Source: Deltaproteobacteria bacterium RBG_16_49_23
GTDB taxonomy: Bacteria > Desulfobacterota > BSN033 > UBA1163
Length of the DNA stretch: 60,265 bases
Assembly (NCBI GenBank): GCA_001798855.1
Contig: MGQQ01000126.1
Location: forward strand, 1-60,265
Direction of reading: 5' to 3'
Made by a program: the position numbers and the translations under genes. Of the stretch, positions 1 through 60,265 are shown in pieces. The number at the start of each line of letters is the position of its first letter. Within the stretch, counting starts at the first letter, position 1. The notes below the pieces were generated by a model that saw only the letters and a program-made list of their open reading frames with translations, was not told the DNA's origin and ran no database searches.

Positions 1-1017
1 CAATCCGTTGCTGAGTCTAATCAACTCAGGGCTGATCACTTCCTTAACCGAGTAATACTCTTCACGCTGCCCGCTGTTTTCGTCGATTCTGGAGCCGAAT
101 TGAAGCTTTTTGGGATCAATTTTTTTATCAAGTTTATGGGGGTCTTTGAAGATATAGGGCAGCCTTGCAATTTCTTCGTTCAAGTCGGCTTTTATATTGT
201 CTTTTAAAAAAATGTATTCTGTTCCGAAAAGATCGGCTTGTTCGATTTGCAGCTTTTTTCTGATGGTTGGAGTAAAATTCTCGTTAATTTCATAACCGAT
301 TGAATCCCGTCCCAGATTACGGGCAGCCATTGAAGTCGTACCGCTACCGAGGAAGGGATCAAGAACTGTATCCCCTGCAAAAGAAAACATTTTGATAAGC
401 CGGGCAGGCAGTTCTTCGGGGAACATTGCGATATGCCCTTCCTGTTTAGCGCCTGCAAAATACCAGTGGCCTGAAAAATAAGTATTCCAATCTTCCTTTG
501 ATATTACCGACAGTTCTTTCTGCTCTCGGGTGGGTTTTGGCGCGTTGCCTTGTTTTTTGAATAACAGAATAAACTCATAATCGAGTTTCAGAATTCCGTT
601 GCGGGGATAAGGAAAACTTCCCATTATGGTTGCTCCCCCTGTTGTATTGGTCGTCGTCACCTTTTGCCAAATGATCGCCCCCATGTAGTCAAACCCGATT
701 GTCTCGCAGAATTTTATGATTTCGGTTCGAATCGGGATAACCTTGTACCGCCCATAATAGACCGAGCGGGCGAATTGGTCCCCAATGTTTATGCAAAGCC
801 GGCAGCCCGGGTATAAAACCCGATGGCATTCCCTCCAGACAAGACTCAGGTTATTTATATAACTCTCGTAAGTCTCATGGTATCCGATTTGATCGTTTGT
901 CCCGTAATCTTTAAGCTGCCAGTATGGAGGTGAGGTAATGATCAAATGGACCGATTCATCGGTCACCAGGTTCATTTGCCTGGAATCACCATGAACTATT
1001 TTGTGTATGGTTTTCAT
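1..1017 (-). CDS. DNA methyltransferase, beta-class N4-cytosine/N6-adenine type (partial, runs off left edge)
   Basis: Reading the minus strand from the ATG at 1017 gives an open frame to the window edge. The N-terminus carries the catalytic motif TSPPYW (about residue 30) and the SAM-binding motif DPFLGSGTT comes much later (about residue 240). This motif IV-before-motif I order defines beta-class amino-methyltransferases, and a Ser/Thr-Pro-Pro-Tyr catalytic motif is more usual for N4-cytosine enzymes than the Asp-Pro-Pro-Tyr of many adenine enzymes. The protein would methylate a base in a short DNA recognition site. The frame is intact over 339 codons and the C-terminus lies outside the window. 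No restriction endonuclease is visible on the right side, so it may be an orphan or have its partner to the left. The class is clear from the motifs; the target sequence cannot be inferred. Confidence 0.85.
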   Translation of the reverse strand, partial: MKTIHKIVHGDSRQMNLVTDESVHLIITSPPYWQLKDYGTNDQIGYHETYESYINNLSLVWRECHRVLYPGCRLCINIGDQFARSVYYGRYKVIPIRTEIIKFCETIGFDYMGAIIWQKVTTTNTTGGATIMGSFPYPRNGILKLDYEFILLFKKQGNAPKPTREQKELSVISKEDWNTYFSGHWYFAGAKQEGHIAMFPEELPARLIKMFSFAGDTVLDPFLGSGTTSMAARNLGRDSIGYEINENFTPTIRKKLQIEQADLFGTEYIFLKDNIKADLNEEIARLPYIFKDPHKLDKKIDPKKLQFGSRIDENSGQREEYYSVKEVISPELIRLSNGL

Positions 1018-1306
1018 TTTTGTAATTTATTGTAGCTTCAATCAGGTGTGCATGTAAATTAGTTGTTATTGCTAATATTTATTTTTATATTGCTGTGTGG
1101 AAGCACTGCTTAATATTTTTCATTGATGAAAACGAAGAAATATCTTCGTCCCCACCCTGTGGATTACTGATTGGAATATACATATTTTATGAGAATTGGT
1201 CAACTGAAACTTCCAGGAAGGACTTGATGCTATATTTGACGTTGTCTGTCTGGTGAAGGATCAACTTTTACGCCTGATTACCCCATCTCCCTATCTCTCT
1301 ACCCAC
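1018..1306. other. Intergenic region, AT-rich
   Basis: This gap lies between the methyltransferase start and the tldD stop. I see no convincing gene, hairpin or promoter in it. Confidence 0.4.
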
Positions 1307-2728
1307 TTAACTCTTTGTTTCTTCCCGTCCTCCCACGACGATCTCCGGAATCCTTAGTGTGGGCTGTGCATCCGCAACTGGAACGCCCTGACCATCCTTT
1401 CCACAGGTTCCGATCCCGAAACCTAAATCATTGCCGACCATGTCGATCTCTTTGAGAACCTGGGGGCCATTGCCAATGAGAATGGCTCCCCGGACCGCTT
1501 CCCCGATGCTCCCTTTTTCGATCAGATATCCCTCGCTCACCTCAAAGACAAAATCGCCATTTACCGTATTGACCTGTCCGCCGCCCATCTTCTTCACGAA
1601 TAGACCCTTCTCGACGGAACGGATGATCTCCTCGGGGCTTGTCTCCCCCGGAAGGATGAGGGTATTGCTCATCCTCGGGATGGGCTTCAACCGATAGGAT
1701 TCTCTCCTTCCATTTCCGGTTGACGAAACACCGTCTTTGAAGGCGGTAAGACGATCGTAAAGATACTTTTTCAAAATCCCTTTCTCCACTAAAACCGTCT
1801 TTTGCGAGACAACCCCCTCATCATCAAAAGCATAGGCGCCCCTCTTTTGCGGAAGCGTAGAATCATCCTCGACCGTGATCAGGGGAGAGGCCACCTTCTC
1901 TCCGATCTTTCCCGAATAGACAGAGAGACCCTGCTGGGCCAGATCGGCCTCCAGTCCATGTCCAATGGCTTCATGGATCATCGTCCCTCCTGCATCGCTC
2001 GAGAGGACAACCCCCATACTCCCCATGGGAGCCTTCCTTGCCGAGAGCATGAGGAGCGATCTCTTTGCCGCAATCTCCGCCACCCTTTCCGGAGGGCAGA
2101 CGTCGAAAAGCTCGAACCCCATCGTCCCTCCGATCGGTTCGTATCCGGTCTGGATGATATCCTCTTTAGAGGCGACGACCTGGACCGAAAAAACCGTCCC
2201 CACCCTCTCCCCTTCAATCCACAAACCTTCCGAATTGGCAATGGAAAGGGACTGGCTTGTATCGCGGTAGAGGACCTTTACCTGACGGATAGAGGGATCC
2301 AATTTCCGGGCGACCTCATTGGCCCGATTCACCATCGAAACCTTCTCTCCAACCGGAATCCCCCGGGGATGTTTCTCAATCGGCCCGAAGGGAGAATGAA
2401 TCGAAGGGGATGAACGAGCGGCCCTGTTCTGATAGAGGAGGTTAAAGACCCTCTCCCCGCGATCTTCTTTAACCGCACGGCTGACCACCCTGGCCAAATC
2501 AAGAAGGTCCTCTTCTTCCAGCCGGTTGGTAAAACTGTAAAAGGTTCTTCCATCGAAGAGAACCCGAAGTCCCACTCCCGTGTCCTGGCCCGAAATCATC
2601 TTTTCGATGCGGTCCTCTTCACAGACGACAACGACCGAATAGGTCTGTTCGAAGAAGAGATCCGCAAACTCCCCGCCCTCCTTCAGAGCCTCCTTTAAAA
2701 TCTTCTCAAGCGAAAGATGTTCTATCAT
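1307..2728 (-). CDS. tldD: TldD/PmbA family metalloprotease TldD
   Basis: The 473-residue protein has the length and layout of TldD, the zinc-dependent subunit of the TldD/TldE (PmbA) protease, which trims peptides such as modified microcins and unfolded substrates in the cytoplasm. The HEAIGHG motif at about residue 250 matches the HExxxH zinc site of the family. Glycine-rich C-terminal segments with GNG and GTCGKDGQ are also typical. The start ATG at 2728 follows an AGGAGA ribosome binding site. No pmbA/tldE partner is seen in the window. A DUF4911-type gene lies just upstream on the same strand, and the 26-base gap suggests co-transcription. Family assignment is strong; the natural substrate is unknown. 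Confidence 0.93.
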   Translation of the reverse strand: MIEHLSLEKILKEALKEGGEFADLFFEQTYSVVVVCEEDRIEKMISGQDTGVGLRVLFDGRTFYSFTNRLEEEDLLDLARVVSRAVKEDRGERVFNLLYQNRAARSSPSIHSPFGPIEKHPRGIPVGEKVSMVNRANEVARKLDPSIRQVKVLYRDTSQSLSIANSEGLWIEGERVGTVFSVQVVASKEDIIQTGYEPIGGTMGFELFDVCPPERVAEIAAKRSLLMLSARKAPMGSMGVVLSSDAGGTMIHEAIGHGLEADLAQQGLSVYSGKIGEKVASPLITVEDDSTLPQKRGAYAFDDEGVVSQKTVLVEKGILKKYLYDRLTAFKDGVSSTGNGRRESYRLKPIPRMSNTLILPGETSPEEIIRSVEKGLFVKKMGGGQVNTVNGDFVFEVSEGYLIEKGSIGEAVRGAILIGNGPQVLKEIDMVGNDLGFGIGTCGKDGQGVPVADAQPTLRIPEIVVGGREETKS

Positions 2729-2754
2729 CCTATTCTCCTGATTTGAGGTGACTA

Positions 2755-3000
2755 TTAAGAACGCCCATTTTTGTAAGAAAAATATTCCGGTTCTAAAGCT
2801 TCAAGGGTTATCTCTTTCCGGAGCCCCTCCAGCACTTCCTCCACATCCCTTTCCCAGCCCGGTGCAATCATCAACTCCACGACCGCCTCACGAGGGTCTT
2901 TCGTTCTCACCACAGCCATCCCCTCATGTGATTCGATGATGAATTTAAAATAGGCGATATCCTCCCGGCGAATCCTGAAATAGTGTGATTGAGTGTCCAT
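2755..3000 (-). CDS. Small DUF4911-like protein
   Basis: This is an 81-residue acidic protein with an alpha/beta look. It starts MDTQSHYFRIRREDIAYFKF and continues with the segment ESHEGMAVVRTKDP. The length and the pattern of a DI-x-YFKFI-x-E helix followed by EG-hydrophobic strand resemble the DUF4911 family that sits beside housekeeping genes in many deltaproteobacteria. No catalytic residues stand out. It probably forms an operon with tldD 26 bases downstream. The function is unknown; DUF4911 is recognised from memory of the pattern and is a moderate-confidence call. Confidence 0.6.
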   Translation of the reverse strand: MDTQSHYFRIRREDIAYFKFIIESHEGMAVVRTKDPREAVVELMIAPGWERDVEEVLEGLRKEITLEALEPEYFSYKNGRS

Positions 3001-3030
3001 TTTTCATTGCAGATTGTGGATTGCGGAATA

Positions 3031-3080
3031 CCCCCTCACCCTTTCCCTCTCCCCAGAGGGGAGAGGGTGGGGTGAGGGGG
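3031..3080. repeat. CCCTCACCC-type palindromic repeat (hairpin)
   Basis: Two arms, CCCCCTCACCC and its complement GGGTGAGGGGG, enclose an inner stem of CCCTCTCCCC and GGGGAGAGGG with loop AGA. The same element recurs at 7851-7941 and 35585-35624. It sits 3' of the DUF3108-type gene context with no T-run. It may act as an mRNA-stabilising or terminator-like structure. Confidence 0.8.
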
Positions 3081-3105
3081 CCGAATTCCGAATTCCGAAT
3101 TTGGA

Positions 3106-3960
3106 TTAACTCCTAACCTTATGGATGAGCTTTCCGGTAACATTCCCGAAGAGGATGACATCTCTGATCATTCCTTCTACGGGATAGAGGTCTTTGGATA
3201 GCCATCCCTCGATGAGACCCTCTTTCGAATGAGTAATCTCTGTATCCAGAGATAGTTTGACAAAGTAATCTTTTTCGTCTTTTACTTTTTCCGATTTTTT
3301 CCTCTTCTCCTCTTCCTCTTTCGTTGCCACCTTCACCTCGTAACTTGTAGGACCTTTTTTCGGAAAGGTGGGGACGGAATATTTCTTCCCCCTCTCCACT
3401 TCTCCGTAAACACCGTACCGGAAATTGTAAGAGGCGGTGAGAAAGTCGTCATAGTTTTTCCCGGAAGGAATCTCCTCTTCCTTTTTCACGGAGGTTCCAT
3501 CCTTTTTCCGCCTTATCTGAACCCACTTCATCTTCTGATAATCGAAAAGATGGGTTCTGCTTCTCAGTTTCTCCCCTATCTTTACATCTTCTTCGAATGA
3601 AAGCGACCGGAGACGTCTCCCGCCATCCACCTCTTCCATCACCGAACGGTACGTGTCCACCCGGTAACGGGCAACAAATCCAAGAACGCCCAGGGTCTCC
3701 GTCTCCAGGACGGCGAGGTAACGGCCTTTCTTCCCCGCTTCTCGAAAGCTCAATTTCCCCAGGGCCGCCCTTTTAAAAAGCCAGAATCCGATTTCATAAG
3801 AGAGCTCCTCTCCTTTAAAGAATTCAGCAATAGATTTTTTATCCCATCTCCCTGCAGAAAGAGAATTTGCTCCTGTTTCCCGAACATGGAAAGGAAAAAC
3901 AGGAAGGAATAAAAACCCCAAAATCCACCGGAAAAAATCTCTTCTCTTAATGGAAGCCAT
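3106..3960 (-). CDS. DUF3108-like exported protein
   Basis: The 284-residue protein begins with a basic RR-containing segment (KRRDFFRWILGFLFLP) followed by hydrophobic residues, a plausible export signal that even resembles a Tat motif. The mature part is beta-rich. It includes a Phe-Glu-Gly-x3-Leu-Ser-Tyr-Glu-Ile start (about residue 48) and repeated short strands with charged linkers, the pattern of DUF3108 periplasmic beta-barrel-like proteins. A Lys/Glu-rich insertion lies at about residues 215-235. No catalytic motif is visible. It is separated from the GTPase gene upstream by long palindromes and is probably its own unit. Role unknown; perhaps envelope-related. Confidence 0.6.
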   Translation of the reverse strand: MASIKRRDFFRWILGFLFLPVFPFHVRETGANSLSAGRWDKKSIAEFFKGEELSYEIGFWLFKRAALGKLSFREAGKKGRYLAVLETETLGVLGFVARYRVDTYRSVMEEVDGGRRLRSLSFEEDVKIGEKLRSRTHLFDYQKMKWVQIRRKKDGTSVKKEEEIPSGKNYDDFLTASYNFRYGVYGEVERGKKYSVPTFPKKGPTSYEVKVATKEEEEKRKKSEKVKDEKDYFVKLSLDTEITHSKEGLIEGWLSKDLYPVEGMIRDVILFGNVTGKLIHKVRS

Positions 3961-4010
3961 TTTTATCTATCCTTTATTGTCCATTGTGTATCTTAAATCT
4001 TTCAACTCCA

Positions 4011-4078
4011 TAACTCCCCCCCCCTCTTAGGCTAAGAGGGGGGGGGAGTTATCGCCCCCTCTTAACTTAAGAGGGGGT
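4011..4078. repeat. Two tandem perfect palindromes
   Basis: The arms 4011-4030 and 4032-4051 are 20-bp perfect complements separated by one base, with nine C and nine G in each. A second palindrome follows directly, with 11-bp arms at 4055-4065 and 4067-4077. They lie between the stop of the GTPase gene and the start of the DUF3108 gene, both on the minus strand, and probably form strong hairpins in the transcript. Confidence 0.9.
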
Positions 4079-4102
4079 TTGGGGGTGTTACATTGTCCAT
4101 CG

Positions 4103-5089
4103 TTAGATATGCAGCTCAATCACATCGCCTTCACTTACCCGGTAGTCGCGTTTCACCATCTGGCCGTCAAATTTCCCCGACCCCCAGATCCTGGCATACT
4201 TCAGTTTTGCGGCAAAATCCTTATGAACCGAAAGGGCCACATCATCGATCGTGCTTCCCTTCCTGAGAATGACAGGCTCTGTCAGGTCAGGCTCTTTCCC
4301 CGGGATTTTGGTGTAGACCCGGAGGATGTCCAAACGGTGGTAGACTTCTTTCTTCATCTCTTCAAAATTCATTTCCCCCTTTGCAGAGACAGGAAGAACC
4401 ATCAATTGACCCTTGAACCGGCTCTCAAGCGCCCGGAACCCTTCCATCGCATTTCTGAGATCCGCTTTGTTTCCAAGGAGGAACGCCTTTTTAAAGACCC
4501 ATCCTTCCTCGAGGGGATGGGCCTGTTCTCTATTGCCTATCCCTATCTTCATCCTGTTCAACTCTTCGAGAAGAACCTCCATCTGGAAGACCGGATCCTC
4601 CGTCAGGTCCAGTACGATGAGAACGGCATTGGCATTCCGGATGAGATTGGGAAATCCAGGCTCGATCCGGTCAATCTGGATGGGCGGTGTATCCACCAGT
4701 TGAATCTGGAAGTTCTCAAACTTCATCATCCCCGGGATAGGTTTCTGGGTGGTGAAGGGGTAGTCCGCAACCTCGGAAGGAGCATGGGTGAGGCGAGTGA
4801 AGAGACTCGACTTCCCGGAATTGGGCAAGCCCAGAAGCACGACCTGTGCCGCCCCCTCTCTTTTGATGTTATAGGCCTGCTCCGCCCGGCTAACCGCAGG
4901 CCTCTTTTGAAGCTCCTCTTTCAACTTGGCCATCCGGGACTTTAGTTGCCCCCGGAGTTTCTCCGTCCCTTTGTGCTTTGGGATGACGGCCATCATCACC
5001 TCAAGGGCGCTGATCTTTTCGGGAACGGATTTGGCCTGTTTAAATTTGGCCTCTGCTTCTAAATATTGGGGCGTGAGATTGGCTGGCAT
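4103..5089 (-). CDS. OBG/DRG-type GTPase with C-terminal TGS domain
   Basis: The 328-residue protein has an N-terminal helical region followed by a GTPase core: G1 GLPNSGKSS at about residue 86, a DxPFTTxxP switch segment, G3 DTPP, G4 NKAD and G5 SAK. The C-terminal 70 residues form a TGS domain (VILRKGSTIDDVALSVHKDF through SEGDVIELHI). This arrangement is that of DRG-like TGS GTPases known from archaea and eukaryotes and found sporadically in bacteria, which bind ribosomes or RNA. The predicted location is cytoplasmic. All nucleotide-binding motifs look intact. The precise role in bacteria is not established. Confidence 0.88.
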   Translation of the reverse strand: MPANLTPQYLEAEAKFKQAKSVPEKISALEVMMAVIPKHKGTEKLRGQLKSRMAKLKEELQKRPAVSRAEQAYNIKREGAAQVVLLGLPNSGKSSLFTRLTHAPSEVADYPFTTQKPIPGMMKFENFQIQLVDTPPIQIDRIEPGFPNLIRNANAVLIVLDLTEDPVFQMEVLLEELNRMKIGIGNREQAHPLEEGWVFKKAFLLGNKADLRNAMEGFRALESRFKGQLMVLPVSAKGEMNFEEMKKEVYHRLDILRVYTKIPGKEPDLTEPVILRKGSTIDDVALSVHKDFAAKLKYARIWGSGKFDGQMVKRDYRVSEGDVIELHI

Positions 5090-5149
5090 AATCCTGACGC
5101 TATACCTACTGGGAATTTCTAAAACTCATGAGTGCCCGTATCGTTCCGG

Positions 5150-5260
5150 TTTGCATGGAATGTTGGAATAATGGAATACTGGAAAAAATTTTATTGCTTT
5201 AAAGAACTGGAATATGGACCCAACCTTCCAGTATTCCAATCTTCCATTATTCCATGTATT
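5150..5260. repeat. Inverted repeat built from TGGAATA/TATTCCA words
   Basis: A run of GGAATGTTGGAATAATGGAA words on the left is mirrored by TTCCAGTATTCCAATCTTCC words on the right, around an AT-rich centre. It lies between two minus-strand genes, next to the stop codon of the HD-GYP gene. Similar word palindromes occur at 10430-10455 and 47747-47885. Confidence 0.7.
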
Positions 5261-5270
5261 TATCTCGCCG

Positions 5271-6290
5271 TTACAACTTATAGACCTTCTCTCTTATAAA
5301 GATCTCCAACACCTTTGGGTCAAACTGTTTCCCACTGCACTTCCCCAGTTCCGCGAGGACATCCTGAAGGGGCATGACTCCTCGATGGGGCCTTGCGCTC
5401 GTCATGGCATCAAACGCGTCGGGAAGGCTGATGATCCGGGCTTCTAAGGAAATGGCCTCGCCTGCCAGCCCATCGGGATAACCGCTGCCGTCATAAAATT
5501 CGTGGTGGTTCCGGATCATTGGAATCTTATCCTTGAAAAATTCCACCCCCTCCACAATCTTTACCCCGATCATCGGGTGCTCCTGGATAGATTGATATTC
5601 TTCAGAGCTCAGGGGGCCCTGCTTCTGAAGGATCTCATCCTTGATGCCGATCTTACCGATATCGTGAAGAAGCGCTCCATATTCCAGATTCTCCAGCCTC
5701 TCTTCCGAGAAACCCATCTGCTTGGCGATCGCCAGGCTCATTCGTTTCACCCGATCGGAATGTCCCCGGGTATATGGGTCTTTTGCATCGATCGCCTCGG
5801 CCAGAACCTTAACCGAATCCAGGTAACTCTTTTTCAAGAATCGATAAGCCTGTTTGAGTTTGCCGGTTCGTTCTTCCACCAGTTCTTCCATACGATTGTG
5901 ATAGGCCTCGATCTCCTCTTCAAGTCGCTTGCTCTCAAGGGCTTTCTTCACGCTCATGACGATCAGGTCGAGATCGGCCGGCTTGATGATGAAATCATAA
6001 GCTCCAAGCCTCATAGCATTCACAGCCATGTCGATCTCCGGGTAAGCGGTCACCATGATCATCTTCATCTTGGGATCGATCGCCTTGACCCTCTGTAAAA
6101 GCTCGATTCCTGTCATCTCGGGCATTTTGATATCGGAGATGATGAGGGAGAAGGCATTTTTATAAAAATGGTTGAGAGCCTCTTTCCCGTTATGGGCTGC
6201 AGTACAAGCATAACCTTCCTTTGTCAACCGCCGGACCAAAATGTTGCAGATAACCACTTCATCATCCACGATCAGTATCCGGTCTTCCAT
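5271..6290 (-). CDS. Response regulator with HD-GYP cyclic-di-GMP phosphodiesterase output
   Basis: The 339-residue protein has an N-terminal receiver domain (residues 1-120) with the acidic pocket near ILIVDDE and phosphoacceptor Asp in IISDIKMPEM. A coiled-coil linker (about 125-150) leads to an HD-GYP domain (about 155-335). Key residues visible are HDIGKIG, the second metal-binding HH in IRNHHE, and GSGYPDGL in the GYP position. Such proteins hydrolyse c-di-GMP when phosphorylated. The usual VADAFDAMTS segment reads LPDAFDAMTS, a mild variant. It is divergently oriented to a sigma-54 activator 126 bases away. No histidine kinase is seen in the window. Confidence 0.9.
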   Translation of the reverse strand: MEDRILIVDDEVVICNILVRRLTKEGYACTAAHNGKEALNHFYKNAFSLIISDIKMPEMTGIELLQRVKAIDPKMKMIMVTAYPEIDMAVNAMRLGAYDFIIKPADLDLIVMSVKKALESKRLEEEIEAYHNRMEELVEERTGKLKQAYRFLKKSYLDSVKVLAEAIDAKDPYTRGHSDRVKRMSLAIAKQMGFSEERLENLEYGALLHDIGKIGIKDEILQKQGPLSSEEYQSIQEHPMIGVKIVEGVEFFKDKIPMIRNHHEFYDGSGYPDGLAGEAISLEARIISLPDAFDAMTSARPHRGVMPLQDVLAELGKCSGKQFDPKVLEIFIREKVYKL

Positions 6291-6416
6291 AGGTGATCCC
6301 TCCCCTTACCTTTTCGTTAGTTCTATTTTAAAAGAAATCAAAAAACAGTCAACCCAATTATTTGGATTTGATTTTAGGGAGGTTTTTTGATAAACATAGG
6401 TTACAGGAGCTTGTCA

Positions 6417-7793
6417 ATGGAACCAAAGAAAATAATGGTGGTGGATGATGAAGCCCATCTCCGGGATATCTTTCAGAAGGGTCTGTCCCAGATGGGTGGG
6501 TTTTCAGTTGAGGTGGCCTCGAATGGGAAAGAGGCGATCGAAAAGATCGAAAAGGAGATCTTCGACCTCGTCTTAACCGACCTGATGATGCCGGAGATGG
6601 ACGGCATGGAGTTTCTCAAGATCATCAAGGGAACAAGGCCTGAGATGCCGGTCATCATGATGACCGCCTACGGATCGATCGATACCGCCGTAGAAGCGTT
6701 AAAGATCGGAGCGAATGACTATATCACCAAGCCTGTTGATCTCAAAGATCTTCTTCTCCGAATCTCAAAGGTGCATCAGGAAAATCTCCTCTTGCAGGAG
6801 AATCGACTGCTGAGGATGGAGGTGAAGAAAAAATTTGAGTTTTCCAACATCATCGGAAAGAGCCGGAAGATGCAGAAGGTCTTCTCCCTGATCGAAAAAG
6901 TGGCTCCGAGCAACAGCTCGGTCATCATCTACGGAGGAAGCGGAACCGGAAAAGAACTCGTCGCTAAAGCCATTCATTACAACAGCCCGAGGGCGGATCA
7001 GCCCTTCATCCCTTTCAATTGCAGCGCCATCCCTGAGACGCTGGTGGAAAGCGAGCTTTTCGGTCACACCCGGGGCGCCTTCACGGGAGCAGTCCAGACC
7101 AAGAAAGGGTTGTTTGAGGAAGCCAATGGCGGAACCCTTTTTCTCGATGAAATCTCCACGGTCCTCCCCTCCGTTCAGGTGAAACTGTTAAGGGTTCTCC
7201 AGGAAAGGGAGGTCATGAAAATAGGGAGCACCGAGAGAACGAAGATCGATGTCCGGATGATTGCGGCGACCAATGAGGACCTTGAAACGAATATGAAGCA
7301 GGGGAAATTCCGGGAAGACCTCTTCTACCGGCTCCATGTCTTTCCCATCTTCCTCCCGGACCTGAAGGAGAGAAAGGAGGATATCTCCCTCCTAGCCTAC
7401 CATTTCCTCGATTTCTTCTCGAAGGAAGCTAAAAAGGAGATTAAAGGGATCTCGAAAGAGGCGGTGAATCTTCTTCTGGAATATCACTGGCCTGGAAATG
7501 TCAGGGAATTGGAGAATGCTATCGAAAGGGCGGTCATCCTGGCGGAAGGAGAATTTTTAACCCCTCAGGATCTTCCCGGAGACTTAACGGAAGGGTTTTC
7601 CTTCCTGATCAGAAGAGGCACAAAGGCCCGTAGATCCCTGGATGAAATCAAGGCCGAATACATCACCCAGATATTGAAGGAGACCGATGGAAATAAAAAG
7701 ACAGCCGCCGAAATCCTAAAGGTTAACCCCAGAACGCTCTACCGGTTCGAAAAGAAGGCCCCCTCCGGGGATCCCCAGAAATTGGAATCTTAA
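6417..7793 (+). CDS. Sigma-54-dependent NtrC-family response regulator
   Basis: The protein of about 458 residues has a receiver domain with phosphoacceptor Asp in LVLTDLMMPEMDG. An AAA+ domain follows, with Walker A GGSGTGKE, sigma-54 loop GAFTGA and Walker B GGTLFLDE. A C-terminal Fis-type helix-turn-helix contains KKTAAEILKVNPRTLYR. The family activates RNA polymerase with sigma-54 when phosphorylated. I chose the ATG at 6417 because CAGGAG lies 7 bases upstream and the receiver domain begins directly after it; a TTG at 6387 would add ten residues. No sigma-54 target promoter was identified nearby. Its neighbours, the HD-GYP regulator and TPR lipoprotein, suggest roles in motility or surface behaviour, which is inference. 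Confidence 0.93.
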   Translation: MEPKKIMVVDDEAHLRDIFQKGLSQMGGFSVEVASNGKEAIEKIEKEIFDLVLTDLMMPEMDGMEFLKIIKGTRPEMPVIMMTAYGSIDTAVEALKIGANDYITKPVDLKDLLLRISKVHQENLLLQENRLLRMEVKKKFEFSNIIGKSRKMQKVFSLIEKVAPSNSSVIIYGGSGTGKELVAKAIHYNSPRADQPFIPFNCSAIPETLVESELFGHTRGAFTGAVQTKKGLFEEANGGTLFLDEISTVLPSVQVKLLRVLQEREVMKIGSTERTKIDVRMIAATNEDLETNMKQGKFREDLFYRLHVFPIFLPDLKERKEDISLLAYHFLDFFSKEAKKEIKGISKEAVNLLLEYHWPGNVRELENAIERAVILAEGEFLTPQDLPGDLTEGFSFLIRRGTKARRSLDEIKAEYITQILKETDGNKKTAAEILKVNPRTLYRFEKKAPSGDPQKLES

Positions 7794-7850
7794 CCGTCCG
7801 GTCCCGCCGTGTCTTCATGTTAACGAAAGTTAAAAGTGCACTCCTTCTAT

Positions 7851-7941
7851 TATCCTCTCCCCAAGGGGAGAGGATAAAGGTGAGGGGGTGTTTTGAGGAG
7901 CTCCACCCTCACCCTAACCCTCTCCCGCCAGCGGGAGAGGG
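7851..7941. repeat. Paired CCCTCACCC-type palindromic repeats
   Basis: Two hairpins of the same repeat family lie in opposite orientation. The first has CCTCTCCCC/GGGGAGAGG arms and the second CCCTCTCCCGC/GCGGGAGAGGG, joined through the GGTGAGGGGG and CCACCCTCACC segments that can also pair with each other. The whole can fold into one long cruciform. It occupies the 310-base gap between the sigma-54 regulator and the TPR lipoprotein; no gene is visible there. Confidence 0.8.
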
Positions 7942-8103
7942 AACTATTGGGCTATTGATTTCTATCGTCCAATTGTCATTATTATAATGAATGGTTCCTG
8001 TCATGGCCCTTTTTAAACATTTGGGGGTTGCACTTTTGAATTTTAAATGGCATCCCGCCGTGCTTTCGTTGACTACATCAAGAAACAGTGTTATTAAATA
8101 TTT

Positions 8104-9855
8104 ATGAAACCGCTTATCGGCAGATCGTTATCCGTCTTGCTCTCCATCGTCCTTCTCGCTTCGTGTGCAAGCGCCCAGAAGGTTGATCCATCAACACCTC
8201 AAGCAGTCCCTTCTTCCCCGGTTAAAGAATCGCCTCCGAAAAAACTGCCTCCTCCCAAACCCCGCGCCTATTATCACTTCCTCCTCTCCCAACTTAACTT
8301 GAGAGAGGGGAAACTCGATGAAGCCATCGAAGAGCTCAGAGAGGCAATCACCCATGACCAAAAAGAGCCCTCCCTGCGCGTCGATCTGGCCTCCCTCTAT
8401 ATCTATAAGGGACTGATGAACGAGGCCATTGAGGAGTGTCAGGCGGCTATTCGTGTGGACCCCCTTCACCTGACCGCCCACCTCCTGCTGGGGGGGATCT
8501 ATTCCTCCCTGAAAAAGAACCAGCTTGCCATCGACTCCTATAAGAAGGCTATTGAGATTTCGCCCCAGCATCGGGAAAGTCATCTCTACCTGAGCTCCCT
8601 CTATGCAGAGGGCCGGGAGTATGAGAAGGCGATCCATCTCCTCCAGCAGTTTCTCCAAATGGAACCCAACTCCGCCATGGGCCTCTATTCCCTCGGGAGG
8701 ATCTACGCCGAGACAAAATCTTATGACAAGGCAGAGGAATATTTTTTAAAGGTCCTGGCCATCGAACCGAATCAGGTCCATGCCCTGATGGATCTGGGGA
8801 TCGTCTATGAGATCCAGAACGAGACCCAGAAGGCCGAAGAGGTTTATCAGAGGATTCTCACCCTCTATCCTGACCACAAACAGGCGAGAAACCGGCTGGG
8901 ACAGACCTATATCAAAGAGAAAAAACTGGATGAGGCGCTAACCCAGTTTCAGGAACTCCAGAAATCAGGTTCAGGTGATCTCAACATCCGGACAAAGATC
9001 GGCCTCATCTATCTCGAACAGGGGAAACTGGACCAGGCCATCCTCGAATTCAACTTTGTCCTTGGCGCCAGTCCGGGAGACGACCGGGTAAGGTATTATC
9101 TGGGAGCCGCCTATGTGGAGAAAGGGGCGCTCGATCTGGCTATTGCGGAATTCAAAAAGATCCCCGTTGAATCGAATCTATTTGCGGACTCCCGGAGAAG
9201 CATCGTCCTCATCTTCAAGAAACAGAACCGGACCCAGGACGCATTCCGACTTATGGAGGAATCGATTCAGGCCAAACCGAAGGAACCGGATCTCTATCTC
9301 ATTCTCGCGGCCCTCTTCGAACAAGAGGAGCAGTTGCCGAGGGCTCTTGAAACCCTCAAGAAAGGATTGGCACAAAACAGTGAGAATGTCGACCTCCATT
9401 ATCAGCTCAGCGCCCTCTACGATAAAATGGGAGACTTTGAGAAGATGGTCTCCGGGATGAAGGAGGTCCTGCGGCTCGATCCGGATCACGCCGATGCCCT
9501 GAACTATCTGGGTTACTCCTATGCAGAAAAAGAGATTCATCTCGAAGAGGCTCTCCGGATGATTCAGAAGGCGATGGCGTTAAAGCCCCATATGGGCTAT
9601 ATCACCGACAGCCTGGGATGGGCCTATTTTAAGCTTGGAGACTATGCGCGGGCGGTGGAAGAACTCGAGAAGGCAAACCAATTGACCCCGAATGATCCCG
9701 TCGTCACGGAACATCTGGGGGATGGCTATTCCAAACTGAGCCGGATGGATAAAGCGAGAGAGCTTTATGAGAAGGCCCTCACCTTGAATCCAAAACCTGA
9801 TCAGATGGAGAGACTGAAGAAAAAGATTGAGGAGTTGAGGGGAAAGAAGAACTAA
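8104..9855 (+). CDS. TPR-repeat lipoprotein
   Basis: The 583-residue protein has a lipoprotein signal peptide ending in LLASC (Cys at about residue 21), so it should be lipid-anchored in the envelope. A Pro/Lys-rich linker follows. The rest is a long array of roughly fifteen tetratricopeptide repeats (about residues 50-575), recognisable by repeated A-x3-Y/L-x-G and A-x4-KA-x5-P signatures such as YDKAEEYFLKVLAIEPN. TPR solenoids scaffold protein complexes, often for secretion, pili or outer-membrane assembly. It stands alone on the plus strand. No enzymatic domain is present and the partner is unknown. Confidence 0.88.
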   Translation: MKPLIGRSLSVLLSIVLLASCASAQKVDPSTPQAVPSSPVKESPPKKLPPPKPRAYYHFLLSQLNLREGKLDEAIEELREAITHDQKEPSLRVDLASLYIYKGLMNEAIEECQAAIRVDPLHLTAHLLLGGIYSSLKKNQLAIDSYKKAIEISPQHRESHLYLSSLYAEGREYEKAIHLLQQFLQMEPNSAMGLYSLGRIYAETKSYDKAEEYFLKVLAIEPNQVHALMDLGIVYEIQNETQKAEEVYQRILTLYPDHKQARNRLGQTYIKEKKLDEALTQFQELQKSGSGDLNIRTKIGLIYLEQGKLDQAILEFNFVLGASPGDDRVRYYLGAAYVEKGALDLAIAEFKKIPVESNLFADSRRSIVLIFKKQNRTQDAFRLMEESIQAKPKEPDLYLILAALFEQEEQLPRALETLKKGLAQNSENVDLHYQLSALYDKMGDFEKMVSGMKEVLRLDPDHADALNYLGYSYAEKEIHLEEALRMIQKAMALKPHMGYITDSLGWAYFKLGDYARAVEELEKANQLTPNDPVVTEHLGDGYSKLSRMDKARELYEKALTLNPKPDQMERLKKKIEELRGKKN

Positions 9856-9869
9856 TCAATTTTCAATGA

Positions 9870-10011
9870 TCAGTCTTCAGTTCTCAATGGTCAATGAACA
9901 TAAAAAAGACACGCCATCTTTGAGGTTGGGATTGGGAACAGGTCATTGATGGTTCAGAATTGAAGTTGAGAAATGATCAATGACCATTGAGAACTGACCA
10001 TTGATCATTTT
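9870..10011. repeat. Inverted repeat of TCAATG/CATTGA words
   Basis: The segments near 9870-9900 (GATCAGTCTTCAGTTCTCAATGG) and 9955-10005 (GAATTGAAG through CCATTGAGAACTGACCATTG) are made of the same short words in opposite orientation. The element separates two convergent genes and could serve as a bidirectional terminator. Confidence 0.7.
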
Positions 10012-10251
10012 TTATCCTCCTGCTACGGGAGGGAAGATGGAGAGGACATCTCCCTCTTGTAAGACCTGATCTTTTTTCCCATGGACACCATTGATGAGAA
10101 TGATCTTGGGGATCTCTTCAGGGATGTTAAGCTTGACCAGGATTTCCTGAACCCTCGTATGTTCATCGATCTCCATCCGGCATGAAAACCGGCCACTCCC
10201 CTTCGGGAGATAATCCCGCAATGTAGCAAAGAGTTTCACTTCAATTTCCAT
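10012..10251 (-). CDS. MoaD/ThiS-family sulfur-carrier protein
   Basis: The 79-residue protein has the ubiquitin-like fold pattern of MoaD/ThiS: an MEIEVKLFATLRDY first strand, an IILINGV central strand, a GDVLSIFPPVAGG tail and the essential C-terminal Gly-Gly. Such proteins are adenylated by an E1-like enzyme and carry a thiocarboxylate used to build molybdopterin or thiamine thiazole. The FPPVAGG ending favours MoaD over ThiS. No moaE, moeB or thiG gene is nearby, so the pathway is not fixed by context. A single-gene unit, convergent with the TPR gene. Confidence 0.85.
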   Translation of the reverse strand: MEIEVKLFATLRDYLPKGSGRFSCRMEIDEHTRVQEILVKLNIPEEIPKIILINGVHGKKDQVLQEGDVLSIFPPVAGG

Positions 10252-10480
10252 CGAAATTCGTTCCCAGCCTCCTGCATCAAAAATCTATTATGGAAGACAT
10301 GATCCCGACTCTTTTTTTTTCAATTCCATTATATCGGAAAATTGCTCCTCTGGCAAGGTCTAAAGAGATCCAATATCTCTTTTCTGTTGCCTAAAGAAAG
10401 CAAAATTGGTATAAATTTAAACACTGGGAAAATGGAATGTTGGAATACTGGAAGGATGGGGGATAAAAGGCAATCATCTT
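10252..10480. other. Intergenic region between divergent genes
   Basis: AT-rich gap between the MoaD/ThiS gene and the stress protein gene. A short TGGAATGTTGGAATACTGG word run lies at about 10433-10451. I see no clear promoter matching both boxes. Confidence 0.35.
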
Positions 10481-10496
10481 TTTGAAGGAGGCTGAT

Positions 10497-10934
10497 ATGT
10501 ACAAGAAGATTTTAATCCCTTTGGACGGTTCGGAATTGGCCAAGAAAGCACTGCCTCACGCTGAGAAACTGGCCAATATTTTGGGCTCTGAAATCATTCT
10601 CTTTCAGGTTGTTCACTTTATGCCCTTCTACGGATCGCCTGAACTGGTCACGCCCCTCATCGTCGACGAGAAACAGAAGGAGGGGGCGGAGCGGTATCTC
10701 CTGAGCCTGGCAGAGGAGTTGAAACAGAAGGGCCTCAAGGTCTCGGCTACGGTGAAGACAGGTCAGCAGGTGGCTGTGGAGATTATCGACTTTGCAAAAG
10801 AGATTGGGGCGGATCTGATCATCATGTGCACCCATGGCCGGTCCGGAATTACCCGGTGGGTCCTGGGAAGCATCGCCCTCAAAGTCTTAACACGGGCGGA
10901 GACTCCTATCCTTCTTCTACGTGCAAAGGAATAA
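10497..10934 (+). CDS. Universal stress protein UspA family
   Basis: The protein of about 145 residues begins MYKKILIPLDGSE, the classic Usp first strand. It ends with the nucleotide-binding pattern HGRSGITRWVLGS (G-x2-G-x9-G-S), so it belongs to the ATP-binding Usp subgroup. The ATG at 10497 is chosen because AAGGAGG lies directly upstream; a TTG at 10482 would place the start ahead of this site. The stop is only 10 bases before the ATG of the next gene, a membrane transporter, so the two are probably co-transcribed. Usp proteins support survival under stress; the specific role here is unknown. Confidence 0.92.
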   Translation: MYKKILIPLDGSELAKKALPHAEKLANILGSEIILFQVVHFMPFYGSPELVTPLIVDEKQKEGAERYLLSLAEELKQKGLKVSATVKTGQQVAVEIIDFAKEIGADLIIMCTHGRSGITRWVLGSIALKVLTRAETPILLLRAKE

Positions 10935-10944
10935 TCCCTGCGAA

Positions 10945-11541
10945 ATGGATACGATTCTTATCGGGCTCTACGTCGCCTGTGAATTGATCGCCAATGTGAC
11001 CGCCGCCAAACCCGTTCAGATAGGCGGCATCGTCGTTCCCGCGGCCATCTTCATCTATGCCCTCACCTTCACCCTCATCGATCTGATCAACGAATCGATT
11101 GGCAAACAGGGCGCCCGAAGAGTGATCCTGGCCGCTTTCATTGCCAACCTCCTTCTGGCCGCCTATGTCCAATTTGCCGTTGCCCTTCCTCCTGCCCCTT
11201 TCTATAAAGGACAGGAGGGGTTTGCCGGCGTTCTGGGGAACACCCCAAGGATCGTCTTTGCGAGTCTTACCGCTTACCTCATCAGTTCGCTCATCGATGC
11301 TGAAGTTTTTGCCCTATGGAGAACCCATGTCCGTGGACCGAAGTGGGCAAGGGTTCTGGTGAGCAATTCCCTTTCAACCTGGGTGGACAGTGTGGTCTTC
11401 ATCACCCTGGCCTTCTCTGGCCTCATGCCGGTCTGGCCTTTGATCAAAGGCCAGTACATGGTCAAGATGGCCATCACCATTGGAAGCCTCCCCCTGATCT
11501 ACCTGGTGAGAAGCCAGAAAAAGAAGGCAGATGGCGGATAG
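10945..11541 (+). CDS. VUT/YhhQ family transporter (putative queuosine precursor transporter)
   Basis: About 198 residues with some six hydrophobic segments, and a first membrane helix with CELIANVTAAKPVQIGG, the signature region of the VUT (YhhQ) family. Members import queuosine precursors such as preQ0/preQ1. An acidic pair in TLIDLINES and a conserved WVDSVVFITLAF segment fit the family. The ATG at 10945 was taken as start; a GTG at 10921 would overlap the stress protein gene by 14 bases. No queuosine synthesis genes or preQ1 riboswitch are visible nearby, though a QueG-like protein is encoded at 38801. Substrate is inferred from family only. Confidence 0.85.
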   Translation: MDTILIGLYVACELIANVTAAKPVQIGGIVVPAAIFIYALTFTLIDLINESIGKQGARRVILAAFIANLLLAAYVQFAVALPPAPFYKGQEGFAGVLGNTPRIVFASLTAYLISSLIDAEVFALWRTHVRGPKWARVLVSNSLSTWVDSVVFITLAFSGLMPVWPLIKGQYMVKMAITIGSLPLIYLVRSQKKKADGG

Positions 11542-11583
11542 CAGATAGCAGATTAAAAATATGATCTAAGGGTTAGAGAAATT

Positions 11584-12645
11584 ATGAAAAAAGAGCACAT
11601 CTTTCTGATCTTTATTCTTCTTCTTGCCTCTCTCTCGTTTTACTACCTTTACCAGGTCCTCTCTCCTTTTTTGGCGCCCATCCTCTGGGCGATTCTTCTG
11701 GCCATCGTCTTCAACCCTCTCTTTCTGAAACTCCAACGCCTTTTGAAGAAAAAGAGGGTTCTCTCCGCTCTTGCGATGACACTCTTCGTGGTCCTGGTGA
11801 TCGTCCTTCCAGCAGGTCTCCTGATGGTCTCCCTGGCCAATGAAGTGATCGATTTTTACCATCACTTGGACGAGATGATCAAAACGGGTCGCTTGCAATC
11901 CTATTTGAACCGGATCGGGGAACTCCCCCTGCTCAAAGGGGCTCTGGAAAAGCTGAAGCAATATGTGGATCTATCCCAGGCAGACCCATTCAATCTTCTG
12001 TTGAAGAATGTTCAACAGATCAGCGCCTTTCTCTTCAACCAGACCTCCAATCTCCTGAAGTCCATCTCCACCTTTATCGTCGGCTTCTTTTTCACCCTTC
12101 TCTCCCTTTACTACCTTTTCAAAGACGGGGATCATCTCCTGAACAGGCTTAAAGAGATAGTCCCTCTTCCTGCAAGAGAGAGTAAACTGATTATTCAGCG
12201 ATTCAAAGATATGGTCTCTGCCACTATCTATGGAGGAATATTGATTGCAATCATTCAGGGGATCCTGGGCGGGTTGTCATTCTGGGTATTGGGTATTGCC
12301 TCTCCGATCTTCTGGGGGACGGTCATGGCTTTTCTCTCCTTCATCCCGATGGGCGGAACAGCCCTCATCTGGGGTCCGGCGGCCCTCTTCTTATTCATTC
12401 AGGGAGCTTTTCTGAAAGGGATCATTCTTCTGGGTTTGGGAATTTTACTCATCGGTATGATCGACAATCTTCTGAGGCCCCTGTTCGTCAGCACTCGAAC
12501 GAACATCCATCCTCTTCTTCTCTTCTTCTCTGTTCTGGGTGGTATTCAGGCCTTCGGGATGATCGGGGTGGTGGCTGGTCCGCTGATTATGACCCTCTCT
12601 CTTACCCTCATTGAAATCTATGTCCAGGGAATCAAAGAATTTTAG
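11584..12645 (+). CDS. AI-2E/PerM family membrane transporter
   Basis: The 353-residue protein has about eight hydrophobic segments in the AI-2E exporter (PerM) pattern. Two N-terminal helices separated by a basic loop are followed by a soluble region (about residues 95-150), then the central helices with LYYLFKDG and the C-terminal helices with the family motifs SFIPMGGTALIWGP and DNLLRPLFVSTRTNIHPLL. Family members have been linked to autoinducer-2 export and to sodium/proton antiport, so the substrate is uncertain. It lies 42 bases after the VUT gene and may share its transcript. Confidence 0.9.
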   Translation: MKKEHIFLIFILLLASLSFYYLYQVLSPFLAPILWAILLAIVFNPLFLKLQRLLKKKRVLSALAMTLFVVLVIVLPAGLLMVSLANEVIDFYHHLDEMIKTGRLQSYLNRIGELPLLKGALEKLKQYVDLSQADPFNLLLKNVQQISAFLFNQTSNLLKSISTFIVGFFFTLLSLYYLFKDGDHLLNRLKEIVPLPARESKLIIQRFKDMVSATIYGGILIAIIQGILGGLSFWVLGIASPIFWGTVMAFLSFIPMGGTALIWGPAALFLFIQGAFLKGIILLGLGILLIGMIDNLLRPLFVSTRTNIHPLLLFFSVLGGIQAFGMIGVVAGPLIMTLSLTLIEIYVQGIKEF

Positions 12646-12692
12646 AATGCGGATTGCGGATTTAAATTCCGCATTCCGCATTCAACATTCCG
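12645..12692. repeat. Inverted repeat of ATGCGGAT/ATTCCGCAT words
   Basis: The stem AATGCGGATTGCGGATTTAA pairs with TTAAATTCCGCATTCCGCATT almost without a loop. It fills the gap between two convergent genes and probably terminates both transcripts. Confidence 0.75.
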
Positions 12693-12696
12693 CAAT

Positions 12697-13674
12697 TTAA
12701 AGGCTGGGCGCTTCCACGATCTCGACTTTGAACTCTTTCGCCTGAGCGGGTAAGTCTTTAAAGATGATCATAAAAGGGGCGTCTTTGCCCGAAGGGGTGA
12801 TCATCTCCTTCTCCGTTTTAGGCTGAAGGGTCATCTCTCCGGAAAAGAAGGCAGGGGGGAGATTTCTCAACTCTCCGCGACCGATGGTCTGGCCACAGAG
12901 GGTCTCTTTCTCAGCCACTTTCATTCTGTTTTGATCAAAGATCGCCACTTTCACCCTGATATACTTCTTTGTTTTCTGGGATTGGTTATCCACCTTTCCC
13001 TCGATGATATAAAGGAGAGACTCTTCCATCTTCTCTTCATATCCGGTCAGGCTTTTAACGACCAGGCCCTCTTTCTCCGTTCCCCAGATCCCCTCCCACA
13101 ACTGCGCCCCTCTCTTGATGGGATCTTCTAAATAGGAGGAGAGCTTTCCACCGGCTTTCATCTCTGTCCATAAGTAGAAAAGACCGAGTACCAGAATGAC
13201 AATGACGATGACAAGAGCGAAAGGGCGGGAGGAGCTTCTTCTCTTTCCTCTTATTCTTCTCTCCTCGACGCCGGCCTTCTTCGGCCTGGGCTCCCTGGCT
13301 TCCGGTGCTTTCTCTTCTTCAAATTCCGGAAGAGAAAAGGATTCCACCTTCTCCTGAGGAGTCTGGTCGGAAAAGAGAAATTTCTCTTCTTCCTCTTCTG
13401 CCTCCGTGGGCGCCGCCCCTTTCCTCTTTACCTCTCCCTCTTCTTCCTCCTTAGGAGGAGTCCTTTCGATTCCCTTACGATCTTGTCCGATCAACTCCTC
13501 ATGGTATTTGGCAAAAGACTCGAAATCCTCGGCCACTTCCTCTTTCGTCTCCGGAGGCGGGACCACATAGAATACATGCTTGCACCGGGAACATCGAACC
13601 TTTGCCCCCTTTTCTGAGATTCTCGAGTCATCGAGTTGATATTTTGTTAAGCAGGAGGCGCAGGTGACGATCAT
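12697..13674 (-). CDS. MJ0042-type zinc-ribbon membrane protein (DUF3426-like)
   Basis: The 325-residue protein opens with a zinc ribbon with CxxC pairs (CASC at residues 5-8 and CSRC at about 29-32) of the MJ0042/zinc_ribbon_5 type. A long charged, low-complexity Glu/Lys/Pro segment (40-150) leads to one transmembrane helix (about 153-172) and a C-terminal DUF3426-like beta domain with a YIIEGKVDNQSQ strand. This organisation is common in deltaproteobacteria and gammaproteobacteria. The N-terminus would face the cytoplasm and the C-terminus the periplasm. Function is unknown; it may be a membrane-tethered regulator. A 145-bp dispersed repeat begins 31 bases upstream. Confidence 0.8.
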   Translation of the reverse strand: MIVTCASCLTKYQLDDSRISEKGAKVRCSRCKHVFYVVPPPETKEEVAEDFESFAKYHEELIGQDRKGIERTPPKEEEEGEVKRKGAAPTEAEEEEEKFLFSDQTPQEKVESFSLPEFEEEKAPEAREPRPKKAGVEERRIRGKRRSSSRPFALVIVIVILVLGLFYLWTEMKAGGKLSSYLEDPIKRGAQLWEGIWGTEKEGLVVKSLTGYEEKMEESLLYIIEGKVDNQSQKTKKYIRVKVAIFDQNRMKVAEKETLCGQTIGRGELRNLPPAFFSGEMTLQPKTEKEMITPSGKDAPFMIIFKDLPAQAKEFKVEIVEAPSL

Positions 13675-13705
13675 GGTTGGAAACCCCCTTCAAATTATTT
13701 GTTCG

Positions 13706-13850
13706 AGAGCTCTGAAAAACTACTTTTCGCTCTCTGATTACAAAGATTTCAAAAAATGATTCCACAGATTTTTCTTTATTTATCAATACATTTCTAATCT
13801 GTGCAATCGGTCCCTAATCGATGTAATCAGAGATTTCTGAACTTTTTCAG
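13706..13850. repeat. 145-bp dispersed repeat, copy 1
   Basis: This segment, beginning AGAGCTCTG and containing ACTACTTTTCGCTCTCTGAT, recurs with about 80 percent identity at 41996-42140. It contains inverted CTCTGATTAC and GTAATCAGAG ends. Both copies sit just upstream of a minus-strand gene start. It has no coding capacity. Confidence 0.85.
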
Positions 13851-13934
13851 AAACCTTTTTTCCAATTATGATGAAAGGGAAAGGAAAAAGCAAGAATAAA
13901 AAAAATGGAGGATCAGAGGCTTGATCCTTGAGCT

Positions 13935-14014
13935 GGTAACTTTAGTAAGCAGCAGGCAGAAAGCAGTATTAACTGTGATAACTGCCTACTGCATTCTGCT
14001 TACTGCCTACTGTA
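13935..14014. repeat. Inverted repeat of AGCAGGCAG/CTGCCTACTGC words
   Basis: Left words AGTAAGCAGCAGGCAGAAAGCAG are mirrored by CTGCATTCTGCTTACTGCCTACTG on the right. It abuts the stop codon of the ferredoxin-ETF alpha gene and is a likely terminator stem. Confidence 0.7.
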
Positions 14015-14017
14015 GTT

Positions 14018-15217
14018 TTACCGTCCCAGTCGCTTCCTGAATTCCTCCTTGAGCATGGGGACGACGGTAAAAAGGTCGCCGACCACGCCATAGGTGGCAA
14101 TCTTAAAGATGGGCGCTTCCGGATCCTTATTAATGGCCACGATGATGTCTGAGGTCTTCATCCCGGCCTGGTGTTGAATAGAACCTGAAATTCCGCAGGC
14201 AATGTAGATCTTCGGCCTGACTGTCCGGCCGGTCTGTCCGACCTGATGCTCATAAGGGATCCAGCCCGCATCCACGGCGGCACGGGAAGCTCCTACGGCT
14301 GCCCCAAGAACATTTGCCAGCTCGCGGATCACCTTGAAGTTCTCAGGGCTGCCCATGCCTCTTCCTCCCGAGACAATGATCTCCGCATCGGCCAGATTGA
14401 CAGCCTCCGCCCCTTTGATGAATTCCAGAACCTTTGTCCGGATCTGGTCTTCGGTCATCGGCAGGGACTCCCGGATCACCTCCCCTTTTCTCGAGTCATC
14501 CCTTTCAGGCATGGGAAAGACCCTGGGCCGGACCGTGGACATCTGGGGCCGGTAATTGGGGTAGTCGAGAATGGTCGCCATGATATTTCCGCCAAAGGCA
14601 GGCCGTGTCTGTTTGAGATATTTCGTCTCGGGATCGATGTCGAGGCCCGTGCAGTCGGCAGTCAACCCTGCTTCCAGGGTGGTGGCAACCGTTCCGGCGA
14701 AATCCCGTCCCTGAACCGTGGCTCCGAAGAGGACGATTTCAGGCTTATGCTTCCGGATGAGATTGACCGCCGCGCATGCAAAGGGGTCGGTCCGGTAGGG
14801 TTCAAGCAGTGGGCTTTCGGTGACATAAACCTTTTCCGCCCCGAAAGCGATCGCCTCTTTAATGAATCCCTCAACCTCTTTCCCGAAGATGAACCCGCAT
14901 AATTTGCATCCGATGGCATCGGCCAGTTTCCTTCCCTCCCCGAGAAGTTCGAAAGAGACGCCGGAGACCTTTCCCTGCTCGTGCTCGATGAAGACCCAGA
15001 CATCCTTGTAGGCGCCGAGGTCAATCGTCACAGCCTTCTCATCCTTCTCCAGGGTAATGGCGCTAACCGGACAGACATCCACACAGGCCCCGCAGAAAGT
15101 GCACTTCTCATCAACAACGGCAATCCCCTCCTTCATGCTCAATGCCCCGAAGGGACAGGCAGAAACACAGGCTTCGCATCCTGTGCAGGTCTCTTTATCG
15201 ATCGATAATCTGGCCAA
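14018..15217 (-). CDS. etfA: Electron transfer flavoprotein alpha subunit with N-terminal 2[4Fe-4S] ferredoxin domain
   Basis: Residues 1-60 form a bacterial ferredoxin domain with two CxxCxxCxxxCP motifs (CTGCEACVSACP and CTFCGACVDVCP). Residues 70-399 are ETF alpha, with the FAD-binding C-terminal part including GGRGMGSPENF, VGASRAAVDAGW, QVGQTGRTV and CGISGSIQHQAGM. ETF shuttles electrons between acyl-CoA dehydrogenases and membrane or ferredoxin partners. The fused ferredoxin domain is typical of anaerobes and suggests a direct route to Fe-S carriers. It follows etfB by 150 bases and belongs to the thiolase/hydratase cluster. All binding motifs look intact. Whether it bifurcates electrons cannot be told from sequence alone. 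Confidence 0.95.
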   Translation of the reverse strand: MARLSIDKETCTGCEACVSACPFGALSMKEGIAVVDEKCTFCGACVDVCPVSAITLEKDEKAVTIDLGAYKDVWVFIEHEQGKVSGVSFELLGEGRKLADAIGCKLCGFIFGKEVEGFIKEAIAFGAEKVYVTESPLLEPYRTDPFACAAVNLIRKHKPEIVLFGATVQGRDFAGTVATTLEAGLTADCTGLDIDPETKYLKQTRPAFGGNIMATILDYPNYRPQMSTVRPRVFPMPERDDSRKGEVIRESLPMTEDQIRTKVLEFIKGAEAVNLADAEIIVSGGRGMGSPENFKVIRELANVLGAAVGASRAAVDAGWIPYEHQVGQTGRTVRPKIYIACGISGSIQHQAGMKTSDIIVAINKDPEAPIFKIATYGVVGDLFTVVPMLKEEFRKRLGR

Positions 15218-15238
15218 TCTCGTCTCCTCCTATATAGA

Positions 15239-15360
15239 CTGGAAACCTGGAATAATGGATTAGAAATTTCAGATTTCAAATTTCAGATTTCAGATTGAAA
15301 ATTCAATTTGAAATTTGCAATTTGCGATTTGAAATACAATATTCCATCACTCCAAAAGAA
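15239..15360. repeat. Word repeat of AATTTCAGATTTC and TGGAAT units
   Basis: Tandem TTTCAGATTTCAAATTTCAG words are followed by inverted TTGAAATTTGCAATTTGCG words, flanked by CTGGAATAATGG and ATATTCCATCACTCC. It fills the gap between etfB and etfA. Confidence 0.6.
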
Positions 15361-15366
15361 TTTTGA

Positions 15367-16161
15367 TTATTTAATCACTTTCGAATCCATCAATTTATTG
15401 ACAAGGAGTGGAACCACCTCCGTCAACTCCCCTTTCAAGACCTCTCCCCCTCCTCTGGACTCGGGTGAGAAGACTTTCGTCACCCAGGTGGGTGATCCCT
15501 TCAGTCCGAGCCGGTTCTCGTCGGCCTGAATATCCTTTGCCGAAAGAGTCGGAATCTGGGCCTTGGCCGCCTTCTTGATCCCCAGGAGGGAAGGAAGTCT
15601 GGGTTCGTTGATATCCTTGACAACGGTGATGAGAGCGGGGAGCGACGATTCAACCACTTCTTTTCCATTCTCCATCAGTCGTTCCACTACGATCTTCTTC
15701 TTTTCGACATTGATCTCCCTCACCTTGCAGACATAGGTCAGTTGCGGGAGCCCCAGACGGGTGGCGACGCCCGGACCAACCTGGGCCGTATCGCCGTCAA
15801 TCGCCTGTTTCCCGCAGAAGATGAGGTCGGCGCCTCCGATATGCTCGATCGTCTTGGACACGGCATAGGCGGTCGCCAGCGTATCGGCTCCTGCAAAAGC
15901 CCTGTCCGAAACGAGATAGACTTTATCGCAACCCACAGCCAGCGCATTCTTCAGAACTTCGATGGCCTGGGGAGGCCCCATCGTGATCACATGAACCTCG
16001 CCGCCATACTTCTCCTTGGTGCGGAGCCCCTCTTCAATCGCAAACTCATCAAAAGGATTGGTAATGCTGGCCACGCCTTCACGGACCAGGGTATTGGTCT
16101 CGGGGTTGATCTTCACATCCGTTGTATCGGGAACCTGCTTGATACAGACAACGATCTTCAC
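15367..16161 (-). CDS. etfB: Electron transfer flavoprotein beta subunit
   Basis: The 264-residue protein starts MKIVVCIKQVPDTTDVKINP, the diagnostic ETF beta N-terminus. It contains the family motifs NPFDEFAIEEGLR, the AMP-binding segment around CGKQAIDGDTAQVGP and a VVERLMENGKEVVESSLP strand. It forms the soluble heterodimer with the alpha subunit encoded downstream and accepts electrons from acyl-CoA dehydrogenation. It lies 11 bases after the enoyl-CoA hydratase stop, so the two genes are translated from one transcript. No acyl-CoA dehydrogenase gene is in the window, so the electron donor is encoded elsewhere. Confidence 0.95.
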   Translation of the reverse strand: MKIVVCIKQVPDTTDVKINPETNTLVREGVASITNPFDEFAIEEGLRTKEKYGGEVHVITMGPPQAIEVLKNALAVGCDKVYLVSDRAFAGADTLATAYAVSKTIEHIGGADLIFCGKQAIDGDTAQVGPGVATRLGLPQLTYVCKVREINVEKKKIVVERLMENGKEVVESSLPALITVVKDINEPRLPSLLGIKKAAKAQIPTLSAKDIQADENRLGLKGSPTWVTKVFSPESRGGGEVLKGELTEVVPLLVNKLMDSKVIK

Positions 16162-16172
16162 CTTGCTCCTCC

Positions 16173-16955
16173 TTATCTCCCTTTAAAATCGGCTTTCCTC
16201 TTCTCGATAAAAGCCCGCATCCCTTCTTTCTGATCCTCTGACGCAAACCCGATGCCAAAGGCATAGGATTCCAGGTTACAGGCTTCTGTAAGATCCATAT
16301 TGAAGCCGGCATTCACCGCCATCTTCGCCAGCCTCACACCCACCGCTCCGTTTCCCGCTATCTGAAGGGCCACCTTCTTCGTCTCCTCTATCAGGGTGGC
16401 CTGGGGAAAGATCTTGTTGACGATCCCCATCTGAAATGCCTCCTGAGCGCCGATCATCTTGCCCGTGAAGATCAATTCCTTCGCCTTCCCTTTTCCGATC
16501 AGGCGGGGAAGCCTCTGGGTTCCTCCGAAACCGGGAAAGATGCCGAGGGTCACCTCGGGGAGGCCGAACTTCGCATTCTCAGAAGCATAGACGAAGTCAC
16601 AGGAAAGGGCGATCTCCGTTCCCCCTCCCAGGGCGAAACCATTGACCGCCGCAATAACCGGACAATGGAAGTCCTGCAACATCTTCAATGTGTGGTGGCC
16701 CGTCTTTGAAAAGTTGAGGGCTTCGATTGAATTCATCTCCATCATCTGCAGGATATCGGCGCCGGCCACAAAGGCTTTCTCGCCGGCTCCGGTGACGATG
16801 AGAGCCTTCAGTCCCGGTTGATCCTTCGCCTCCTCGAGTCCCATCTGGATCTCCTGAAGCGTATCGAGGTTTAAGGCATTGAGGGCCTTCGGACGGTTAA
16901 TCGTCAAGATCCCGATCTCTCCCTCAAAAGAAACTATGATATTTTTATATTCCAT
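16173..16955 (-). CDS. Enoyl-CoA hydratase/crotonase
   Basis: A 260-residue crotonase-fold enzyme. The oxyanion-hole segment GAGEKAFVAGADILQM and the two catalytic glutamates, in ALGGGTEIALS (about residue 113) and LPEVTLGIFPGFGGTQRLPR (about 133), are both present. It therefore should hydrate short-chain 2-enoyl-CoA to 3-hydroxyacyl-CoA. The length and sequence resemble 3-hydroxybutyryl-CoA dehydratases. It sits between thiolase and etfB, which fits a butanoyl/crotonyl-CoA pathway running in either degradative or synthetic direction. The 3-hydroxyacyl-CoA dehydrogenase of the pathway is not in the window. Confidence 0.93.
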   Translation of the reverse strand: MEYKNIIVSFEGEIGILTINRPKALNALNLDTLQEIQMGLEEAKDQPGLKALIVTGAGEKAFVAGADILQMMEMNSIEALNFSKTGHHTLKMLQDFHCPVIAAVNGFALGGGTEIALSCDFVYASENAKFGLPEVTLGIFPGFGGTQRLPRLIGKGKAKELIFTGKMIGAQEAFQMGIVNKIFPQATLIEETKKVALQIAGNGAVGVRLAKMAVNAGFNMDLTEACNLESYAFGIGFASEDQKEGMRAFIEKRKADFKGR

Positions 16956-17039
16956 CTTACCTCCTGCGGTCTCTCTGCGTTACATCAATGAAGTGAACTA
17001 AAGTGAACTAAAATTATAAGTGACTAAAGTAAAATCCTA

Positions 17040-17105
17040 ACTTTGTATTAGGTTAGGTTTCAGGTTTTTTAACTTGAAACTTGCAACTTGTAACTCGAAG
17101 CTTCT
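17040..17105. repeat. AACTTG/CAAGTT word repeat
   Basis: A short run of AACTTGAAACTTGCAACTTG words preceded by a partial inverted AGGTTAGGTTTCAGG stretch lies in the gap between the hydratase start and the thiolase stop. It resembles the other word repeats of the window but its dyad symmetry is weak. Confidence 0.4.
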
Positions 17106-17112
17106 TTTCCTC

Positions 17113-18396
17113 CTAACTCTTTTCCACGATCATGGCCATGCCCTGGCCGCCGCCGATGCAGAGCGTGGCCAACCCGAGATTCACCTTCCTCCTTTTCATC
17201 TCGTGGAGAAGCGAAACGATCAATCTGGCTCCTGTGCAGCCGATGGGATGGCCCAGGGAGATCCCGCTGCCATTGACATTGGTTCTCTCGAGATCGAATT
17301 TTAGTTCCCGGATGCAAGCGACCGCCTGAGAGGCAAAAGCCTCGTTGAGTTCGATCAGTCCGATGTCTCCCAGGGAGAGACCCGCTTTTTTAAGGACTTT
17401 TCTCACCGCAGGAATGGGGCCCAGGCCCATATAGGCCGGATCGATCCCTGCGGAGGAGTAGGCTCTGATCTTTCCCAGAGGCTCCAGGCCAAGCTCCCTG
17501 GCCTTCTCTTTTGACATTAGAAGAACCGCTGCCGCCGCATCATTGATCCCGGAGGCGTTCCCGGCCGTGACCGTTCCACCTGACTTGAAGGCCGTGGGAA
17601 GTTTGCCCATCTTCTCCAGCGAGGTGTCCATCGGCCTCTCGTCCGTATCGAAGAGAATGGGTTCCCCCTTCTTTTGCGGGATGGCAATGGGAATGATCTC
17701 CTCTTTCAAGATTCCTTTCTGAATGGCGGCCCTTGCCCTCTGGTGGCTGAGCAGTCCGATCTCATCCTGATCTTTTCTTGAGATCCCGTACATTTCTGCA
17801 ATATTTTCAGCGGTGAGCCCCATATGATATCCATAAAAGATCTCAAAGAGGCCGTCGAAGACCATGAGGTCCACCATCTCCTGATTGAACATTCTGGCGC
17901 CCCAGCGACCCTGGGGAAAGGCATAGGGGACCTGGCTCATATTCTCCATCCCGCCTGCGATGATCACCTCCGCCTCCCCTGCCTGAATGGCCTGGGCTCC
18001 CAGGGCAACTGCCTTGAGACCCGAAGCGCAGACTTTATTGATCGTAAAAGCTTGGGTCTCCTTTGGAACGCCTCCGAAAATCACGGCCTGCCGGGCCGGA
18101 TTCTGTCCCTGTCCGGCCTGAAGCACATTGCCCATGATGACCTCATCGATTTCCACTTCTTTGGAAGACCCGTCCCATTTATAATGAGTCTTCTCCAGCT
18201 CTGTCATCCCCGTCCCTTTCAGCAGATCCGGGCCAATATCCGAATATTCCTTTTTCGGGACGGGTTTAATGCCCGCTTTCTTTAAGACCTCTCTGATCAC
18301 GGTGGCGCCCAGTTTCACCACCTGAACATCCTTCAGGGAGCCCCCAAAGTTACCGATGGCTGTCCTCACCCCACTCACAACAACAACTTCTCTCAT
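17113..18396 (-). CDS. Acetyl-CoA acetyltransferase (thiolase)
   Basis: The 427-residue enzyme has the thiolase nucleophile Cys in NKVCASGLKAVALGAQAI (about residue 121), the catalytic His in SGISLGHPIGCTGARL and the second Cys in CIGGGQGMAM near the C-terminus. It condenses two acetyl-CoA or cleaves acetoacetyl-CoA. It is about 35 residues longer than the usual 392, because of an insertion near residues 45-80 (PKKEYSDIGPDLLKGTG and following). It leads the thiolase-hydratase-etfBA cluster. A TTGACA promoter and a partial Rex site lie just upstream, so expression may follow the NADH/NAD+ ratio. Confidence 0.93.
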   Translation of the reverse strand: MREVVVVSGVRTAIGNFGGSLKDVQVVKLGATVIREVLKKAGIKPVPKKEYSDIGPDLLKGTGMTELEKTHYKWDGSSKEVEIDEVIMGNVLQAGQGQNPARQAVIFGGVPKETQAFTINKVCASGLKAVALGAQAIQAGEAEVIIAGGMENMSQVPYAFPQGRWGARMFNQEMVDLMVFDGLFEIFYGYHMGLTAENIAEMYGISRKDQDEIGLLSHQRARAAIQKGILKEEIIPIAIPQKKGEPILFDTDERPMDTSLEKMGKLPTAFKSGGTVTAGNASGINDAAAAVLLMSKEKARELGLEPLGKIRAYSSAGIDPAYMGLGPIPAVRKVLKKAGLSLGDIGLIELNEAFASQAVACIRELKFDLERTNVNGSGISLGHPIGCTGARLIVSLLHEMKRRKVNLGLATLCIGGGQGMAMIVEKS

Positions 18397-18410
18397 ATCG
18401 CTCTCCTGTC

Positions 18411-18428
18411 AAATGATATTTTTCACAA
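18411..18428. promoter_or_regulatory. Possible Rex operator upstream of the thiolase operon
   Basis: On the minus strand this reads TTGTGA-AAAATA-TCATTT. The left half and the TCA of the right half match the Rex consensus TTGTGA-N6-TCACAA, while the last three bases do not. It lies between the predicted -10 box and the thiolase start codon. Confidence 0.4.
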
Positions 18429-18433
18429 GTTAT

Positions 18434-18462
18434 TTTTTAGCCTAAATCATTTTTTTTGTCAA
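18434..18462 (-). promoter_or_regulatory. Predicted sigma-70 promoter for thiolase operon
   Basis: The minus strand has TTGACA (18462-18457), a 17-base spacer and TAAAAA (18439-18434). The -35 box is perfect and the -10 box matches weakly. It is placed about 38-66 bases before the thiolase ATG. Confidence 0.45.
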
Positions 18463-18485
18463 CAATTTTTTATAAAACCCTTATA

Positions 18486-19490
18486 TTATAATTCTCTCTT
18501 AAGTTTTGATAGGTTAGCGGCAGTGACGATTGCTTTGATCAGATTGGCTGGATCGGCCAATCCCTTCCCGGCAATATCGTATGCGGTTCCGTGGGCAACA
18601 GAGGTTCTGATAAATGGCAGACCGAGCGTGAAATTGACTGATTCTTTAAAGTCGAAGATCTTGATGGGGATGAGACCCTGGTCGTGATACATGGCGATGA
18701 CAGCATCGAAGGGATGAAAGGCTGAAAGGCCAAAAAAGGAATCCGCAGGAAAAGGACCCTGGACCTTCATTCCAAGGGATTTTGCCTCCTCAATGGCCGG
18801 GATGATCTCGTCCTTTTCCTCCTCTCCCAAAAGCCCTTCCTCTCCGCAATGGGGATTCAGGCCGAGAACAGCAAGCCGGGGTTGAGAAACCCCGAAATAT
18901 CTTCTCAGTCCCTCCTCTGTTAGTCCGAGGATCGTAAGGATGCGATCCCGGGTGATCCATTTCGACACCTCTTTAAGGGGAAGATGGGTTGTCACCAGAA
19001 CAACCTTCCACTTCGATCCCAGAAACATCATGGCCACATGGGAAGTCTGAGTAAGATGAGCTAAGAGCTCCGTATGGCCCGAGAAGAGGTGTCCGGCTTT
19101 ATTTATCGCCTGTTTATTGATGGGGCAGGTGGTGAGACCATCGATCTTTCCTCTTTGCAGCCACCTCACTGCCTCTTCAACATATCCCACCATGGCCTCG
19201 CCGCACTTTCTGTCGGGCTTTCCAAAAGAGAGGGAGCCGGCCTCCAATCGGCTCGAAGGGAGGAGAAAGATTTTCCCCGGTTGATATCCCTCTTCAGGAA
19301 TTTCCCCGATCTCTTTTATCCGGACCGAAAGGCTTTCCCTTTCGATTCTGTTTAGTAGAACTTCACGGTCTCCGAAGACAATGGGTCTGCAGGATTGAAA
19401 GGGCTCCTCCACGGAGAAGGCCTTGATGATGATCTCCGGCCCGATCCCGGTGGGATCACCCATGGTGATGCCGATGATGGGAAGGGACAT
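18486..19490 (-). CDS. pdxA: 4-hydroxythreonine-4-phosphate dehydrogenase
   Basis: The 334-residue protein begins LPIIGITMGDPTGIGPEI, the PdxA signature. It has the metal-binding segments TCPINKQAINKAGHLFSGHT, LGLNPHCGEEGLLG and AMYHDQGLIPIK, whose histidines coordinate the divalent metal. PdxA oxidises 4-phosphohydroxy-L-threonine in pyridoxal 5'-phosphate synthesis. It lies downstream of the SurA-type chaperone gene, the same neighbour order (surA-pdxA) known in enterobacteria. Its usual partner pdxJ is not in the window. Length and motifs are normal. Confidence 0.96.
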   Translation of the reverse strand: MSLPIIGITMGDPTGIGPEIIIKAFSVEEPFQSCRPIVFGDREVLLNRIERESLSVRIKEIGEIPEEGYQPGKIFLLPSSRLEAGSLSFGKPDRKCGEAMVGYVEEAVRWLQRGKIDGLTTCPINKQAINKAGHLFSGHTELLAHLTQTSHVAMMFLGSKWKVVLVTTHLPLKEVSKWITRDRILTILGLTEEGLRRYFGVSQPRLAVLGLNPHCGEEGLLGEEEKDEIIPAIEEAKSLGMKVQGPFPADSFFGLSAFHPFDAVIAMYHDQGLIPIKIFDFKESVNFTLGLPFIRTSVAHGTAYDIAGKGLADPANLIKAIVTAANLSKLKREL

Positions 19491-19499
19491 GTGAGCTAT

Positions 19500-19630
19500 C
19501 CTTGATTGCGGATTGCGGATTTCGGAATGCGGAATAAAATGAAAGTCAAATGGTTATACAGTCAAAGGCTATCGGACTATGAAACTATGAGACTAATAAC
19601 TCCGAACTCCGAACTCATTACTCCGAACTA
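19500..19630. repeat. Word repeats between pdxA and the SurA-like gene
   Basis: GATTGCGGATTGCGGATTTC words are followed by CTATGAAACTATGAGACTA and CCGAACTCCGAACTC words. Each run repeats a different 7-8 base word. The dyad symmetry is weaker than in the other copies. Confidence 0.5.
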
Positions 19631-19631
19631 T

Positions 19632-20603
19632 TTAGAGTTTGATTTCGATGATCGATTTCTCTTTGAGCGTGGCGAGAAACAGTTTGAGCCCTTTTTCAAA
19701 TTCTCTATCCAGGTAATCCAGCCGGACCTTCTCCTTCACCTCTTCAAAGGGCAGGGGATCCCCTCCTTTTAGATCGATAAGTTTGATGATGTGAAATCCG
19801 AAATCGGTTCGAACAATCCCGCTCACCTCTCCAACCTTGAGTCGCAGCGCCTCCTTTTCAAAGGCGGGAAGGAGCTCGCCTTTTTTGAAAACCCCCAGAT
19901 CCCCCCGATCCTTACTCGAGATATCCTCCGAGTAGAAGATAGCCATCTCTCCGAAATCTTCTCCTGCCTTAATCCTTGTCAGGACCTTCTGACATTTCAC
20001 CCTGATTTGGCGAACCTCTTCGGGTGTGGCCTCTCTGGGAACCTTGAAGAGGATATGGCCGGGGCGATAGGATTCCTCGGTTCTGTACCGATCCGCATCC
20101 TTCAGATAGAAATCCCTCAATTCCTTCTCTCCCACATTGGGCTCAACCCTCACTGCCCATTGAACCAGCTTGGTACGGAGAATTTTCTTCTCGATCTCTT
20201 TCTTAAACGTTTCGAAGGTCAACCCGTCGTTTGCCAGGGCCTTTTCCAGTTCCTCCTGGGTGGCCGTATTTCTCCGTTTGATCTCTTCAATGGCTCCATC
20301 GATCTCTTTGGCAGCCACTTTGACCCCGGATTTCCTGGCCTCCTGATCGATCAGCTTTTCCTCGATGAGTCTTTCGAGCGCCATTCGGGAGAGCTCATGG
20401 ATACGCCCGCGCCTCTCCAGACGGTTTCCTCCCTCGATCTCTCCTTTGAGTTGACCGATCATTTTCTCGACCTCCGAGAGGGTGATGATCTCCTTATTGA
20501 CAACGGCAACGATTCGATCGACCACCGCCTCGCTCGAAGAGAAGATTCCTAATAAGAGGAAGAGCGCCAAAAAAATGAATAATGTTCTCCTCCCAATCCT
20601 CAT
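19632..20603 (-). CDS. SurA-like periplasmic peptidyl-prolyl isomerase/chaperone
   Basis: About 323 residues: a signal peptide (MRIGRRTLFIFLALFLLLG to SSSEA), a SurA N-terminal domain beginning VVDRIVAVVNKEIITLSEVEKM, and one parvulin domain (about residues 175-270) with RPGHILFKVP, YSEDISSKDRGDLGVF and DFGFHIIKL. It should assist folding of outer-membrane proteins in the periplasm. I chose the ATG at 20603, which overlaps the upstream stop as ATGA exactly as at the other junctions of this operon; an ATG at 20615 is also possible. It has one parvulin domain rather than the two of E. coli SurA. Third in a run of PpiC genes. Confidence 0.88.
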   Translation of the reverse strand: MRIGRRTLFIFLALFLLLGIFSSSEAVVDRIVAVVNKEIITLSEVEKMIGQLKGEIEGGNRLERRGRIHELSRMALERLIEEKLIDQEARKSGVKVAAKEIDGAIEEIKRRNTATQEELEKALANDGLTFETFKKEIEKKILRTKLVQWAVRVEPNVGEKELRDFYLKDADRYRTEESYRPGHILFKVPREATPEEVRQIRVKCQKVLTRIKAGEDFGEMAIFYSEDISSKDRGDLGVFKKGELLPAFEKEALRLKVGEVSGIVRTDFGFHIIKLIDLKGGDPLPFEEVKEKVRLDYLDREFEKGLKLFLATLKEKSIIEIKL

Positions 20604-21532
20604 GATCTGAGCCATTTCCTGTTGACCTTCACCTTTGCTTTCTCTCTTAGACTTTTGAGCCACTTCTGATATTCCTCCTCTTTCTTCTCCCGCTCAAGCC
20701 TCTGAAGAATGCCTTTCTCTGCTTCTTCAAAGGAGATCTCGCGGGGCTCCATCTTCTCCTCCAATTTGAAGAGGTGGTATCCATAAGGGCTCTTGATCAC
20801 TTCACTGATGGCGCCCACCTCCATGGAGAAGACATGATCAAATTCCGCAGGCTTCTCTCCCTGGCTGAAATAGCCCAGATCGCCTCCCCGGACCTTTTCA
20901 GGCCCCAGCGACTTTTCCTTTGCCAGTTTCTCAAAATCCTCCCCCTTCTTGAGCCGCTTCTGGATTTGAATCGCCTCATTTCCGTCCATCACAACGATCT
21001 GACGCGCCCTCACCCTCCGTGGAAGCTGGAATAAGGAGCGATGGGTCTCGTAGAACTCCCGGACCGCCTTTTCCTCGATCCTGGCCTGATACTGGTGACC
21101 GCTCCGGACCATCTTCTCTGCAAGCAATTTTTCCTCCAGACGCGCTTTCCACTCCTCCAGGTTCATCCCCTTGAGGCCCAATCTCTCCCCGAATCCCTCT
21201 CCAGGGTAGTCTTTCTTGATCTCCGCAATGGCCTGGTCCAACTCCTCTGAGAAGACCTGTATCCCCATTCGCCTGGCCTCCTGTGCCAGGATCTTCCGCT
21301 CGATCATTTGATCGAGATAGGCTTCTTTAAGTTCTCTTAATTCTGACCGGCCCCCCTCCTTGTTCTGATCGGTGACGAGCTCTTTAAATTCCCGGTTGAA
21401 TTCATCGACTGTGATCTCTTCACGATCAATTCGTGCAAGAACATGCTCCGAAAGGCCTCCCTCCCACAACCCGCATCCCGGCAATAAAAATAGAACGAGC
21501 GGCAAACAGAGGTGAAAAAGAGGTCTTCTCAT
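20600..21532 (-). CDS. PpiC-type peptidyl-prolyl isomerase lipoprotein
   Basis: About 310 residues. The signal ends in the lipobox LLPGC, so the mature protein is lipid-anchored. A SurA-like N-terminal helical region (ARIDREEITVDEFNREFKEL) precedes a parvulin domain with RARQIVVMDG, GPEKVRGGDLGYFSQGEKPAEF and SPYGYHLFKLEEK. It should catalyse prolyl isomerisation and chaperone envelope proteins. The start ATG at 21532 overlaps the upstream stop in an ATGA, so translation is coupled. It is the middle of three consecutive related genes that look like diverged duplicates. Confidence 0.88.
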   Translation of the reverse strand: MRRPLFHLCLPLVLFLLPGCGLWEGGLSEHVLARIDREEITVDEFNREFKELVTDQNKEGGRSELRELKEAYLDQMIERKILAQEARRMGIQVFSEELDQAIAEIKKDYPGEGFGERLGLKGMNLEEWKARLEEKLLAEKMVRSGHQYQARIEEKAVREFYETHRSLFQLPRRVRARQIVVMDGNEAIQIQKRLKKGEDFEKLAKEKSLGPEKVRGGDLGYFSQGEKPAEFDHVFSMEVGAISEVIKSPYGYHLFKLEEKMEPREISFEEAEKGILQRLEREKKEEEYQKWLKSLREKAKVKVNRKWLRS

Positions 21533-22431
21533 TTTTTTTCTTCTTTTGTTTTTTCTCCCTTCTTTTCTTCTTCGGCCCATAATTTTTCATTGATGAGAAT
21601 ATGAGCCTTCGATTTCACCTCTTTCACGTATTCGAGGTAGGCCTCCTGCCTCTTCTTTGCTTGAAGGAAGAGGCGGATCTTCTCCTTCACCCGTTCAAAG
21701 GGCCTCAGATTGGCTCCTCGCATCTCTTCCATCTGGATAATATGGTATCCATAGGGCGTTCTCAGAACCTCACTGATATCCCCTTTCTTCACCAGAGAAA
21801 AAGCGGCCTCCTCAAATTGAGAAAAAGAGGGAGCCAGCTGTCCCCTTCGAATATAGCCGAGGTTTCCGCCGTCCTCCCGTGTTCGATCAATATTGTAAGC
21901 GGCGGCTAATTTCTCAAAACTCTCTCCCTTGGAGAGTTTCGCCAACACCTCCTTGAGCACGGGTTCGGAGTTAATCACAATGTGACGGATCTTCACCTCA
22001 AGGGGTTCGGTAAAAAGCGATTTATTCTCCCTGTAGTACCGCTGGATCTCCTCTTCGGTGGCTTCACTCTTTCCCCTCAACGCCTCTTCAATGAGCCCAT
22101 CGATGATCATCGCCCTTCTGAAATCTTCCACTTTGGCCAGGATCTCCTTGTTCTTGTCGAAACCCTTCTTCTTGGCCTCCTGATAAAGCGCCTCCCGGGT
22201 AATGATATAATTCTCAAGAAAATCCCTCATTCCCTTCTCATCGAGGAGCCTCACCTTCCCCTCAAGGGGCTGCTTCTCCGACATCTGGCGAAACTCTTCA
22301 AGAGAGATGGAGAGATCGTTGATCCTTACCATCTCCTTTCTGCCCAATTCTTCCTTCCCGGACTTCCCGCAACCCAGGGCTCCCCATAAGAGAAAGAGTC
22401 CGAAGATGAGAACGATTCCCTTTTTCATCAT
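21529..22431 (-). CDS. PpiC-type peptidyl-prolyl isomerase lipoprotein
   Basis: A 300-residue protein with a lipoprotein signal (LLWGALGCGKSG, Cys at about residue 21), a helical SurA-like N-terminal region and one parvulin domain with VKIRHIVINSE, DRTREDGGNLGYIRRGQLA and TPYGYHIIQMEE. The C-terminus is a highly charged Glu/Lys tail. It is the first of three PpiC/SurA genes, downstream of mfd with a word-palindrome gap between. It probably acts in the periplasm, anchored to a membrane, on newly exported proteins. Confidence 0.88.
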   Translation of the reverse strand: MMKKGIVLIFGLFLLWGALGCGKSGKEELGRKEMVRINDLSISLEEFRQMSEKQPLEGKVRLLDEKGMRDFLENYIITREALYQEAKKKGFDKNKEILAKVEDFRRAMIIDGLIEEALRGKSEATEEEIQRYYRENKSLFTEPLEVKIRHIVINSEPVLKEVLAKLSKGESFEKLAAAYNIDRTREDGGNLGYIRRGQLAPSFSQFEEAAFSLVKKGDISEVLRTPYGYHIIQMEEMRGANLRPFERVKEKIRLFLQAKKRQEAYLEYVKEVKSKAHILINEKLWAEEEKKGEKTKEEKK

Positions 22432-22469
22432 CCTCCCTCCCAGAAAGTGCGATGCATTAGGTAGAAAAT

Positions 22470-22605
22470 AAGAGGTTCGTTCAACGGTAACGGTAACGAT
22501 GCCCGTATCGTTAATAATAGGTTACGTTTTCCGTCTCTCAATTCTTTGCACGTCACCGTAACCAGTAACCGAAACGGGCTTCGTAACCGTAACCTTAACC
22601 TATGC
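22470..22605. repeat. Inverted repeat of GGTAACG/CGTAACC words
   Basis: The left part reads AACGGTAACGGTAACGATG and the right part GGGCTTCGTAACCGTAACC, with further AACGGGC and GCCCGT matches between. It is the intergenic region between mfd and the first PpiC gene and could form a long stem in RNA. Confidence 0.7.
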
Positions 22606-22645
22606 TTTTAGACGGAATCCTTATTTTCTACGCAAATCTACCACA

Positions 22646-25600
22646 TCAAGCTATCGCTTGCAATAGCTTTCTCGCCGCTTCAAAGGGTCCCTTCTTCATT
22701 CCCGGCCACCCCTCAACGACCAGTCTGGAGTCGGGGGTAAGTCGAAACCTCCCCTCTCCCTGCTGGACCAATTCGACCACCCTTTGAGGGGAGATCCGCG
22801 TCGTTTCGTCGAAGGTCAAAACCATCTGCGAGGGGGTCTCTTCAAACTTCCGGATGGAGAGCTTGGTCAGAAGGATCTTCACCTTGATCACTTCAAAAAG
22901 ATGGGCGACTTCCTCCGGAATCTTACCGAAGCGATCCGCCAGTTCTCCCCGGATCATCTCGACCGCTTCATCCGTGCGGGAATGTGAAAGCCTCCGGTAG
23001 AGGCGCAGCCGTTCTTCCGGGTCCTCCACATATTTCTCGGGAATGAAGGCGGGAAGATGGAAATGGATCTCCGGTGTGATCTCTTCGATCACCTCTTCTC
23101 CTCTCAATTCCCTGACCGCCCTCTCCATCAACTGGGTGAAGTATTCGAGCCCAACGGCAGAAATATGTCCGGATTGGGAACGGCCGAGAAGATTTCCCGC
23201 CCCCCTGATCTCCATATCCTGGAGGGCCAGTCTGAATCCGGACCCAAGCTCGCTCAACTCCTGAATCGCCCGGAACCTCCTTGCCGCATCCCTCGAAAGG
23301 GAGAGCTCCGAGGGGATGAGAAGATAGGCATAAGCTTGATGCCTTCCCCGTCCCACCCGGCCCCGAAGCTGGTAGAGATCCGCAAGGCCGAAGTGCTCGG
23401 CGTGGTTGATTAGGATCGTATTGGCCGCCGGAATGTCCAGGCCGGACTCGATGATACTCGTGCAGACCAGAAGGTTATGTTCGCCTCTGACAAACTGGAG
23501 CATCACCTTCTCCAGCTCCCTCTCTTTCATCTGACCATGGGCAATGGCCAGCCGCGCCTCCGGAACAAGCTTCCTGAGATGTCCGGCCATCGAATAGATG
23601 TTCTGAACGCGATGGTGGACAAAGAAGACCTGTCCTCCGCGGTCAAGCTCTCTCAGAATCGCCTCCCGGACGATCTCATCATCGTAGCGGGTCACGAAGG
23701 TGCGAATCGAAAGGCGGTTCTCAGGAGGGGTCTGGATGAGGCTGAGGTCACGGATCCCGGAAACGGCCATCTGGAGCGTTCTCGGGATGGGCGTGGCCGT
23801 CAGGGTGATCACATCGACCATGCTCCTCATCTGCTTCAATTTCTCTTTGTGGTTCACGCCGAATCGGTGCTCCTCATCGATGACCGCCAGGCCCAGATCT
23901 TGAAAGGAGACATCCTTCTGGAGGAGCCGGTGTGTCCCGATGATGATGTCCACCTTCCCGTCTCTGAGCCGCTGAAGAATCCGCTTCTGATCCCGTGGGC
24001 TTTTAAAACGGCTCAACATCTCAATGACGACCGGGTAATTCTTGAACCGGTCAAGAAAGGTCTGGTGGTGCTGCTGAGCCAGAACCGTGGTGGGAACCAG
24101 GAAGGCCACCTGTCTTCCGTCCATGACCGCGCGGTAGGCTGCCCGGATGGCCACTTCCGTTTTTCCAAACCCGACATCCCCGCAGACCAGCCGGTCCATG
24201 GGCTTTGGGTTTCCCATATCGTTCATCACCTCTTCGATCGCCTTGATCTGATCGGGTGTCTCCTCATATTGAAACGTCGCCTCAAACTCCCTGTAGAATT
24301 GATCGACCGGAGCAAAGGTCATTCCTTTGAAAGCCTCTCTTGCGGCATAGAGGTTGAGGATCTCTTTGACCATCTCCTCGATGGCCGCCTTTGCCCTCTT
24401 CTTTGCCCTCTGCCAGGAGCGGCCTCCTAATTTATCGAGCCGTGGAGATCTTCCGTCTCCCCCGATGTAACGCTGAATCAGATTGAGCCGGTCCACGGGA
24501 AGATAGAGCTTATCCGCATCGAGATACTCCAGGAGAAGGTAGTCGTTTGAGACGGTTCCGATCTTCAGGTGCCTCAGCCCCCTGTAGAGACCTATGCCAT
24601 AGTCTGTGTGGACAATAAAATCGTTCTCGCCAAGTTCGCCGTAGGAGAAAAGAGGAGCGCCTTCGCCTTTTGGCAGATGTTTTCCTGCTTTCTCCTCTTT
24701 CAGCCTTCTTCTCTCACCGAAGATCTCCTCTTCTGTCAAAAGGACCCAGCCCTCTTCAAGGGCCCGAAACCCGGAGGAGAGGAGCCCGATGAGAAGGATG
24801 ATTATCCCTCTCTCTTCCGCTGCCTCAATGAACCTCTTTGCCTGTTCCAACCGGGAAGCGATCTCGTAGTGGGAGAGAAGTTCCCTCATCCTTTCGGCCT
24901 GACCCGGGGTATGGGAGACGATGAAGACGCCCATTCCCTTCATCAGCCAATGGCGAAGGTGTTTCAGGAGAATGGACAGGGGCGAAGCTTCGGTCGAACC
25001 CTCTACCGTTTGAAAGATCGATTTGATCTCCCTCTGAAGATCTTCATTGCTCTCCACATCCAAAGGATAGATGCGCTCACACCGGGGAGGAGCAAGGGGG
25101 CCTTCCTGGAGAAAGACCGTCTGAAATCTTCCGAGATGGCGGAATAGATCTTCGGAACGGAGGTAAAGGGAGTCGGGCGCAGGAACAGAGCTTTTCTTAA
25201 TCCTGGCCTTCTCATAATGAGCTTCGGCCATACGGGAGAAGGCCTCTGCTTCCCTCTCCACCTCTTCTCCTTCAATAATAAAAACCCATCCCCCTTTCTT
25301 AAGATAGTCGAAGAGGGTAGCCATGGTCCGGGCGGAGGGATCTCTCGAAATATCTCTGGCAGGCAGAAGAGTGGCCTTCTCCAGATCAGCCCCTCTGATC
25401 GACCGCTGGCTTTCAACATCGAACCTCCGGATCGATTCCAGCCGGTCTCCGTCGAATTCGAACCGGAGGGGTTCCTCATAGAGCGGGCTGAAGATATCGA
25501 TGATGGCTCCCCGGAGGCTGAAATCGCCCCTTTCTTCAACGACCCTTGCGGAAGCATATCCGCCTTCATGGAGAAATTCGACGAGGCGGTTACGGTCGAT

Positions 25601-26032
25601 CTCTTCTCCCGCCGCAAGGGTGTAGGTCGATCCCCTCAAGTCCGAAGAGAGGAGAACCCTTTGCAACAGGGCCTTGACAGAGGAGAAGATGACCGCACCT
25701 TCGTCCCTCATGAGGGAGAAGAGGCAATTCACCCTCTCCCGGATGATCTCCGGATGGGGAGGAATCTCGTCGTAGGGAAGCGTCTCCCATTGAGGAAAGA
25801 GGCAGGCCGGCCCATCTCCTTCCCTTTGAAAAAAGCGGAAATCTTCCAGGAGGAATTCAGCGTCGCGGAGGTGAGGCGCAATGACCAGAAAAGGGCCACT
25901 CACCTTCTCTCGCCACAGGGATAAAAGATAGGCCCTGGACGATCCTTTCAATCCGGTCAGGCCTATCCGTTTTGATTTTTTATAGAATCCGGATTCAAAC
26001 CACGACCGGAAAGAATAAGATTCTTGGTTCAT
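22646..26032 (-). CDS. mfd: Transcription-repair coupling factor
   Basis: At 1128 residues this matches full-length Mfd. In order: a UvrB-like N-terminal module (residues 1-340), the RNA polymerase-interacting Tudor-like domain near GENDFIVHTDYGIGLYRGL (about 475), and the RecG-like translocase with Walker A GDVGFGKTEVAIRAAY (about 620) and DEEH box VIDEEHRFG. Helicase motifs ITLTATPIPRTLQMA and QLRGRVGRGRHQAYAYLL follow, then the TRCF C-terminal domain. Mfd removes stalled RNA polymerase from lesions and recruits UvrA. All motifs look intact. It is encoded upstream of the PpiC genes on the same strand. Confidence 0.97.
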   Translation of the reverse strand: MNQESYSFRSWFESGFYKKSKRIGLTGLKGSSRAYLLSLWREKVSGPFLVIAPHLRDAEFLLEDFRFFQREGDGPACLFPQWETLPYDEIPPHPEIIRERVNCLFSLMRDEGAVIFSSVKALLQRVLLSSDLRGSTYTLAAGEEIDRNRLVEFLHEGGYASARVVEERGDFSLRGAIIDIFSPLYEEPLRFEFDGDRLESIRRFDVESQRSIRGADLEKATLLPARDISRDPSARTMATLFDYLKKGGWVFIIEGEEVEREAEAFSRMAEAHYEKARIKKSSVPAPDSLYLRSEDLFRHLGRFQTVFLQEGPLAPPRCERIYPLDVESNEDLQREIKSIFQTVEGSTEASPLSILLKHLRHWLMKGMGVFIVSHTPGQAERMRELLSHYEIASRLEQAKRFIEAAEERGIIILLIGLLSSGFRALEEGWVLLTEEEIFGERRRLKEEKAGKHLPKGEGAPLFSYGELGENDFIVHTDYGIGLYRGLRHLKIGTVSNDYLLLEYLDADKLYLPVDRLNLIQRYIGGDGRSPRLDKLGGRSWQRAKKRAKAAIEEMVKEILNLYAAREAFKGMTFAPVDQFYREFEATFQYEETPDQIKAIEEVMNDMGNPKPMDRLVCGDVGFGKTEVAIRAAYRAVMDGRQVAFLVPTTVLAQQHHQTFLDRFKNYPVVIEMLSRFKSPRDQKRILQRLRDGKVDIIIGTHRLLQKDVSFQDLGLAVIDEEHRFGVNHKEKLKQMRSMVDVITLTATPIPRTLQMAVSGIRDLSLIQTPPENRLSIRTFVTRYDDEIVREAILRELDRGGQVFFVHHRVQNIYSMAGHLRKLVPEARLAIAHGQMKERELEKVMLQFVRGEHNLLVCTSIIESGLDIPAANTILINHAEHFGLADLYQLRGRVGRGRHQAYAYLLIPSELSLSRDAARRFRAIQELSELGSGFRLALQDMEIRGAGNLLGRSQSGHISAVGLEYFTQLMERAVRELRGEEVIEEITPEIHFHLPAFIPEKYVEDPEERLRLYRRLSHSRTDEAVEMIRGELADRFGKIPEEVAHLFEVIKVKILLTKLSIRKFEETPSQMVLTFDETTRISPQRVVELVQQGEGRFRLTPDSRLVVEGWPGMKKGPFEAARKLLQAIA

Positions 26033-26046
26033 CTCGTTTCGTTAGA

Positions 26047-26125
26047 ATCCCTCCCTACCTCCCTTTATAAAAGGGAGGGGAATTAGGGTCTCCCCCTTTG
26101 AAAAAGGGGGATTAAGGGGGATTTT
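26047..26125. repeat. CCCCCTTT-type palindromic repeats
   Basis: Stem CCTCCCTTTATAAAAGGGAGG and a second stem CCCCCTTTGAAAAAGGGGG lie in tandem, followed by GGGGGATTTTT. They fill the gap between the nth-like stop and the mfd start. Similar runs occur at 48381-48455. The T-run after the second stem would fit a terminator in plus-strand reading. Confidence 0.7.
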
Positions 26126-26176
26126 TATTCCATTTGATGAAATTTTTTCAAAAATCTAAACTGATACTCTGATTCA

Positions 26177-27040
26177 TTACCCGGAATATTGTGAACGATG
26201 GAGGCATTCTTTAGCAAGGAAACAATCCTCGCATTGAGGAATCCTTGCCCTGCAGATCGTTCTACCGAGCCGGATGAGGTTGAGGTGAAGGGATAGGGAT
26301 TTTCCTTTGGGGATGAGCGGAACCATCCAGGGATGGGCCCTCACGGCATCCATTTTCTCCGGAATGAACCCCATTCGCTTCCCGATTCTGAGGATATGAG
26401 TATCCACCGGAAAGGCATCCCTTCCCAGACCGAAGAGAAGAAGGCAATCGATTGTTTTAGGTCCGATTCCTTTCTGTTCCCCGATCACTCTTTTGATCTC
26501 CTCTGAATTCATCTGCATCAAAAAGGCAAGGCTTAATTTCCCTTCCCTCTTTTTAATCCAGCGGAGGAGATCCCGAATGCGTTTGGCCTTTTGTCCGGCA
26601 AGGCCGCCGGGCCGTATGGCTGAAATGATCGCTTCTGTCTTTGCATTGAGGACATCTCCCCAGCGGGGGAACCGGCTTTTTAACCTTTGGTAGGCTCTAT
26701 CCCGATTTAGGTCATGGGTATTCTGGGATAGGATGGTCTGGATGAGTATGTCAAGAGGGTCCGCTCCCTTCTCCCCCTGAGGAACGCCATATTCTCTTTC
26801 CAGAAGAAGGGCGATCCTCTTTACCCCGTTAGAAATAATGCCCCGTTGCTCCCTCCGGGCCAGAGGCCCTCGTGGGCCGGCGGCTGCAGCGGGGTTACAT
26901 TTCAGATTAATTCCGGGTTCCGCCCCGTAGGGGGTTCCACCCCGGAGGGCGGGGTTCAATGCCCCGCTGGAATTTCTAACGGGGTTTACTTTCGCTTTTA
27001 TCTTTTCATGCCTTTGCCATGGCCCTTCTGATCTTCTCAC
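26177..27040 (-). CDS. nth: Endonuclease III-like DNA glycosylase/lyase with an in-frame palindromic element in its N-terminus
   Basis: Residues from about 72 onward are a complete endonuclease III: an LLEREYG helix, an LIQTILSQNTHD segment, the helix-hairpin-helix GIGPKTIDCLLLFGLG with catalytic Lys, the PVDTHILRIG segment with catalytic Asp, and the [4Fe-4S] pattern C-x6-C-x2-C-x5-C at the end. It removes oxidised pyrimidines and nicks the DNA. Residues about 18-72 are the translation of a 163-bp palindromic repeat (26823-26985) otherwise found between genes. No ATG in frame precedes the catalytic core. The best start is GTG at 27040, with GGGGAGG four bases upstream, overlapping the flavoprotein gene by 35 bases. 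An ATG at 27009 in the ATGA overlap is out of frame and hits a stop. Enzyme call sure, start uncertain. Confidence 0.85.
   Translation of the reverse strand: MRRSEGPWQRHEKIKAKVNPVRNSSGALNPALRGGTPYGAEPGINLKCNPAAAAGPRGPLARREQRGIISNGVKRIALLLEREYGVPQGEKGADPLDILIQTILSQNTHDLNRDRAYQRLKSRFPRWGDVLNAKTEAIISAIRPGGLAGQKAKRIRDLLRWIKKREGKLSLAFLMQMNSEEIKRVIGEQKGIGPKTIDCLLLFGLGRDAFPVDTHILRIGKRMGFIPEKMDAVRAHPWMVPLIPKGKSLSLHLNLIRLGRTICRARIPQCEDCFLAKECLHRSQYSG
26823..26985. repeat. ACCCCGTTAGAAAT palindromic element, copy A (inside nth)
   Basis: The element is bounded by ACCCCGTTAGAAAT and its complement ATTTCTAACGGGGT. The interior holds GC-rich inverted segments (GGTTCCGCCCCGTAGG and CCACCCCGGAGGGCGGGG). It is nearly identical to 53223-53368 and shares its ends with 48591-48671. 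In the nth reading frame it has no stop codon. Confidence 0.92.
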
Positions 27041-28208
27041 TCAGCCTCCCCTTCATGAAATCCTTTATTCGTCCCTTGACCCCCGACACAAATCCCTGAT
27101 AGGTCTCCCTTCCATCGAGGACCTGAAGGTAGAGGTCGCTCAATTCCGGATAGTGTCTCAGGGTCTGGTAGGCAAGCTTCGGAAACCTGAAAACGAATCG
27201 GGAAAAAGAGAGAGCCCATTTCAGATTTTCAGAGATGTGAAGATGGACCGTTTTCTGATAGAGATCGGATGGGGGAGTTCCTTTCTCCTTCGATTCGATG
27301 ATTGCCTCGGCGGCCAGCATCCCGCTTCGGACCGCATAGTAGATTCCCTCTCCTTGCAGAGGGTCCATCAGATGGGCGGCATCTCCCACAAGAAGGACCT
27401 TCCCCTGTGAAACCTTCTGCCATTCATCATAGAAAGAGGGGAGAAGGTGGCCCCTCATCCTTTCCATCTTACCCTCCGGGACATAGGTTAAACCCTTAAG
27501 AAAACCTCTCAGGTACTGGCGGGGATTCATCTTCTTCGTCTCTCTGAACATCCCGCCGATTCCGATGGAGAGCCACTCCTTTTTAGGAAAGACCCAGCTA
27601 TAGCCATTGGGGGTTCCGCCGAAATCCAGATGGATAAAATGAAGTTCCTTTTCAGGGAAAGGGATGGAGGAGTCGAAGGGAATCTCGCTCTGGATGGCTA
27701 TTCCGTCTCCATCGATTCCCTGTGGAGGCAGGGAGAGTGACTTTGCAACGGCGCTCTCCGGACCATCCGCGCCAATGAGAAATTTTGAATAAAATTTCTC
27801 TCCGCCGGCCAGCTCAGCCTCGACTCCTTTCTCCTTCTCCTGGACTCTTACAACCCTTTCTCCCTCCAGTATCTCGGCCCCTTCCTCCAGGGCCTTCTCC
27901 TTCATGAACTGATCTAACCGGTCCCTCATGACCAGAAAGGCGATCGGATCTTTTAATTCGATGTGGAAAGGATCTTTAAGGCGGTAACTGAATTTTGCTC
28001 CGAAGATGGTGTTCTCGATGACCGGCCCGAGATTGAGATTGAGAAGATGGACGGTCTTGAGGGAAAGACAACCTCCGCAGGGCTTGTACCTGGGGAACCT
28101 CTCCTTCTCGATCAGGAGCGTCTTCAATCCCGATCTGGCACAGAACCGTGCAGCCGTTGATCCCCCAGGTCCGGCCCCCACAATGACGACATCATAATCC
28201 GGTTTCAT
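27006..28208 (-). CDS. Geranylgeranyl reductase family FAD-dependent oxidoreductase
   Basis: The 400-residue flavoprotein has the FAD-binding motif DVVIVGAGPGGSTAARF at its N-terminus, then RYKPCGGCLS, the family Cys motif. Further on are the second FAD segment VLLVGDAAHLMDPLQGEGIYYAVRSG (about residue 290) and the central FLIGADGPESAVAK. Members reduce isoprenoid double bonds in archaeal lipids, chlorophyll or quinones. In deltaproteobacteria the substrate is not established. It precedes nth with overlap and follows the LolA-like gene by 30 bases, so it may take part in envelope or quinone lipid metabolism. Confidence 0.9.
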   Translation of the reverse strand: MKPDYDVVIVGAGPGGSTAARFCARSGLKTLLIEKERFPRYKPCGGCLSLKTVHLLNLNLGPVIENTIFGAKFSYRLKDPFHIELKDPIAFLVMRDRLDQFMKEKALEEGAEILEGERVVRVQEKEKGVEAELAGGEKFYSKFLIGADGPESAVAKSLSLPPQGIDGDGIAIQSEIPFDSSIPFPEKELHFIHLDFGGTPNGYSWVFPKKEWLSIGIGGMFRETKKMNPRQYLRGFLKGLTYVPEGKMERMRGHLLPSFYDEWQKVSQGKVLLVGDAAHLMDPLQGEGIYYAVRSGMLAAEAIIESKEKGTPPSDLYQKTVHLHISENLKWALSFSRFVFRFPKLAYQTLRHYPELSDLYLQVLDGRETYQGFVSGVKGRIKDFMKGRLSEKIRRAMAKA

Positions 28209-28238
28209 ATCGACGGCCCTCAGCTCAACTAAAAGTGG

Positions 28239-28967
28239 TCATGGAGTAAAAAACTTCTCCCCCAGACGCCCATTGATCACATAATCTTTGATCATGGTCA
28301 CTTCAAGGGCCTGCCCCTCCAGATGGTATCGCTCGATCCGGATAGGAAGCCAGTTCCTTTTGGAGATGATGATCCGGTATCGTTCAAGGTTCTTCTCTTC
28401 AATGTAATCCATGGCCAGGAGCAAAAACTTCATCTGCTCCCTGTTCTCATAAACTTCATCTTCTCCCTGCTTCACCTTTTTAAGATTCTTCATTAAGAAA
28501 TTGATGAAATACCCCATGTCCGTCTGATCGATGGTTTGGCCCGCCGCAGTCTTAATCAGGGGGTTGTGGATTGAGAATTTAAACTTCAAGGAGGGTAACC
28601 CCCGAAAGGGCTTGACCGTTGCATCCCTATTCCCCCCCTGATAATAGATGGACATCCCGGAATAGGGAGAGATGAAATCAACCCGGATCCTTTTGTTCCT
28701 CTTATAATAGAATTTGAACTGATAGCGCTGATCCTCCTTTCCATCCTGATAGAAGATCTGCTCTACCTCGCAGGAATAATCTTCCACAGAATCGAAAGAG
28801 GATTCCATTGTCCGGACGACAGGAAGGATCCGGCTCTCCTCCGCCCATGCAGGCGACAATCGCGCGTCTATGATCAGAGGCTGGACCAGGGCAAAGCCTA
28901 AAATAATCAGGAGGCCCCTGACCCGCTTATCTGAAAATGAAATTTTTGTCGAAGAGATAGGGATCAT
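28239..28967 (-). CDS. LolA-like outer-membrane lipoprotein-sorting/DUF1571-like protein
   Basis: About 242 residues with a hydrophobic N-terminal signal (RVRGLLIILGFALVQPLI) and a mature part starting SFDSVEDYSCEVEQIFYQDG. Strands such as YQFKFYYKRNKRIRVDF and WLPIRIERYHLEGQALEVTMI give the curved half-barrel pattern of the LolA superfamily, probably periplasmic and able to hold lipid or lipoprotein. The start is uncertain because the gene overlaps the upstream lipoprotein gene by about 40 bases; I chose the ATG at 28967. The context with a lipoprotein and an isoprenoid reductase suggests envelope lipid handling. Confidence 0.65.
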   Translation of the reverse strand: MIPISSTKISFSDKRVRGLLIILGFALVQPLIIDARLSPAWAEESRILPVVRTMESSFDSVEDYSCEVEQIFYQDGKEDQRYQFKFYYKRNKRIRVDFISPYSGMSIYYQGGNRDATVKPFRGLPSLKFKFSIHNPLIKTAAGQTIDQTDMGYFINFLMKNLKKVKQGEDEVYENREQMKFLLLAMDYIEEKNLERYRIIISKRNWLPIRIERYHLEGQALEVTMIKDYVINGRLGEKFFTP

Positions 28968-30399
28968 CAAAATGGACTCGACCGATGAGTTCGACGGCAT
29001 GATGCCCTCGTTGCCGCATGCTTCCTATGGACGGGATTCCCATGGAGAAGAGGATAAACCGTTCCACCCGCTCCGAGCCTTTGGCAATTCCTTTTTCATC
29101 GAAGAGGCTTTCCCTTCGACCATCCGGATGCGGGAGGGATTCCAGCAGGTCATAGGGCATCAACTGATAAGGGATGAGATCAGGAATTTCTCCCATGGCC
29201 AGTAACCGTTCGGGTTGATGCCAGCCGGAGTTAATCAAGATGCCAAAACGGTTATCGGTTGAAACCCCGGGGAGAAACTGGAGGATCAGCGCATCGAACA
29301 TGAAGGGCCTGGAGAGAACCTGATCCACCCGTTCTTTTCCCGGAATGAAAAAATGATAGCATCCGCAATTGTTCTGCACATCCACCATGAAAGGGGTTCC
29401 CCCAGGATCGAGAGAAAGGCGTATCGTCAATCCATCCAGATGGCCCTTTTCGATCCAGGGCGGGTTCTCCCCGGCTCTCTCGGAATACCAGATCACATAA
29501 TTGATCTGAAGGATCGGCTCGCCCTTCAGGAAACCATTGGAAAAATAGTAATAGACCGCCGGCTTGTCCGGATCGACCTCCGCGCGATGATTCTTCCAGA
29601 CCATCTGCCCAAAACGGTCATAGGAGGCAGCAACGTCCTGGATGAAAACTGGGGCAAAGTATTCCACCAATTTTTTGGCTTGACCCTCATCCAACCGGGG
29701 GGTTTTTAATGAGTTACTTTGGGAGGCCTTCATGATTCCTTCGATCTCTTTCTCGGAAAGCGGGATTCTCTTTTCAGGGGTATAATTGCGGAGGGTTCCA
29801 TTTATAGGAAGGTCCTTGAGATCGATCTCGAATCTGTTTCTCATCTTTCTCCGTGCATTCTCAACGACCGCCGACACAGGAAGGGCAAAAAGGGGATAAA
29901 GGCCGGCCGTCCTCAGAAGAAAAGAATATTCGTCCTTAACGACCGCCTCCGGTTCCAGAATGGAATAAAAATGGGCTTTGGTCTTATCATGGTCAAATAG
30001 CTCTTTAGAGCAGGTCTTCATCTGAGAGAGGAGCCGTTCCCGATCCAAAGAGAAAGACGAGATGGCTCCTTCATGAAGATTTCTGATCTCCTTTTCCCTC
30101 GCTTGAAGATTGAGGTCAAGCATCCATCGAACCCCTTCTTCTCTCTCCCGGTCATCCTTCAATCTTTCTTTTAGCGCCGAAAGAAAACGGTTGGTCCGGA
30201 GATAGGGAAAACCGGAGACAGGAGCGCTTGAACCATCCCTGACTCCCGCCTCTTTTACTTTTCCATCCAGCCGTTCAAAAAATTCCTCGCAGGGTTTAGG
30301 CCTCTCAAAGGATTGAGGAATCCGTTGGGCTGTTATGGAAGCACACCCGGTGACGAAGATAGCAAAAAATAGAAGAAAAAGGACGTATCTTTTCATCAT
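28927..30399 (-). CDS. Large lipoprotein of unknown function
   Basis: A 490-residue protein with a clear lipobox (FVTGCAS, Cys at about residue 19). It has no domain I can name. Visible features are a charged helical region (55-130), a hydrophobic stretch LYPLFALPVSAVVENARR (about 165-185), and a beta-rich C-terminal half with LVEYFAPVFIQDVAASYD, YYYFSNGF, LQINYVIWYS and a NNCGCYHFF motif at about residue 340 followed by HQPERL. The Cys/His-rich motif suggests a metal or catalytic site, but this is inference. The gene starts the operon with the LolA-like and isoprenoid reductase genes. Confidence 0.75.
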   Translation of the reverse strand: MMKRYVLFLLFFAIFVTGCASITAQRIPQSFERPKPCEEFFERLDGKVKEAGVRDGSSAPVSGFPYLRTNRFLSALKERLKDDREREEGVRWMLDLNLQAREKEIRNLHEGAISSFSLDRERLLSQMKTCSKELFDHDKTKAHFYSILEPEAVVKDEYSFLLRTAGLYPLFALPVSAVVENARRKMRNRFEIDLKDLPINGTLRNYTPEKRIPLSEKEIEGIMKASQSNSLKTPRLDEGQAKKLVEYFAPVFIQDVAASYDRFGQMVWKNHRAEVDPDKPAVYYYFSNGFLKGEPILQINYVIWYSERAGENPPWIEKGHLDGLTIRLSLDPGGTPFMVDVQNNCGCYHFFIPGKERVDQVLSRPFMFDALILQFLPGVSTDNRFGILINSGWHQPERLLAMGEIPDLIPYQLMPYDLLESLPHPDGRRESLFDEKGIAKGSERVERFILFSMGIPSIGSMRQRGHHAVELIGRVHFDDPYLFDKNFIFR

Positions 30400-30427
30400 G
30401 TTTGCTAATTTTAAAGGCTTAGGTTTC

Positions 30428-31861
30428 TTAGGCGGCGCCTAATTTCCATTGAAAAATTTTTTCAAAAAGCGGGGTGATCTTTAAAAAGTATTCGAGATTA
30501 GACTGTCCCTTCTTTCTCTGGATTGTCACCAGGCCGAAATACTCGCAAAAGCGTTCAATAAACCGGATGGAAAAAGCGTGGTGTACAAGTTCTTCCAGCT
30601 CCATGGAGTGATGCCTTTCCTCTTTCTTCAACACTGCAGGAAAGGCTTGAATAAAGCAGTTAGATAGTTCTTTAACCGTAATGGAAGTCTTTGCTTTCTG
30701 ATGAAGAAGGTAGCATGAAAATAGAAACCCTTGCTGAATGATATTCAAACCGGGATATAAATCTCTAAAGGCCCAGTTGAACCTTCGGACATATGTCTCA
30801 AAGAGATGATAGAAGTCGTCTATTCCAAATCCTTTGTCCGCCACATCCTGTCCCTTTTGAGTCAGGGAGAACTTTTGATCCCGCTTCTTAATCCAACCTG
30901 CCAAATCCAGAATATGACGCAACGCTGAAAGTTTCGAGTCTTCTTCCTCAGACCTGATAGAATAATGGAACTGAGGATGTTCAGGAAATTTATCGTGCAA
31001 TTCACGGGCGAAGGCCTGGGGAAGATTCCCCTTAGCCGTGGCCCTGAGAGGCTGGAGTTCGCCGAGCCGCTTCATAAAATACATTGCCTCCTTCACCAAT
31101 GGAATATCGAGGAGGTCTTCCTTAGAAAGATTTCTTTTGAGCGCCACGATATCTGACGTTTCTGCAAATGGCCGATAAAGCAAGCGGTTCATCTGATTTG
31201 ACGATAACCCCAGAAACTCAGGGATTGACTCAGCATTCCTCTTTGCCGTCAAATCATCCAAGAAGGTTTGAGCCTCCCCGATCGATTTGAAGTTCTGACC
31301 TTTTAAAGCGGCGCCAATCTCATCGAAGATCTGTGCGCTCTTTGAGTTTACCTCCCTTTCCAGGAGGGGATCGGGTTCACTTTCCAAAAGTTCAAAGATC
31401 TTCTCCGGTTTCCGGGACTTGTATTTCTTCAGAAGGTTGCGGTAACCGTCAAGATGAAACTGACCTTTTTTCTGTTTCAAGATGGGATATAGAAATTTCA
31501 ATAATAGGGTCATCAGAAGGTGGATGACTTCATGGCGACTGCATTTATTCCTGAGCATGGCATTATAGAATTGAAAGGCTTCGATGGGGTCACGGTCCTG
31601 CACCTGTTTTTCCGCCGCGGCGTGGAGCACAACATGCAAGAACGGATTAACTTCGCTTTCCGGATCGAACTCACGACCGGCTAAAACATCAGAAAACTCA
31701 AACTGATTAAAAAATTCTTCGGAGTGGTCGAGCATGATTTTCCCCAGCCGCTCTTCTTCTTCCGCCAGGCCCTCCAACTTTCCCTCTTGAGCCCTCCGCC
31801 AGATGAGATGAAAATGCTCCCGATTCACCTCTCTGAAAACCTCAAATATGGAATCAGTCAC
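30428..31861 (-). CDS. DUF1841-like domain fused to a long helical extension
   Basis: The 477-residue protein has an N-terminal part (about residues 1-125) resembling the DUF1841 family, a normally free-standing protein of about 145 residues. This includes the NPFLHVVLHAAAEKQVQDRDP segment and a following CSRHEVIHLLM helix. The remaining 350 residues are mainly helical with no motif I recognise. A winged-helix-like stretch around LDLAGWIKKRDQKFSLTQKG and a SITVKELSNCFIQAF helix are visible. It is likely cytoplasmic. Function unknown. The codon use and intact frame support a real gene. Confidence 0.7.
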   Translation of the reverse strand: MTDSIFEVFREVNREHFHLIWRRAQEGKLEGLAEEEERLGKIMLDHSEEFFNQFEFSDVLAGREFDPESEVNPFLHVVLHAAAEKQVQDRDPIEAFQFYNAMLRNKCSRHEVIHLLMTLLLKFLYPILKQKKGQFHLDGYRNLLKKYKSRKPEKIFELLESEPDPLLEREVNSKSAQIFDEIGAALKGQNFKSIGEAQTFLDDLTAKRNAESIPEFLGLSSNQMNRLLYRPFAETSDIVALKRNLSKEDLLDIPLVKEAMYFMKRLGELQPLRATAKGNLPQAFARELHDKFPEHPQFHYSIRSEEEDSKLSALRHILDLAGWIKKRDQKFSLTQKGQDVADKGFGIDDFYHLFETYVRRFNWAFRDLYPGLNIIQQGFLFSCYLLHQKAKTSITVKELSNCFIQAFPAVLKKEERHHSMELEELVHHAFSIRFIERFCEYFGLVTIQRKKGQSNLEYFLKITPLFEKIFQWKLGAA

Positions 31862-31885
31862 TTTAAAATTCCTTTCTTAAGATTC

Positions 31886-32137
31886 TTATCTATCACTTAA
31901 GTTGAAAGGCTTTTTGATATTATTGCAAGGGTATGTCAAAAATTTTAATATCGAAGGCAGAATCGAGGCGCCAACTTTCTTATGGAATTTTGCTTCTGCT
32001 GCCGATTCAAGAGCAATCAGCCTTTGTTTTGATTCTTCTCCCGCCCATCCGCCAATATTTGCATGCCTTTCAGGCGGTTCGCTCGTAAGTATTTTCAAAC
32101 CTCTCTCCATTACATGAGATGCGCCTATCCATCCCAT
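31886..32137 (-). CDS. Possible small orphan protein or gene fragment
   Basis: An 83-codon frame containing SEPPERHANIGGWAGEESKQ followed by an amphipathic helix with RLIALESAAEAKF. The H-x-N-I-x-G-W pattern followed by Gln/Lys and an Ala-rich helix recalls the tail of short hypothetical proteins found in accessory regions, but I cannot name a family. There is no strong ribosome binding site. An open frame also exists on the opposite strand, so this could be chance. Confidence 0.35.
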   Translation of the reverse strand: MGWIGASHVMERGLKILTSEPPERHANIGGWAGEESKQRLIALESAAEAKFHKKVGASILPSILKFLTYPCNNIKKPFNLSDR

Positions 32138-32164
32138 CCCTCTTCAGAACATTCTCTGAATACC

Positions 32165-33220
32165 TCAAGAAGAGACCGAAGAACTTGATCTTTCTCTTAA
32201 CAGATTTGAGACTTCTGCGGTCAACTCACAGACTCTTTCAGCCAGAGGGATGGGGAGGGAGGCGGTGCCGCAGCTTGGGGTGAGGATCGCCCTCTGGAGG
32301 AGCGCCGGGTCGATTCCTTCTTTTGAAAGTATCTCAACCCCTTTCCTGAAGCGCTTCACCAGACTCTGAGCATCCTCTTTTAGAATCTCTTCGCTTGTGG
32401 GGACGATGCCCCAGGCCAAAATCCCTCCTCGCTCCAGAAAAGCTTTCAACTCCTTCGGATAGAGAGAGAGGGTTTTAATGTATCCATAAGCATCGAAACT
32501 GAGAATATCGAGTCTGGTTGAGAGAAGAAGGCTCCAGTCCGTATTTCCGCAACAGTGGACCCCTTTTAATCCTTCGACAGCGTTAAAGCATTCGTTGAGG
32601 GAGAGGATCACCTCCTCCCGGTTCAAGCCTGAAAAAGCGGAGCCAAAGGCGGAGAGGCCGGGTTCATCGAAAAAAAGGATCGTCGGAATCCCGGGGAAAA
32701 GGTCGTGGAATCTCTTCTCCAGCCATCGGGCTTTAAATGAGAGATGATGGATGAGAATCTCCTTCCATGTCGGATCATAGAAGATCGGTTTCTTTTCCTG
32801 ATCGGTTAAGGCAAGCCCGAAGGTAATGGGCCCTGTGATCTGGCCCTTGATATATTTAATCTTTTTTCGCACCTCCTCCCGGGAAAGGTCCTTCAGGAGA
32901 CGGAGACCGCCGGCGTAATCCTCGGATATACGAAAAGGGTCGGTCTCCCCTTTCTCAACCGATAGATAAAATCTCTCCACTTCCTTCTCAAAACCTGAAG
33001 AGGTTTCGACCCATAGCTTCTGGTTCTTTTCGTCCAGTTTGAGGGATGGAAAACCCTCGGAGTACTGAGCGACCATCCCTTCGAGGAAGGAGCGTTTGGG
33101 CAACTGTGGCCAGAAAGGGATGTGGGGAAAATCCCGGAGGATAAGGGAAAATACTTCTTTCTCCTCCTTATGGGGAAAAGAACCGATCCCGGTGGCAATG
33201 AAAGGATATTTAAATTCCAT
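32165..33220 (-). CDS. Methionine synthase II (MetE C-terminal)-like / UROD-like protein
   Basis: A 351-residue TIM-barrel-type protein. It starts with ATGIGSFPH, the beginning common to MetE-like cobalamin-independent methyltransferases. It has candidate zinc ligands HCC in GVHCCGNTDW (about residue 225) and Cys in LTPSCGT (about 318), plus FFDEPGLSAFG with an acidic residue. The N-terminal half of true MetE is absent, as in archaeal-type enzymes. It probably transfers a methyl group to a thiol, possibly from a corrinoid protein; the exact donor is unknown. It is divergent from groES with a 209-base gap. Confidence 0.8.
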   Translation of the reverse strand: MEFKYPFIATGIGSFPHKEEKEVFSLILRDFPHIPFWPQLPKRSFLEGMVAQYSEGFPSLKLDEKNQKLWVETSSGFEKEVERFYLSVEKGETDPFRISEDYAGGLRLLKDLSREEVRKKIKYIKGQITGPITFGLALTDQEKKPIFYDPTWKEILIHHLSFKARWLEKRFHDLFPGIPTILFFDEPGLSAFGSAFSGLNREEVILSLNECFNAVEGLKGVHCCGNTDWSLLLSTRLDILSFDAYGYIKTLSLYPKELKAFLERGGILAWGIVPTSEEILKEDAQSLVKRFRKGVEILSKEGIDPALLQRAILTPSCGTASLPIPLAERVCELTAEVSNLLRERSSSSVSS

Positions 33221-33364
33221 GGGGTTTTCATAAACTTTTTTTTTGAAAAAATCAATAGGATTCTATAGATACACTCCCCTCTTTAGAATCGTAACTCACT
33301 GATTATACTTAAAAAAGTAGATTTTCAAATGGCCCAGGACCTTTGGTTTGAAAAAGCAGAAGGG

Positions 33365-33393
33365 TTGACAAATCAGGATTTGATGATTATACA
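33365..33393 (+). promoter_or_regulatory. Near-consensus sigma-70 promoter for groES-groEL
   Basis: TTGACA at 33365-33370, a 17-base spacer and TATACA at 33388-33393 lie about 37 bases before the groES ATG. No CIRCE inverted repeat (TTAGCACTC-N9-GAGTGCTAA) is visible, so HrcA control through CIRCE is not supported here. Confidence 0.75.
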
Positions 33394-33429
33394 TTTTGCG
33401 GAATTTTATGAGAAAGGAGATCAATCTCT

Positions 33430-33720
33430 ATGCAAATCAGGCCGCTTCATGACAGGCTCATCGTCAAAAGGTTGGAGGAGGAGGAGAAAACGAAGGGAGG
33501 AATCATTATCCCTGATTCGGCCAAAGAAAAACCGATCGAAGGTAAAGTGATCGCTGTCGGAGAAGGAAAGTTGAATAAGGACGGGAAGAAGATTCCATTA
33601 GGGGTGAAGAAAGGCGACCGGATCCTCTTTGCGAAATATGCGGGGACAGAGGTGAAGATCGACGGAGAAGAGCATCTGATGATGCGAGAGGACGAAGCTC
33701 TTGCAGTCATTGAGAAGTGA
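33430..33720 (+). CDS. groES: Co-chaperonin GroES
   Basis: A 96-residue protein starting [19 protein letters not shown], with the mobile-loop segment [16 protein letters not shown] and the [20 protein letters not shown] strand of GroES. It caps the GroEL ring during ATP-driven protein folding. AAGGAG lies upstream of the ATG. It heads the groESL operon. A palindrome-rich 235-base spacer separates it from groEL, which is unusually long for this operon. Confidence 0.98.
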
Positions 33721-33762
33721 ACCCCTTTAGAAATTTTTGCGGTCCATTATTTCCAAAGGGGT
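33721..33762. repeat. Diverged ACCCCGTTAGAAAT-type palindrome after groES
   Basis: ACCCCTTTAGAAAT (33721-33734) pairs with ATTTCCAAAGGGGT (33749-33762), 13 of 14 positions. It starts on the first base after the groES stop. It resembles a short, diverged member of the element family found at 26823, 48591 and 53223. Confidence 0.65.
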
Positions 33763-33765
33763 AAA

Positions 33766-33903
33766 TTTGATAGTCTCGTAAAAAGTCAATTGCCGGATAT
33801 CATTCATGCTTCGACAAGCTCAGCACGAACGTAATATCAATAGGTTACACCGTTCACCCTGAGCCTGTCGAAGGGGGGGGCGACTTTTTACGAGAACATC
33901 AAA
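33766..33903. repeat. Nested palindromic element between groES and groEL
   Basis: Outer arms TTTGATAGTCTCGTAAAAAGTC (33766-33787) and its near complement (33882-33903) enclose inner arms CTTCGACAAGCTCAG (from 33809) and CTGAGCCTGTCGAAG (to 33873). The inner unit is a repeat type widely spread in bacterial genomes. The whole can fold into a single long stem in the groESL transcript. Confidence 0.85.
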
Positions 33904-33940
33904 TTGGGGAGAAGTAAATGGAAAAAAGTGAACAGATTGA

Positions 33941-35569
<1,629 letters not shown>

Positions 35570-35584
35570 TCATCTCCCAGTCTA

Positions 35585-35624
35585 CCCTCCCTCTCCCCGT
35601 TGGGGAGAGGGTAAGGGTGAGGGG
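35585..35624. repeat. CCCTCACCC-type palindromic repeat after groEL
   Basis: CCCTCTCCCC pairs with GGGGAGAGGG, followed by GTAAGGGTGAGGGG. It lies 16 bases after the groEL stop and reaches to the start region of the next gene. No T-run follows. Confidence 0.75.
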
Positions 35625-35628
35625 ATTG

Positions 35629-37377
35629 ATGGGGTATGTAATGATTGATTACCCCTCCCTTCTTCTGCCCGAAGACCCGAAGGAAGCCCGAAAGGCCTTC
35701 CAATCCCTTCCTGTTCAGAGTCAATTAGAACTGGTTCTCCGGAGCCGCGGAAAAGAGCGGCTTGATACGCTCTTCCTTTCCGAACATCCGGAAGAGCTGG
35801 TTCAAGCCCTTCCGGAACAGGAACTCTTTTTAACCATCAAGGAGGTCGGCGAGAAGGATTGTCTTGACCTCATCTCTCTCACTACTCCGGAACAGTTTCA
35901 ATATCTCCTCGACATCGAGTTCTGGAAAAGGGATCAGCTCGACTCGGAGAAGGTCCTTCACTGGATCGAAATCCTTCTTGAATCAGACGAGAAGAAGGCG
36001 GTTCAGTTTATTCGGACGGCGGATCCTGAATTCATCGCCCTCATTCTAAAAAGATTCCTCCTCGTCACCACGCTGGAGGGAGAACAGACCGAGAGTATGG
36101 ACAGAATTCCCCTCTTCACCCTGGACCAATACTACTTCATCGATTTTAAAGGGGTGAAGACAAGGGAGGTCTTTGAGCCTTTCTTAAAGACCTTCTACTG
36201 GATCGATAGCGAAGGCTACCGGAGTCTGATGGAGGCGCTCATCTGTGAACTGGAGACAGAGCTTGAGGAGACAGGATACCGTTTAAGGAACAGCCGGTTG
36301 AATGATTACGGATTTCCCGATTTTGAGGAGGCCCTGGAGATTTATCATTTTATCAACCCTGACACTCTCATGAAAGGAGAGGGACTCCCGGCAGCGGAGG
36401 CTCCGGAGGCGTTGAAGAGAGAAAGCCCCGCCTACTACCTCACCTTTTACGGCGAAGGCCCTTTTTTCTCCGCTCTCCTCTCCCAGATAGACGATCCACA
36501 GGAGCAGGACCGATTGAAGCAAGAGCTCACAGCTCTCTGCAACAAGGCCATCGTGGCGGAGGCGATCGCCCTCTCCAACCTCTCCGGCATGGAGAGGGCG
36601 ATCAAGAAGGTCTACCATTATTTGAATGTTGGCCTTCAATATTTGAGCGGTGAAGATAAGAAAAAAGCGGTTGAAATGCTCCGGTCTCTTCCCATCCAGA
36701 AGATCTTTCAATGCGGCGTGAGTTTGACGATTCTTTTAAGGAGAAAGGCCGAGACGATATTGAAGGGGCCGTGGTTTGGAGGGGATCGGGAAAACCTTCT
36801 TCTTCTGGACCCTCCCCATTTTGAAAGCCTTGAGGGGGTCCTGAGGAAAAGGCCAGCCCTCTATCGGGACGGGGTGCCCGATGATTTCAAAGACCTTCAG
36901 GATTTAAAAGAGATGGAGAGGTTTTTGGAATCGATCGAAGGGGTCGTCTATTTTTTAGGAGATTCCCTGAACGTCTCTCCCCGGTCTTTAAAGGAGATGG
37001 ATTGGAGTGGTTGCCATCCTGAAAAGTGGCAGGAGATCACCCTCTCCACCATCTTTCTCACGGCCCTGGCAAACCGGATTCTTCTAGGGAAATTTCAGTT
37101 CGAAGCCATTGAGAAGGCCCGATTGAATGACCTTTTTTCACATCTTTTTGAGAGAGAGGGCCAGGGGAAAGGAGTTATCAGAATGGAGCTCCGAAATGGA
37201 TTGAGAGAATGGTTGAGTTCAATGGAAAATGACCCTCAGGGGCGGGGGCATCTCGTTGCCTTCCAGGATTTCTGCCTCGATCTCTTTGAGGAGGAATTTG
37301 GAAAGGTTCCTCCCGGGGAGGAGATCGATCCCCGGTTTGTGAAAGGACTTCTTATTTATCAACCTCTAAACAAATGA
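35629..37377 (+). CDS. DUF6178-like protein
   Basis: A protein of about 582 residues, mainly helical and acidic. It has regularly spaced helices (for example LDTLFLSEHPEELVQALPEQ, LLDIEFWKRDQLD and VQFIRTADPEFIALIL) that suggest a HEAT-like or armadillo-like repeat region in the N-terminal third. The overall sequence fits DUF6178, found mainly in deltaproteobacteria. No transmembrane segment or catalytic motif is evident. The start is ambiguous among GTG 35617, ATG 35629 and ATG 35641. It follows groEL by 59 bases and may be read through from it. Function unknown. Confidence 0.72.
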   Translation: MGYVMIDYPSLLLPEDPKEARKAFQSLPVQSQLELVLRSRGKERLDTLFLSEHPEELVQALPEQELFLTIKEVGEKDCLDLISLTTPEQFQYLLDIEFWKRDQLDSEKVLHWIEILLESDEKKAVQFIRTADPEFIALILKRFLLVTTLEGEQTESMDRIPLFTLDQYYFIDFKGVKTREVFEPFLKTFYWIDSEGYRSLMEALICELETELEETGYRLRNSRLNDYGFPDFEEALEIYHFINPDTLMKGEGLPAAEAPEALKRESPAYYLTFYGEGPFFSALLSQIDDPQEQDRLKQELTALCNKAIVAEAIALSNLSGMERAIKKVYHYLNVGLQYLSGEDKKKAVEMLRSLPIQKIFQCGVSLTILLRRKAETILKGPWFGGDRENLLLLDPPHFESLEGVLRKRPALYRDGVPDDFKDLQDLKEMERFLESIEGVVYFLGDSLNVSPRSLKEMDWSGCHPEKWQEITLSTIFLTALANRILLGKFQFEAIEKARLNDLFSHLFEREGQGKGVIRMELRNGLREWLSSMENDPQGRGHLVAFQDFCLDLFEEEFGKVPPGEEIDPRFVKGLLIYQPLNK

Positions 37378-37395
37378 ACCCTCCATTTTTTTCCC

Positions 37396-37434
37396 TTGAC
37401 TTCTGACTAAATAACATGCATACTGGTCGGTATG
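37396..37434 (+). promoter_or_regulatory. tetR promoter and operator-like palindrome
   Basis: TTGACT (37396-37401), 17 bases and CATACT (37419-37424) form a plausible promoter. The -10 box is part of the palindrome CATACTGGTCGGTATG (37419-37434), which also covers the ATG at 37432. A TetR-type autoregulatory site would fit. The transcript would start at or next to the start codon. Confidence 0.5.
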
Positions 37435-38043
37435 AAAGGACTGAGAAACCCTGACCAAACTCGGCAGACTATTCTTGAGGCCGCTTTCCATGAAATACAC
37501 CGGAACGGATTTCAAGCCGCAAGTTTATCCAATATCTTAGCAAAAACAGGTGTAACAAAAGGGGCCCTGTATCATCATTTCCCAAACAAAATGGCTTTGG
37601 GTTATGCGATTGTAGATGAACTGATTCAGAACATGGTGACGGAGATGTGGCTCCGTCCGCTTGAGACAAGCGAGGATCCTATCGAATGCCTTCAGGGAAT
37701 GTTAAGATTGATTCCCACCCAATTAAAGGATCAGGACATTTTGCTTGGCTGCCCCCTCAATAACCTTGCCCTTGAGATGTCCCCAACCGATGAAGTCTTT
37801 CGAAAGCGAATTAGTCAGGTTTATGATCTCTGGTGCGAAGGATTGGCTGATGCCTTTTCTAAAGGGCAGGTTAATGGAAAAGTGAATCGAAATATTGATC
37901 CTTTAAAAACTGCAACCTTCATCGTTGCTTCCTTGGCGGGATGTCGAAGCGTGGCAAAAAATTCGCAAAGTCAGAGTATCATGCTCGCATGTACCGAAAG
38001 CCTCTTGAATTATCTTGATACCCTACGTCCTAGGACAGAATAG
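37432..38043 (+). CDS. TetR/AcrR family transcriptional regulator
   Basis: A 203-residue protein with a typical TetR helix-turn-helix (residues 8-55): RQTILEAAFHEIHRNGFQAASLSNIL followed by VTKGALYHHFPNKMALG. The C-terminal ligand domain contains a GCPLNNLALEMSP segment seen in one TetR_C subgroup. It should repress DNA targets until a small molecule binds. The only sensible start is the ATG at 37432, which has no upstream ribosome binding site and lies within the operator-like palindrome. The neighbours, PNPOx-like and Fe-S/SCP2 proteins, are likely targets because a similar site lies at 38098-38117. Confidence 0.92.
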   Translation: MKGLRNPDQTRQTILEAAFHEIHRNGFQAASLSNILAKTGVTKGALYHHFPNKMALGYAIVDELIQNMVTEMWLRPLETSEDPIECLQGMLRLIPTQLKDQDILLGCPLNNLALEMSPTDEVFRKRISQVYDLWCEGLADAFSKGQVNGKVNRNIDPLKTATFIVASLAGCRSVAKNSQSQSIMLACTESLLNYLDTLRPRTE

Positions 38044-38097
38044 TCAAATGGATGAGCCTTTCATTTAAGGAGCTTCAAGGTTTAATTTAAAATCTAT

Positions 38098-38117
38098 CAT
38101 ACCGGCTGGTTGGTATT
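38098..38117. promoter_or_regulatory. Second TetR operator-like site
   Basis: CATACCGGCTGGTTGGTATT shares the outer CATAC/GGTAT halves with the site at 37419-37434 but has a longer centre. It lies after tetR and before the flavoprotein gene. Confidence 0.35.
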
Positions 38118-38225
38118 TGGTTGCCAGTTTTTATTCTGCCATACATGATGTGAAGGAAAGGAGGGATGAAAATATAGTTGAAGCTTCCTGAATAAAACCG
38201 ATTTTATCAAAGAAAGGAAAAAAAA

Positions 38226-38267
38226 ATGGCAAGAATCGGAATACTTACTTGTTCAAATGCGAAATGA
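38226..38267 (+). pseudogene. Truncated CGGC-domain gene start (13 codons)
   Basis: After an AAAGGAAAAAAA stretch an ATG opens the peptide MARIGILTCSNAK and then stops. The peptide matches the start of CGGC-domain (PF08821) proteins, which begin with an xIGILTCSN strand. The rest of the gene is missing, so this is probably the remnant of a deletion; a short leader peptide is the alternative. Confidence 0.4.
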
Positions 38268-38283
38268 TTAGAAGGAGGAAACC

Positions 38284-38709
38284 ATGACTGAGCTTAAGAA
38301 AAAAATCTTAGCAAAAATTAATAAACCCACTTTATCAGCATTAGCCACCCTTACTGAAGACGGGAGACCATGGGTGCGATATGTGACCCCCGTAGCCGAT
38401 GAGAACCTGACTGTATGGATGGCCACCTTTATCAACTCAAGAAAGGTTGCCCAGATCCGCAAGAACCCCGAAGTCCATTTGACCGTAGGCGTCACTGACT
38501 TTGAGTCAGGGGAGTCGTATCTTCAGATCCAAGGCCGGGCTGAGATACTAACTGACAAAGAGACAAAACGGGCTGTATGGTTTGATCAATTGAAAAACAT
38601 ATACTCCGGCCCTGACGATCCTAACTACGCAGTCTGTAAGATCACCCCTTACCGGATCGAATTTCAGAAGATGGCTCCGGTCCCGCCAGAGGTCTGGGAA
38701 GCCAAGTAG
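38284..38709 (+). CDS. Pyridoxamine 5'-phosphate oxidase-like flavoprotein
   Basis: A 141-residue split-barrel protein with the PNPOx pattern: TLSALATLTEDGRPWVRYVTP, then WMATFINSRKVAQIRKNPEVHLTV and YLQIQGRAEILTDKE. These proteins bind FMN, F420 or haem and carry out varied redox reactions. AGAAGGAGG precedes the ATG. It lies in a tight block with the TetR regulator and a QueG-like Fe-S protein. A hairpin at 38725-38754 follows the stop. The cofactor and substrate cannot be read from the sequence. Confidence 0.88.
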   Translation: MTELKKKILAKINKPTLSALATLTEDGRPWVRYVTPVADENLTVWMATFINSRKVAQIRKNPEVHLTVGVTDFESGESYLQIQGRAEILTDKETKRAVWFDQLKNIYSGPDDPNYAVCKITPYRIEFQKMAPVPPEVWEAK

Positions 38710-38724
38710 TTTTTAGACTTCCAT

Positions 38725-38754
38725 TTCAGGCCTGTCTGAATAGACTGGCCTGAA
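38725..38754 (+). terminator. Hairpin between the PNPOx-like and Fe-S genes
   Basis: TTCAGGCCTGTCT and AGACTGGCCTGAA pair with one mismatch around a GAAT loop, followed by GTTATTT. It may terminate or attenuate transcription, though the T-run is poor. Confidence 0.55.
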
Positions 38755-38800
38755 GTTATTTAGAAGAAAAATTAAACATAAAATACAAGGAGGTTCTCAA

Positions 38801-40141
38801 GTGAAATTTGATGAACACCCCACCGTAAAGCGGCATCGTGAAATCGCGAGACAGGGTTTCACTCAAAGTCCCGGAGAAAAACTCGATTCAGAGTGGCTTA
38901 AGAAATTGGCTTTAGATTCCGGAGCGGATGATGTCGGGCTGGTAAATATTGATCGATCAGGAATGGAGATTCACCGGAGAGACGTTCTGGAGGTTTTTCC
39001 TCCGACTAAAACCTTGATGAGCCTTGCTTGCCGATTGAACCCGGAGAATATTCGATGTGTCTCAAGGGCGATCTCAGACCTGGAGTTCCTTCACGGGATG
39101 CGAAAGGTGGATGCTACGGCCAGCAGAATCGTTGAAGTACTCAGAAAGAAAGGAGTCCGTGTTCTGAACCCACCCAGCGGATTCCCGATGGAGATGGCCA
39201 AGTGGCCAGGCAAGATGTGGCCTGTTCCCCATAAAGTCGTCGCAATGGAAGCGGGTTTGGGAGCCATGGGTCATCATCGTCTCGTGATTCACCCCCGATT
39301 CGGGAACTTTATCATCCTGGGAACCATCCTCATCGGTAAGGAAGCAACGGCTTATGACCGGCCCCTCGATTTTAATCCCTGTCTCCAGTGCAAACTATGT
39401 GTCTCTGTTTGTCCTGTAGGAGCGATCGATCCAGATGGCCATTTCAGCTTTGTCAATTGTATAACCCACAATTACCGGGACCGGATGGGAGGTTTTTTGG
39501 ATTGGGTGAAGAGGATGGTATCGAGCAAAGATTTCCGGTCTTACCGGAGTAAATTTAGTGATTCAGAGACTGTCTCGATGTGGCAGACTCTGAGTTATGG
39601 GATCTGCAATAAATCATCCTACTGCATGGCTGTCTGCCCGGCTGGAGAGGAGATGATCGGTCCGTTTCTGGATAACCGGAAAACTTTCTTGGAGACAGTG
39701 GTTAGACCCTTGCAGGACAAGGTAGAGCCCATCTATGTTGTTCCAGGTTCAGATGGTGAAGCTTATGTCGCCAACCATTTTCCTCATAAGGAAATCAGAA
39801 GAATCGGTCATGGTCTTCGTGCTCATTCTGTAAAAGGTTTCTTTAACGCCCTTCCTCTGATATTCCAGCGCAATCAATCCGAAGGAATCAATGCCACCTA
39901 TTGGTTTACATTTTCAGGCGAAGAGGCGTTTAAGAAAACAGTTGTCATCCGGGATAAAAAGATTGAAGTTCAAGACGGCCACATGGAAGCTCCTGACCTT
40001 CATCTCATCGCTGATAGCAAAACGTGGTTAAATTTTTTAGCGAAGGAAGAAAACCTCTTTTGGGCCATGCTCCGGAGGAAGATTCGCATTAAAGGGTCGC
40101 CCCGCTTGATGAAATCCTTTGCCCGCTGTTTCCCGTCATAA
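38801..40141 (+). CDS. QueG/reductive-dehalogenase-like 4Fe-4S protein with C-terminal SCP2-like domain
   Basis: The 446-residue protein has an N-terminal region like the corrinoid-binding part of epoxyqueuosine reductase and reductive dehalogenases, with GADDVGLVNID, VVAMEAGLGAMGHHRLVIHPRFG and the loop NFIILGTILIG. Two iron-sulfur cluster motifs follow: CLQCKLCVSVCPVGAI (about residue 197) and the looser CNKSSYCMAVCP (about 277). The last 110 residues look like an SCP2 sterol-carrier domain (YWFTFSGEEAFKKTVVIRD, LHLIADSKTWLNFLA). This suggests a redox enzyme acting on a lipidic or hydrophobic substrate. No signal peptide, so cytoplasmic. It is probably controlled by the TetR regulator upstream. 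Domains are seen; the reaction is unknown. Confidence 0.82.
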   Translation: MKFDEHPTVKRHREIARQGFTQSPGEKLDSEWLKKLALDSGADDVGLVNIDRSGMEIHRRDVLEVFPPTKTLMSLACRLNPENIRCVSRAISDLEFLHGMRKVDATASRIVEVLRKKGVRVLNPPSGFPMEMAKWPGKMWPVPHKVVAMEAGLGAMGHHRLVIHPRFGNFIILGTILIGKEATAYDRPLDFNPCLQCKLCVSVCPVGAIDPDGHFSFVNCITHNYRDRMGGFLDWVKRMVSSKDFRSYRSKFSDSETVSMWQTLSYGICNKSSYCMAVCPAGEEMIGPFLDNRKTFLETVVRPLQDKVEPIYVVPGSDGEAYVANHFPHKEIRRIGHGLRAHSVKGFFNALPLIFQRNQSEGINATYWFTFSGEEAFKKTVVIRDKKIEVQDGHMEAPDLHLIADSKTWLNFLAKEENLFWAMLRRKIRIKGSPRLMKSFARCFPS

Positions 40142-40181
40142 GGAGAGTCGTTTTTTTTGAGACATTGGAACCGTGCCTGGA

Positions 40182-40670
40182 TCAAAGATCGAGTTCGAAC
40201 TTCTGCTCGATGACTTTTGTTCCCCATTGCGTCCCTTCGTTTTGAAAGACCAGCTTGAACCCGAACTTTTCATAGAGATGGCGTGCTGGATGAAGCCCTT
40301 CAAAGGTCCAGAGATAGACCCGTCCATAGCCGTTTTTTCTGCAGAAGGAGACGGCTTCCTCCATCAATCGATTCCCGAAACCGCGCCCCTGCACCTTTGA
40401 GGAGAGAATGAACCATCTGAGGTGAGCGCCTTCCGTTGTAGCTTTTATTCCATCGATGGCAATCCCTCCCTCCACCCGGCCGTCTTGGCAGAGGGTCCAG
40501 AAGCCGTCGCGTGACTCATCCAATCGTCTGAGAAACTCAGACAATTTGGTCGCTACCTTGGCTTCGAAGAAAAGCCCGAACCCCCAGTGTTGGTGGTAAT
40601 AAGTTCCATGAAGCTCCACTATTCGACCAATCGCTCCTGGGGTGTATCCTTTAAAAATGATTTCATTCAT
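40182..40670 (-). CDS. GNAT family N-acetyltransferase
   Basis: A 162-residue protein with a GNAT fold. The acetyl-CoA-binding motif A is LSSKVQGRGFGNRLMEEAV (about residues 90-110) and motif B lies in HPARHLYEKFGFKLVF. It begins with YTPGAIGRIVELHGTYYHQHWGF, a pattern also seen in MarR-GNAT fusion proteins. It transfers an acetyl group to a small amine or protein; substrate unknown. The ATG at 40670 overlaps the stop of the DUF4143 ATPase gene by one base (TGATG), so translation is coupled. Confidence 0.9.
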   Translation of the reverse strand: MNEIIFKGYTPGAIGRIVELHGTYYHQHWGFGLFFEAKVATKLSEFLRRLDESRDGFWTLCQDGRVEGGIAIDGIKATTEGAHLRWFILSSKVQGRGFGNRLMEEAVSFCRKNGYGRVYLWTFEGLHPARHLYEKFGFKLVFQNEGTQWGTKVIEQKFELDL

Positions 40671-41938
40671 CAGGTTAAAAGGGCCAGAAACCTCTCAACA
40701 CTCATGGCCCAGGTATTGTTAGGGTGCTTCTGAAGTATTTCCCGCTGATTAACAACTTGAACCCCAAGCGTGGGGCTGTCAGGAAACCATTTATGACGGT
40801 TCTGAAGAGTCCTGGATAGTTGAGTGTCGTTTAATTTAACTTCCACAGCCAAGATGGGCTTTCTATCGGCCTCAACGATGAAATCAATTTCCTGCTTATC
40901 GAGGGTTCGGAGATAATATAATTGGTAATTTCCCAGACCCATATCTGTCAAAGTCAAACATGCCCTGTAGAGATAGGTAGCTACCATATTCTCAAGTCTT
41001 CCTAGCTCCTCGGGGACATAATACCAGTCGAGAAAATACCATTTTTTCTCTCGCCGAAGACCTCTCGAAACCTTTTTAGCCCAGGGTGCCACTGGAAATA
41101 ACAGATAGAGCCTCTTCAACTGCTCCAGCCAGACCTTGACGGTTGTGTGCGCGACTTCAAGCTCTCCTGCCAGATTGGCCATGGAAAGGGGCGCCATGAT
41201 CCTTGAGGGCATCAGAAAGAGAAGATTCTCCACCTTATCAAGTTCAACGATTTTGGTGACGTCTTTGAGTTCTTCATGAATGACCAGACTCAAATAATCC
41301 TGGTGCCACTTCCGGCTGAACCGCTCATTTTGCTTTAGAAAAGGTTCGGGAAAGGGCCCATACCGCCAGAGATGTTGATAGGCCTCCTCTACCGAAGCGG
41401 AAATCTTTCTCGAAACCTGCTCTTCAAAAGTTTTCGAAAGTTTATGGGGCGATCTCTCTGCTAAAAAAGAAACTCCTTTCGGAAGGTCGGTAATTTCGCC
41501 AATGTTAAAAGGCATCATATGGAAGAGATTGTATCTTCCTACAAGGGAATCGCCAGAACGGCGGAAAATATCCAGACGTGCACTTCCTGTAATCAGAAAT
41601 CGGAACTCATCTCCAAAAACATCGTAAACCGCCTTTAAAATGTCCCTCCAGCGGTTTCGTTTATGAATCTCGTCAAATACAATCCATGGGTCCCGAATGC
41701 CAAGAGATCTTGCAGGGGATTCAAAAAAGCGGTTACTGGTAAGATAAGCCTTTCGCGTCGAGACATCATCCCAGTTGAAATAGAGGGGGGAGCATCCCTT
41801 TTTCTCCAGCCAGTGTTTGGCAAGCCTTGTCTTTCCAACCTGCCTTGGGCCTGCCAGAAAGACCATATGCCTGCCGATCAGACTCTCGTCAAAGGCATAA
41901 TCCTCCACCCATCTTGGGATATAATCTTTTGAGTTCAT
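40670..41938 (-). CDS. AAA-type ATPase with DUF4143 C-terminal domain
   Basis: A 422-residue protein with Walker A GPRQVGKTRL (about residue 30), Walker B PWIVFDEIH (about 85), sensor ITGSARLDIF, then a winged-helix linker and the DUF4143 nuclease-like region with DKQEIDFIVEADRKPILAVEVKL. These ATPases are widespread in accessory regions and their function is poorly defined; some are proposed to act in toxin-like or defence settings. The gene lies beside a GNAT gene and a remnant of a second copy of the same family on the opposite strand. Confidence 0.92.
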   Translation of the reverse strand: MNSKDYIPRWVEDYAFDESLIGRHMVFLAGPRQVGKTRLAKHWLEKKGCSPLYFNWDDVSTRKAYLTSNRFFESPARSLGIRDPWIVFDEIHKRNRWRDILKAVYDVFGDEFRFLITGSARLDIFRRSGDSLVGRYNLFHMMPFNIGEITDLPKGVSFLAERSPHKLSKTFEEQVSRKISASVEEAYQHLWRYGPFPEPFLKQNERFSRKWHQDYLSLVIHEELKDVTKIVELDKVENLLFLMPSRIMAPLSMANLAGELEVAHTTVKVWLEQLKRLYLLFPVAPWAKKVSRGLRREKKWYFLDWYYVPEELGRLENMVATYLYRACLTLTDMGLGNYQLYYLRTLDKQEIDFIVEADRKPILAVEVKLNDTQLSRTLQNRHKWFPDSPTLGVQVVNQREILQKHPNNTWAMSVERFLALLT

Positions 41939-41995
41939 AGGCTCATTTTATCGCGATAAGATGAGCGTGTCAACTCAAACTATCGAAAATTGAAA

Positions 41996-42140
41996 AGAGC
42001 TCTGCAAAACTACTTTTCGCTCTCTGATTACGCAGATTTCAAAAAATTGATTCCACAGATTTCTCTATAGTTTTCGATGTATTTTAAATCGCGTAATCGT
42101 TGCATAATCGGTGTAATCGGAGATTTCTGGACTTTTTCAA
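41996..42140. repeat. 145-bp dispersed repeat, copy 2
   Basis: This is the second copy of the repeat at 13706-13850 with shared start (AGAGCTCTG), the segment CGCTCTCTGATTA and the end AGATTTCTG-ACTTTTTC. It lies 57 bases upstream of the DUF4143 ATPase start. Confidence 0.85.
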
Positions 42141-42245
42141 AAATCTCTTGAAAAATGAAAGAAATTTATTATCGACAAATTAACCATTTCATGGCTAATT
42201 ATTGACCATGATACGGCGATATTTACAAGATGTTTGTCACACTGA

Positions 42246-42398
42246 ATTGATGAGTCGGATATCACGAGTTTGAAACAATGTGCTGAGGATCTTAAAGATA
42301 AACTTCTCTTCTCTGTGATTATTTATTCAGGGACTGAGATCGTTCCCATCGCCCCCCAAATGGTCGCCATTCCATTCCCAGTCTTTTTTGGAATTTAG
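42246..42398 (+). pseudogene. C-terminal remnant of a second DUF4143-type ATPase
   Basis: A 50-codon frame ends with LKDKLLFSVIIYSGTEIVPI and AIPFPVFFGI before a stop. This matches the tail of DUF4143 ATPases, where an L-Y-T-G-x-x-V-x-P-F segment is followed by a short A-x-P strand. The frame is closed upstream by a TGA and the ATPase core is missing. It is a decayed gene end. Confidence 0.55.
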
Positions 42399-42649
42399 AT
42401 TTCGCCATGCTTCAGGAGTCGAGGATTTCTGAAATCGTCAGGCCAGATCCATATACGAAAATCATATCCAAACATTACAGCAGCTCTATTACAGATAGAG
42501 AGTCTTCTGGGCAAGAGAGTTCCTCCAAGGCCCCTTCGGTTATCAGATTTCACAAAGAGGGAAGGTAAATCCACAGCAAACGTTAATAATTTCTGGTAGA
42601 AATCATCAAACCGGGTGGAAACACGGAGATCAAGTCCAAGTATTCTTTT
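42395..42649 (-). pseudogene. Possible coding remnant without start codon
   Basis: The minus frame is open for 85 codons with protein-like composition (for example FDDFYQKLLTFAVDLPSLF and CNRAAVMFGYDFRIWIWP) but lacks an initial ATG. I do not recognise the family. It may be a decayed gene or chance. It overlaps the end of the J-domain gene. Confidence 0.25.
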
Positions 42650-43199
42650 TTACCCAATGGCTACAATTATGTGGATATAATCTTCTGTCACTTAAAGGTA
42701 AGTTAAAATACTTTTCCCAGACTTCTTGGGTTTGAATGTAAATTTTACACGGAACTTTTGAAGTATCGAGCAATTCTTTCGGTTCAGAGAAAGTAAGACT
42801 CCATCTTTTGACTTTTCTGAAATTTTTACATGTTTTGCACCAGGTGAATTTCTTTGGATCTAACTCAATAATTTTTTCCCTTTTCTTTTGCCAAAAGTCA
42901 GTTTCCGTCTTATATTCAGCCTGTTGTTTTTCTCTAATCTCGGCTTCTCGCTTCATTCTCTCTTCTTTCTCAGACCGAAGCCTCAAACGTTCCTGTTCAA
43001 ATGATAAATATTTCAAAATTTCTTGATAGGCAAAGTTGATTCTCTTAAGTTCTTCTTCTGCCTTTTTTCTCAGGCGATCATTATGAGAGAACCGGTCGGG
43101 GTGCCAAACATTGACCAAATCTCGATAGGCTTGTTTCACTTCATTCAGAGACGAATCGGGGAGAACCCTTAGAATTTCGAAGCACTTTTCAATATCCAT
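42630..43199 (-). CDS. J-domain protein (DnaJ-like) with Cys-containing C-terminus
   Basis: A 189-residue protein. Residues 1-65 form a J domain with the catalytic HPD in VNVWHPDRFSHNDRLRKKA, so it should stimulate an Hsp70 ATPase. A long charged coiled coil (70-115) follows. The C-terminus has CKTCKNF (about 121) and further Cys and His residues (VPCKIYIQ, YPHNCSHWV) that could bind zinc. It lacks the G/F region and central zinc domain of DnaJ, so it is a specialised class C-type partner. It lies in an accessory region; partner unknown. Confidence 0.85.
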   Translation of the reverse strand: MDIEKCFEILRVLPDSSLNEVKQAYRDLVNVWHPDRFSHNDRLRKKAEEELKRINFAYQEILKYLSFEQERLRLRSEKEERMKREAEIREKQQAEYKTETDFWQKKREKIIELDPKKFTWCKTCKNFRKVKRWSLTFSEPKELLDTSKVPCKIYIQTQEVWEKYFNLPLSDRRLYPHNCSHWVKKNTWT

Positions 43200-43241
43200 G
43201 AGAATGAGAGTATAATGATTGAATAAGTCGTAGTTAGTTAA

Positions 43242-43616
43242 CTACTTCATAATTGCCGGGAGCTCTTTCTTTTCTCTGTCACCCTTTTGGTAATCATCCC
43301 ACTTGTAATTGGCAACTAATCTGTGGTTGGCGAAAAATAGAATTCTGTTCTGTTTATAATAAATCCAGACATCATTAAAGGCTTTATGCCTTCCCCCAAC
43401 CTCTACGCCTCGCAATCCGTAGGTTATCTGGTATTGTCCTCCCTCTACTGTCCATGTGGCTTGCTCATCTGGTTTTCCCCATTCTTCCAAAAAAGCAAAT
43501 TGGTTCAGTCCTGAAATAAAAATCCCCTCTCTGATATGTTTCCTGTGTTTCGCCATTGGTGTTGAGCATCCGATTAAAACCACGAACATAATAAAAATGA
43601 AAACAAATTTTTTCAT
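43242..43616 (-). CDS. Small lipoprotein of unknown function
   Basis: About 124 residues with signal MKKFVFIFIMFVVLIGCSTP, where the lipobox LIGC marks a lipid-anchored envelope protein. The mature part holds FAFLEEWGKPDEQATWTVEG and WIYYKQNRILFFANHRLV strands, a pattern like small SmpA/BamE-like or outer-membrane-associated lipoproteins (a strand after GxPDE), but the match is only suggestive. The ATG at 43616 is chosen because GGGAGGTGACAGGT precedes it. Confidence 0.7.
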   Translation of the reverse strand: MKKFVFIFIMFVVLIGCSTPMAKHRKHIREGIFISGLNQFAFLEEWGKPDEQATWTVEGGQYQITYGLRGVEVGGRHKAFNDVWIYYKQNRILFFANHRLVANYKWDDYQKGDREKKELPAIMK

Positions 43617-43726
43617 ACCTGTCACCTCCCACATGCATTTTTCGTGAACTATGATAGTTCAGCTTGAGAACAGGGTACGAAAATCCATTAATGGAAACTG
43701 ACCATAAAATATCATGTTCATTTCCA

Positions 43727-44419
43727 TCATCGTCCATTCAATTTAAAGAAGTTTTCAATCACCGCTGGATCACACCTGCGAGTTATAGTAATCCAGAAAT
43801 ATTCATCAATCACTTTGGGATACGCTTTATGCCTTTTATCGAGAATCTCTAACAAAGCATTCCACTCAATTCCAGATTTTGATAATTCAGCTCTGACTTC
43901 TTTCAATTCCTTTTGAATTATTGAAAGATAGCCGATATAGCCGGAGCCGTCACCTTCCAAATTTAATTTTTTGTAGATAGGTGTGTCCCACGGAGAAAAG
44001 AGATTTGACCGCAGAACAAATAGCGTTTTAGCAGCCCCGACTGGTCCAATACGGACATCAATGCCCTGATCACCCCGTTCTTTTGTTGCTGCTCGTCGAT
44101 TTGACAAATCATTGAAAAGGTCAATAATTGTTTTTTTATTTGCAGATAAATCATAGTCTATCAGGCAGTCATTTGAGCTCGGGAGTTTCGATTCGTTTAT
44201 TTCATACCATTTCATGATACTGTTCATTGATGCTTTTTCAGCGGTTTTCTTAAACTGACGGCAGCCCCATGAACGAAGCCACTCAATTAGAGCAATGACT
44301 TGATCCTTGTCGTTTAATTGGAGGTTTGGATATTTTGTTGATAAAGATAAATATTTGGCGTCGTAATCAGAAAACTGATTGTATAAGTAACATGCAGTTC
44401 TAAGATGCGCTAATTTCAT
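43727..44419 (-). CDS. Accessory protein of unknown function
   Basis: A 230-residue protein, mainly helical. The core contains GPVGAAKTLFVLRSNLFSPW followed by DTPIYKKL, which resembles a family of orphan proteins with a conserved A-A-K-x-L-x-L-L-x-P-x-x-F-x-x-W-D segment found in accessory regions. The rest includes LIEWLRSWGCRQFKKTAEK and an IEWNALLEILDKRHKAYPKV helix. No catalytic motif is clear. Base composition is more AT-rich than the core genes, fitting recent acquisition. Function unknown. Confidence 0.65.
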   Translation of the reverse strand: MKLAHLRTACYLYNQFSDYDAKYLSLSTKYPNLQLNDKDQVIALIEWLRSWGCRQFKKTAEKASMNSIMKWYEINESKLPSSNDCLIDYDLSANKKTIIDLFNDLSNRRAATKERGDQGIDVRIGPVGAAKTLFVLRSNLFSPWDTPIYKKLNLEGDGSGYIGYLSIIQKELKEVRAELSKSGIEWNALLEILDKRHKAYPKVIDEYFWITITRRCDPAVIENFFKLNGR

Positions 44420-44503
44420 TTTATGCCTAACGACATGCTTTTCAGGCGCGCGTTGCTTTGAAGGCGTCGCCTGGAAGCATTTGCTATGCGATTCGCGCCC
44501 TCA

Positions 44504-45226
44504 TCAGCGACTATCCACGATCCGGAGCAGATGAGAGGCAAGCAGCACCATCTCTTGCGCCTCGGAACTGTCGCTGATAGTAATGGTTCTATGAGAATGC
44601 GGATTCTTGTAGGAACCGATTGCACCAGCAAAAAGATGTGACAGAGCTTCCCTCTCTGGTCGATTCTGCTGCTGATTTGTTAATGGTCCGTTGTCTGGGT
44701 TGAATGCGCGGCGCATTAGATCCACGCCAATATCGGTTTCCGCGAAGCCACCCTTAGCCCTTACAGCTTCTTCCACAGCACGAAAGGCAATAAACACCGC
44801 GTCGGACAGATCTCCTCTCGCGAGGGCAATCCAAACACGATCTGAAATGGACGGGTGAAGCATCGCCTTTGGCAGGGAGGCAGCACGGCGAAACTGATCA
44901 AAGCGATTGCGATCCAGCAATTCACGTCCACGGCGCCCAAACATGCGGAAGCCGTTTTGGCCGTTTATGCCTGGGGCTGGCAGCAAGAATGCGTTGACCT
45001 CTAACCAATGCAACGCCTCTATTAGAGCCACTTCAACTTCTTGCTGTTGATTTCGCTGCAATCGTTGTGGTTGACCCACCGGCGAGTCAGTGGAAATGAT
45101 CACGTTCCGATGGACGATACCATTCTGCAAGTTACTTTGCCCCACCTGAAGCAGTTGGTAGGCGAGTTCCTCAGGCGCAAGGCCGATGAGAACCTGTGGG
45201 TCATCGATGAGATCGAGAATGTTCAT
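44504..45226 (-). CDS. TIGR02391 family protein (Ymh-like)
   Basis: A 240-residue protein. The C-terminal half carries the TIGR02391 pattern: HPSISDRVWIALARGDLSDA, VFIAFRAVEEAVR, GVDLMRRAFNPDNGPL and ALSHLFAGAIGSYKNPHSH followed by a LASHLLRIVDS helix. This family occurs in defence islands and mobile regions, often alone, and is proposed to bind nucleic acid or ribonucleotides. The N-terminal part (QQQEVEVALIEALHWLEVNA) is helical. It is not clearly in an operon. The family call is strong; the biochemical role is not known. Confidence 0.85.
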   Translation of the reverse strand: MNILDLIDDPQVLIGLAPEELAYQLLQVGQSNLQNGIVHRNVIISTDSPVGQPQRLQRNQQQEVEVALIEALHWLEVNAFLLPAPGINGQNGFRMFGRRGRELLDRNRFDQFRRAASLPKAMLHPSISDRVWIALARGDLSDAVFIAFRAVEEAVRAKGGFAETDIGVDLMRRAFNPDNGPLTNQQQNRPEREALSHLFAGAIGSYKNPHSHRTITISDSSEAQEMVLLASHLLRIVDSR

Positions 45227-45769
45227 GTGCTTCTTCGTTCATCATTGCCGCATAACAACCAAAATAGAGTGCGGGGCACTCACTTCCTTGAAATGGCAGA
45301 GAGCTATTTCCCGTCGCCTTGATTGACTTGTCAGCCGTTGGTCCCTGCCCCTAAATCTAACCTGTCCCAATGGGACACGACAGTGCCCTGTGAAATCGAC
45401 ATTCGTTGCCATCTAAATATTGGCAGCATATCACAAAATTCTTCTTCCGAAATGTTTTAGGGACCAGTACTCAAATGGGGTGAAAAGGCTGTTCATGCCT
45501 CTTTCGAAATAGACGCCGCTAACTGCCTTGATTGTGAGCTTGCGCCCCGCGTCGAAAAATCCCCGGTCCGAAGATACAGCGAACATGGTAAATAGGAGAA
45601 CCAGAGAGATGAAACGGGGCGAGAGATTCCTGTCACCTGGTTGTTTATTTCCGCTTGTAGTGTACACCTTTTTGAAGAGTTAGTAAAGAGAAAATTACAG
45701 GAAGAAAAGGGAACCCTTTAAGATGAAAACCAGATTTCTGAGTTTTGGACTGTTTTGAATTTTGGATTA
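45227..45769. other. Gene-poor gap upstream of the TIGR02391 gene
   Basis: No convincing gene. The palindrome GTCCCAATGGGAC lies at 45364-45376. A 78-codon minus frame at 45431-45667 lacks a ribosome binding site and family features. The region may be decayed accessory DNA. Confidence 0.4.
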
Positions 45770-47743
45770 CTACTCTTTGGCGTTTGACATGACATTCGTC
45801 ATCTTCATCTCTTCCAGTTCAAGGGCGAGGATTTCCCAGAGATGGGTGAGCTCTTTAACCTGCTCCCTGATCTGCTTGTGGGCCTGGACTGTCTCGTAAG
45901 TCTCCTTCTGATTGAGGTAGAGGTTGGGATCGGAAAGTTTCTGGTTGAGATGATCCAGTTTCTGCGTGGCCTCCTGAAGGGATTTCTCCGCTTCCTGAAC
46001 TCTCTTTTCGAGGCCGGAGAGCTGCTTGCGGAACCGGTCCATCTCCTGCGCCCTCTTTCGCCTCTCCTCCTTAACCCTGGATGAGGGTCTTTGCTTTGTT
46101 GGGACGGGCGGTTTATAAACCGCCCCTACATCTATTATATGAATCCGTTGCTTTTTATAGAGGTAATCATCATAATTTCCGAGGTAGACATTGGGAGTTC
46201 CCTGATCGATCTCGATCACCTTGCCGGCAATCTGGTTGATGAGATGGCGGTCGTGGGTGATCAGACAGATCGTTCCCTGAAACTGTTTCAAAGCCATCTC
46301 CAGCACATTTCTCGACGCAATATCGAGGTGGCTCGTGGGCTCATCGAGGAGCAGGAGGTTGGCAGGTTTGAGAAGCATCTTTGCAAGGACCAGACGGCTC
46401 TTTTCGCCGCCGCTCAGAACAGAGACCCTCTTCTCGATATCATCTCCGCTGAAGAGAAAGGTTCCCAGGAGAGTCCGAAGTTGAGTCTGGCTCTCATCCG
46501 TGGCAATGGAGAGGAGTTCTTCATAAACGGTATTTTCAGGACGAAGGAGGTCGCACAGATGCTGGGAAAAGTAGGCGCGAGTCACGTCCTTTCCGAGAAC
46601 GATCTCCCCTTTCTCATAAGCGAGCACGCCGGCCAATATCTTTAACAGGGTCGATTTACCCGCCCCATTGGGCCCGACCAGGGCCGCCTTATCTCCCCGG
46701 AAGAAGGTGAGGTCGATCCCCCGGTAGACCCCGGTCTCTCCATAATTCTTATGAAGATTCTTCACCTCCAGGACCCTGTGACCGCTTCTTTTAGGGACAG
46801 GGAACTCGAATCGAATCTCTCTCCTCTCTTTAAGCAGTTCGATCCTGTCCATCTTTTCGAGCATCTTAATCCGGCTCTGAACCTGACTCGATTTTGTGTT
46901 TTTAGCTCGAAATCGCTCAATAAACCTTTCAGTCTGCTCGATCTTTTTCTGCTGGGTTTTGTAGGTCGCCTCAAGGATCTCCCTGCGGTTCTCTTTCTCC
47001 TCAAGGTAGCGGTTGTAGTCGCCATAATAGAGATCGATCTTTTCGCCCTCGATCTCCGCAAGTCGGTCGATGAGATAATTGAGAAAGACCCTGTCGTGCG
47101 AGACGATGACGATAGCCCCCGGGTAGCTGACCAGGAAATTCTCAAGCCAGATGAGGGATTCGAGATCGAGGTGGTTGGTCGGCTCGTCGAGGAGAAGAAG
47201 ATCAGGGGACTGAAGAAGGATTTTCGACAGGGCGACTCGCATCAGCCAGCCACCGCTCAGTTCATCGGTCAGCCGGTTGAAATCCCTCTCCCTGAAACCC
47301 AATCCGTTGAGGATCTGCTTGGCCCCGGCCTCCAGGCCATATCCTCCGAGGAGGGTATATCGCTCATGAAGCTTTCCATACTCGTTTGCCAGTTTCTCCT
47401 GAGCTCTGGGATCATTGATCGAAGAGAGTTCTTCCTCCAGAATCTTCATTTTATCCTGAAGGGAGGTGATCGTTGACACGCTTTTTAAGACTTCTCCCAG
47501 AACCGTATCCCCTTTAAAAGAGATCACCTCCTGGGGGAGGTAGCCCATCTTGACCCCCTTCGCGATGAGAATCTCTCCTCCATCAATCGATTCCTCTCCG
47601 AGGATCATTCTGAAGAGGGTCGTTTTCCCGGAGCCATTGGGACCGATCAGGCCAATCCGGTCCCTTGCCCCGATCTGAAGGGAACAGTCCTTGAAGAGGA
47701 CCCTGCTTCCGAACTGTTTCTGAATATGGTTGAGTGTGATCAT
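45770..47743 (-). CDS. ABC-F family ATPase (Uup-like) with an in-frame palindrome in its linker
   Basis: A 657-residue protein with two ABC domains and no transmembrane segments. Walker A motifs are GPNGSGKTT (about residue 36) and GPNGAGKST (about 355), signatures LSGGWLMRV and LSGGEKSRL, Walker B DLLLLDEPTNHLD and NLLLLDEPTSHLD. The C-terminus is a coiled coil (about 560-645), as in Uup and YdiF-type proteins. ABC-F proteins act on ribosomes to rescue stalls or give antibiotic resistance. Between the second ABC domain and the coiled coil, residues about 535-550 (DVGAVYKPPVPTKQ) are encoded by a palindromic repeat (46106-46125). The frame is kept and the protein is probably functional. Confidence 0.95.
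   Translation of the reverse strand: MITLNHIQKQFGSRVLFKDCSLQIGARDRIGLIGPNGSGKTTLFRMILGEESIDGGEILIAKGVKMGYLPQEVISFKGDTVLGEVLKSVSTITSLQDKMKILEEELSSINDPRAQEKLANEYGKLHERYTLLGGYGLEAGAKQILNGLGFRERDFNRLTDELSGGWLMRVALSKILLQSPDLLLLDEPTNHLDLESLIWLENFLVSYPGAIVIVSHDRVFLNYLIDRLAEIEGEKIDLYYGDYNRYLEEKENRREILEATYKTQQKKIEQTERFIERFRAKNTKSSQVQSRIKMLEKMDRIELLKERREIRFEFPVPKRSGHRVLEVKNLHKNYGETGVYRGIDLTFFRGDKAALVGPNGAGKSTLLKILAGVLAYEKGEIVLGKDVTRAYFSQHLCDLLRPENTVYEELLSIATDESQTQLRTLLGTFLFSGDDIEKRVSVLSGGEKSRLVLAKMLLKPANLLLLDEPTSHLDIASRNVLEMALKQFQGTICLITHDRHLINQIAGKVIEIDQGTPNVYLGNYDDYLYKKQRIHIIDVGAVYKPPVPTKQRPSSRVKEERRKRAQEMDRFRKQLSGLEKRVQEAEKSLQEATQKLDHLNQKLSDPNLYLNQKETYETVQAHKQIREQVKELTHLWEILALELEEMKMTNVMSNAKE
46098..46132. 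repeat. Perfect 20-bp palindrome inside the ABC-F gene
   Basis: GGGCGGTTTATAAACCGCCC at 46106-46125 is a perfect palindrome, flanked by GTTGGGAC and CTACATC. Such GTAGGGGCGG-type palindromes are usually found between genes. Here it is translated as part of the linker. Confidence 0.85.
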
Positions 47744-47746
47744 ACA

Positions 47747-47885
47747 ATTAAAATGGAATAATGGAAGACTGGAATAATGGAAAATTGGGCGGAGGAAACT
47801 TTGCTGCTTTCATGCTAAATTCGTTGTTATTTTGTATCTGATTGTATTCTCAATAATCCAGTATTCCATTATTCCAATATTCCAG
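47747..47885. repeat. Inverted repeat of TGGAATAATGG/CCATTATTCCA words
   Basis: The left words GGAATAATGGAAGACTGGAATAATGG are mirrored by CCAGTATTCCATTATTCCAATATTCC on the right. It fills the gap between the FmdB-like stop and the ABC-F start on the minus strand. Confidence 0.75.
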
Positions 47886-47887
47886 AA

Positions 47888-48238
47888 TTATTTGTCGGTA
47901 TCGTACTTATCAAAATTATAGCCTGCTTTCTTATAATCCTCCAAGGCTCGAGTCTTTAAATCTTTTCGCTTCGTCTTCTCTGCTTCTTTGTCTGCTAATT
48001 CAGCGGCATGGCTCCATTTCCCTTCTTTTTCGTACTCTTTAATTTTCCGGTCCGTTTCGGTCATTGGACCTCCCTTGATCACCACAGCGGGAGCGAAGAG
48101 AATCCGGGAGACCGGATTTTTACAATGAGGGCATTTGGTCATGGCAGACTCAGTGATCTTCTGGATCATCTCAAAACCCTGACAACAGCGATCACAACTC
48201 TTTCCTGGATCAACAGCACGGTAGGCATAAGTGGGCAT
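47888..48238 (-). CDS. FmdB-like zinc-ribbon protein
   Basis: A 116-residue protein beginning MPTYAYRAV with two Cys pairs, CDRCCQGFE and CPHCKNPVSR, the layout of the FmdB regulatory zinc ribbon. The usual first knuckle (C-x2-CG) is altered to CDRCC with an insertion of DPGKS before it. The C-terminal half is a charged helical extension (EYEKEGKWSHAAELADKEAE). FmdB-type proteins have a proposed but unproven regulatory role. It lies alone on the minus strand upstream of the ABC-F gene. Confidence 0.8.
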   Translation of the reverse strand: MPTYAYRAVDPGKSCDRCCQGFEMIQKITESAMTKCPHCKNPVSRILFAPAVVIKGGPMTETDRKIKEYEKEGKWSHAAELADKEAEKTKRKDLKTRALEDYKKAGYNFDKYDTDK

Positions 48239-48380
48239 GAGGACTACCTCCGCTTAAATAGATAATATCTTTCAAAAAATTGTCAAGCCCCAAACCTTAA
48301 CCAAAACCTAACTAAAAATATTTGAAATTTCTCCCAAATCCCCTCCCCTTTTGGGGCAGCCTCAAAATGACCTTATTAAC

Positions 48381-48455
48381 CTCCCCCTTTGAAAAACGAG
48401 GGGGATTTCCCACGGTCTCAAATCCCCCCTCGCCCCCCTTTTCTAAAGGGGGGTA
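48381..48455. repeat. CCCCCTTT-type palindromic repeats
   Basis: Successive stems CCTCCCCCTTTGAAAAACGAGGGGG and CCCCCCTTTTCTAAAGGGGGG, with an AAATCCCCCCTC arm complementary to GAGGGGGATTT, lie in the gap upstream of the cytochrome gene. They resemble 26047-26125. Confidence 0.7.
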
Positions 48456-48524
48456 TTTCGGTCGAGAATATATCGACAATCTTTTGTCGATGTTGTTGCG
48501 CTAGGCGCCTAATCTAAAAATATG

Positions 48525-48553
48525 TTGACTTCAATTTATTGTTATGTTAAAAA
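48525..48553 (+). promoter_or_regulatory. Weak candidate promoter for the cytochrome gene
   Basis: TTGACT (48525-48530), a 17-base spacer and TAAAAA (48548-48553). Only the -35 box is strong. The start of transcription would lie about 165 bases before the gene, with a palindromic element inside the leader. Confidence 0.3.
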
Positions 48554-48590
48554 AATCACATTTTACCTTCTCAAAAATTCCAAAAAATTT

Positions 48591-48671
48591 ACCCCGTTAG
48601 AAATTCTAGCAGGTCTTCGCCGCGCTGAAGTGGTTCCGACCACGCAGGCGGGGCATTATTTCTAACGGGGT
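48591..48671. repeat. ACCCCGTTAGAAAT palindromic element, copy B
   Basis: This 81-bp copy has the same ends (ACCCCGTTAGAAAT and ATTTCTAACGGGGT) as copies at 26823 and 53223, in reverse orientation, but a different interior (GCGCTGAAGTGGTTCCGACC). It lies in the leader of the cytochrome gene. Confidence 0.88.
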
Positions 48672-48726
48672 AAAAATCCACTTAAAATTTAAGGGAGTAC
48701 CTATATCATTTTGGGATGGGGGGAGT

Positions 48727-50703
48727 ATGAAAACAAAATTTAAAAGATCGATCATTATTCTTTTTGCCATTTCCCTTGCCCTCTTATTGGGCCCCGGATT
48801 GATGTGGGCGGCCACGCCCACACCGGAAAAAAAGGAAGTCTCCAAACCTGCTGCGGTGACCAAACCTCCGGAATCTGCGAAAAAGGGAGAGAAGTTCGTC
48901 ATCAAGGGAAGGGAATACTGTTTTGAGTGTATCGACAATTCTGATTGCCTTGGTTGCCATGGCAGTAAGATCAACGAGAGGAAATTTGCTCAGTCTGTGC
49001 ATGGAGCTAACTCCTGCAATAGCTGCCACTGGGATATTACAGATATTAAAACACATGAGAAAGCCAAAGGGGCAAGAATTCATGCTGAGCCTGTCACCTG
49101 TCATCGATGCCATAAGAAGGAAGGGGCGGAACATTATGCAAGCGCCCACTTCATCAACGATATTCAATGTAAAGACTGTCACAAAGAGATTCATGAAATA
49201 AGCCCCTGGAAAGGGGATAAGGCGAGGGTGATACAGAAATGCACCACCTGCCACTCTGATGACGGTTATTCAGAAAGCGTTCACGGGAAATCTGTCCTCG
49301 CGGGAAATCCGGATTCTGCTGCTTGTCATGACTGTCATGGGATGCACAAAATCCCCTTATTGAAAGGGGATGAACCCAAGGTGGTCGAGTCCCGGAAGGA
49401 GTTCCATACAGAGGTCTGTCAGAAGTGTCATGCGGATAAGGAGATGATGGAGCGAAATAAGGTCTTCGTTGTCGCTACTCAAACCTATTATGAAAGTTAC
49501 CATGGAAAGGTTGAACATTTGGGTTACCCCAAACTGGTAGCAGGCTGTGCGGATTGCCATGGTTTTCACAGTATCCTTCCTCCCAAAGATCCCAAATCTC
49601 TCATCTCAGATGCGCGTCTCGTAGAGACCTGTGGAAAGTGCCATCCCGGGGCGAACACCAACTTTGTCATGTGGGTCGCCCATGCTACGCATACTGACCC
49701 GAAGAGGGATCCCATTTTTTATTGGACCTTTGTCATTATGACCGCCTTATTGGTTTCCGTGTTCAGCATGTTCTGGATCCATACCATCCTCTGGTGGAGA
49801 AGGGACTTCTGGGAAAAACGGGAATTGAGGGCGAAAGGGATCTTCTTCCCGCAACATGTCAAACCAGAAGAGGCAGGTTTCATGTATCGCCGCTTCAGCT
49901 ATTTTGACATCGTGCTTCACTTCACGATGATGGTCACATTCATTGCCCTTGTCCTGACCGGACTGCCGTTGAAATTCTCTCATGCTCCCTGGGCAAAAGG
50001 TCTGATGCACTTTTTAGGAGGAGCCGGGTTAGCAGGATTGATCCACCGGATCGCTGCTGGAATCACCTTTGGTTATTTTGGAGCGGCCATCGGTTATATC
50101 ATCTACTTTCTCTTCTACAAAAAGCTTCCCGGTAATCCAAACCCTCTCCAGAAACTTTTTGGTCCGGACTCGCTCTGTCCAAGGTGGAAAGATGTTGAGG
50201 ATATCGTGGGGATGATCCGCTGGTTCTTTAACCAGGGGCCCAAACCCCAGTTTGACCGCTGGACCTACTGGGAGAAGTTTGATTTCCTGGCGGTGTTCTG
50301 GGGAATGTTTGCCATTGGCTTTTCCGGTTTGATGCTCTGGTTTCCGGAGGCCTTCTCCATCTTTCTGCCGGGCTGGGTGCTCAATATCGCCCAGATCGTC
50401 CATTCGGACGAAGCGCTTCTTGCTTCCGGCTTCATCTTCACGGTCCACTTCTTCAACACCCATTTCAGACCGTCGAAGTTCCCCTTTGATCCGGTGATCT
50501 TTACAGGAAGATTACCCAAATATGAACTGGTTGAAGAGCGGCTGGAACAGTATAAAAGGCTGGTGGCCCAGAAGAGGCTGGAGATCTATCGAGAAAAATA
50601 TCCCAGCGCCCTGACAGATCTCTTCTCAAACGTAATGGGATTTGCCATGCTGGCCCTCGGGCTTTTCTGCGTCTTTCTAATCGCCTGGGAATTTTTAGGA
50701 TAG
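48727..50703 (+). CDS. Nonahaem cytochrome c fused to a cytochrome b561-type membrane domain
   Basis: A 658-residue protein with signal peptide (residues 1-28). A periplasmic part has nine CxxCH haem c motifs (CLGCH, CNSCH, CHRCH, CKDCH, CTTCH, CHDCH, CQKCH, CADCH, CGKCH; about residues 75-315). The C-terminal half (about 335-655) is a membrane domain with five or so hydrophobic segments and histidines in HFTMMVTFIALVLTGLP and FIFTVHFFNTHF that could bind haem b. This resembles thiosulfate/formate-dehydrogenase-type cytochrome b subunits with the c-type part fused on. It should pass electrons between quinones and periplasmic cytochromes. It lies opposite the selenoprotein gene, with a word palindrome between. 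Confidence 0.9.
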   Translation: MKTKFKRSIIILFAISLALLLGPGLMWAATPTPEKKEVSKPAAVTKPPESAKKGEKFVIKGREYCFECIDNSDCLGCHGSKINERKFAQSVHGANSCNSCHWDITDIKTHEKAKGARIHAEPVTCHRCHKKEGAEHYASAHFINDIQCKDCHKEIHEISPWKGDKARVIQKCTTCHSDDGYSESVHGKSVLAGNPDSAACHDCHGMHKIPLLKGDEPKVVESRKEFHTEVCQKCHADKEMMERNKVFVVATQTYYESYHGKVEHLGYPKLVAGCADCHGFHSILPPKDPKSLISDARLVETCGKCHPGANTNFVMWVAHATHTDPKRDPIFYWTFVIMTALLVSVFSMFWIHTILWWRRDFWEKRELRAKGIFFPQHVKPEEAGFMYRRFSYFDIVLHFTMMVTFIALVLTGLPLKFSHAPWAKGLMHFLGGAGLAGLIHRIAAGITFGYFGAAIGYIIYFLFYKKLPGNPNPLQKLFGPDSLCPRWKDVEDIVGMIRWFFNQGPKPQFDRWTYWEKFDFLAVFWGMFAIGFSGLMLWFPEAFSIFLPGWVLNIAQIVHSDEALLASGFIFTVHFFNTHFRPSKFPFDPVIFTGRLPKYELVEERLEQYKRLVAQKRLEIYREKYPSALTDLFSNVMGFAMLALGLFCVFLIAWEFLG

Positions 50704-50784
50704 AAAATTGGCAAATAGCAGATGGCTAATAGCATATGGCAAATGAACAATAACCATTAGCTATCTGCTATTTGCCATAAGCCG
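50704..50784. repeat. Inverted repeat of AGCAAATAGCAGAT-type words
   Basis: GGCAAATAGCAGATGGCTAA on the left is mirrored by TTAGCTATCTGCTATTTGCC on the right. It lies exactly between two convergent genes and is a likely bidirectional terminator. Confidence 0.8.
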
Positions 50785-52368
50785 TTATTTCGTGATTTTG
50801 CAGCCTATCTTCTCAAGGTAGGCCACGTAATTAAAGGTGGGACTCTGATCTTTGGTGTGGCAGTTTCGACAGACGCCGAGGGTCACCTTTCGATCCATCT
50901 TTCCCTTGCCGGGATGGTCTTTTCCTTTTCCATGGCAGGACTCACACTGGACCCCTTTGAGATAGAAAGGGATCTCGTCCACTGTAGCATATTCTGCCAT
51001 CTTTCCATAACCGGTAGAGTGGCACATCAGGCATTCCTCCTGGGCATATTTGGGCGAAGCCACGATGGTCTGTGAGGCCCTTGCATGTTTGGTCTTTAGC
51101 CAGTTGCGGTAATTCACCTCATGACATTTTTTGCAGGTGATCGCTCCGACAAAAGGACTCTCTTTGGGAATCCGGGCAATCATCTCTTTTTCGGACAGTC
51201 CTTTTTCAGGAAGGCCGATGACTTTCAGTTTGTAGAGTTTCGCTGATTCGGCGCGATAATGCTCCACCCCCTTCATGATCTTCGGATCATCCTCCACGGC
51301 AAGCTGGACAGGGATGGCGGTATATTTGTAAAAATTTTTATCTTCGAGGACGAGGAGGGCCTTCTCCACTTCCTTCTGTTTCAATTCCAAAAACTTCAGT
51401 TCCTTGATCTTCATCTCTTCCTTTTTCCCGGATCTTGCCATCTCTGCCTTAATCTGCAATGATCGGCCGGTCAGCCTTTCCATTTTCTTCTCTATCTCAT
51501 CCCGCTCACTGGAAACAGAGAACTTAATGGGTTTTTTTGTATCGATGAGAGAGAAGTCGACTCTCCCCAGATATCCGCCCCTTGGTTCCAGCCGGAAGAT
51601 GGGAATTTCATTCACCCTCTCTATGACCGCCTTTTGGGCCTCTCCCCCTCCTCCCAGGATGATGTCGATCTGTGGATGTTCACGAGCCAATCTCTTGTCT
51701 TTTGACTCGCCCAACTGAGAAAGGAGGATGATCAGGTCACAAGTTTCTCTCAAGCCCCTTATGACAGCCTTTGATGTTGTGATGGGGTCGAGGAGGGTCA
51801 GACCGGGGTCTATCTCCTGAAGGGCTGGGTTGAATTGGTCATCCAGGAGGCCGAAAACCCCGATCTTTAACCCGGCAATCTCCTTGATCACATAAGGGCT
51901 GAAGATACCTTTCTGAGTCTTTTTTTCAATCAGGTTAGCTGAAATGAAAGGGAATTTGGCTTTTTGTGTTGCTTCGGAGAGAAACCTCAAACCCATCATC
52001 AAATCCTTCTCCCCCACATTGACGACATCATACCCCATCTCGTTATAGGATTGGATGAGAAGATCGACTCGGAGGAGGGCATCCTTGCGTTTGGTCTCTG
52101 TATTTGAGGGCTTTCGAAAAAGGAGGTTTCCAGTATCGAGAAGGACTATTTTTTGACCCTCTTTTTTCATCCGGGAGAGAAGGGTCGATTTCTTGGCAAC
52201 CCCGCCAAGAGGACTTCTGAATCAGCCGCAGGGCTCAACCTCCCCCATCACATCATTGGTATAGACAACACAGAAATGGGTTTTGGGCGCTCCATGACTG
52301 ATGGGTGTCCAGTGGAGAATCAAAAGGAAGATGAGGATGGAAAGGATGGGGTGAAGGGAATTTTTCAT
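50785..52368 (-). CDS. UshA-like metallophosphatase with tetrahaem cytochrome c554-like domain; likely selenoprotein (in-frame TGA at 52224-52222)
   Basis: Starting from the ATG at 52368, which overlaps the upstream stop as ATGA, the frame gives a signal peptide (MKNSLHPILSILIFLLIL to SHGAP), the 5'-nucleotidase motif VYTNDVMGE, then EPCG-TGA-FRSPLGGVAKK, and continues without another stop to 50785 (527 residues). The family normally has EPCGC-x4-LGG at this point, so the TGA replaces the Cys and reads best as selenocysteine at residue 49. The metallophosphatase domain (about 30-280) includes LLDTGNLLF and IILGGGG. A helical linker and four CxxCH haem motifs (CKKCH, CLMCH, CESCH, CRNCH) follow. 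It is probably periplasmic. A reading from ATG 52170 would lose the signal peptide and the active-site N-terminus. Substrate unknown. Confidence 0.85.
52191..52224 (-). promoter_or_regulatory. Candidate bacterial SECIS element with its UGA codon
   Basis: The TGA at 52224-52222 is followed 11 bases later by stem TCTTGGC (52210-52204), loop GGGGTT (52203-52198) and complementary GCCAAGA (52197-52191). The loop begins with G and lies 19-24 bases after the TGA, within the usual bacterial SECIS range. Confidence 0.7.
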
Positions 52369-53012
52369 CGAAACCTTTTCTCCCCTGCCCGAATCTCAAT
52401 CTCCAGCCAGTTCTCCTTCGGCGCAAAAGGGCAGGTATATTTTTCATTGAACTCACAGAAAGGGTTATGGGCCCGGTTGAAATCGATCAGCACCTTTCCT
52501 CCGGGGATGGGTTCGATATGAAGATAACGTCCCTCCGGATAGGTCTCTGCCCCTGAGGTCTTGTCTTTAAAGGGCAGGAAAAAGTCACCCCCTCCCAAGG
52601 GCCGGTAAATTTGGAGGGTATATTCTTTCCCTTCCAATTTAAATTTGAAACGGCCGTATTTGACATATTTCTTTTCTCTCTCTTTATTCGTTGGAAGGTT
52701 AACGTAGATGGGTTTTGGATCGGTGGGATATTTTTCAATCGATCCGGTCATTGCATATTTCAGGTCGATCGGATAATAGATGAGGCCTTTGAATTTTTTT
52801 CGGGCACTCTCTTTGATGGGGGAGTGAGGGTCTTCTTTAAAAAAAAGGGCTCTCTTTTCTCGAAAAATCCTTATCTTCTCTTCTCTCCTTTCCGTGGGAT
52901 CTTCTCCTTCCTTCGACAGAGAAAACCCGGTTTTCCCGGCCAAAAGGAAGAGAGAGAGACAGGAGATGAAAACCAGGGCCCATGTCCGCCCTCCATTCAT
53001 AAACCCGCCCAT
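52365..53012 (-). CDS. DUF1684 family exported protein
   Basis: A protein of about 211-215 residues with an N-terminal hydrophobic signal (TWALVFISCLSLFLLAG). The C-terminal motif DFNRAHNPFCEFNEKYTCPF followed by APKENWLEIEIRAGEK is the DUF1684 signature. Its conserved Asn, Cys and Glu residues may form a metal or catalytic site. The family is of unknown function. The ATG at 53012 directly follows the stop of a 51-residue membrane protein, and its own stop overlaps the start of the selenoprotein gene as ATGA, so the three appear translationally coupled. Confidence 0.88.
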   Translation of the reverse strand: MGGFMNGGRTWALVFISCLSLFLLAGKTGFSLSKEGEDPTERREEKIRIFREKRALFFKEDPHSPIKESARKKFKGLIYYPIDLKYAMTGSIEKYPTDPKPIYVNLPTNKEREKKYVKYGRFKFKLEGKEYTLQIYRPLGGGDFFLPFKDKTSGAETYPEGRYLHIEPIPGGKVLIDFNRAHNPFCEFNEKYTCPFAPKENWLEIEIRAGEKRFR

Positions 53013-53168
53013 TTAAGCCGTCCCTTGCTCTTGGGATAAAAAGCTCTTCTTTCTTTTCCCCTTTCTTCCGAAGAGAAGAAGGGTGGCGCTCAATACAACG
53101 ATCCAGAACACGAGAAAGAAAAGGACAAGCAAGACAACGATGAGTAGACCGATGATTAATTTAGACAT
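53013..53168 (-). CDS. Small single-span membrane protein (51 residues)
   Basis: A 51-residue protein beginning MSKLIIGLLIVVLLVLFFLV. Its long hydrophobic stretch (about residues 4-33) could form one long or two short transmembrane helices, followed by a basic RKGKRKK tail. GGAAGGAG precedes the ATG at 53168. The stop abuts the start of the DUF1684 gene, giving a compact operon with the selenoprotein gene. It may be a small subunit or membrane anchor for the exported cytochrome protein; this is inference. Confidence 0.7.
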   Translation of the reverse strand: MSKLIIGLLIVVLLVLFFLVFWIVVLSATLLLFGRKGKRKKSFLSQEQGTA

Positions 53169-53222
53169 GGATTCTCCTTCCTTATTAAGAATGCGGGGGC
53201 AGAATGGATTGGATTGACATTT

Positions 53223-53368
53223 ACCCCGTTAGAAATAATGCCCCGCTGCTCCCTCTGGGCCGGCGGCTGCGGCGGGGTTACATTTCAGATTAATTCCGGG
53301 TTCCGCCCCGTAGGGGGTTCCACCCCGGAGGGCGGGGTTTAATGCCCCGCTAGAATTTCTAACGGGGT
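53223..53368. repeat. ACCCCGTTAGAAAT palindromic element, copy C
   Basis: A 146-bp copy with terminal ACCCCGTTAGAAAT and ATTTCTAACGGGGT, nearly identical to the copy inside nth except that it lacks about 17 bases near CAGAGGCCCTCGTGGGCC. It fills much of the gap between the small membrane protein and the 18-haem cytochrome gene, which are divergent. Confidence 0.92.
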
Positions 53369-53477
53369 TTACCCATTCTATAGAACCCCGCCATTAAAAT
53401 CAATAACACATTTTTACTGTTGAAAAAATTCTAAAAGAATGGTAAAGAATAGTCCATTCCAGGAGGTGGGGTCTCCA

Positions 53478-55667
53478 ATGAAAAAACTTAAGATACCTTT
53501 TTCTTTCGACAGGTTTAAAAATTATTTTAGCACTGAAAACTTACAAGAGGCTTATGATTTAATCAAAACCTTCTGGACCGACGTTTTTATAAGTTTTAAA
53601 AGAGGGACTCAAGAACACGGCCGGGCCATTAAGACCTCGCTTGTCGTTTGTGTCGTCTTATTCGTTATTCTTTCCCTTGCCCTCTTGAGATTTACCGAAA
53701 GCTCCACGTTCTGCGGCCTGTGCCATCAGATGGATGTTTATATAGAGTCGTGGCAGGCCTCCAGCCACCGCCATGCGGCCTGCACACAATGCCATTACGA
53801 GCCTGGTCTTATAAACCATCTGAAGGGAAAATGGGTGGACGGTCAGGTATCGCTCGCCTACTTCCTCTCGGGCAAGACGCCCAGCAAACCTCATGCAGAG
53901 ATCAGCGATGCGAGTTGCCTTCAGAAGGGATGCCATAAGATAGAGGATCTTCAGAAGGATATGGTCTACAAGAATGTGGCTTTCTCCCACGGAAAACACC
54001 TCGAGGAGCTGAGAAGGGGGATGAAGCTTCGGTGCACCAGCTGCCATGCCCAACTCGTACAGGGAGCCCATCTCACCGTCCATGAAATCAACTGTTTCAT
54101 CTGCCATTACTATCGGGCGGGCCCGAAAGGAGAGGAAGATTGTATCTCATGCGCCGTGGGAAGCTGTGTCTCCTGCCATGTGGAGCCCAAGGGGGATATC
54201 AAAATCAAAGGCTGGAATTTCAACCATCAAAAGTATATTGCGAGAGGAGTGGAATGCGAGAGGTGCCATGTGAATGTGGTTCAGGGGGATGGCCATGTCC
54301 CGGAAGGGAAATGCGTTCAGTGCCACAGTGAACCCGAGATCCTTACGACCAAATATACTCCTCAATTCATGCATAAGAAGCATGTCACCGACCACAAGAT
54401 CGAATGTGCGGATTGCCACTCTCACATTCGACATGAGATCGGGCCAATTCTTACGATGGTCCATTCTCCCACCGTCTGTGATAAGTGCCACAGCAAGGAG
54501 ATGCACCTGGGGCCGAGGGAATTTTACAAGGGCAGTGGCGGGATCGGGGTTCCGGACTCTCCGAGCCTCATGTATGCCACCAATGTCGATTGTGTAGCCT
54601 GCCACCGGAAGGGAGAGGAAAGCCGGGCTGCCCTTCACACCACGAAATATGTGGAGAGGGCCATGGGGGAATCGTGTGTCAGTTGCCACGGGGAGGGCTT
54701 TGATGAGACCCTAAAACAGTGGCAGCTCCTCCTCTCCAAGGCGAAAAACGAAACCGGTCAGCGCCTCTCCAATGTCCAGGGAATTCTCCTGGAAGCGGAA
54801 AAGGACAGGGCGAGATCCCCTGAGTTTAAGAAGGCCGAGAACTTCCTGAACGAGGCGCGCCACAATTACAACTTCGTCCACCTGGGGAAGGGCGCCCATA
54901 ATATTGAGTATGCGATTAAACTCCTCAATGCGGCGAACTATAAGACGGAGCAGGCCCTGGTCGCCCTCGACAGGAATCATCAATCCAGAGAATTTAAGAC
55001 AGAGATGACCTGTACGACTCTCTGCCATATCGGGATCGAAAAACGGGCCGTTCCTTTCAACGACATCAAATTCTCCCATGAAACCCATGTGCTCAGAAAA
55101 AAGCTCAAATGCATGGATTGCCACTCACCCCGCGACAATCACGGGAAGACTTTTTATAAGAATTGCAAAGATTGCCATCATGGCAAAGAGAGCAAGAGGG
55201 TCAAATGCGAAGACTGCCATATCTCGGTCAAAAGGCTGATTCAGGGGAAAGGGGGCATCGGAGTTAAAGACAGGCCAAGCAATAAGTTGGATGTGGTCGA
55301 ATGTATCGATTGTCACCGTGGCGTGCCTGCCAAGAAGAAGGATGGCCTCGATGCGATCAAGAAACGTTGTATCGAATGCCATGACCAGAGTTACGGAGAG
55401 ATGCTCATCCAGTGGAAGAAAAGTTCCGAGGCGCTTTTAACGAAATTGGCTCCGAAGATCGAGAAGGTGAGAGAGGAGATCAGAAGAATGGAAATCCGTG
55501 GCGGCCATACCTTTGTCTATCGAAAACCCTTCGGAGAAGCGGAGTTCAATTATAATCTGGCGTTGAAAGGAAATGGGGTTCATAACCTTGAATATACGGA
55601 AGATCTTATAGAGTTTGCCAATTATCGCCTCGATGAGGCCATGAAACAGTTGGCCAGGAAGAAATGA
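53478..55667 (+). CDS. NapC-type membrane-anchored multihaem cytochrome c, about 18 haem sites
   Basis: About 729 residues. One transmembrane anchor near the N-terminus (about residues 47-65) is followed by CGLCHQMD, the NapC/NirT signature. The protein has sixteen CxxCH motifs, one CLQKGCH (CX4CH) and one CTTLCH (CX3CH), and a CISCA in which the haem His is lost. Two stretches, about residues 435-500 and 660-725, contain the same helical module with N-Y-N and G-x-H-N-x-E-Y, resembling the C-terminal helices of NrfA/octahaem reductases. It should carry electrons from membrane quinol to periplasmic acceptors. The ATG at 53478 has AGGAGG upstream; ATG 53439 is an alternative. Confidence 0.88.
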   Translation: MKKLKIPFSFDRFKNYFSTENLQEAYDLIKTFWTDVFISFKRGTQEHGRAIKTSLVVCVVLFVILSLALLRFTESSTFCGLCHQMDVYIESWQASSHRHAACTQCHYEPGLINHLKGKWVDGQVSLAYFLSGKTPSKPHAEISDASCLQKGCHKIEDLQKDMVYKNVAFSHGKHLEELRRGMKLRCTSCHAQLVQGAHLTVHEINCFICHYYRAGPKGEEDCISCAVGSCVSCHVEPKGDIKIKGWNFNHQKYIARGVECERCHVNVVQGDGHVPEGKCVQCHSEPEILTTKYTPQFMHKKHVTDHKIECADCHSHIRHEIGPILTMVHSPTVCDKCHSKEMHLGPREFYKGSGGIGVPDSPSLMYATNVDCVACHRKGEESRAALHTTKYVERAMGESCVSCHGEGFDETLKQWQLLLSKAKNETGQRLSNVQGILLEAEKDRARSPEFKKAENFLNEARHNYNFVHLGKGAHNIEYAIKLLNAANYKTEQALVALDRNHQSREFKTEMTCTTLCHIGIEKRAVPFNDIKFSHETHVLRKKLKCMDCHSPRDNHGKTFYKNCKDCHHGKESKRVKCEDCHISVKRLIQGKGGIGVKDRPSNKLDVVECIDCHRGVPAKKKDGLDAIKKRCIECHDQSYGEMLIQWKKSSEALLTKLAPKIEKVREEIRRMEIRGGHTFVYRKPFGEAEFNYNLALKGNGVHNLEYTEDLIEFANYRLDEAMKQLARKK

Positions 55668-55708
55668 AGAAATAAAATTGTAAATAGATATTAAATTTAA
55701 TGGGTTAC

Positions 55709-55754
55709 AAGGCCGGCCCTATGGATTCATCATATATTAGGACCGGCCTTTTTT
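55709..55754 (+). terminator. Rho-independent terminator after the multihaem cytochrome gene
   Basis: AAGGCCGG (55709-55716) pairs with CCGGCCTT (55743-55750), extended by CCTA/TAGG, and is followed by a T-run. It separates the cytochrome gene from rex. Confidence 0.85.
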
Positions 55755-55782
55755 AATATGGAAGATTCCCTAAAGGAAAAAC

Positions 55783-55811
55783 TTGACAAAGAAATTAGAA
55801 TTTAATAAATT
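55783..55811 (+). promoter_or_regulatory. Predicted rex promoter
   Basis: TTGACA (55783-55788), a 17-base spacer and TAAATT (55806-55811). The -35 box is perfect and the -10 box is partial. Transcription would start just ahead of the Rex operator. Confidence 0.55.
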
Positions 55812-55820
55812 CTTCACATA

Positions 55821-55842
55821 TTTTGTGAAAGGAGTCACAAAA
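55821..55842. promoter_or_regulatory. Rex operator overlapping the rex ribosome binding site
   Basis: TTTTGTGA-AAGGAG-TCACAAAA is a perfect palindrome. Its core TTGTGA-N6-TCACAA matches the Rex consensus. The spacer holds the AAGGAG ribosome binding site, 8 bases before the TTG start. An overlapping inverted repeat TTCACA-N5-TGTGAA lies at 55813-55829. Confidence 0.85.
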
Positions 55843-56484
55843 TTGAAATATCAAAAAATACCAGAAGCAACGATCAGGAGATTATCGAGATATTCGAGGT
55901 GTCTCGAAGAGATGGAACAAACCGGTGAGGAAGTTGTCTCTTCCGCCCAATTGGCTGGCCGGTGTATGGTCAATGCCGCCCAGGTGAGAAAGGACCTGGC
56001 CTATTTCGGTGAATTCGGCATTCGTGGCGTTGGCTATTATGTAAAGGATCTGCACAACGATATCAAAAAGATTCTGGGATCGAACAAGGAGTGGAGAATG
56101 GCGGTCGTCGGCATCGGGAATTTAGGCTCCGCTCTGCTCTCTTATAAAGATTTTCTTAAGCAGAACTATAAAATTGTTGCGGCCTTCGATATCGATCCTC
56201 AGAAAGTGATCGGGAGGGTCTCTGAAAAGTTGGGGAAACCCGTCGAGGTCCTTCATATCAGCCGGATGAAAGAAGTGGCAAAGGAGAGAAAGATTGAGAT
56301 CGGTGTCATCACCACCCCTCCCTCAGAGGCTCAGGGCGTGACTGACCTCCTGGTTGAGGCAGAGGTAAGAGGCATCCTCAACTTCGCCCCTACACAGATT
56401 ATTGTGCCGGAAGGATTTGTGGCCAAGGATGTTTTTTTCACCACCATCCTTGACAATCTGGCCTATCTTTTATCGAATAATTAA
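55843..56484 (+). CDS. rex: Redox-sensing transcriptional repressor Rex
   Basis: About 213 residues. The N-terminal winged helix (IPEATIRRLSRYSRCLEEM, SSAQLAGRCMVNAAQVRKDL) is followed by GEFGIRGVGY. The Rossmann NAD(H)-binding domain starts VVGIGNLGSAL (about residue 88). Rex binds DNA when NADH/NAD+ is low and releases at high NADH, controlling anaerobic energy genes. The start TTG at 55843 is chosen because AAAGGAG lies 8 bases upstream and the protein then begins MKYQKIPEATIRR as in other Rex proteins; a TTG at 55783 would start inside the promoter. Autoregulation is supported by the operator just upstream. Confidence 0.96.
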   Translation: MKYQKIPEATIRRLSRYSRCLEEMEQTGEEVVSSAQLAGRCMVNAAQVRKDLAYFGEFGIRGVGYYVKDLHNDIKKILGSNKEWRMAVVGIGNLGSALLSYKDFLKQNYKIVAAFDIDPQKVIGRVSEKLGKPVEVLHISRMKEVAKERKIEIGVITTPPSEAQGVTDLLVEAEVRGILNFAPTQIIVPEGFVAKDVFFTTILDNLAYLLSNN

Positions 56485-56606
56485 AGAAAGCAACCCTCTC
56501 TCCGGAAAATTTCCTTTTCTAAATTTCCTAAATCCTTTATGATGGAACAAAAGGGCAGGAGGGCCATTGTGACAGGCTACTCTGCCCTATTCACCGGGAG
56601 GAAGAG

Positions 56607-57998
56607 ATGGAACCGAAAAAGCGAGGGGCATCTCAGGGAAATCATAAGTTAAGCCAATCTCTTGAAGGGACGGCCCCTTCCATACTCACTGAGCTTCCCG
56701 GACCAGAGGCTATGAAGGTTCTGGAAAAGGACCGGAGATTTGTTTCTCAATCTTATACAAGGGTCTATCCTCTTGTAGTAAAACGAGCAAAGGGGGTTGT
56801 TGTGGAGGATGTCGATTCGAATCGCTTCCTTGACTTCACCTCCGGCATTGCTGTGACCAATACCGGCCACTGCCATCCCCGCGTGATTGACGCCATCCAT
56901 CGTCAGGCAGAGCAGTTCATTCATATGTCCGGGACGGATTTCTATTATGACGCTCAATCGAGACTGGCTCAGAAGCTTTCTGAAATCTCACCCGGATCAA
57001 AAGAGAAGAGGGTTTTCTTTGGAAACTCCGGGGCAGAGGCCATCGAAGCCGCTCTGAAACTGGCAAGGTATCATACCAAACGCCCCCGAATCATCGCTTT
57101 TTTAGGCGCTTTCCATGGAAGGACCATGGGTGCGCTCTCTTTAACAGCGAGCAAAGTGATTCATGAGAAGGGATTCTCTCCCCTTGTCCCCGGGATCACC
57201 CATGTTCCCTTTGCTTATTGCTACCGCTGTCCCTATCACCACCATGCTTATCCTGGCTGTAGCCTTGCCTGTGTGGAATGGATTCGCGAGGACCTTTTCA
57301 AAAGGAGCATCCCTCCGGAAGAGGTGGCCGCCATCTTCGTTGAACCGATTCAGGGCGAAGGAGGGTATATCGTGCCTCCTCCGGATTTTCATCAGAGGCT
57401 TTATCAGCTGGCAAAGGATTTTGGAATCCTCTTTGTTGTGGATGAGGTTCAATCAGGAATGGGAAGGACGGGGAGGATGATGGCGATTGAACACTGGGGC
57501 GTGATCCCTGACATCATTGCCCTTGCCAAGGGAATCGCTTCCGGGATGCCGTTGGGCGCCATGGTCTCACAGAGCGAAGTCATGGACTGGGTTCCAGGTT
57601 CTCATGCCAGCACCTTTGGCGGAAACCCGATCAGTTGCCGGGCCGCATTAACGACGATCGAGCTCCTTGAAGGGGGGCTCATTGAAAATGCGGCGAGGAT
57701 CGGGAACTACATCCTCGGAAAATTGAGAGAGCTCCAGAAGCAATTTGAACTGATCGGCGATGTGAGGGGCAAAGGATTGATGATCGGGATCGAATTGGTC
57801 AAAGATCGAGAGACAAAGAAGAAAGCCCTTGAGGAAAGAGATAGAATGATTCAGGCCTGCTTTGAAAAGGGGTTGCTCATCCTGGGATGCGGGGAGAATG
57901 TGATCCGCCTCATCCCTCCCTTGATCATCACCCAAAACGAAGCGGACACCGCCCTCACCATCTTGGAGGAGGTGTTGAGGAAAGTCGAGAAAGACTGA
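56607..57998 (+). CDS. Class III PLP-dependent aminotransferase (archaeal ornithine/GABA-type)
   Basis: A 463-residue enzyme with the class III motifs: GNSGAEAIEAALKLAR, AFLGAFHGRTMGAL, FVVDEVQSGMGRTG and the PLP lysine in IIALAKGIASGMPLGA. The Cys/His-rich insert YCYRCPYHHHAYPGCSLACV (about residue 205) is characteristic of a subgroup found in archaea and some anaerobes, including ornithine and broad-substrate aminotransferases or racemases. It transfers an amino group from omega- or alpha-amino acids to 2-oxoglutarate or pyruvate. It lies 122 bases after rex and may be co-transcribed. The exact substrate is unresolved. Confidence 0.9.
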   Translation: MEPKKRGASQGNHKLSQSLEGTAPSILTELPGPEAMKVLEKDRRFVSQSYTRVYPLVVKRAKGVVVEDVDSNRFLDFTSGIAVTNTGHCHPRVIDAIHRQAEQFIHMSGTDFYYDAQSRLAQKLSEISPGSKEKRVFFGNSGAEAIEAALKLARYHTKRPRIIAFLGAFHGRTMGALSLTASKVIHEKGFSPLVPGITHVPFAYCYRCPYHHHAYPGCSLACVEWIREDLFKRSIPPEEVAAIFVEPIQGEGGYIVPPPDFHQRLYQLAKDFGILFVVDEVQSGMGRTGRMMAIEHWGVIPDIIALAKGIASGMPLGAMVSQSEVMDWVPGSHASTFGGNPISCRAALTTIELLEGGLIENAARIGNYILGKLRELQKQFELIGDVRGKGLMIGIELVKDRETKKKALEERDRMIQACFEKGLLILGCGENVIRLIPPLIITQNEADTALTILEEVLRKVEKD

Positions 57999-58049
57999 TT
58001 CCTTGAGATATATTAAAGGTCTCAAAATTGGATTGACCTTCATCACAAA

Positions 58050-58215
58050 ATCTCCCCTGACCCCTCTTTGCCCTCCGGGCCAGCTTCCGGCTCGGAGAGT
58101 CCTCCAGCTCGGAGAGAGGCCCTATGGGCCGGCGGCCAAAGAGGGGTAATTTCCTCCCTTTGGTAATCTTTTTCCTGTCAAAGACAGGCAAAGGGAGGTG
58201 AGGAGGGATTTTGTA
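58050..58215. repeat. GC-rich nested palindrome after the aminotransferase gene
   Basis: CCCCTCTTTG pairs with CAAAGAGGGG, with an inner GCCCTCCGGGCC/GGCCCTATGGGCC part. A second stem CCTCCCTTTG/CAAAGGGAGG around TCTTTTTCCTGTCAAAGACAGG follows. It lies between convergent genes and probably forms terminator stems. Confidence 0.7.
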
Positions 58216-58263
58216 AAACAATGTTGCCATTATTATGAGACTGTTAATATGCAGCCATAGGTT

Positions 58264-58881
58264 TTAGCTTGCCCTTTTTTTCAACATCTGAATCAATTCA
58301 TCGGTGGTGAGGAGGTAGGCAAAACCAAAACCGAGGTTTTTAAGGGTGGAGAGATGGTGGTCGCTTTTTCCGGTGGCCGTCCCGTCAATCAGAAAGAAGA
58401 TTCGATAACCCCTCATAAAGGCATCCCGTGCCGTTGTCTCGCAACAGAGGTTCGTCATCACCCCTGAGATGATCACATCCCGGACTTTCTTGGATTGGAG
58501 GATTCTTGTGAGATCGGTTTCCAGAAAGGCGCTGTAATGTTTTTTCGGAAGGATCGTATCCTTTGAGTCGATCGGAATCTCAGGGATAAATTTCCAGTCC
58601 TCTGATCCCTGGAGGATCACTTGTCCCCACCATTCTTTGAGCTCTCCACCCTCCTCTTGAGCAGAATCTTTGTGGCCATGCCGGGTGAAAATAATAGGGA
58701 TCTCTTTTTGATGACAGGATCGGATGACTTTCAGGATGTTACCCAAAACAGGCGGGGTAATCTTTTTGAAGTAGTTCTGCATATCGATGACAAGGAGGCA
58801 AGCCCGCCCCGGATTGACCACCGCCTTCCTTTCCCGGTAAGGCTTAAGTTCCTTTAGTATTTTTTCAAGATCGAGTTTCAT
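58264..58881 (-). CDS. Isochorismatase-family cysteine hydrolase
   Basis: About 205 residues with the family catalytic triad visible: Asp in LLVIDMQNYF, Lys in LPKKHYSAF and Cys in GVMTNLCCETTARDAF. A further element is GTATGKSDHHL. Such enzymes hydrolyse amides or related bonds in small molecules such as nicotinamide, N-carbamoyl compounds or pyrazinamide-like substrates. The ATG at 58881 overlaps the stop of the PGI gene as ATGA, so the two are coupled. The substrate cannot be assigned; the context with a sugar isomerase and a peptidase does not point to one. Confidence 0.88.
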   Translation of the reverse strand: MKLDLEKILKELKPYRERKAVVNPGRACLLVIDMQNYFKKITPPVLGNILKVIRSCHQKEIPIIFTRHGHKDSAQEEGGELKEWWGQVILQGSEDWKFIPEIPIDSKDTILPKKHYSAFLETDLTRILQSKKVRDVIISGVMTNLCCETTARDAFMRGYRIFFLIDGTATGKSDHHLSTLKNLGFGFAYLLTTDELIQMLKKRAS

Positions 58882-59453
58882 CCTTTTTTCCACTTCGGAT
58901 GATCAACCAGCAGAGGCCTTCCATCCCTCTCAACGAGGATCTTAACAAACCCGGTTTTTTCTATGTCGCCATAGTTATGGCCTGCGTCTCCGGGATAGAC
59001 GGCAAAGAAGATGAAAGGTGTCTTCCCCGTATTGATCATCCGGTGCCCCCAGTAGGGAGGGATATAGGCAGCCGTCCCGGGGCGGATGGCGATGGATTCG
59101 AAATCCCCTTCCACGGTCTGCATGAGAAGGCAGCCCTCTCCTTCCAGACCGAGATACACCTCCGAAGTGTCAGGACGCCTGTGGTAATGGCCCTTGGTCA
59201 TATGATATTCATCGCCGACCTTTCCAGGGTGGATCGTGGTCGTGGCAATCTGGAGATGGCCATTCTCTTCGGGCAAGACCTTCTCACTGAAGGAATAGAT
59301 GAGGGGATTCCCCTTTTCGAGAATCCTGCGTTCTGCTTCGGTGTCGAGAAACATTCCCTTCATGTCGCTCAATTTCCGGATGTTGGTCCGGTCATGAGGC
59401 GTCAGTTCTCCCGTCTTAAAGTCAAGATTCATCGGAAAGGGTCTCATCAACAT
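58878..59453 (-). CDS. Glucose-6-phosphate isomerase, cupin (archaeal) type
   Basis: About 191 residues. The cupin barrel has metal ligands in HMTKGHYHRRPDTSEVYLGL (His, His, Glu) and PYWGHRMIN (His), the pattern of the archaeal-type phosphoglucose isomerase as in Pyrococcus. It interconverts glucose 6-phosphate and fructose 6-phosphate. AAGGAGG lies just upstream of the ATG at 59453. Its presence in a bacterium suggests transfer from archaea or shared ancestry with other anaerobes. It is translationally coupled to the isochorismatase-family gene. A normal PGI elsewhere in the genome cannot be excluded. Confidence 0.9.
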   Translation of the reverse strand: MLMRPFPMNLDFKTGELTPHDRTNIRKLSDMKGMFLDTEAERRILEKGNPLIYSFSEKVLPEENGHLQIATTTIHPGKVGDEYHMTKGHYHRRPDTSEVYLGLEGEGCLLMQTVEGDFESIAIRPGTAAYIPPYWGHRMINTGKTPFIFFAVYPGDAGHNYGDIEKTGFVKILVERDGRPLLVDHPKWKKG

Positions 59454-59516
59454 TTTTCCTCCTTCCACTCTCCCCATTGGATAGAGGGATGGGGTGAGGG
59501 GATAAGTTCGATTGGA

Positions 59517-60265
59517 TTAAACGGATAGATATTTGAGAATGATCCTCGCATAGATTCGAGCAGCCTGAACCAGAGCATCCACTTCCACGGATTCATCCGT
59601 GGTATGGGATTGCTCCGTTCCTCCCGGACCGAAGATGAGTGTCGGGATGCGAAATTGATTGATATAGAAACGTCCATCCGTGAATCCGGAAAACCCTCTG
59701 ACCGTCGGCCTTTCTCCTCTCACCTCCAGGCCAGCTTCGAGGCCGATCCGGACGATCTCCTCATCAGGATGAATCTCCGAAGGTTCCGCATAATCGATCT
59801 CTTCGATTTGATATTTGAAAAGGGGATTTCGTGCCTGAACAAATTCGATGGCCTCCTTTATTTCTCTTAAGACTTCCTTTTTTTTCTCATCGGGCAGCAA
59901 TCTCCGGTCCACTTCGATCTCGCATCGATCCGGCACAACGTTGACCTTTGTCCCGCCCTGAATCTTTCCGATATTGATCGTGGGTTTTCCAAGCAAGGGA
60001 TGCTCTTTAAGAAGCGGGATATTTTTCAGACGGTCAATCAGATGCATCATCATTTCGATGGCATTGACGCCCTGCTCGGGTCTTGAACCGTGGGCCGATT
60101 TTCCAAAGGAAGTGATCCTCAGCCAGAGAGCTCCTTTCTGGGCAATGACCAGATCGAGGCCTGTCGGTTCTCCCACAATGACGGCATCCCCTTTGATCGG
60201 TCCCTTTTGGGCGAGAAATCCCATGCCCTGATGGCCATGGGATTCTTCATCGGAGACAAGATGGA
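59517..60265 (-). CDS. M20-family metallopeptidase/deacylase (partial, runs off right edge)
   Basis: The visible 249 residues are the C-terminal two thirds of an M20 enzyme (ArgE/DapE/CPG2-like). Just after the edge the sequence reads LVSDEESHG, with the EE pair that supplies the catalytic Glu. Next come GDAVIVGEPTGLD, the dimerisation-domain segment SAHGSRPEQGVNAIEMMM, INIGKIQGGTKVNVVPD and RCEIEVDRRLLPDE. The final PTLIFGPGGTEQSHTTDE carries a metal-binding His. It should hydrolyse an N-acyl amino acid or peptide with two metals. The N-terminus with the first metal ligands is outside the window. Frame intact. Confidence 0.9.
   Translation of the reverse strand, partial: HLVSDEESHGHQGMGFLAQKGPIKGDAVIVGEPTGLDLVIAQKGALWLRITSFGKSAHGSRPEQGVNAIEMMMHLIDRLKNIPLLKEHPLLGKPTINIGKIQGGTKVNVVPDRCEIEVDRRLLPDEKKKEVLREIKEAIEFVQARNPLFKYQIEEIDYAEPSEIHPDEEIVRIGLEAGLEVRGERPTVRGFSGFTDGRFYINQFRIPTLIFGPGGTEQSHTTDESVEVDALVQAARIYARIILKYLSV

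Follow-up and report, generated by a model that had tools for sequence, protein, structure and literature searches.

A putative selenocysteine-containing UshA-like protein fused to a tetrahaem cytochrome domain in a deltaproteobacterial genome, with a likely redox role

E. coli UshA, the Thermus 5'-nucleotidase 2z1a and SoxB have the metallophosphatase fold that is predicted for the protein described here. In UshA-type enzymes the metallophosphatase domain is followed by a nucleotidase substrate domain. Cytochrome c554 (1bvb; PF13435) represents a tetrahaem fold resembling the C-terminal region of our protein. A UshA-like protein (COG0737) with the motif CxU was listed as a selenoprotein in the 2008 GOS study (PMC2398784), and the UshA-like entry with the motif CxU was listed again in PMC9312934 (2022) and, as NF041198, in PMC13188914 (2026). 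In the accessible text of these three papers no function is assigned to the UshA-like selenoprotein family. Two profile models are available, namely NF041198 (UshA_like_PCGU, “UshA-like (seleno)protein”) and NF049981 (UshA-like (seleno)protein family 2, CxxU). The latter likewise describes a UshA-type domain whose Sec lies in the corresponding loop, the model being only 262 positions long.

In the window (the whole stretch of 60,265 nucleotides analyzed) a minus-strand frame was found open from 52368 to 50785, interrupted once by a TGA at 52224-52222. Read through this codon, it yields a product of 527 residues with the signal-peptide-like N-terminus MKNSLHPILSILIFLLILHW, followed by VYTNDVMGEVEPCG-U-FRSPLGGVAKK and, further downstream, four CxxCH motifs. 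The ATG at 52368 shares the bases ATGA with the TGA stop of the upstream gene. Hence, upon re-reading of the frame, the single in-frame TGA, the signal-peptide-like start and the ATGA overlap described in the original prediction were all found. The product would be exported to the periplasm. Using NF041198 (cut-off 275) a score of 507.7 bits was obtained, with residues 11-514 of 527 aligned to positions 3-518 of the 519 of the model, while the 59.4 bits for NF049981 stayed under the cut-off of 140. The full-length match, the PCG followed by Sec (UGA), the interchange of Sec and Cys and the tetrahaem c-type C-terminal part lying within the model all agree with NF041198, and nothing was found that places the protein outside this family. 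The gene is an additional member of a selenoprotein family already catalogued since at least 2008. PF13435 (Cytochrome_C554) matched at residues 411-480, and residues ~403-489 resemble the tetrahaem region of cytochrome c554; unlike in cytochrome c554, this region is fused to a UshA-like Sec domain, where it takes the place of the nucleotidase substrate domain of UshA-type enzymes. Coordinates are summarized in Table 1.

Table 1. Positions in the window of the read-through gene, its elements and the neighboring genes.
Feature	Position	Strand	Basis
Read-through gene, UshA-like (seleno)protein with C-terminal tetrahaem c554-type domain	50785..52368	-	NF041198, PF13435
In-frame TGA, likely selenocysteine codon (residue 49, PCGU)	52222..52224	-	frame; TGA/Cys column in relatives
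SECIS-like hairpin TCTTGGC-GGGGTT-GCCAAGA	52191..52210	-	hairpin score against synonymous recoding
Codons dropped in a gene call from ATG 52170 onward, among them those for the signal-peptide-like start, the YTND motif and PCGU	52171..52368	-	461-aa ORF in standard list
DUF1684 protein gene, ATGA overlap with start of the likely selenoprotein	52365..53012	-	PF07920, 146.3 bits
Convergent 658-aa multihaem cytochrome, 9 CxxCH, b561-type membrane domain	48727..50703	+	profile match, motif count
Divergent 742-aa NrfH-like multihaem cytochrome, 16 CxxCH	53439..55667	+	profile match, motif count

First, the column of the TGA was compared among homologues. A search of 23 genomes of the class identified 13 with an NF041198 match over cut-off, the window's own included, and 12 of these 13 best matches contained one in-frame TGA. 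In a sample of 395 genomes of the phylum, a TGA was present in 89 of the 99 listed matches. The TGA was located at a C-x-(x)-U motif in 50 of 51 fetched non-duplicate TGA-bearing loci, the exception being L037, a partial gene of the class without the motif and with its TGA elsewhere. Nine fetched TGA-free homologues covered the column, with Cys in eight (L080-L084, L086-L088) and Arg in one (L034); these Sec/Cys counts refer to fetched loci only, with TGA-free class matches below the best two (e.g., G013:C216, G005:C169, G009:C68) left out and a tenth TGA-free homologue of the phylum sample (G043) not reaching the column. That relatives carry Cys at this position, as had been proposed, thus applied to all but one of the nine. 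A second Arg was found in a database protein (P0016, 70% identical over 98% of the query), which reads PCER and has a broken third haem motif. L034 reads PSGR, with the Cys also gone, Arg encoded by CGA and the four haem motifs retained. Taken together, Cys in eight of the nine TGA-free homologues and TGA in most loci indicate an interchange of Sec and Cys at this column with two Arg exceptions, from which it follows that the gene is able to persist without Sec. In one genome (G223) the tetrahaem form occurs with Cys (PCGC; L084) as well as with Sec (PCGU; L085). In L037 (genome G020) the in-frame TGA corresponds to residue 397 of the incomplete frame and immediately precedes the last haem motif (ITUGICRNCH). 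Relatives carry Leu there, the window reading VTLGVCRNCH; a sequencing error, decay or something else may account for it.

Next to the TGA a hairpin was identified, with the stem TCTTGGC at 52210-52204, the loop GGGGTT at 52203-52198 and GCCAAGA at 52197-52191, i.e., 12-31 nt past the TGA. Stem, loop and spacing had been predicted exactly. The free-fold energy of the 42 nt past the TGA was unremarkable for the window (82 of 300 synonymous recodings were as stable) and weakly distinctive across loci (mean z -0.66, n=50, two duplicates among them). As plain folding energy was not distinctive, a hairpin score anchored on the loop was used together with synonymous recoding and controls. The rule (loop of 4-7 nt beginning with G, stem of at least 4) was picked after inspection of folded structures, and the control sets were scored in the same way. 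Two loci, L065 and L066, are outside this analysis, their TGA motif having escaped the first pattern. The score of the window gene was reached by 11 of 2000 synonymous recodings. For 33 PCGU loci the summed score was 468.5 versus 172.5 +/- 31.7, and for 15 CxxU loci 168.5 versus 88.6 +/- 20.3, each reached by 0 of 2000 recodings, the loci being related and not independent. The nine TGA-free homologues, Arg copy L034 included, showed no raised score (24 versus 40.9 +/- 14.9), and neither did six downstream offsets (z -1.27 to 0.53). The loop started 19 or 20 nt past the TGA in the 30 PCGU loci with a hairpin and mostly at 22 nt in the CxxU loci. The letters of the stem varied with the pairing kept (CTTGGC/GCCAAG, CTGGGC/GCCCAG, TTCGGG/CCCGAA). 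By the same rule no hairpin was found in 3 of 33 PCGU and 2 of 15 CxxU loci, in L053/L054 it was weak and misplaced, and Rfam yielded no match to a SECIS family at gathering or permissive thresholds. On the sequence level, a SECIS-like hairpin accompanies the TGA.

These data also bear on the possibility that the gene is decaying, that a near-cognate tRNA reads the TGA or that the TGA is a sequencing error. The Arg in two homologues, one change away from TGA (CGA in L034), would agree with such an explanation. It is nevertheless extremely unlikely, as 50 fetched loci, belonging to separate assemblies, have the TGA at the motif, the hairpin goes along with the TGA loci and is missing from Arg copy L034 and from the Cys copies, and the remaining frame is intact with its four haem motifs.

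The machinery for selenocysteine incorporation was analyzed in the genome of the window. Of selA, selB, selC and selD, to which the original prediction had pointed, selA (623.1 bits), selB (353.9 bits) and tRNA-Sec (82.9 bits, cut-off 47) were present, while for selD no match exceeded the cut-off in the assembly of the window, which is 93% complete. SelD was found over cut-off in 18 of the 23 class genomes, and the matches listed themselves contain an in-frame TGA. In a relative (G011) selD is located ~2.7 kb upstream of a UshA-like paralogue. The corresponding contig of the window's genome, C146, begins ~3 kb upstream of the UshA-like paralogue with an IS110-type transposase in between, and selD is absent from this region. 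We infer that selD lies in an assembly gap. In this organism UGA would be decoded as Sec.

The paralogue on contig C146 (L079, ~3077-4408, + strand) is a second UshA-like selenoprotein gene with the motif PCPTU (CxxU) and without haem motifs. Downstream of it, a B12-binding radical SAM gene is followed by selA (6506-7939) and tRNA-Sec. L079 stayed under both cut-offs (NF041198 247 versus 275, NF049981 66.6 versus 140), and the same was observed for 8 of 8 class paralogues tested. Possibly, they form an uncurated third branch.

The standard list of open reading frames contained a 461-aa form starting from ATG 52170, with the first 66 residues lost, Sec and the export-signal-like start included. 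Truncation by gene callers, also anticipated earlier, was likewise seen in the database, where 119 of the 120 proteins listed, the best of 592 matches, were 417-471 aa long versus 527 for the read-through product, as judged by length. Both the 461-aa form from standard calling and the missing selD would be compatible with the TGA as an ordinary stop and ATG 52170 as the true start of a cytosolic or remnant product. We consider this very unlikely for several reasons. When the window gene was compared codon by codon with eleven relatives of the class, synonymous changes made up 59 of 112 ahead of the TGA, 63 of 105 from there to Met67 and 395 of 764 in 118 codons that follow. The synonymous share before the TGA is thus about that of the rest of the gene, a pattern to be expected solely of a coding region that is under selection. 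Of the 11 class relatives, 6 have the internal ATG (residue 67) and 5 lack it. Moreover, a c-type haem domain requires export, and solely the long form has a signal-peptide-like start. Finally, the link of the hairpin to the TGA speaks against an internal start, as does the Cys that 8 of 9 TGA-free relatives carry in this column. The reading of UGA at 52224-52222 as selenocysteine, as originally predicted, is strongly supported and right as far as sequence can tell.

The neighborhood of the gene was compared among the 13 class loci. The DUF1684 gene adjoined in 9 and the convergent multihaem cytochrome in 12 of them, the window included in both cases, with L034 as the exception for the cytochrome. 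Among the 5 named records whose flanks are longer, 4 have the NrfH-like multihaem cytochrome close to the selenoprotein gene. The 742-aa protein also carries two CxxxCH/CxxxxCH motifs and shows weak likeness to NrfH and HmcA. Conservation of the neighbors throughout the phylum was considered but did not hold up within the flanks analyzed, since none of the 20 loci from other classes (L055-L074, flanks at most ~1.5 kb) has any neighbor of the window gene. The contig of L034 (also L091, genome G001, positions 4-1548), the copy with Cys, Sec and hairpin lost and four haem motifs kept, starts at the gene; downstream of it are genes for c7-type cytochromes, for FeS proteins and for an NrfD protein, as well as a frame whose molybdopterin Fe4S4 match stays below threshold (21.4 bits, cut-off 22.7). 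G001 still has SelD and a TGA-bearing paralogue.

Structure prediction suggested the UshA/metallophosphatase fold for the window protein. The binuclear metal site of such enzymes has the ligands DxH, GD, GNH, H and GHxH. At the seven ligand positions the window protein has D, M, N, E, Q, G and E, so that, in contrast to E. coli UshA, 2z1a and SoxB, six of seven are replaced and D39 alone is kept. Lys (K121) occupies the position of the catalytic His. The conserved reactive residues are Cys47 and Sec/Cys49. Relatives kept 0 to 4 of the seven ligand residues; four were kept in 3 of 40, and other members of the family may therefore still make use of a metal. For the window protein the metal-dependent “redox-linked hydrolase” of the original prediction was not supported, given the six replaced positions. 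A domain that contains Sec and is still a metal-dependent hydrolase of the SoxB or nucleotidase type, with Sec as substitute ligand or nucleophile and the haems serving for regulation or docking only, also appears rather unlikely, as it would have to operate with a single ligand of seven, with K121 in place of the catalytic His and with Cys47 and Sec/Cys49 as the conserved reactive residues.

Because six of seven phosphatase metal-ligand positions are replaced, we favor, with a probability of roughly 0.68, a UGA-encoded Sec in an NF041198 protein whose Cys-Gly-Sec forms a redox couple exchanging electrons with its own four-haem domain. The role is likely redox and not hydrolytic, as judged from the loss of most metal ligands. 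Cys47 and Sec49 would alternate between a selenenylsulphide and the reduced state, giving electrons to the haems or taking them up from these, with further transfer to the neighboring multihaem cytochromes. As a guess, the substrate may be a small periplasmic compound, either an oxyanion (of sulphur, selenium or another element) or a disulphide. The redox hypothesis is based on the mostly missing metal site, the kept Cys-Gly-Sec/Cys, the hairpin accompanying the TGA and the multihaem neighbors in the class. A broader scenario is put forward tentatively and seems to us somewhat doubtful: a phosphatase fold may have been made into an electron-transfer enzyme, with the two-metal site dismantled and a Cys-Gly-Sec in the adjoining loop wired to a tetrahaem cytochrome, Sec undergoing redox changes directly via periplasmic c-type haems and a second, haem-free CxxU branch existing beside selA/tRNA-Sec. 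If true, this would represent a class of selenoenzymes defined by such direct oxidation and reduction of Sec. As an enzyme label “UshA-like” is misleading, and a testable redox hypothesis is now available for the family in its place.
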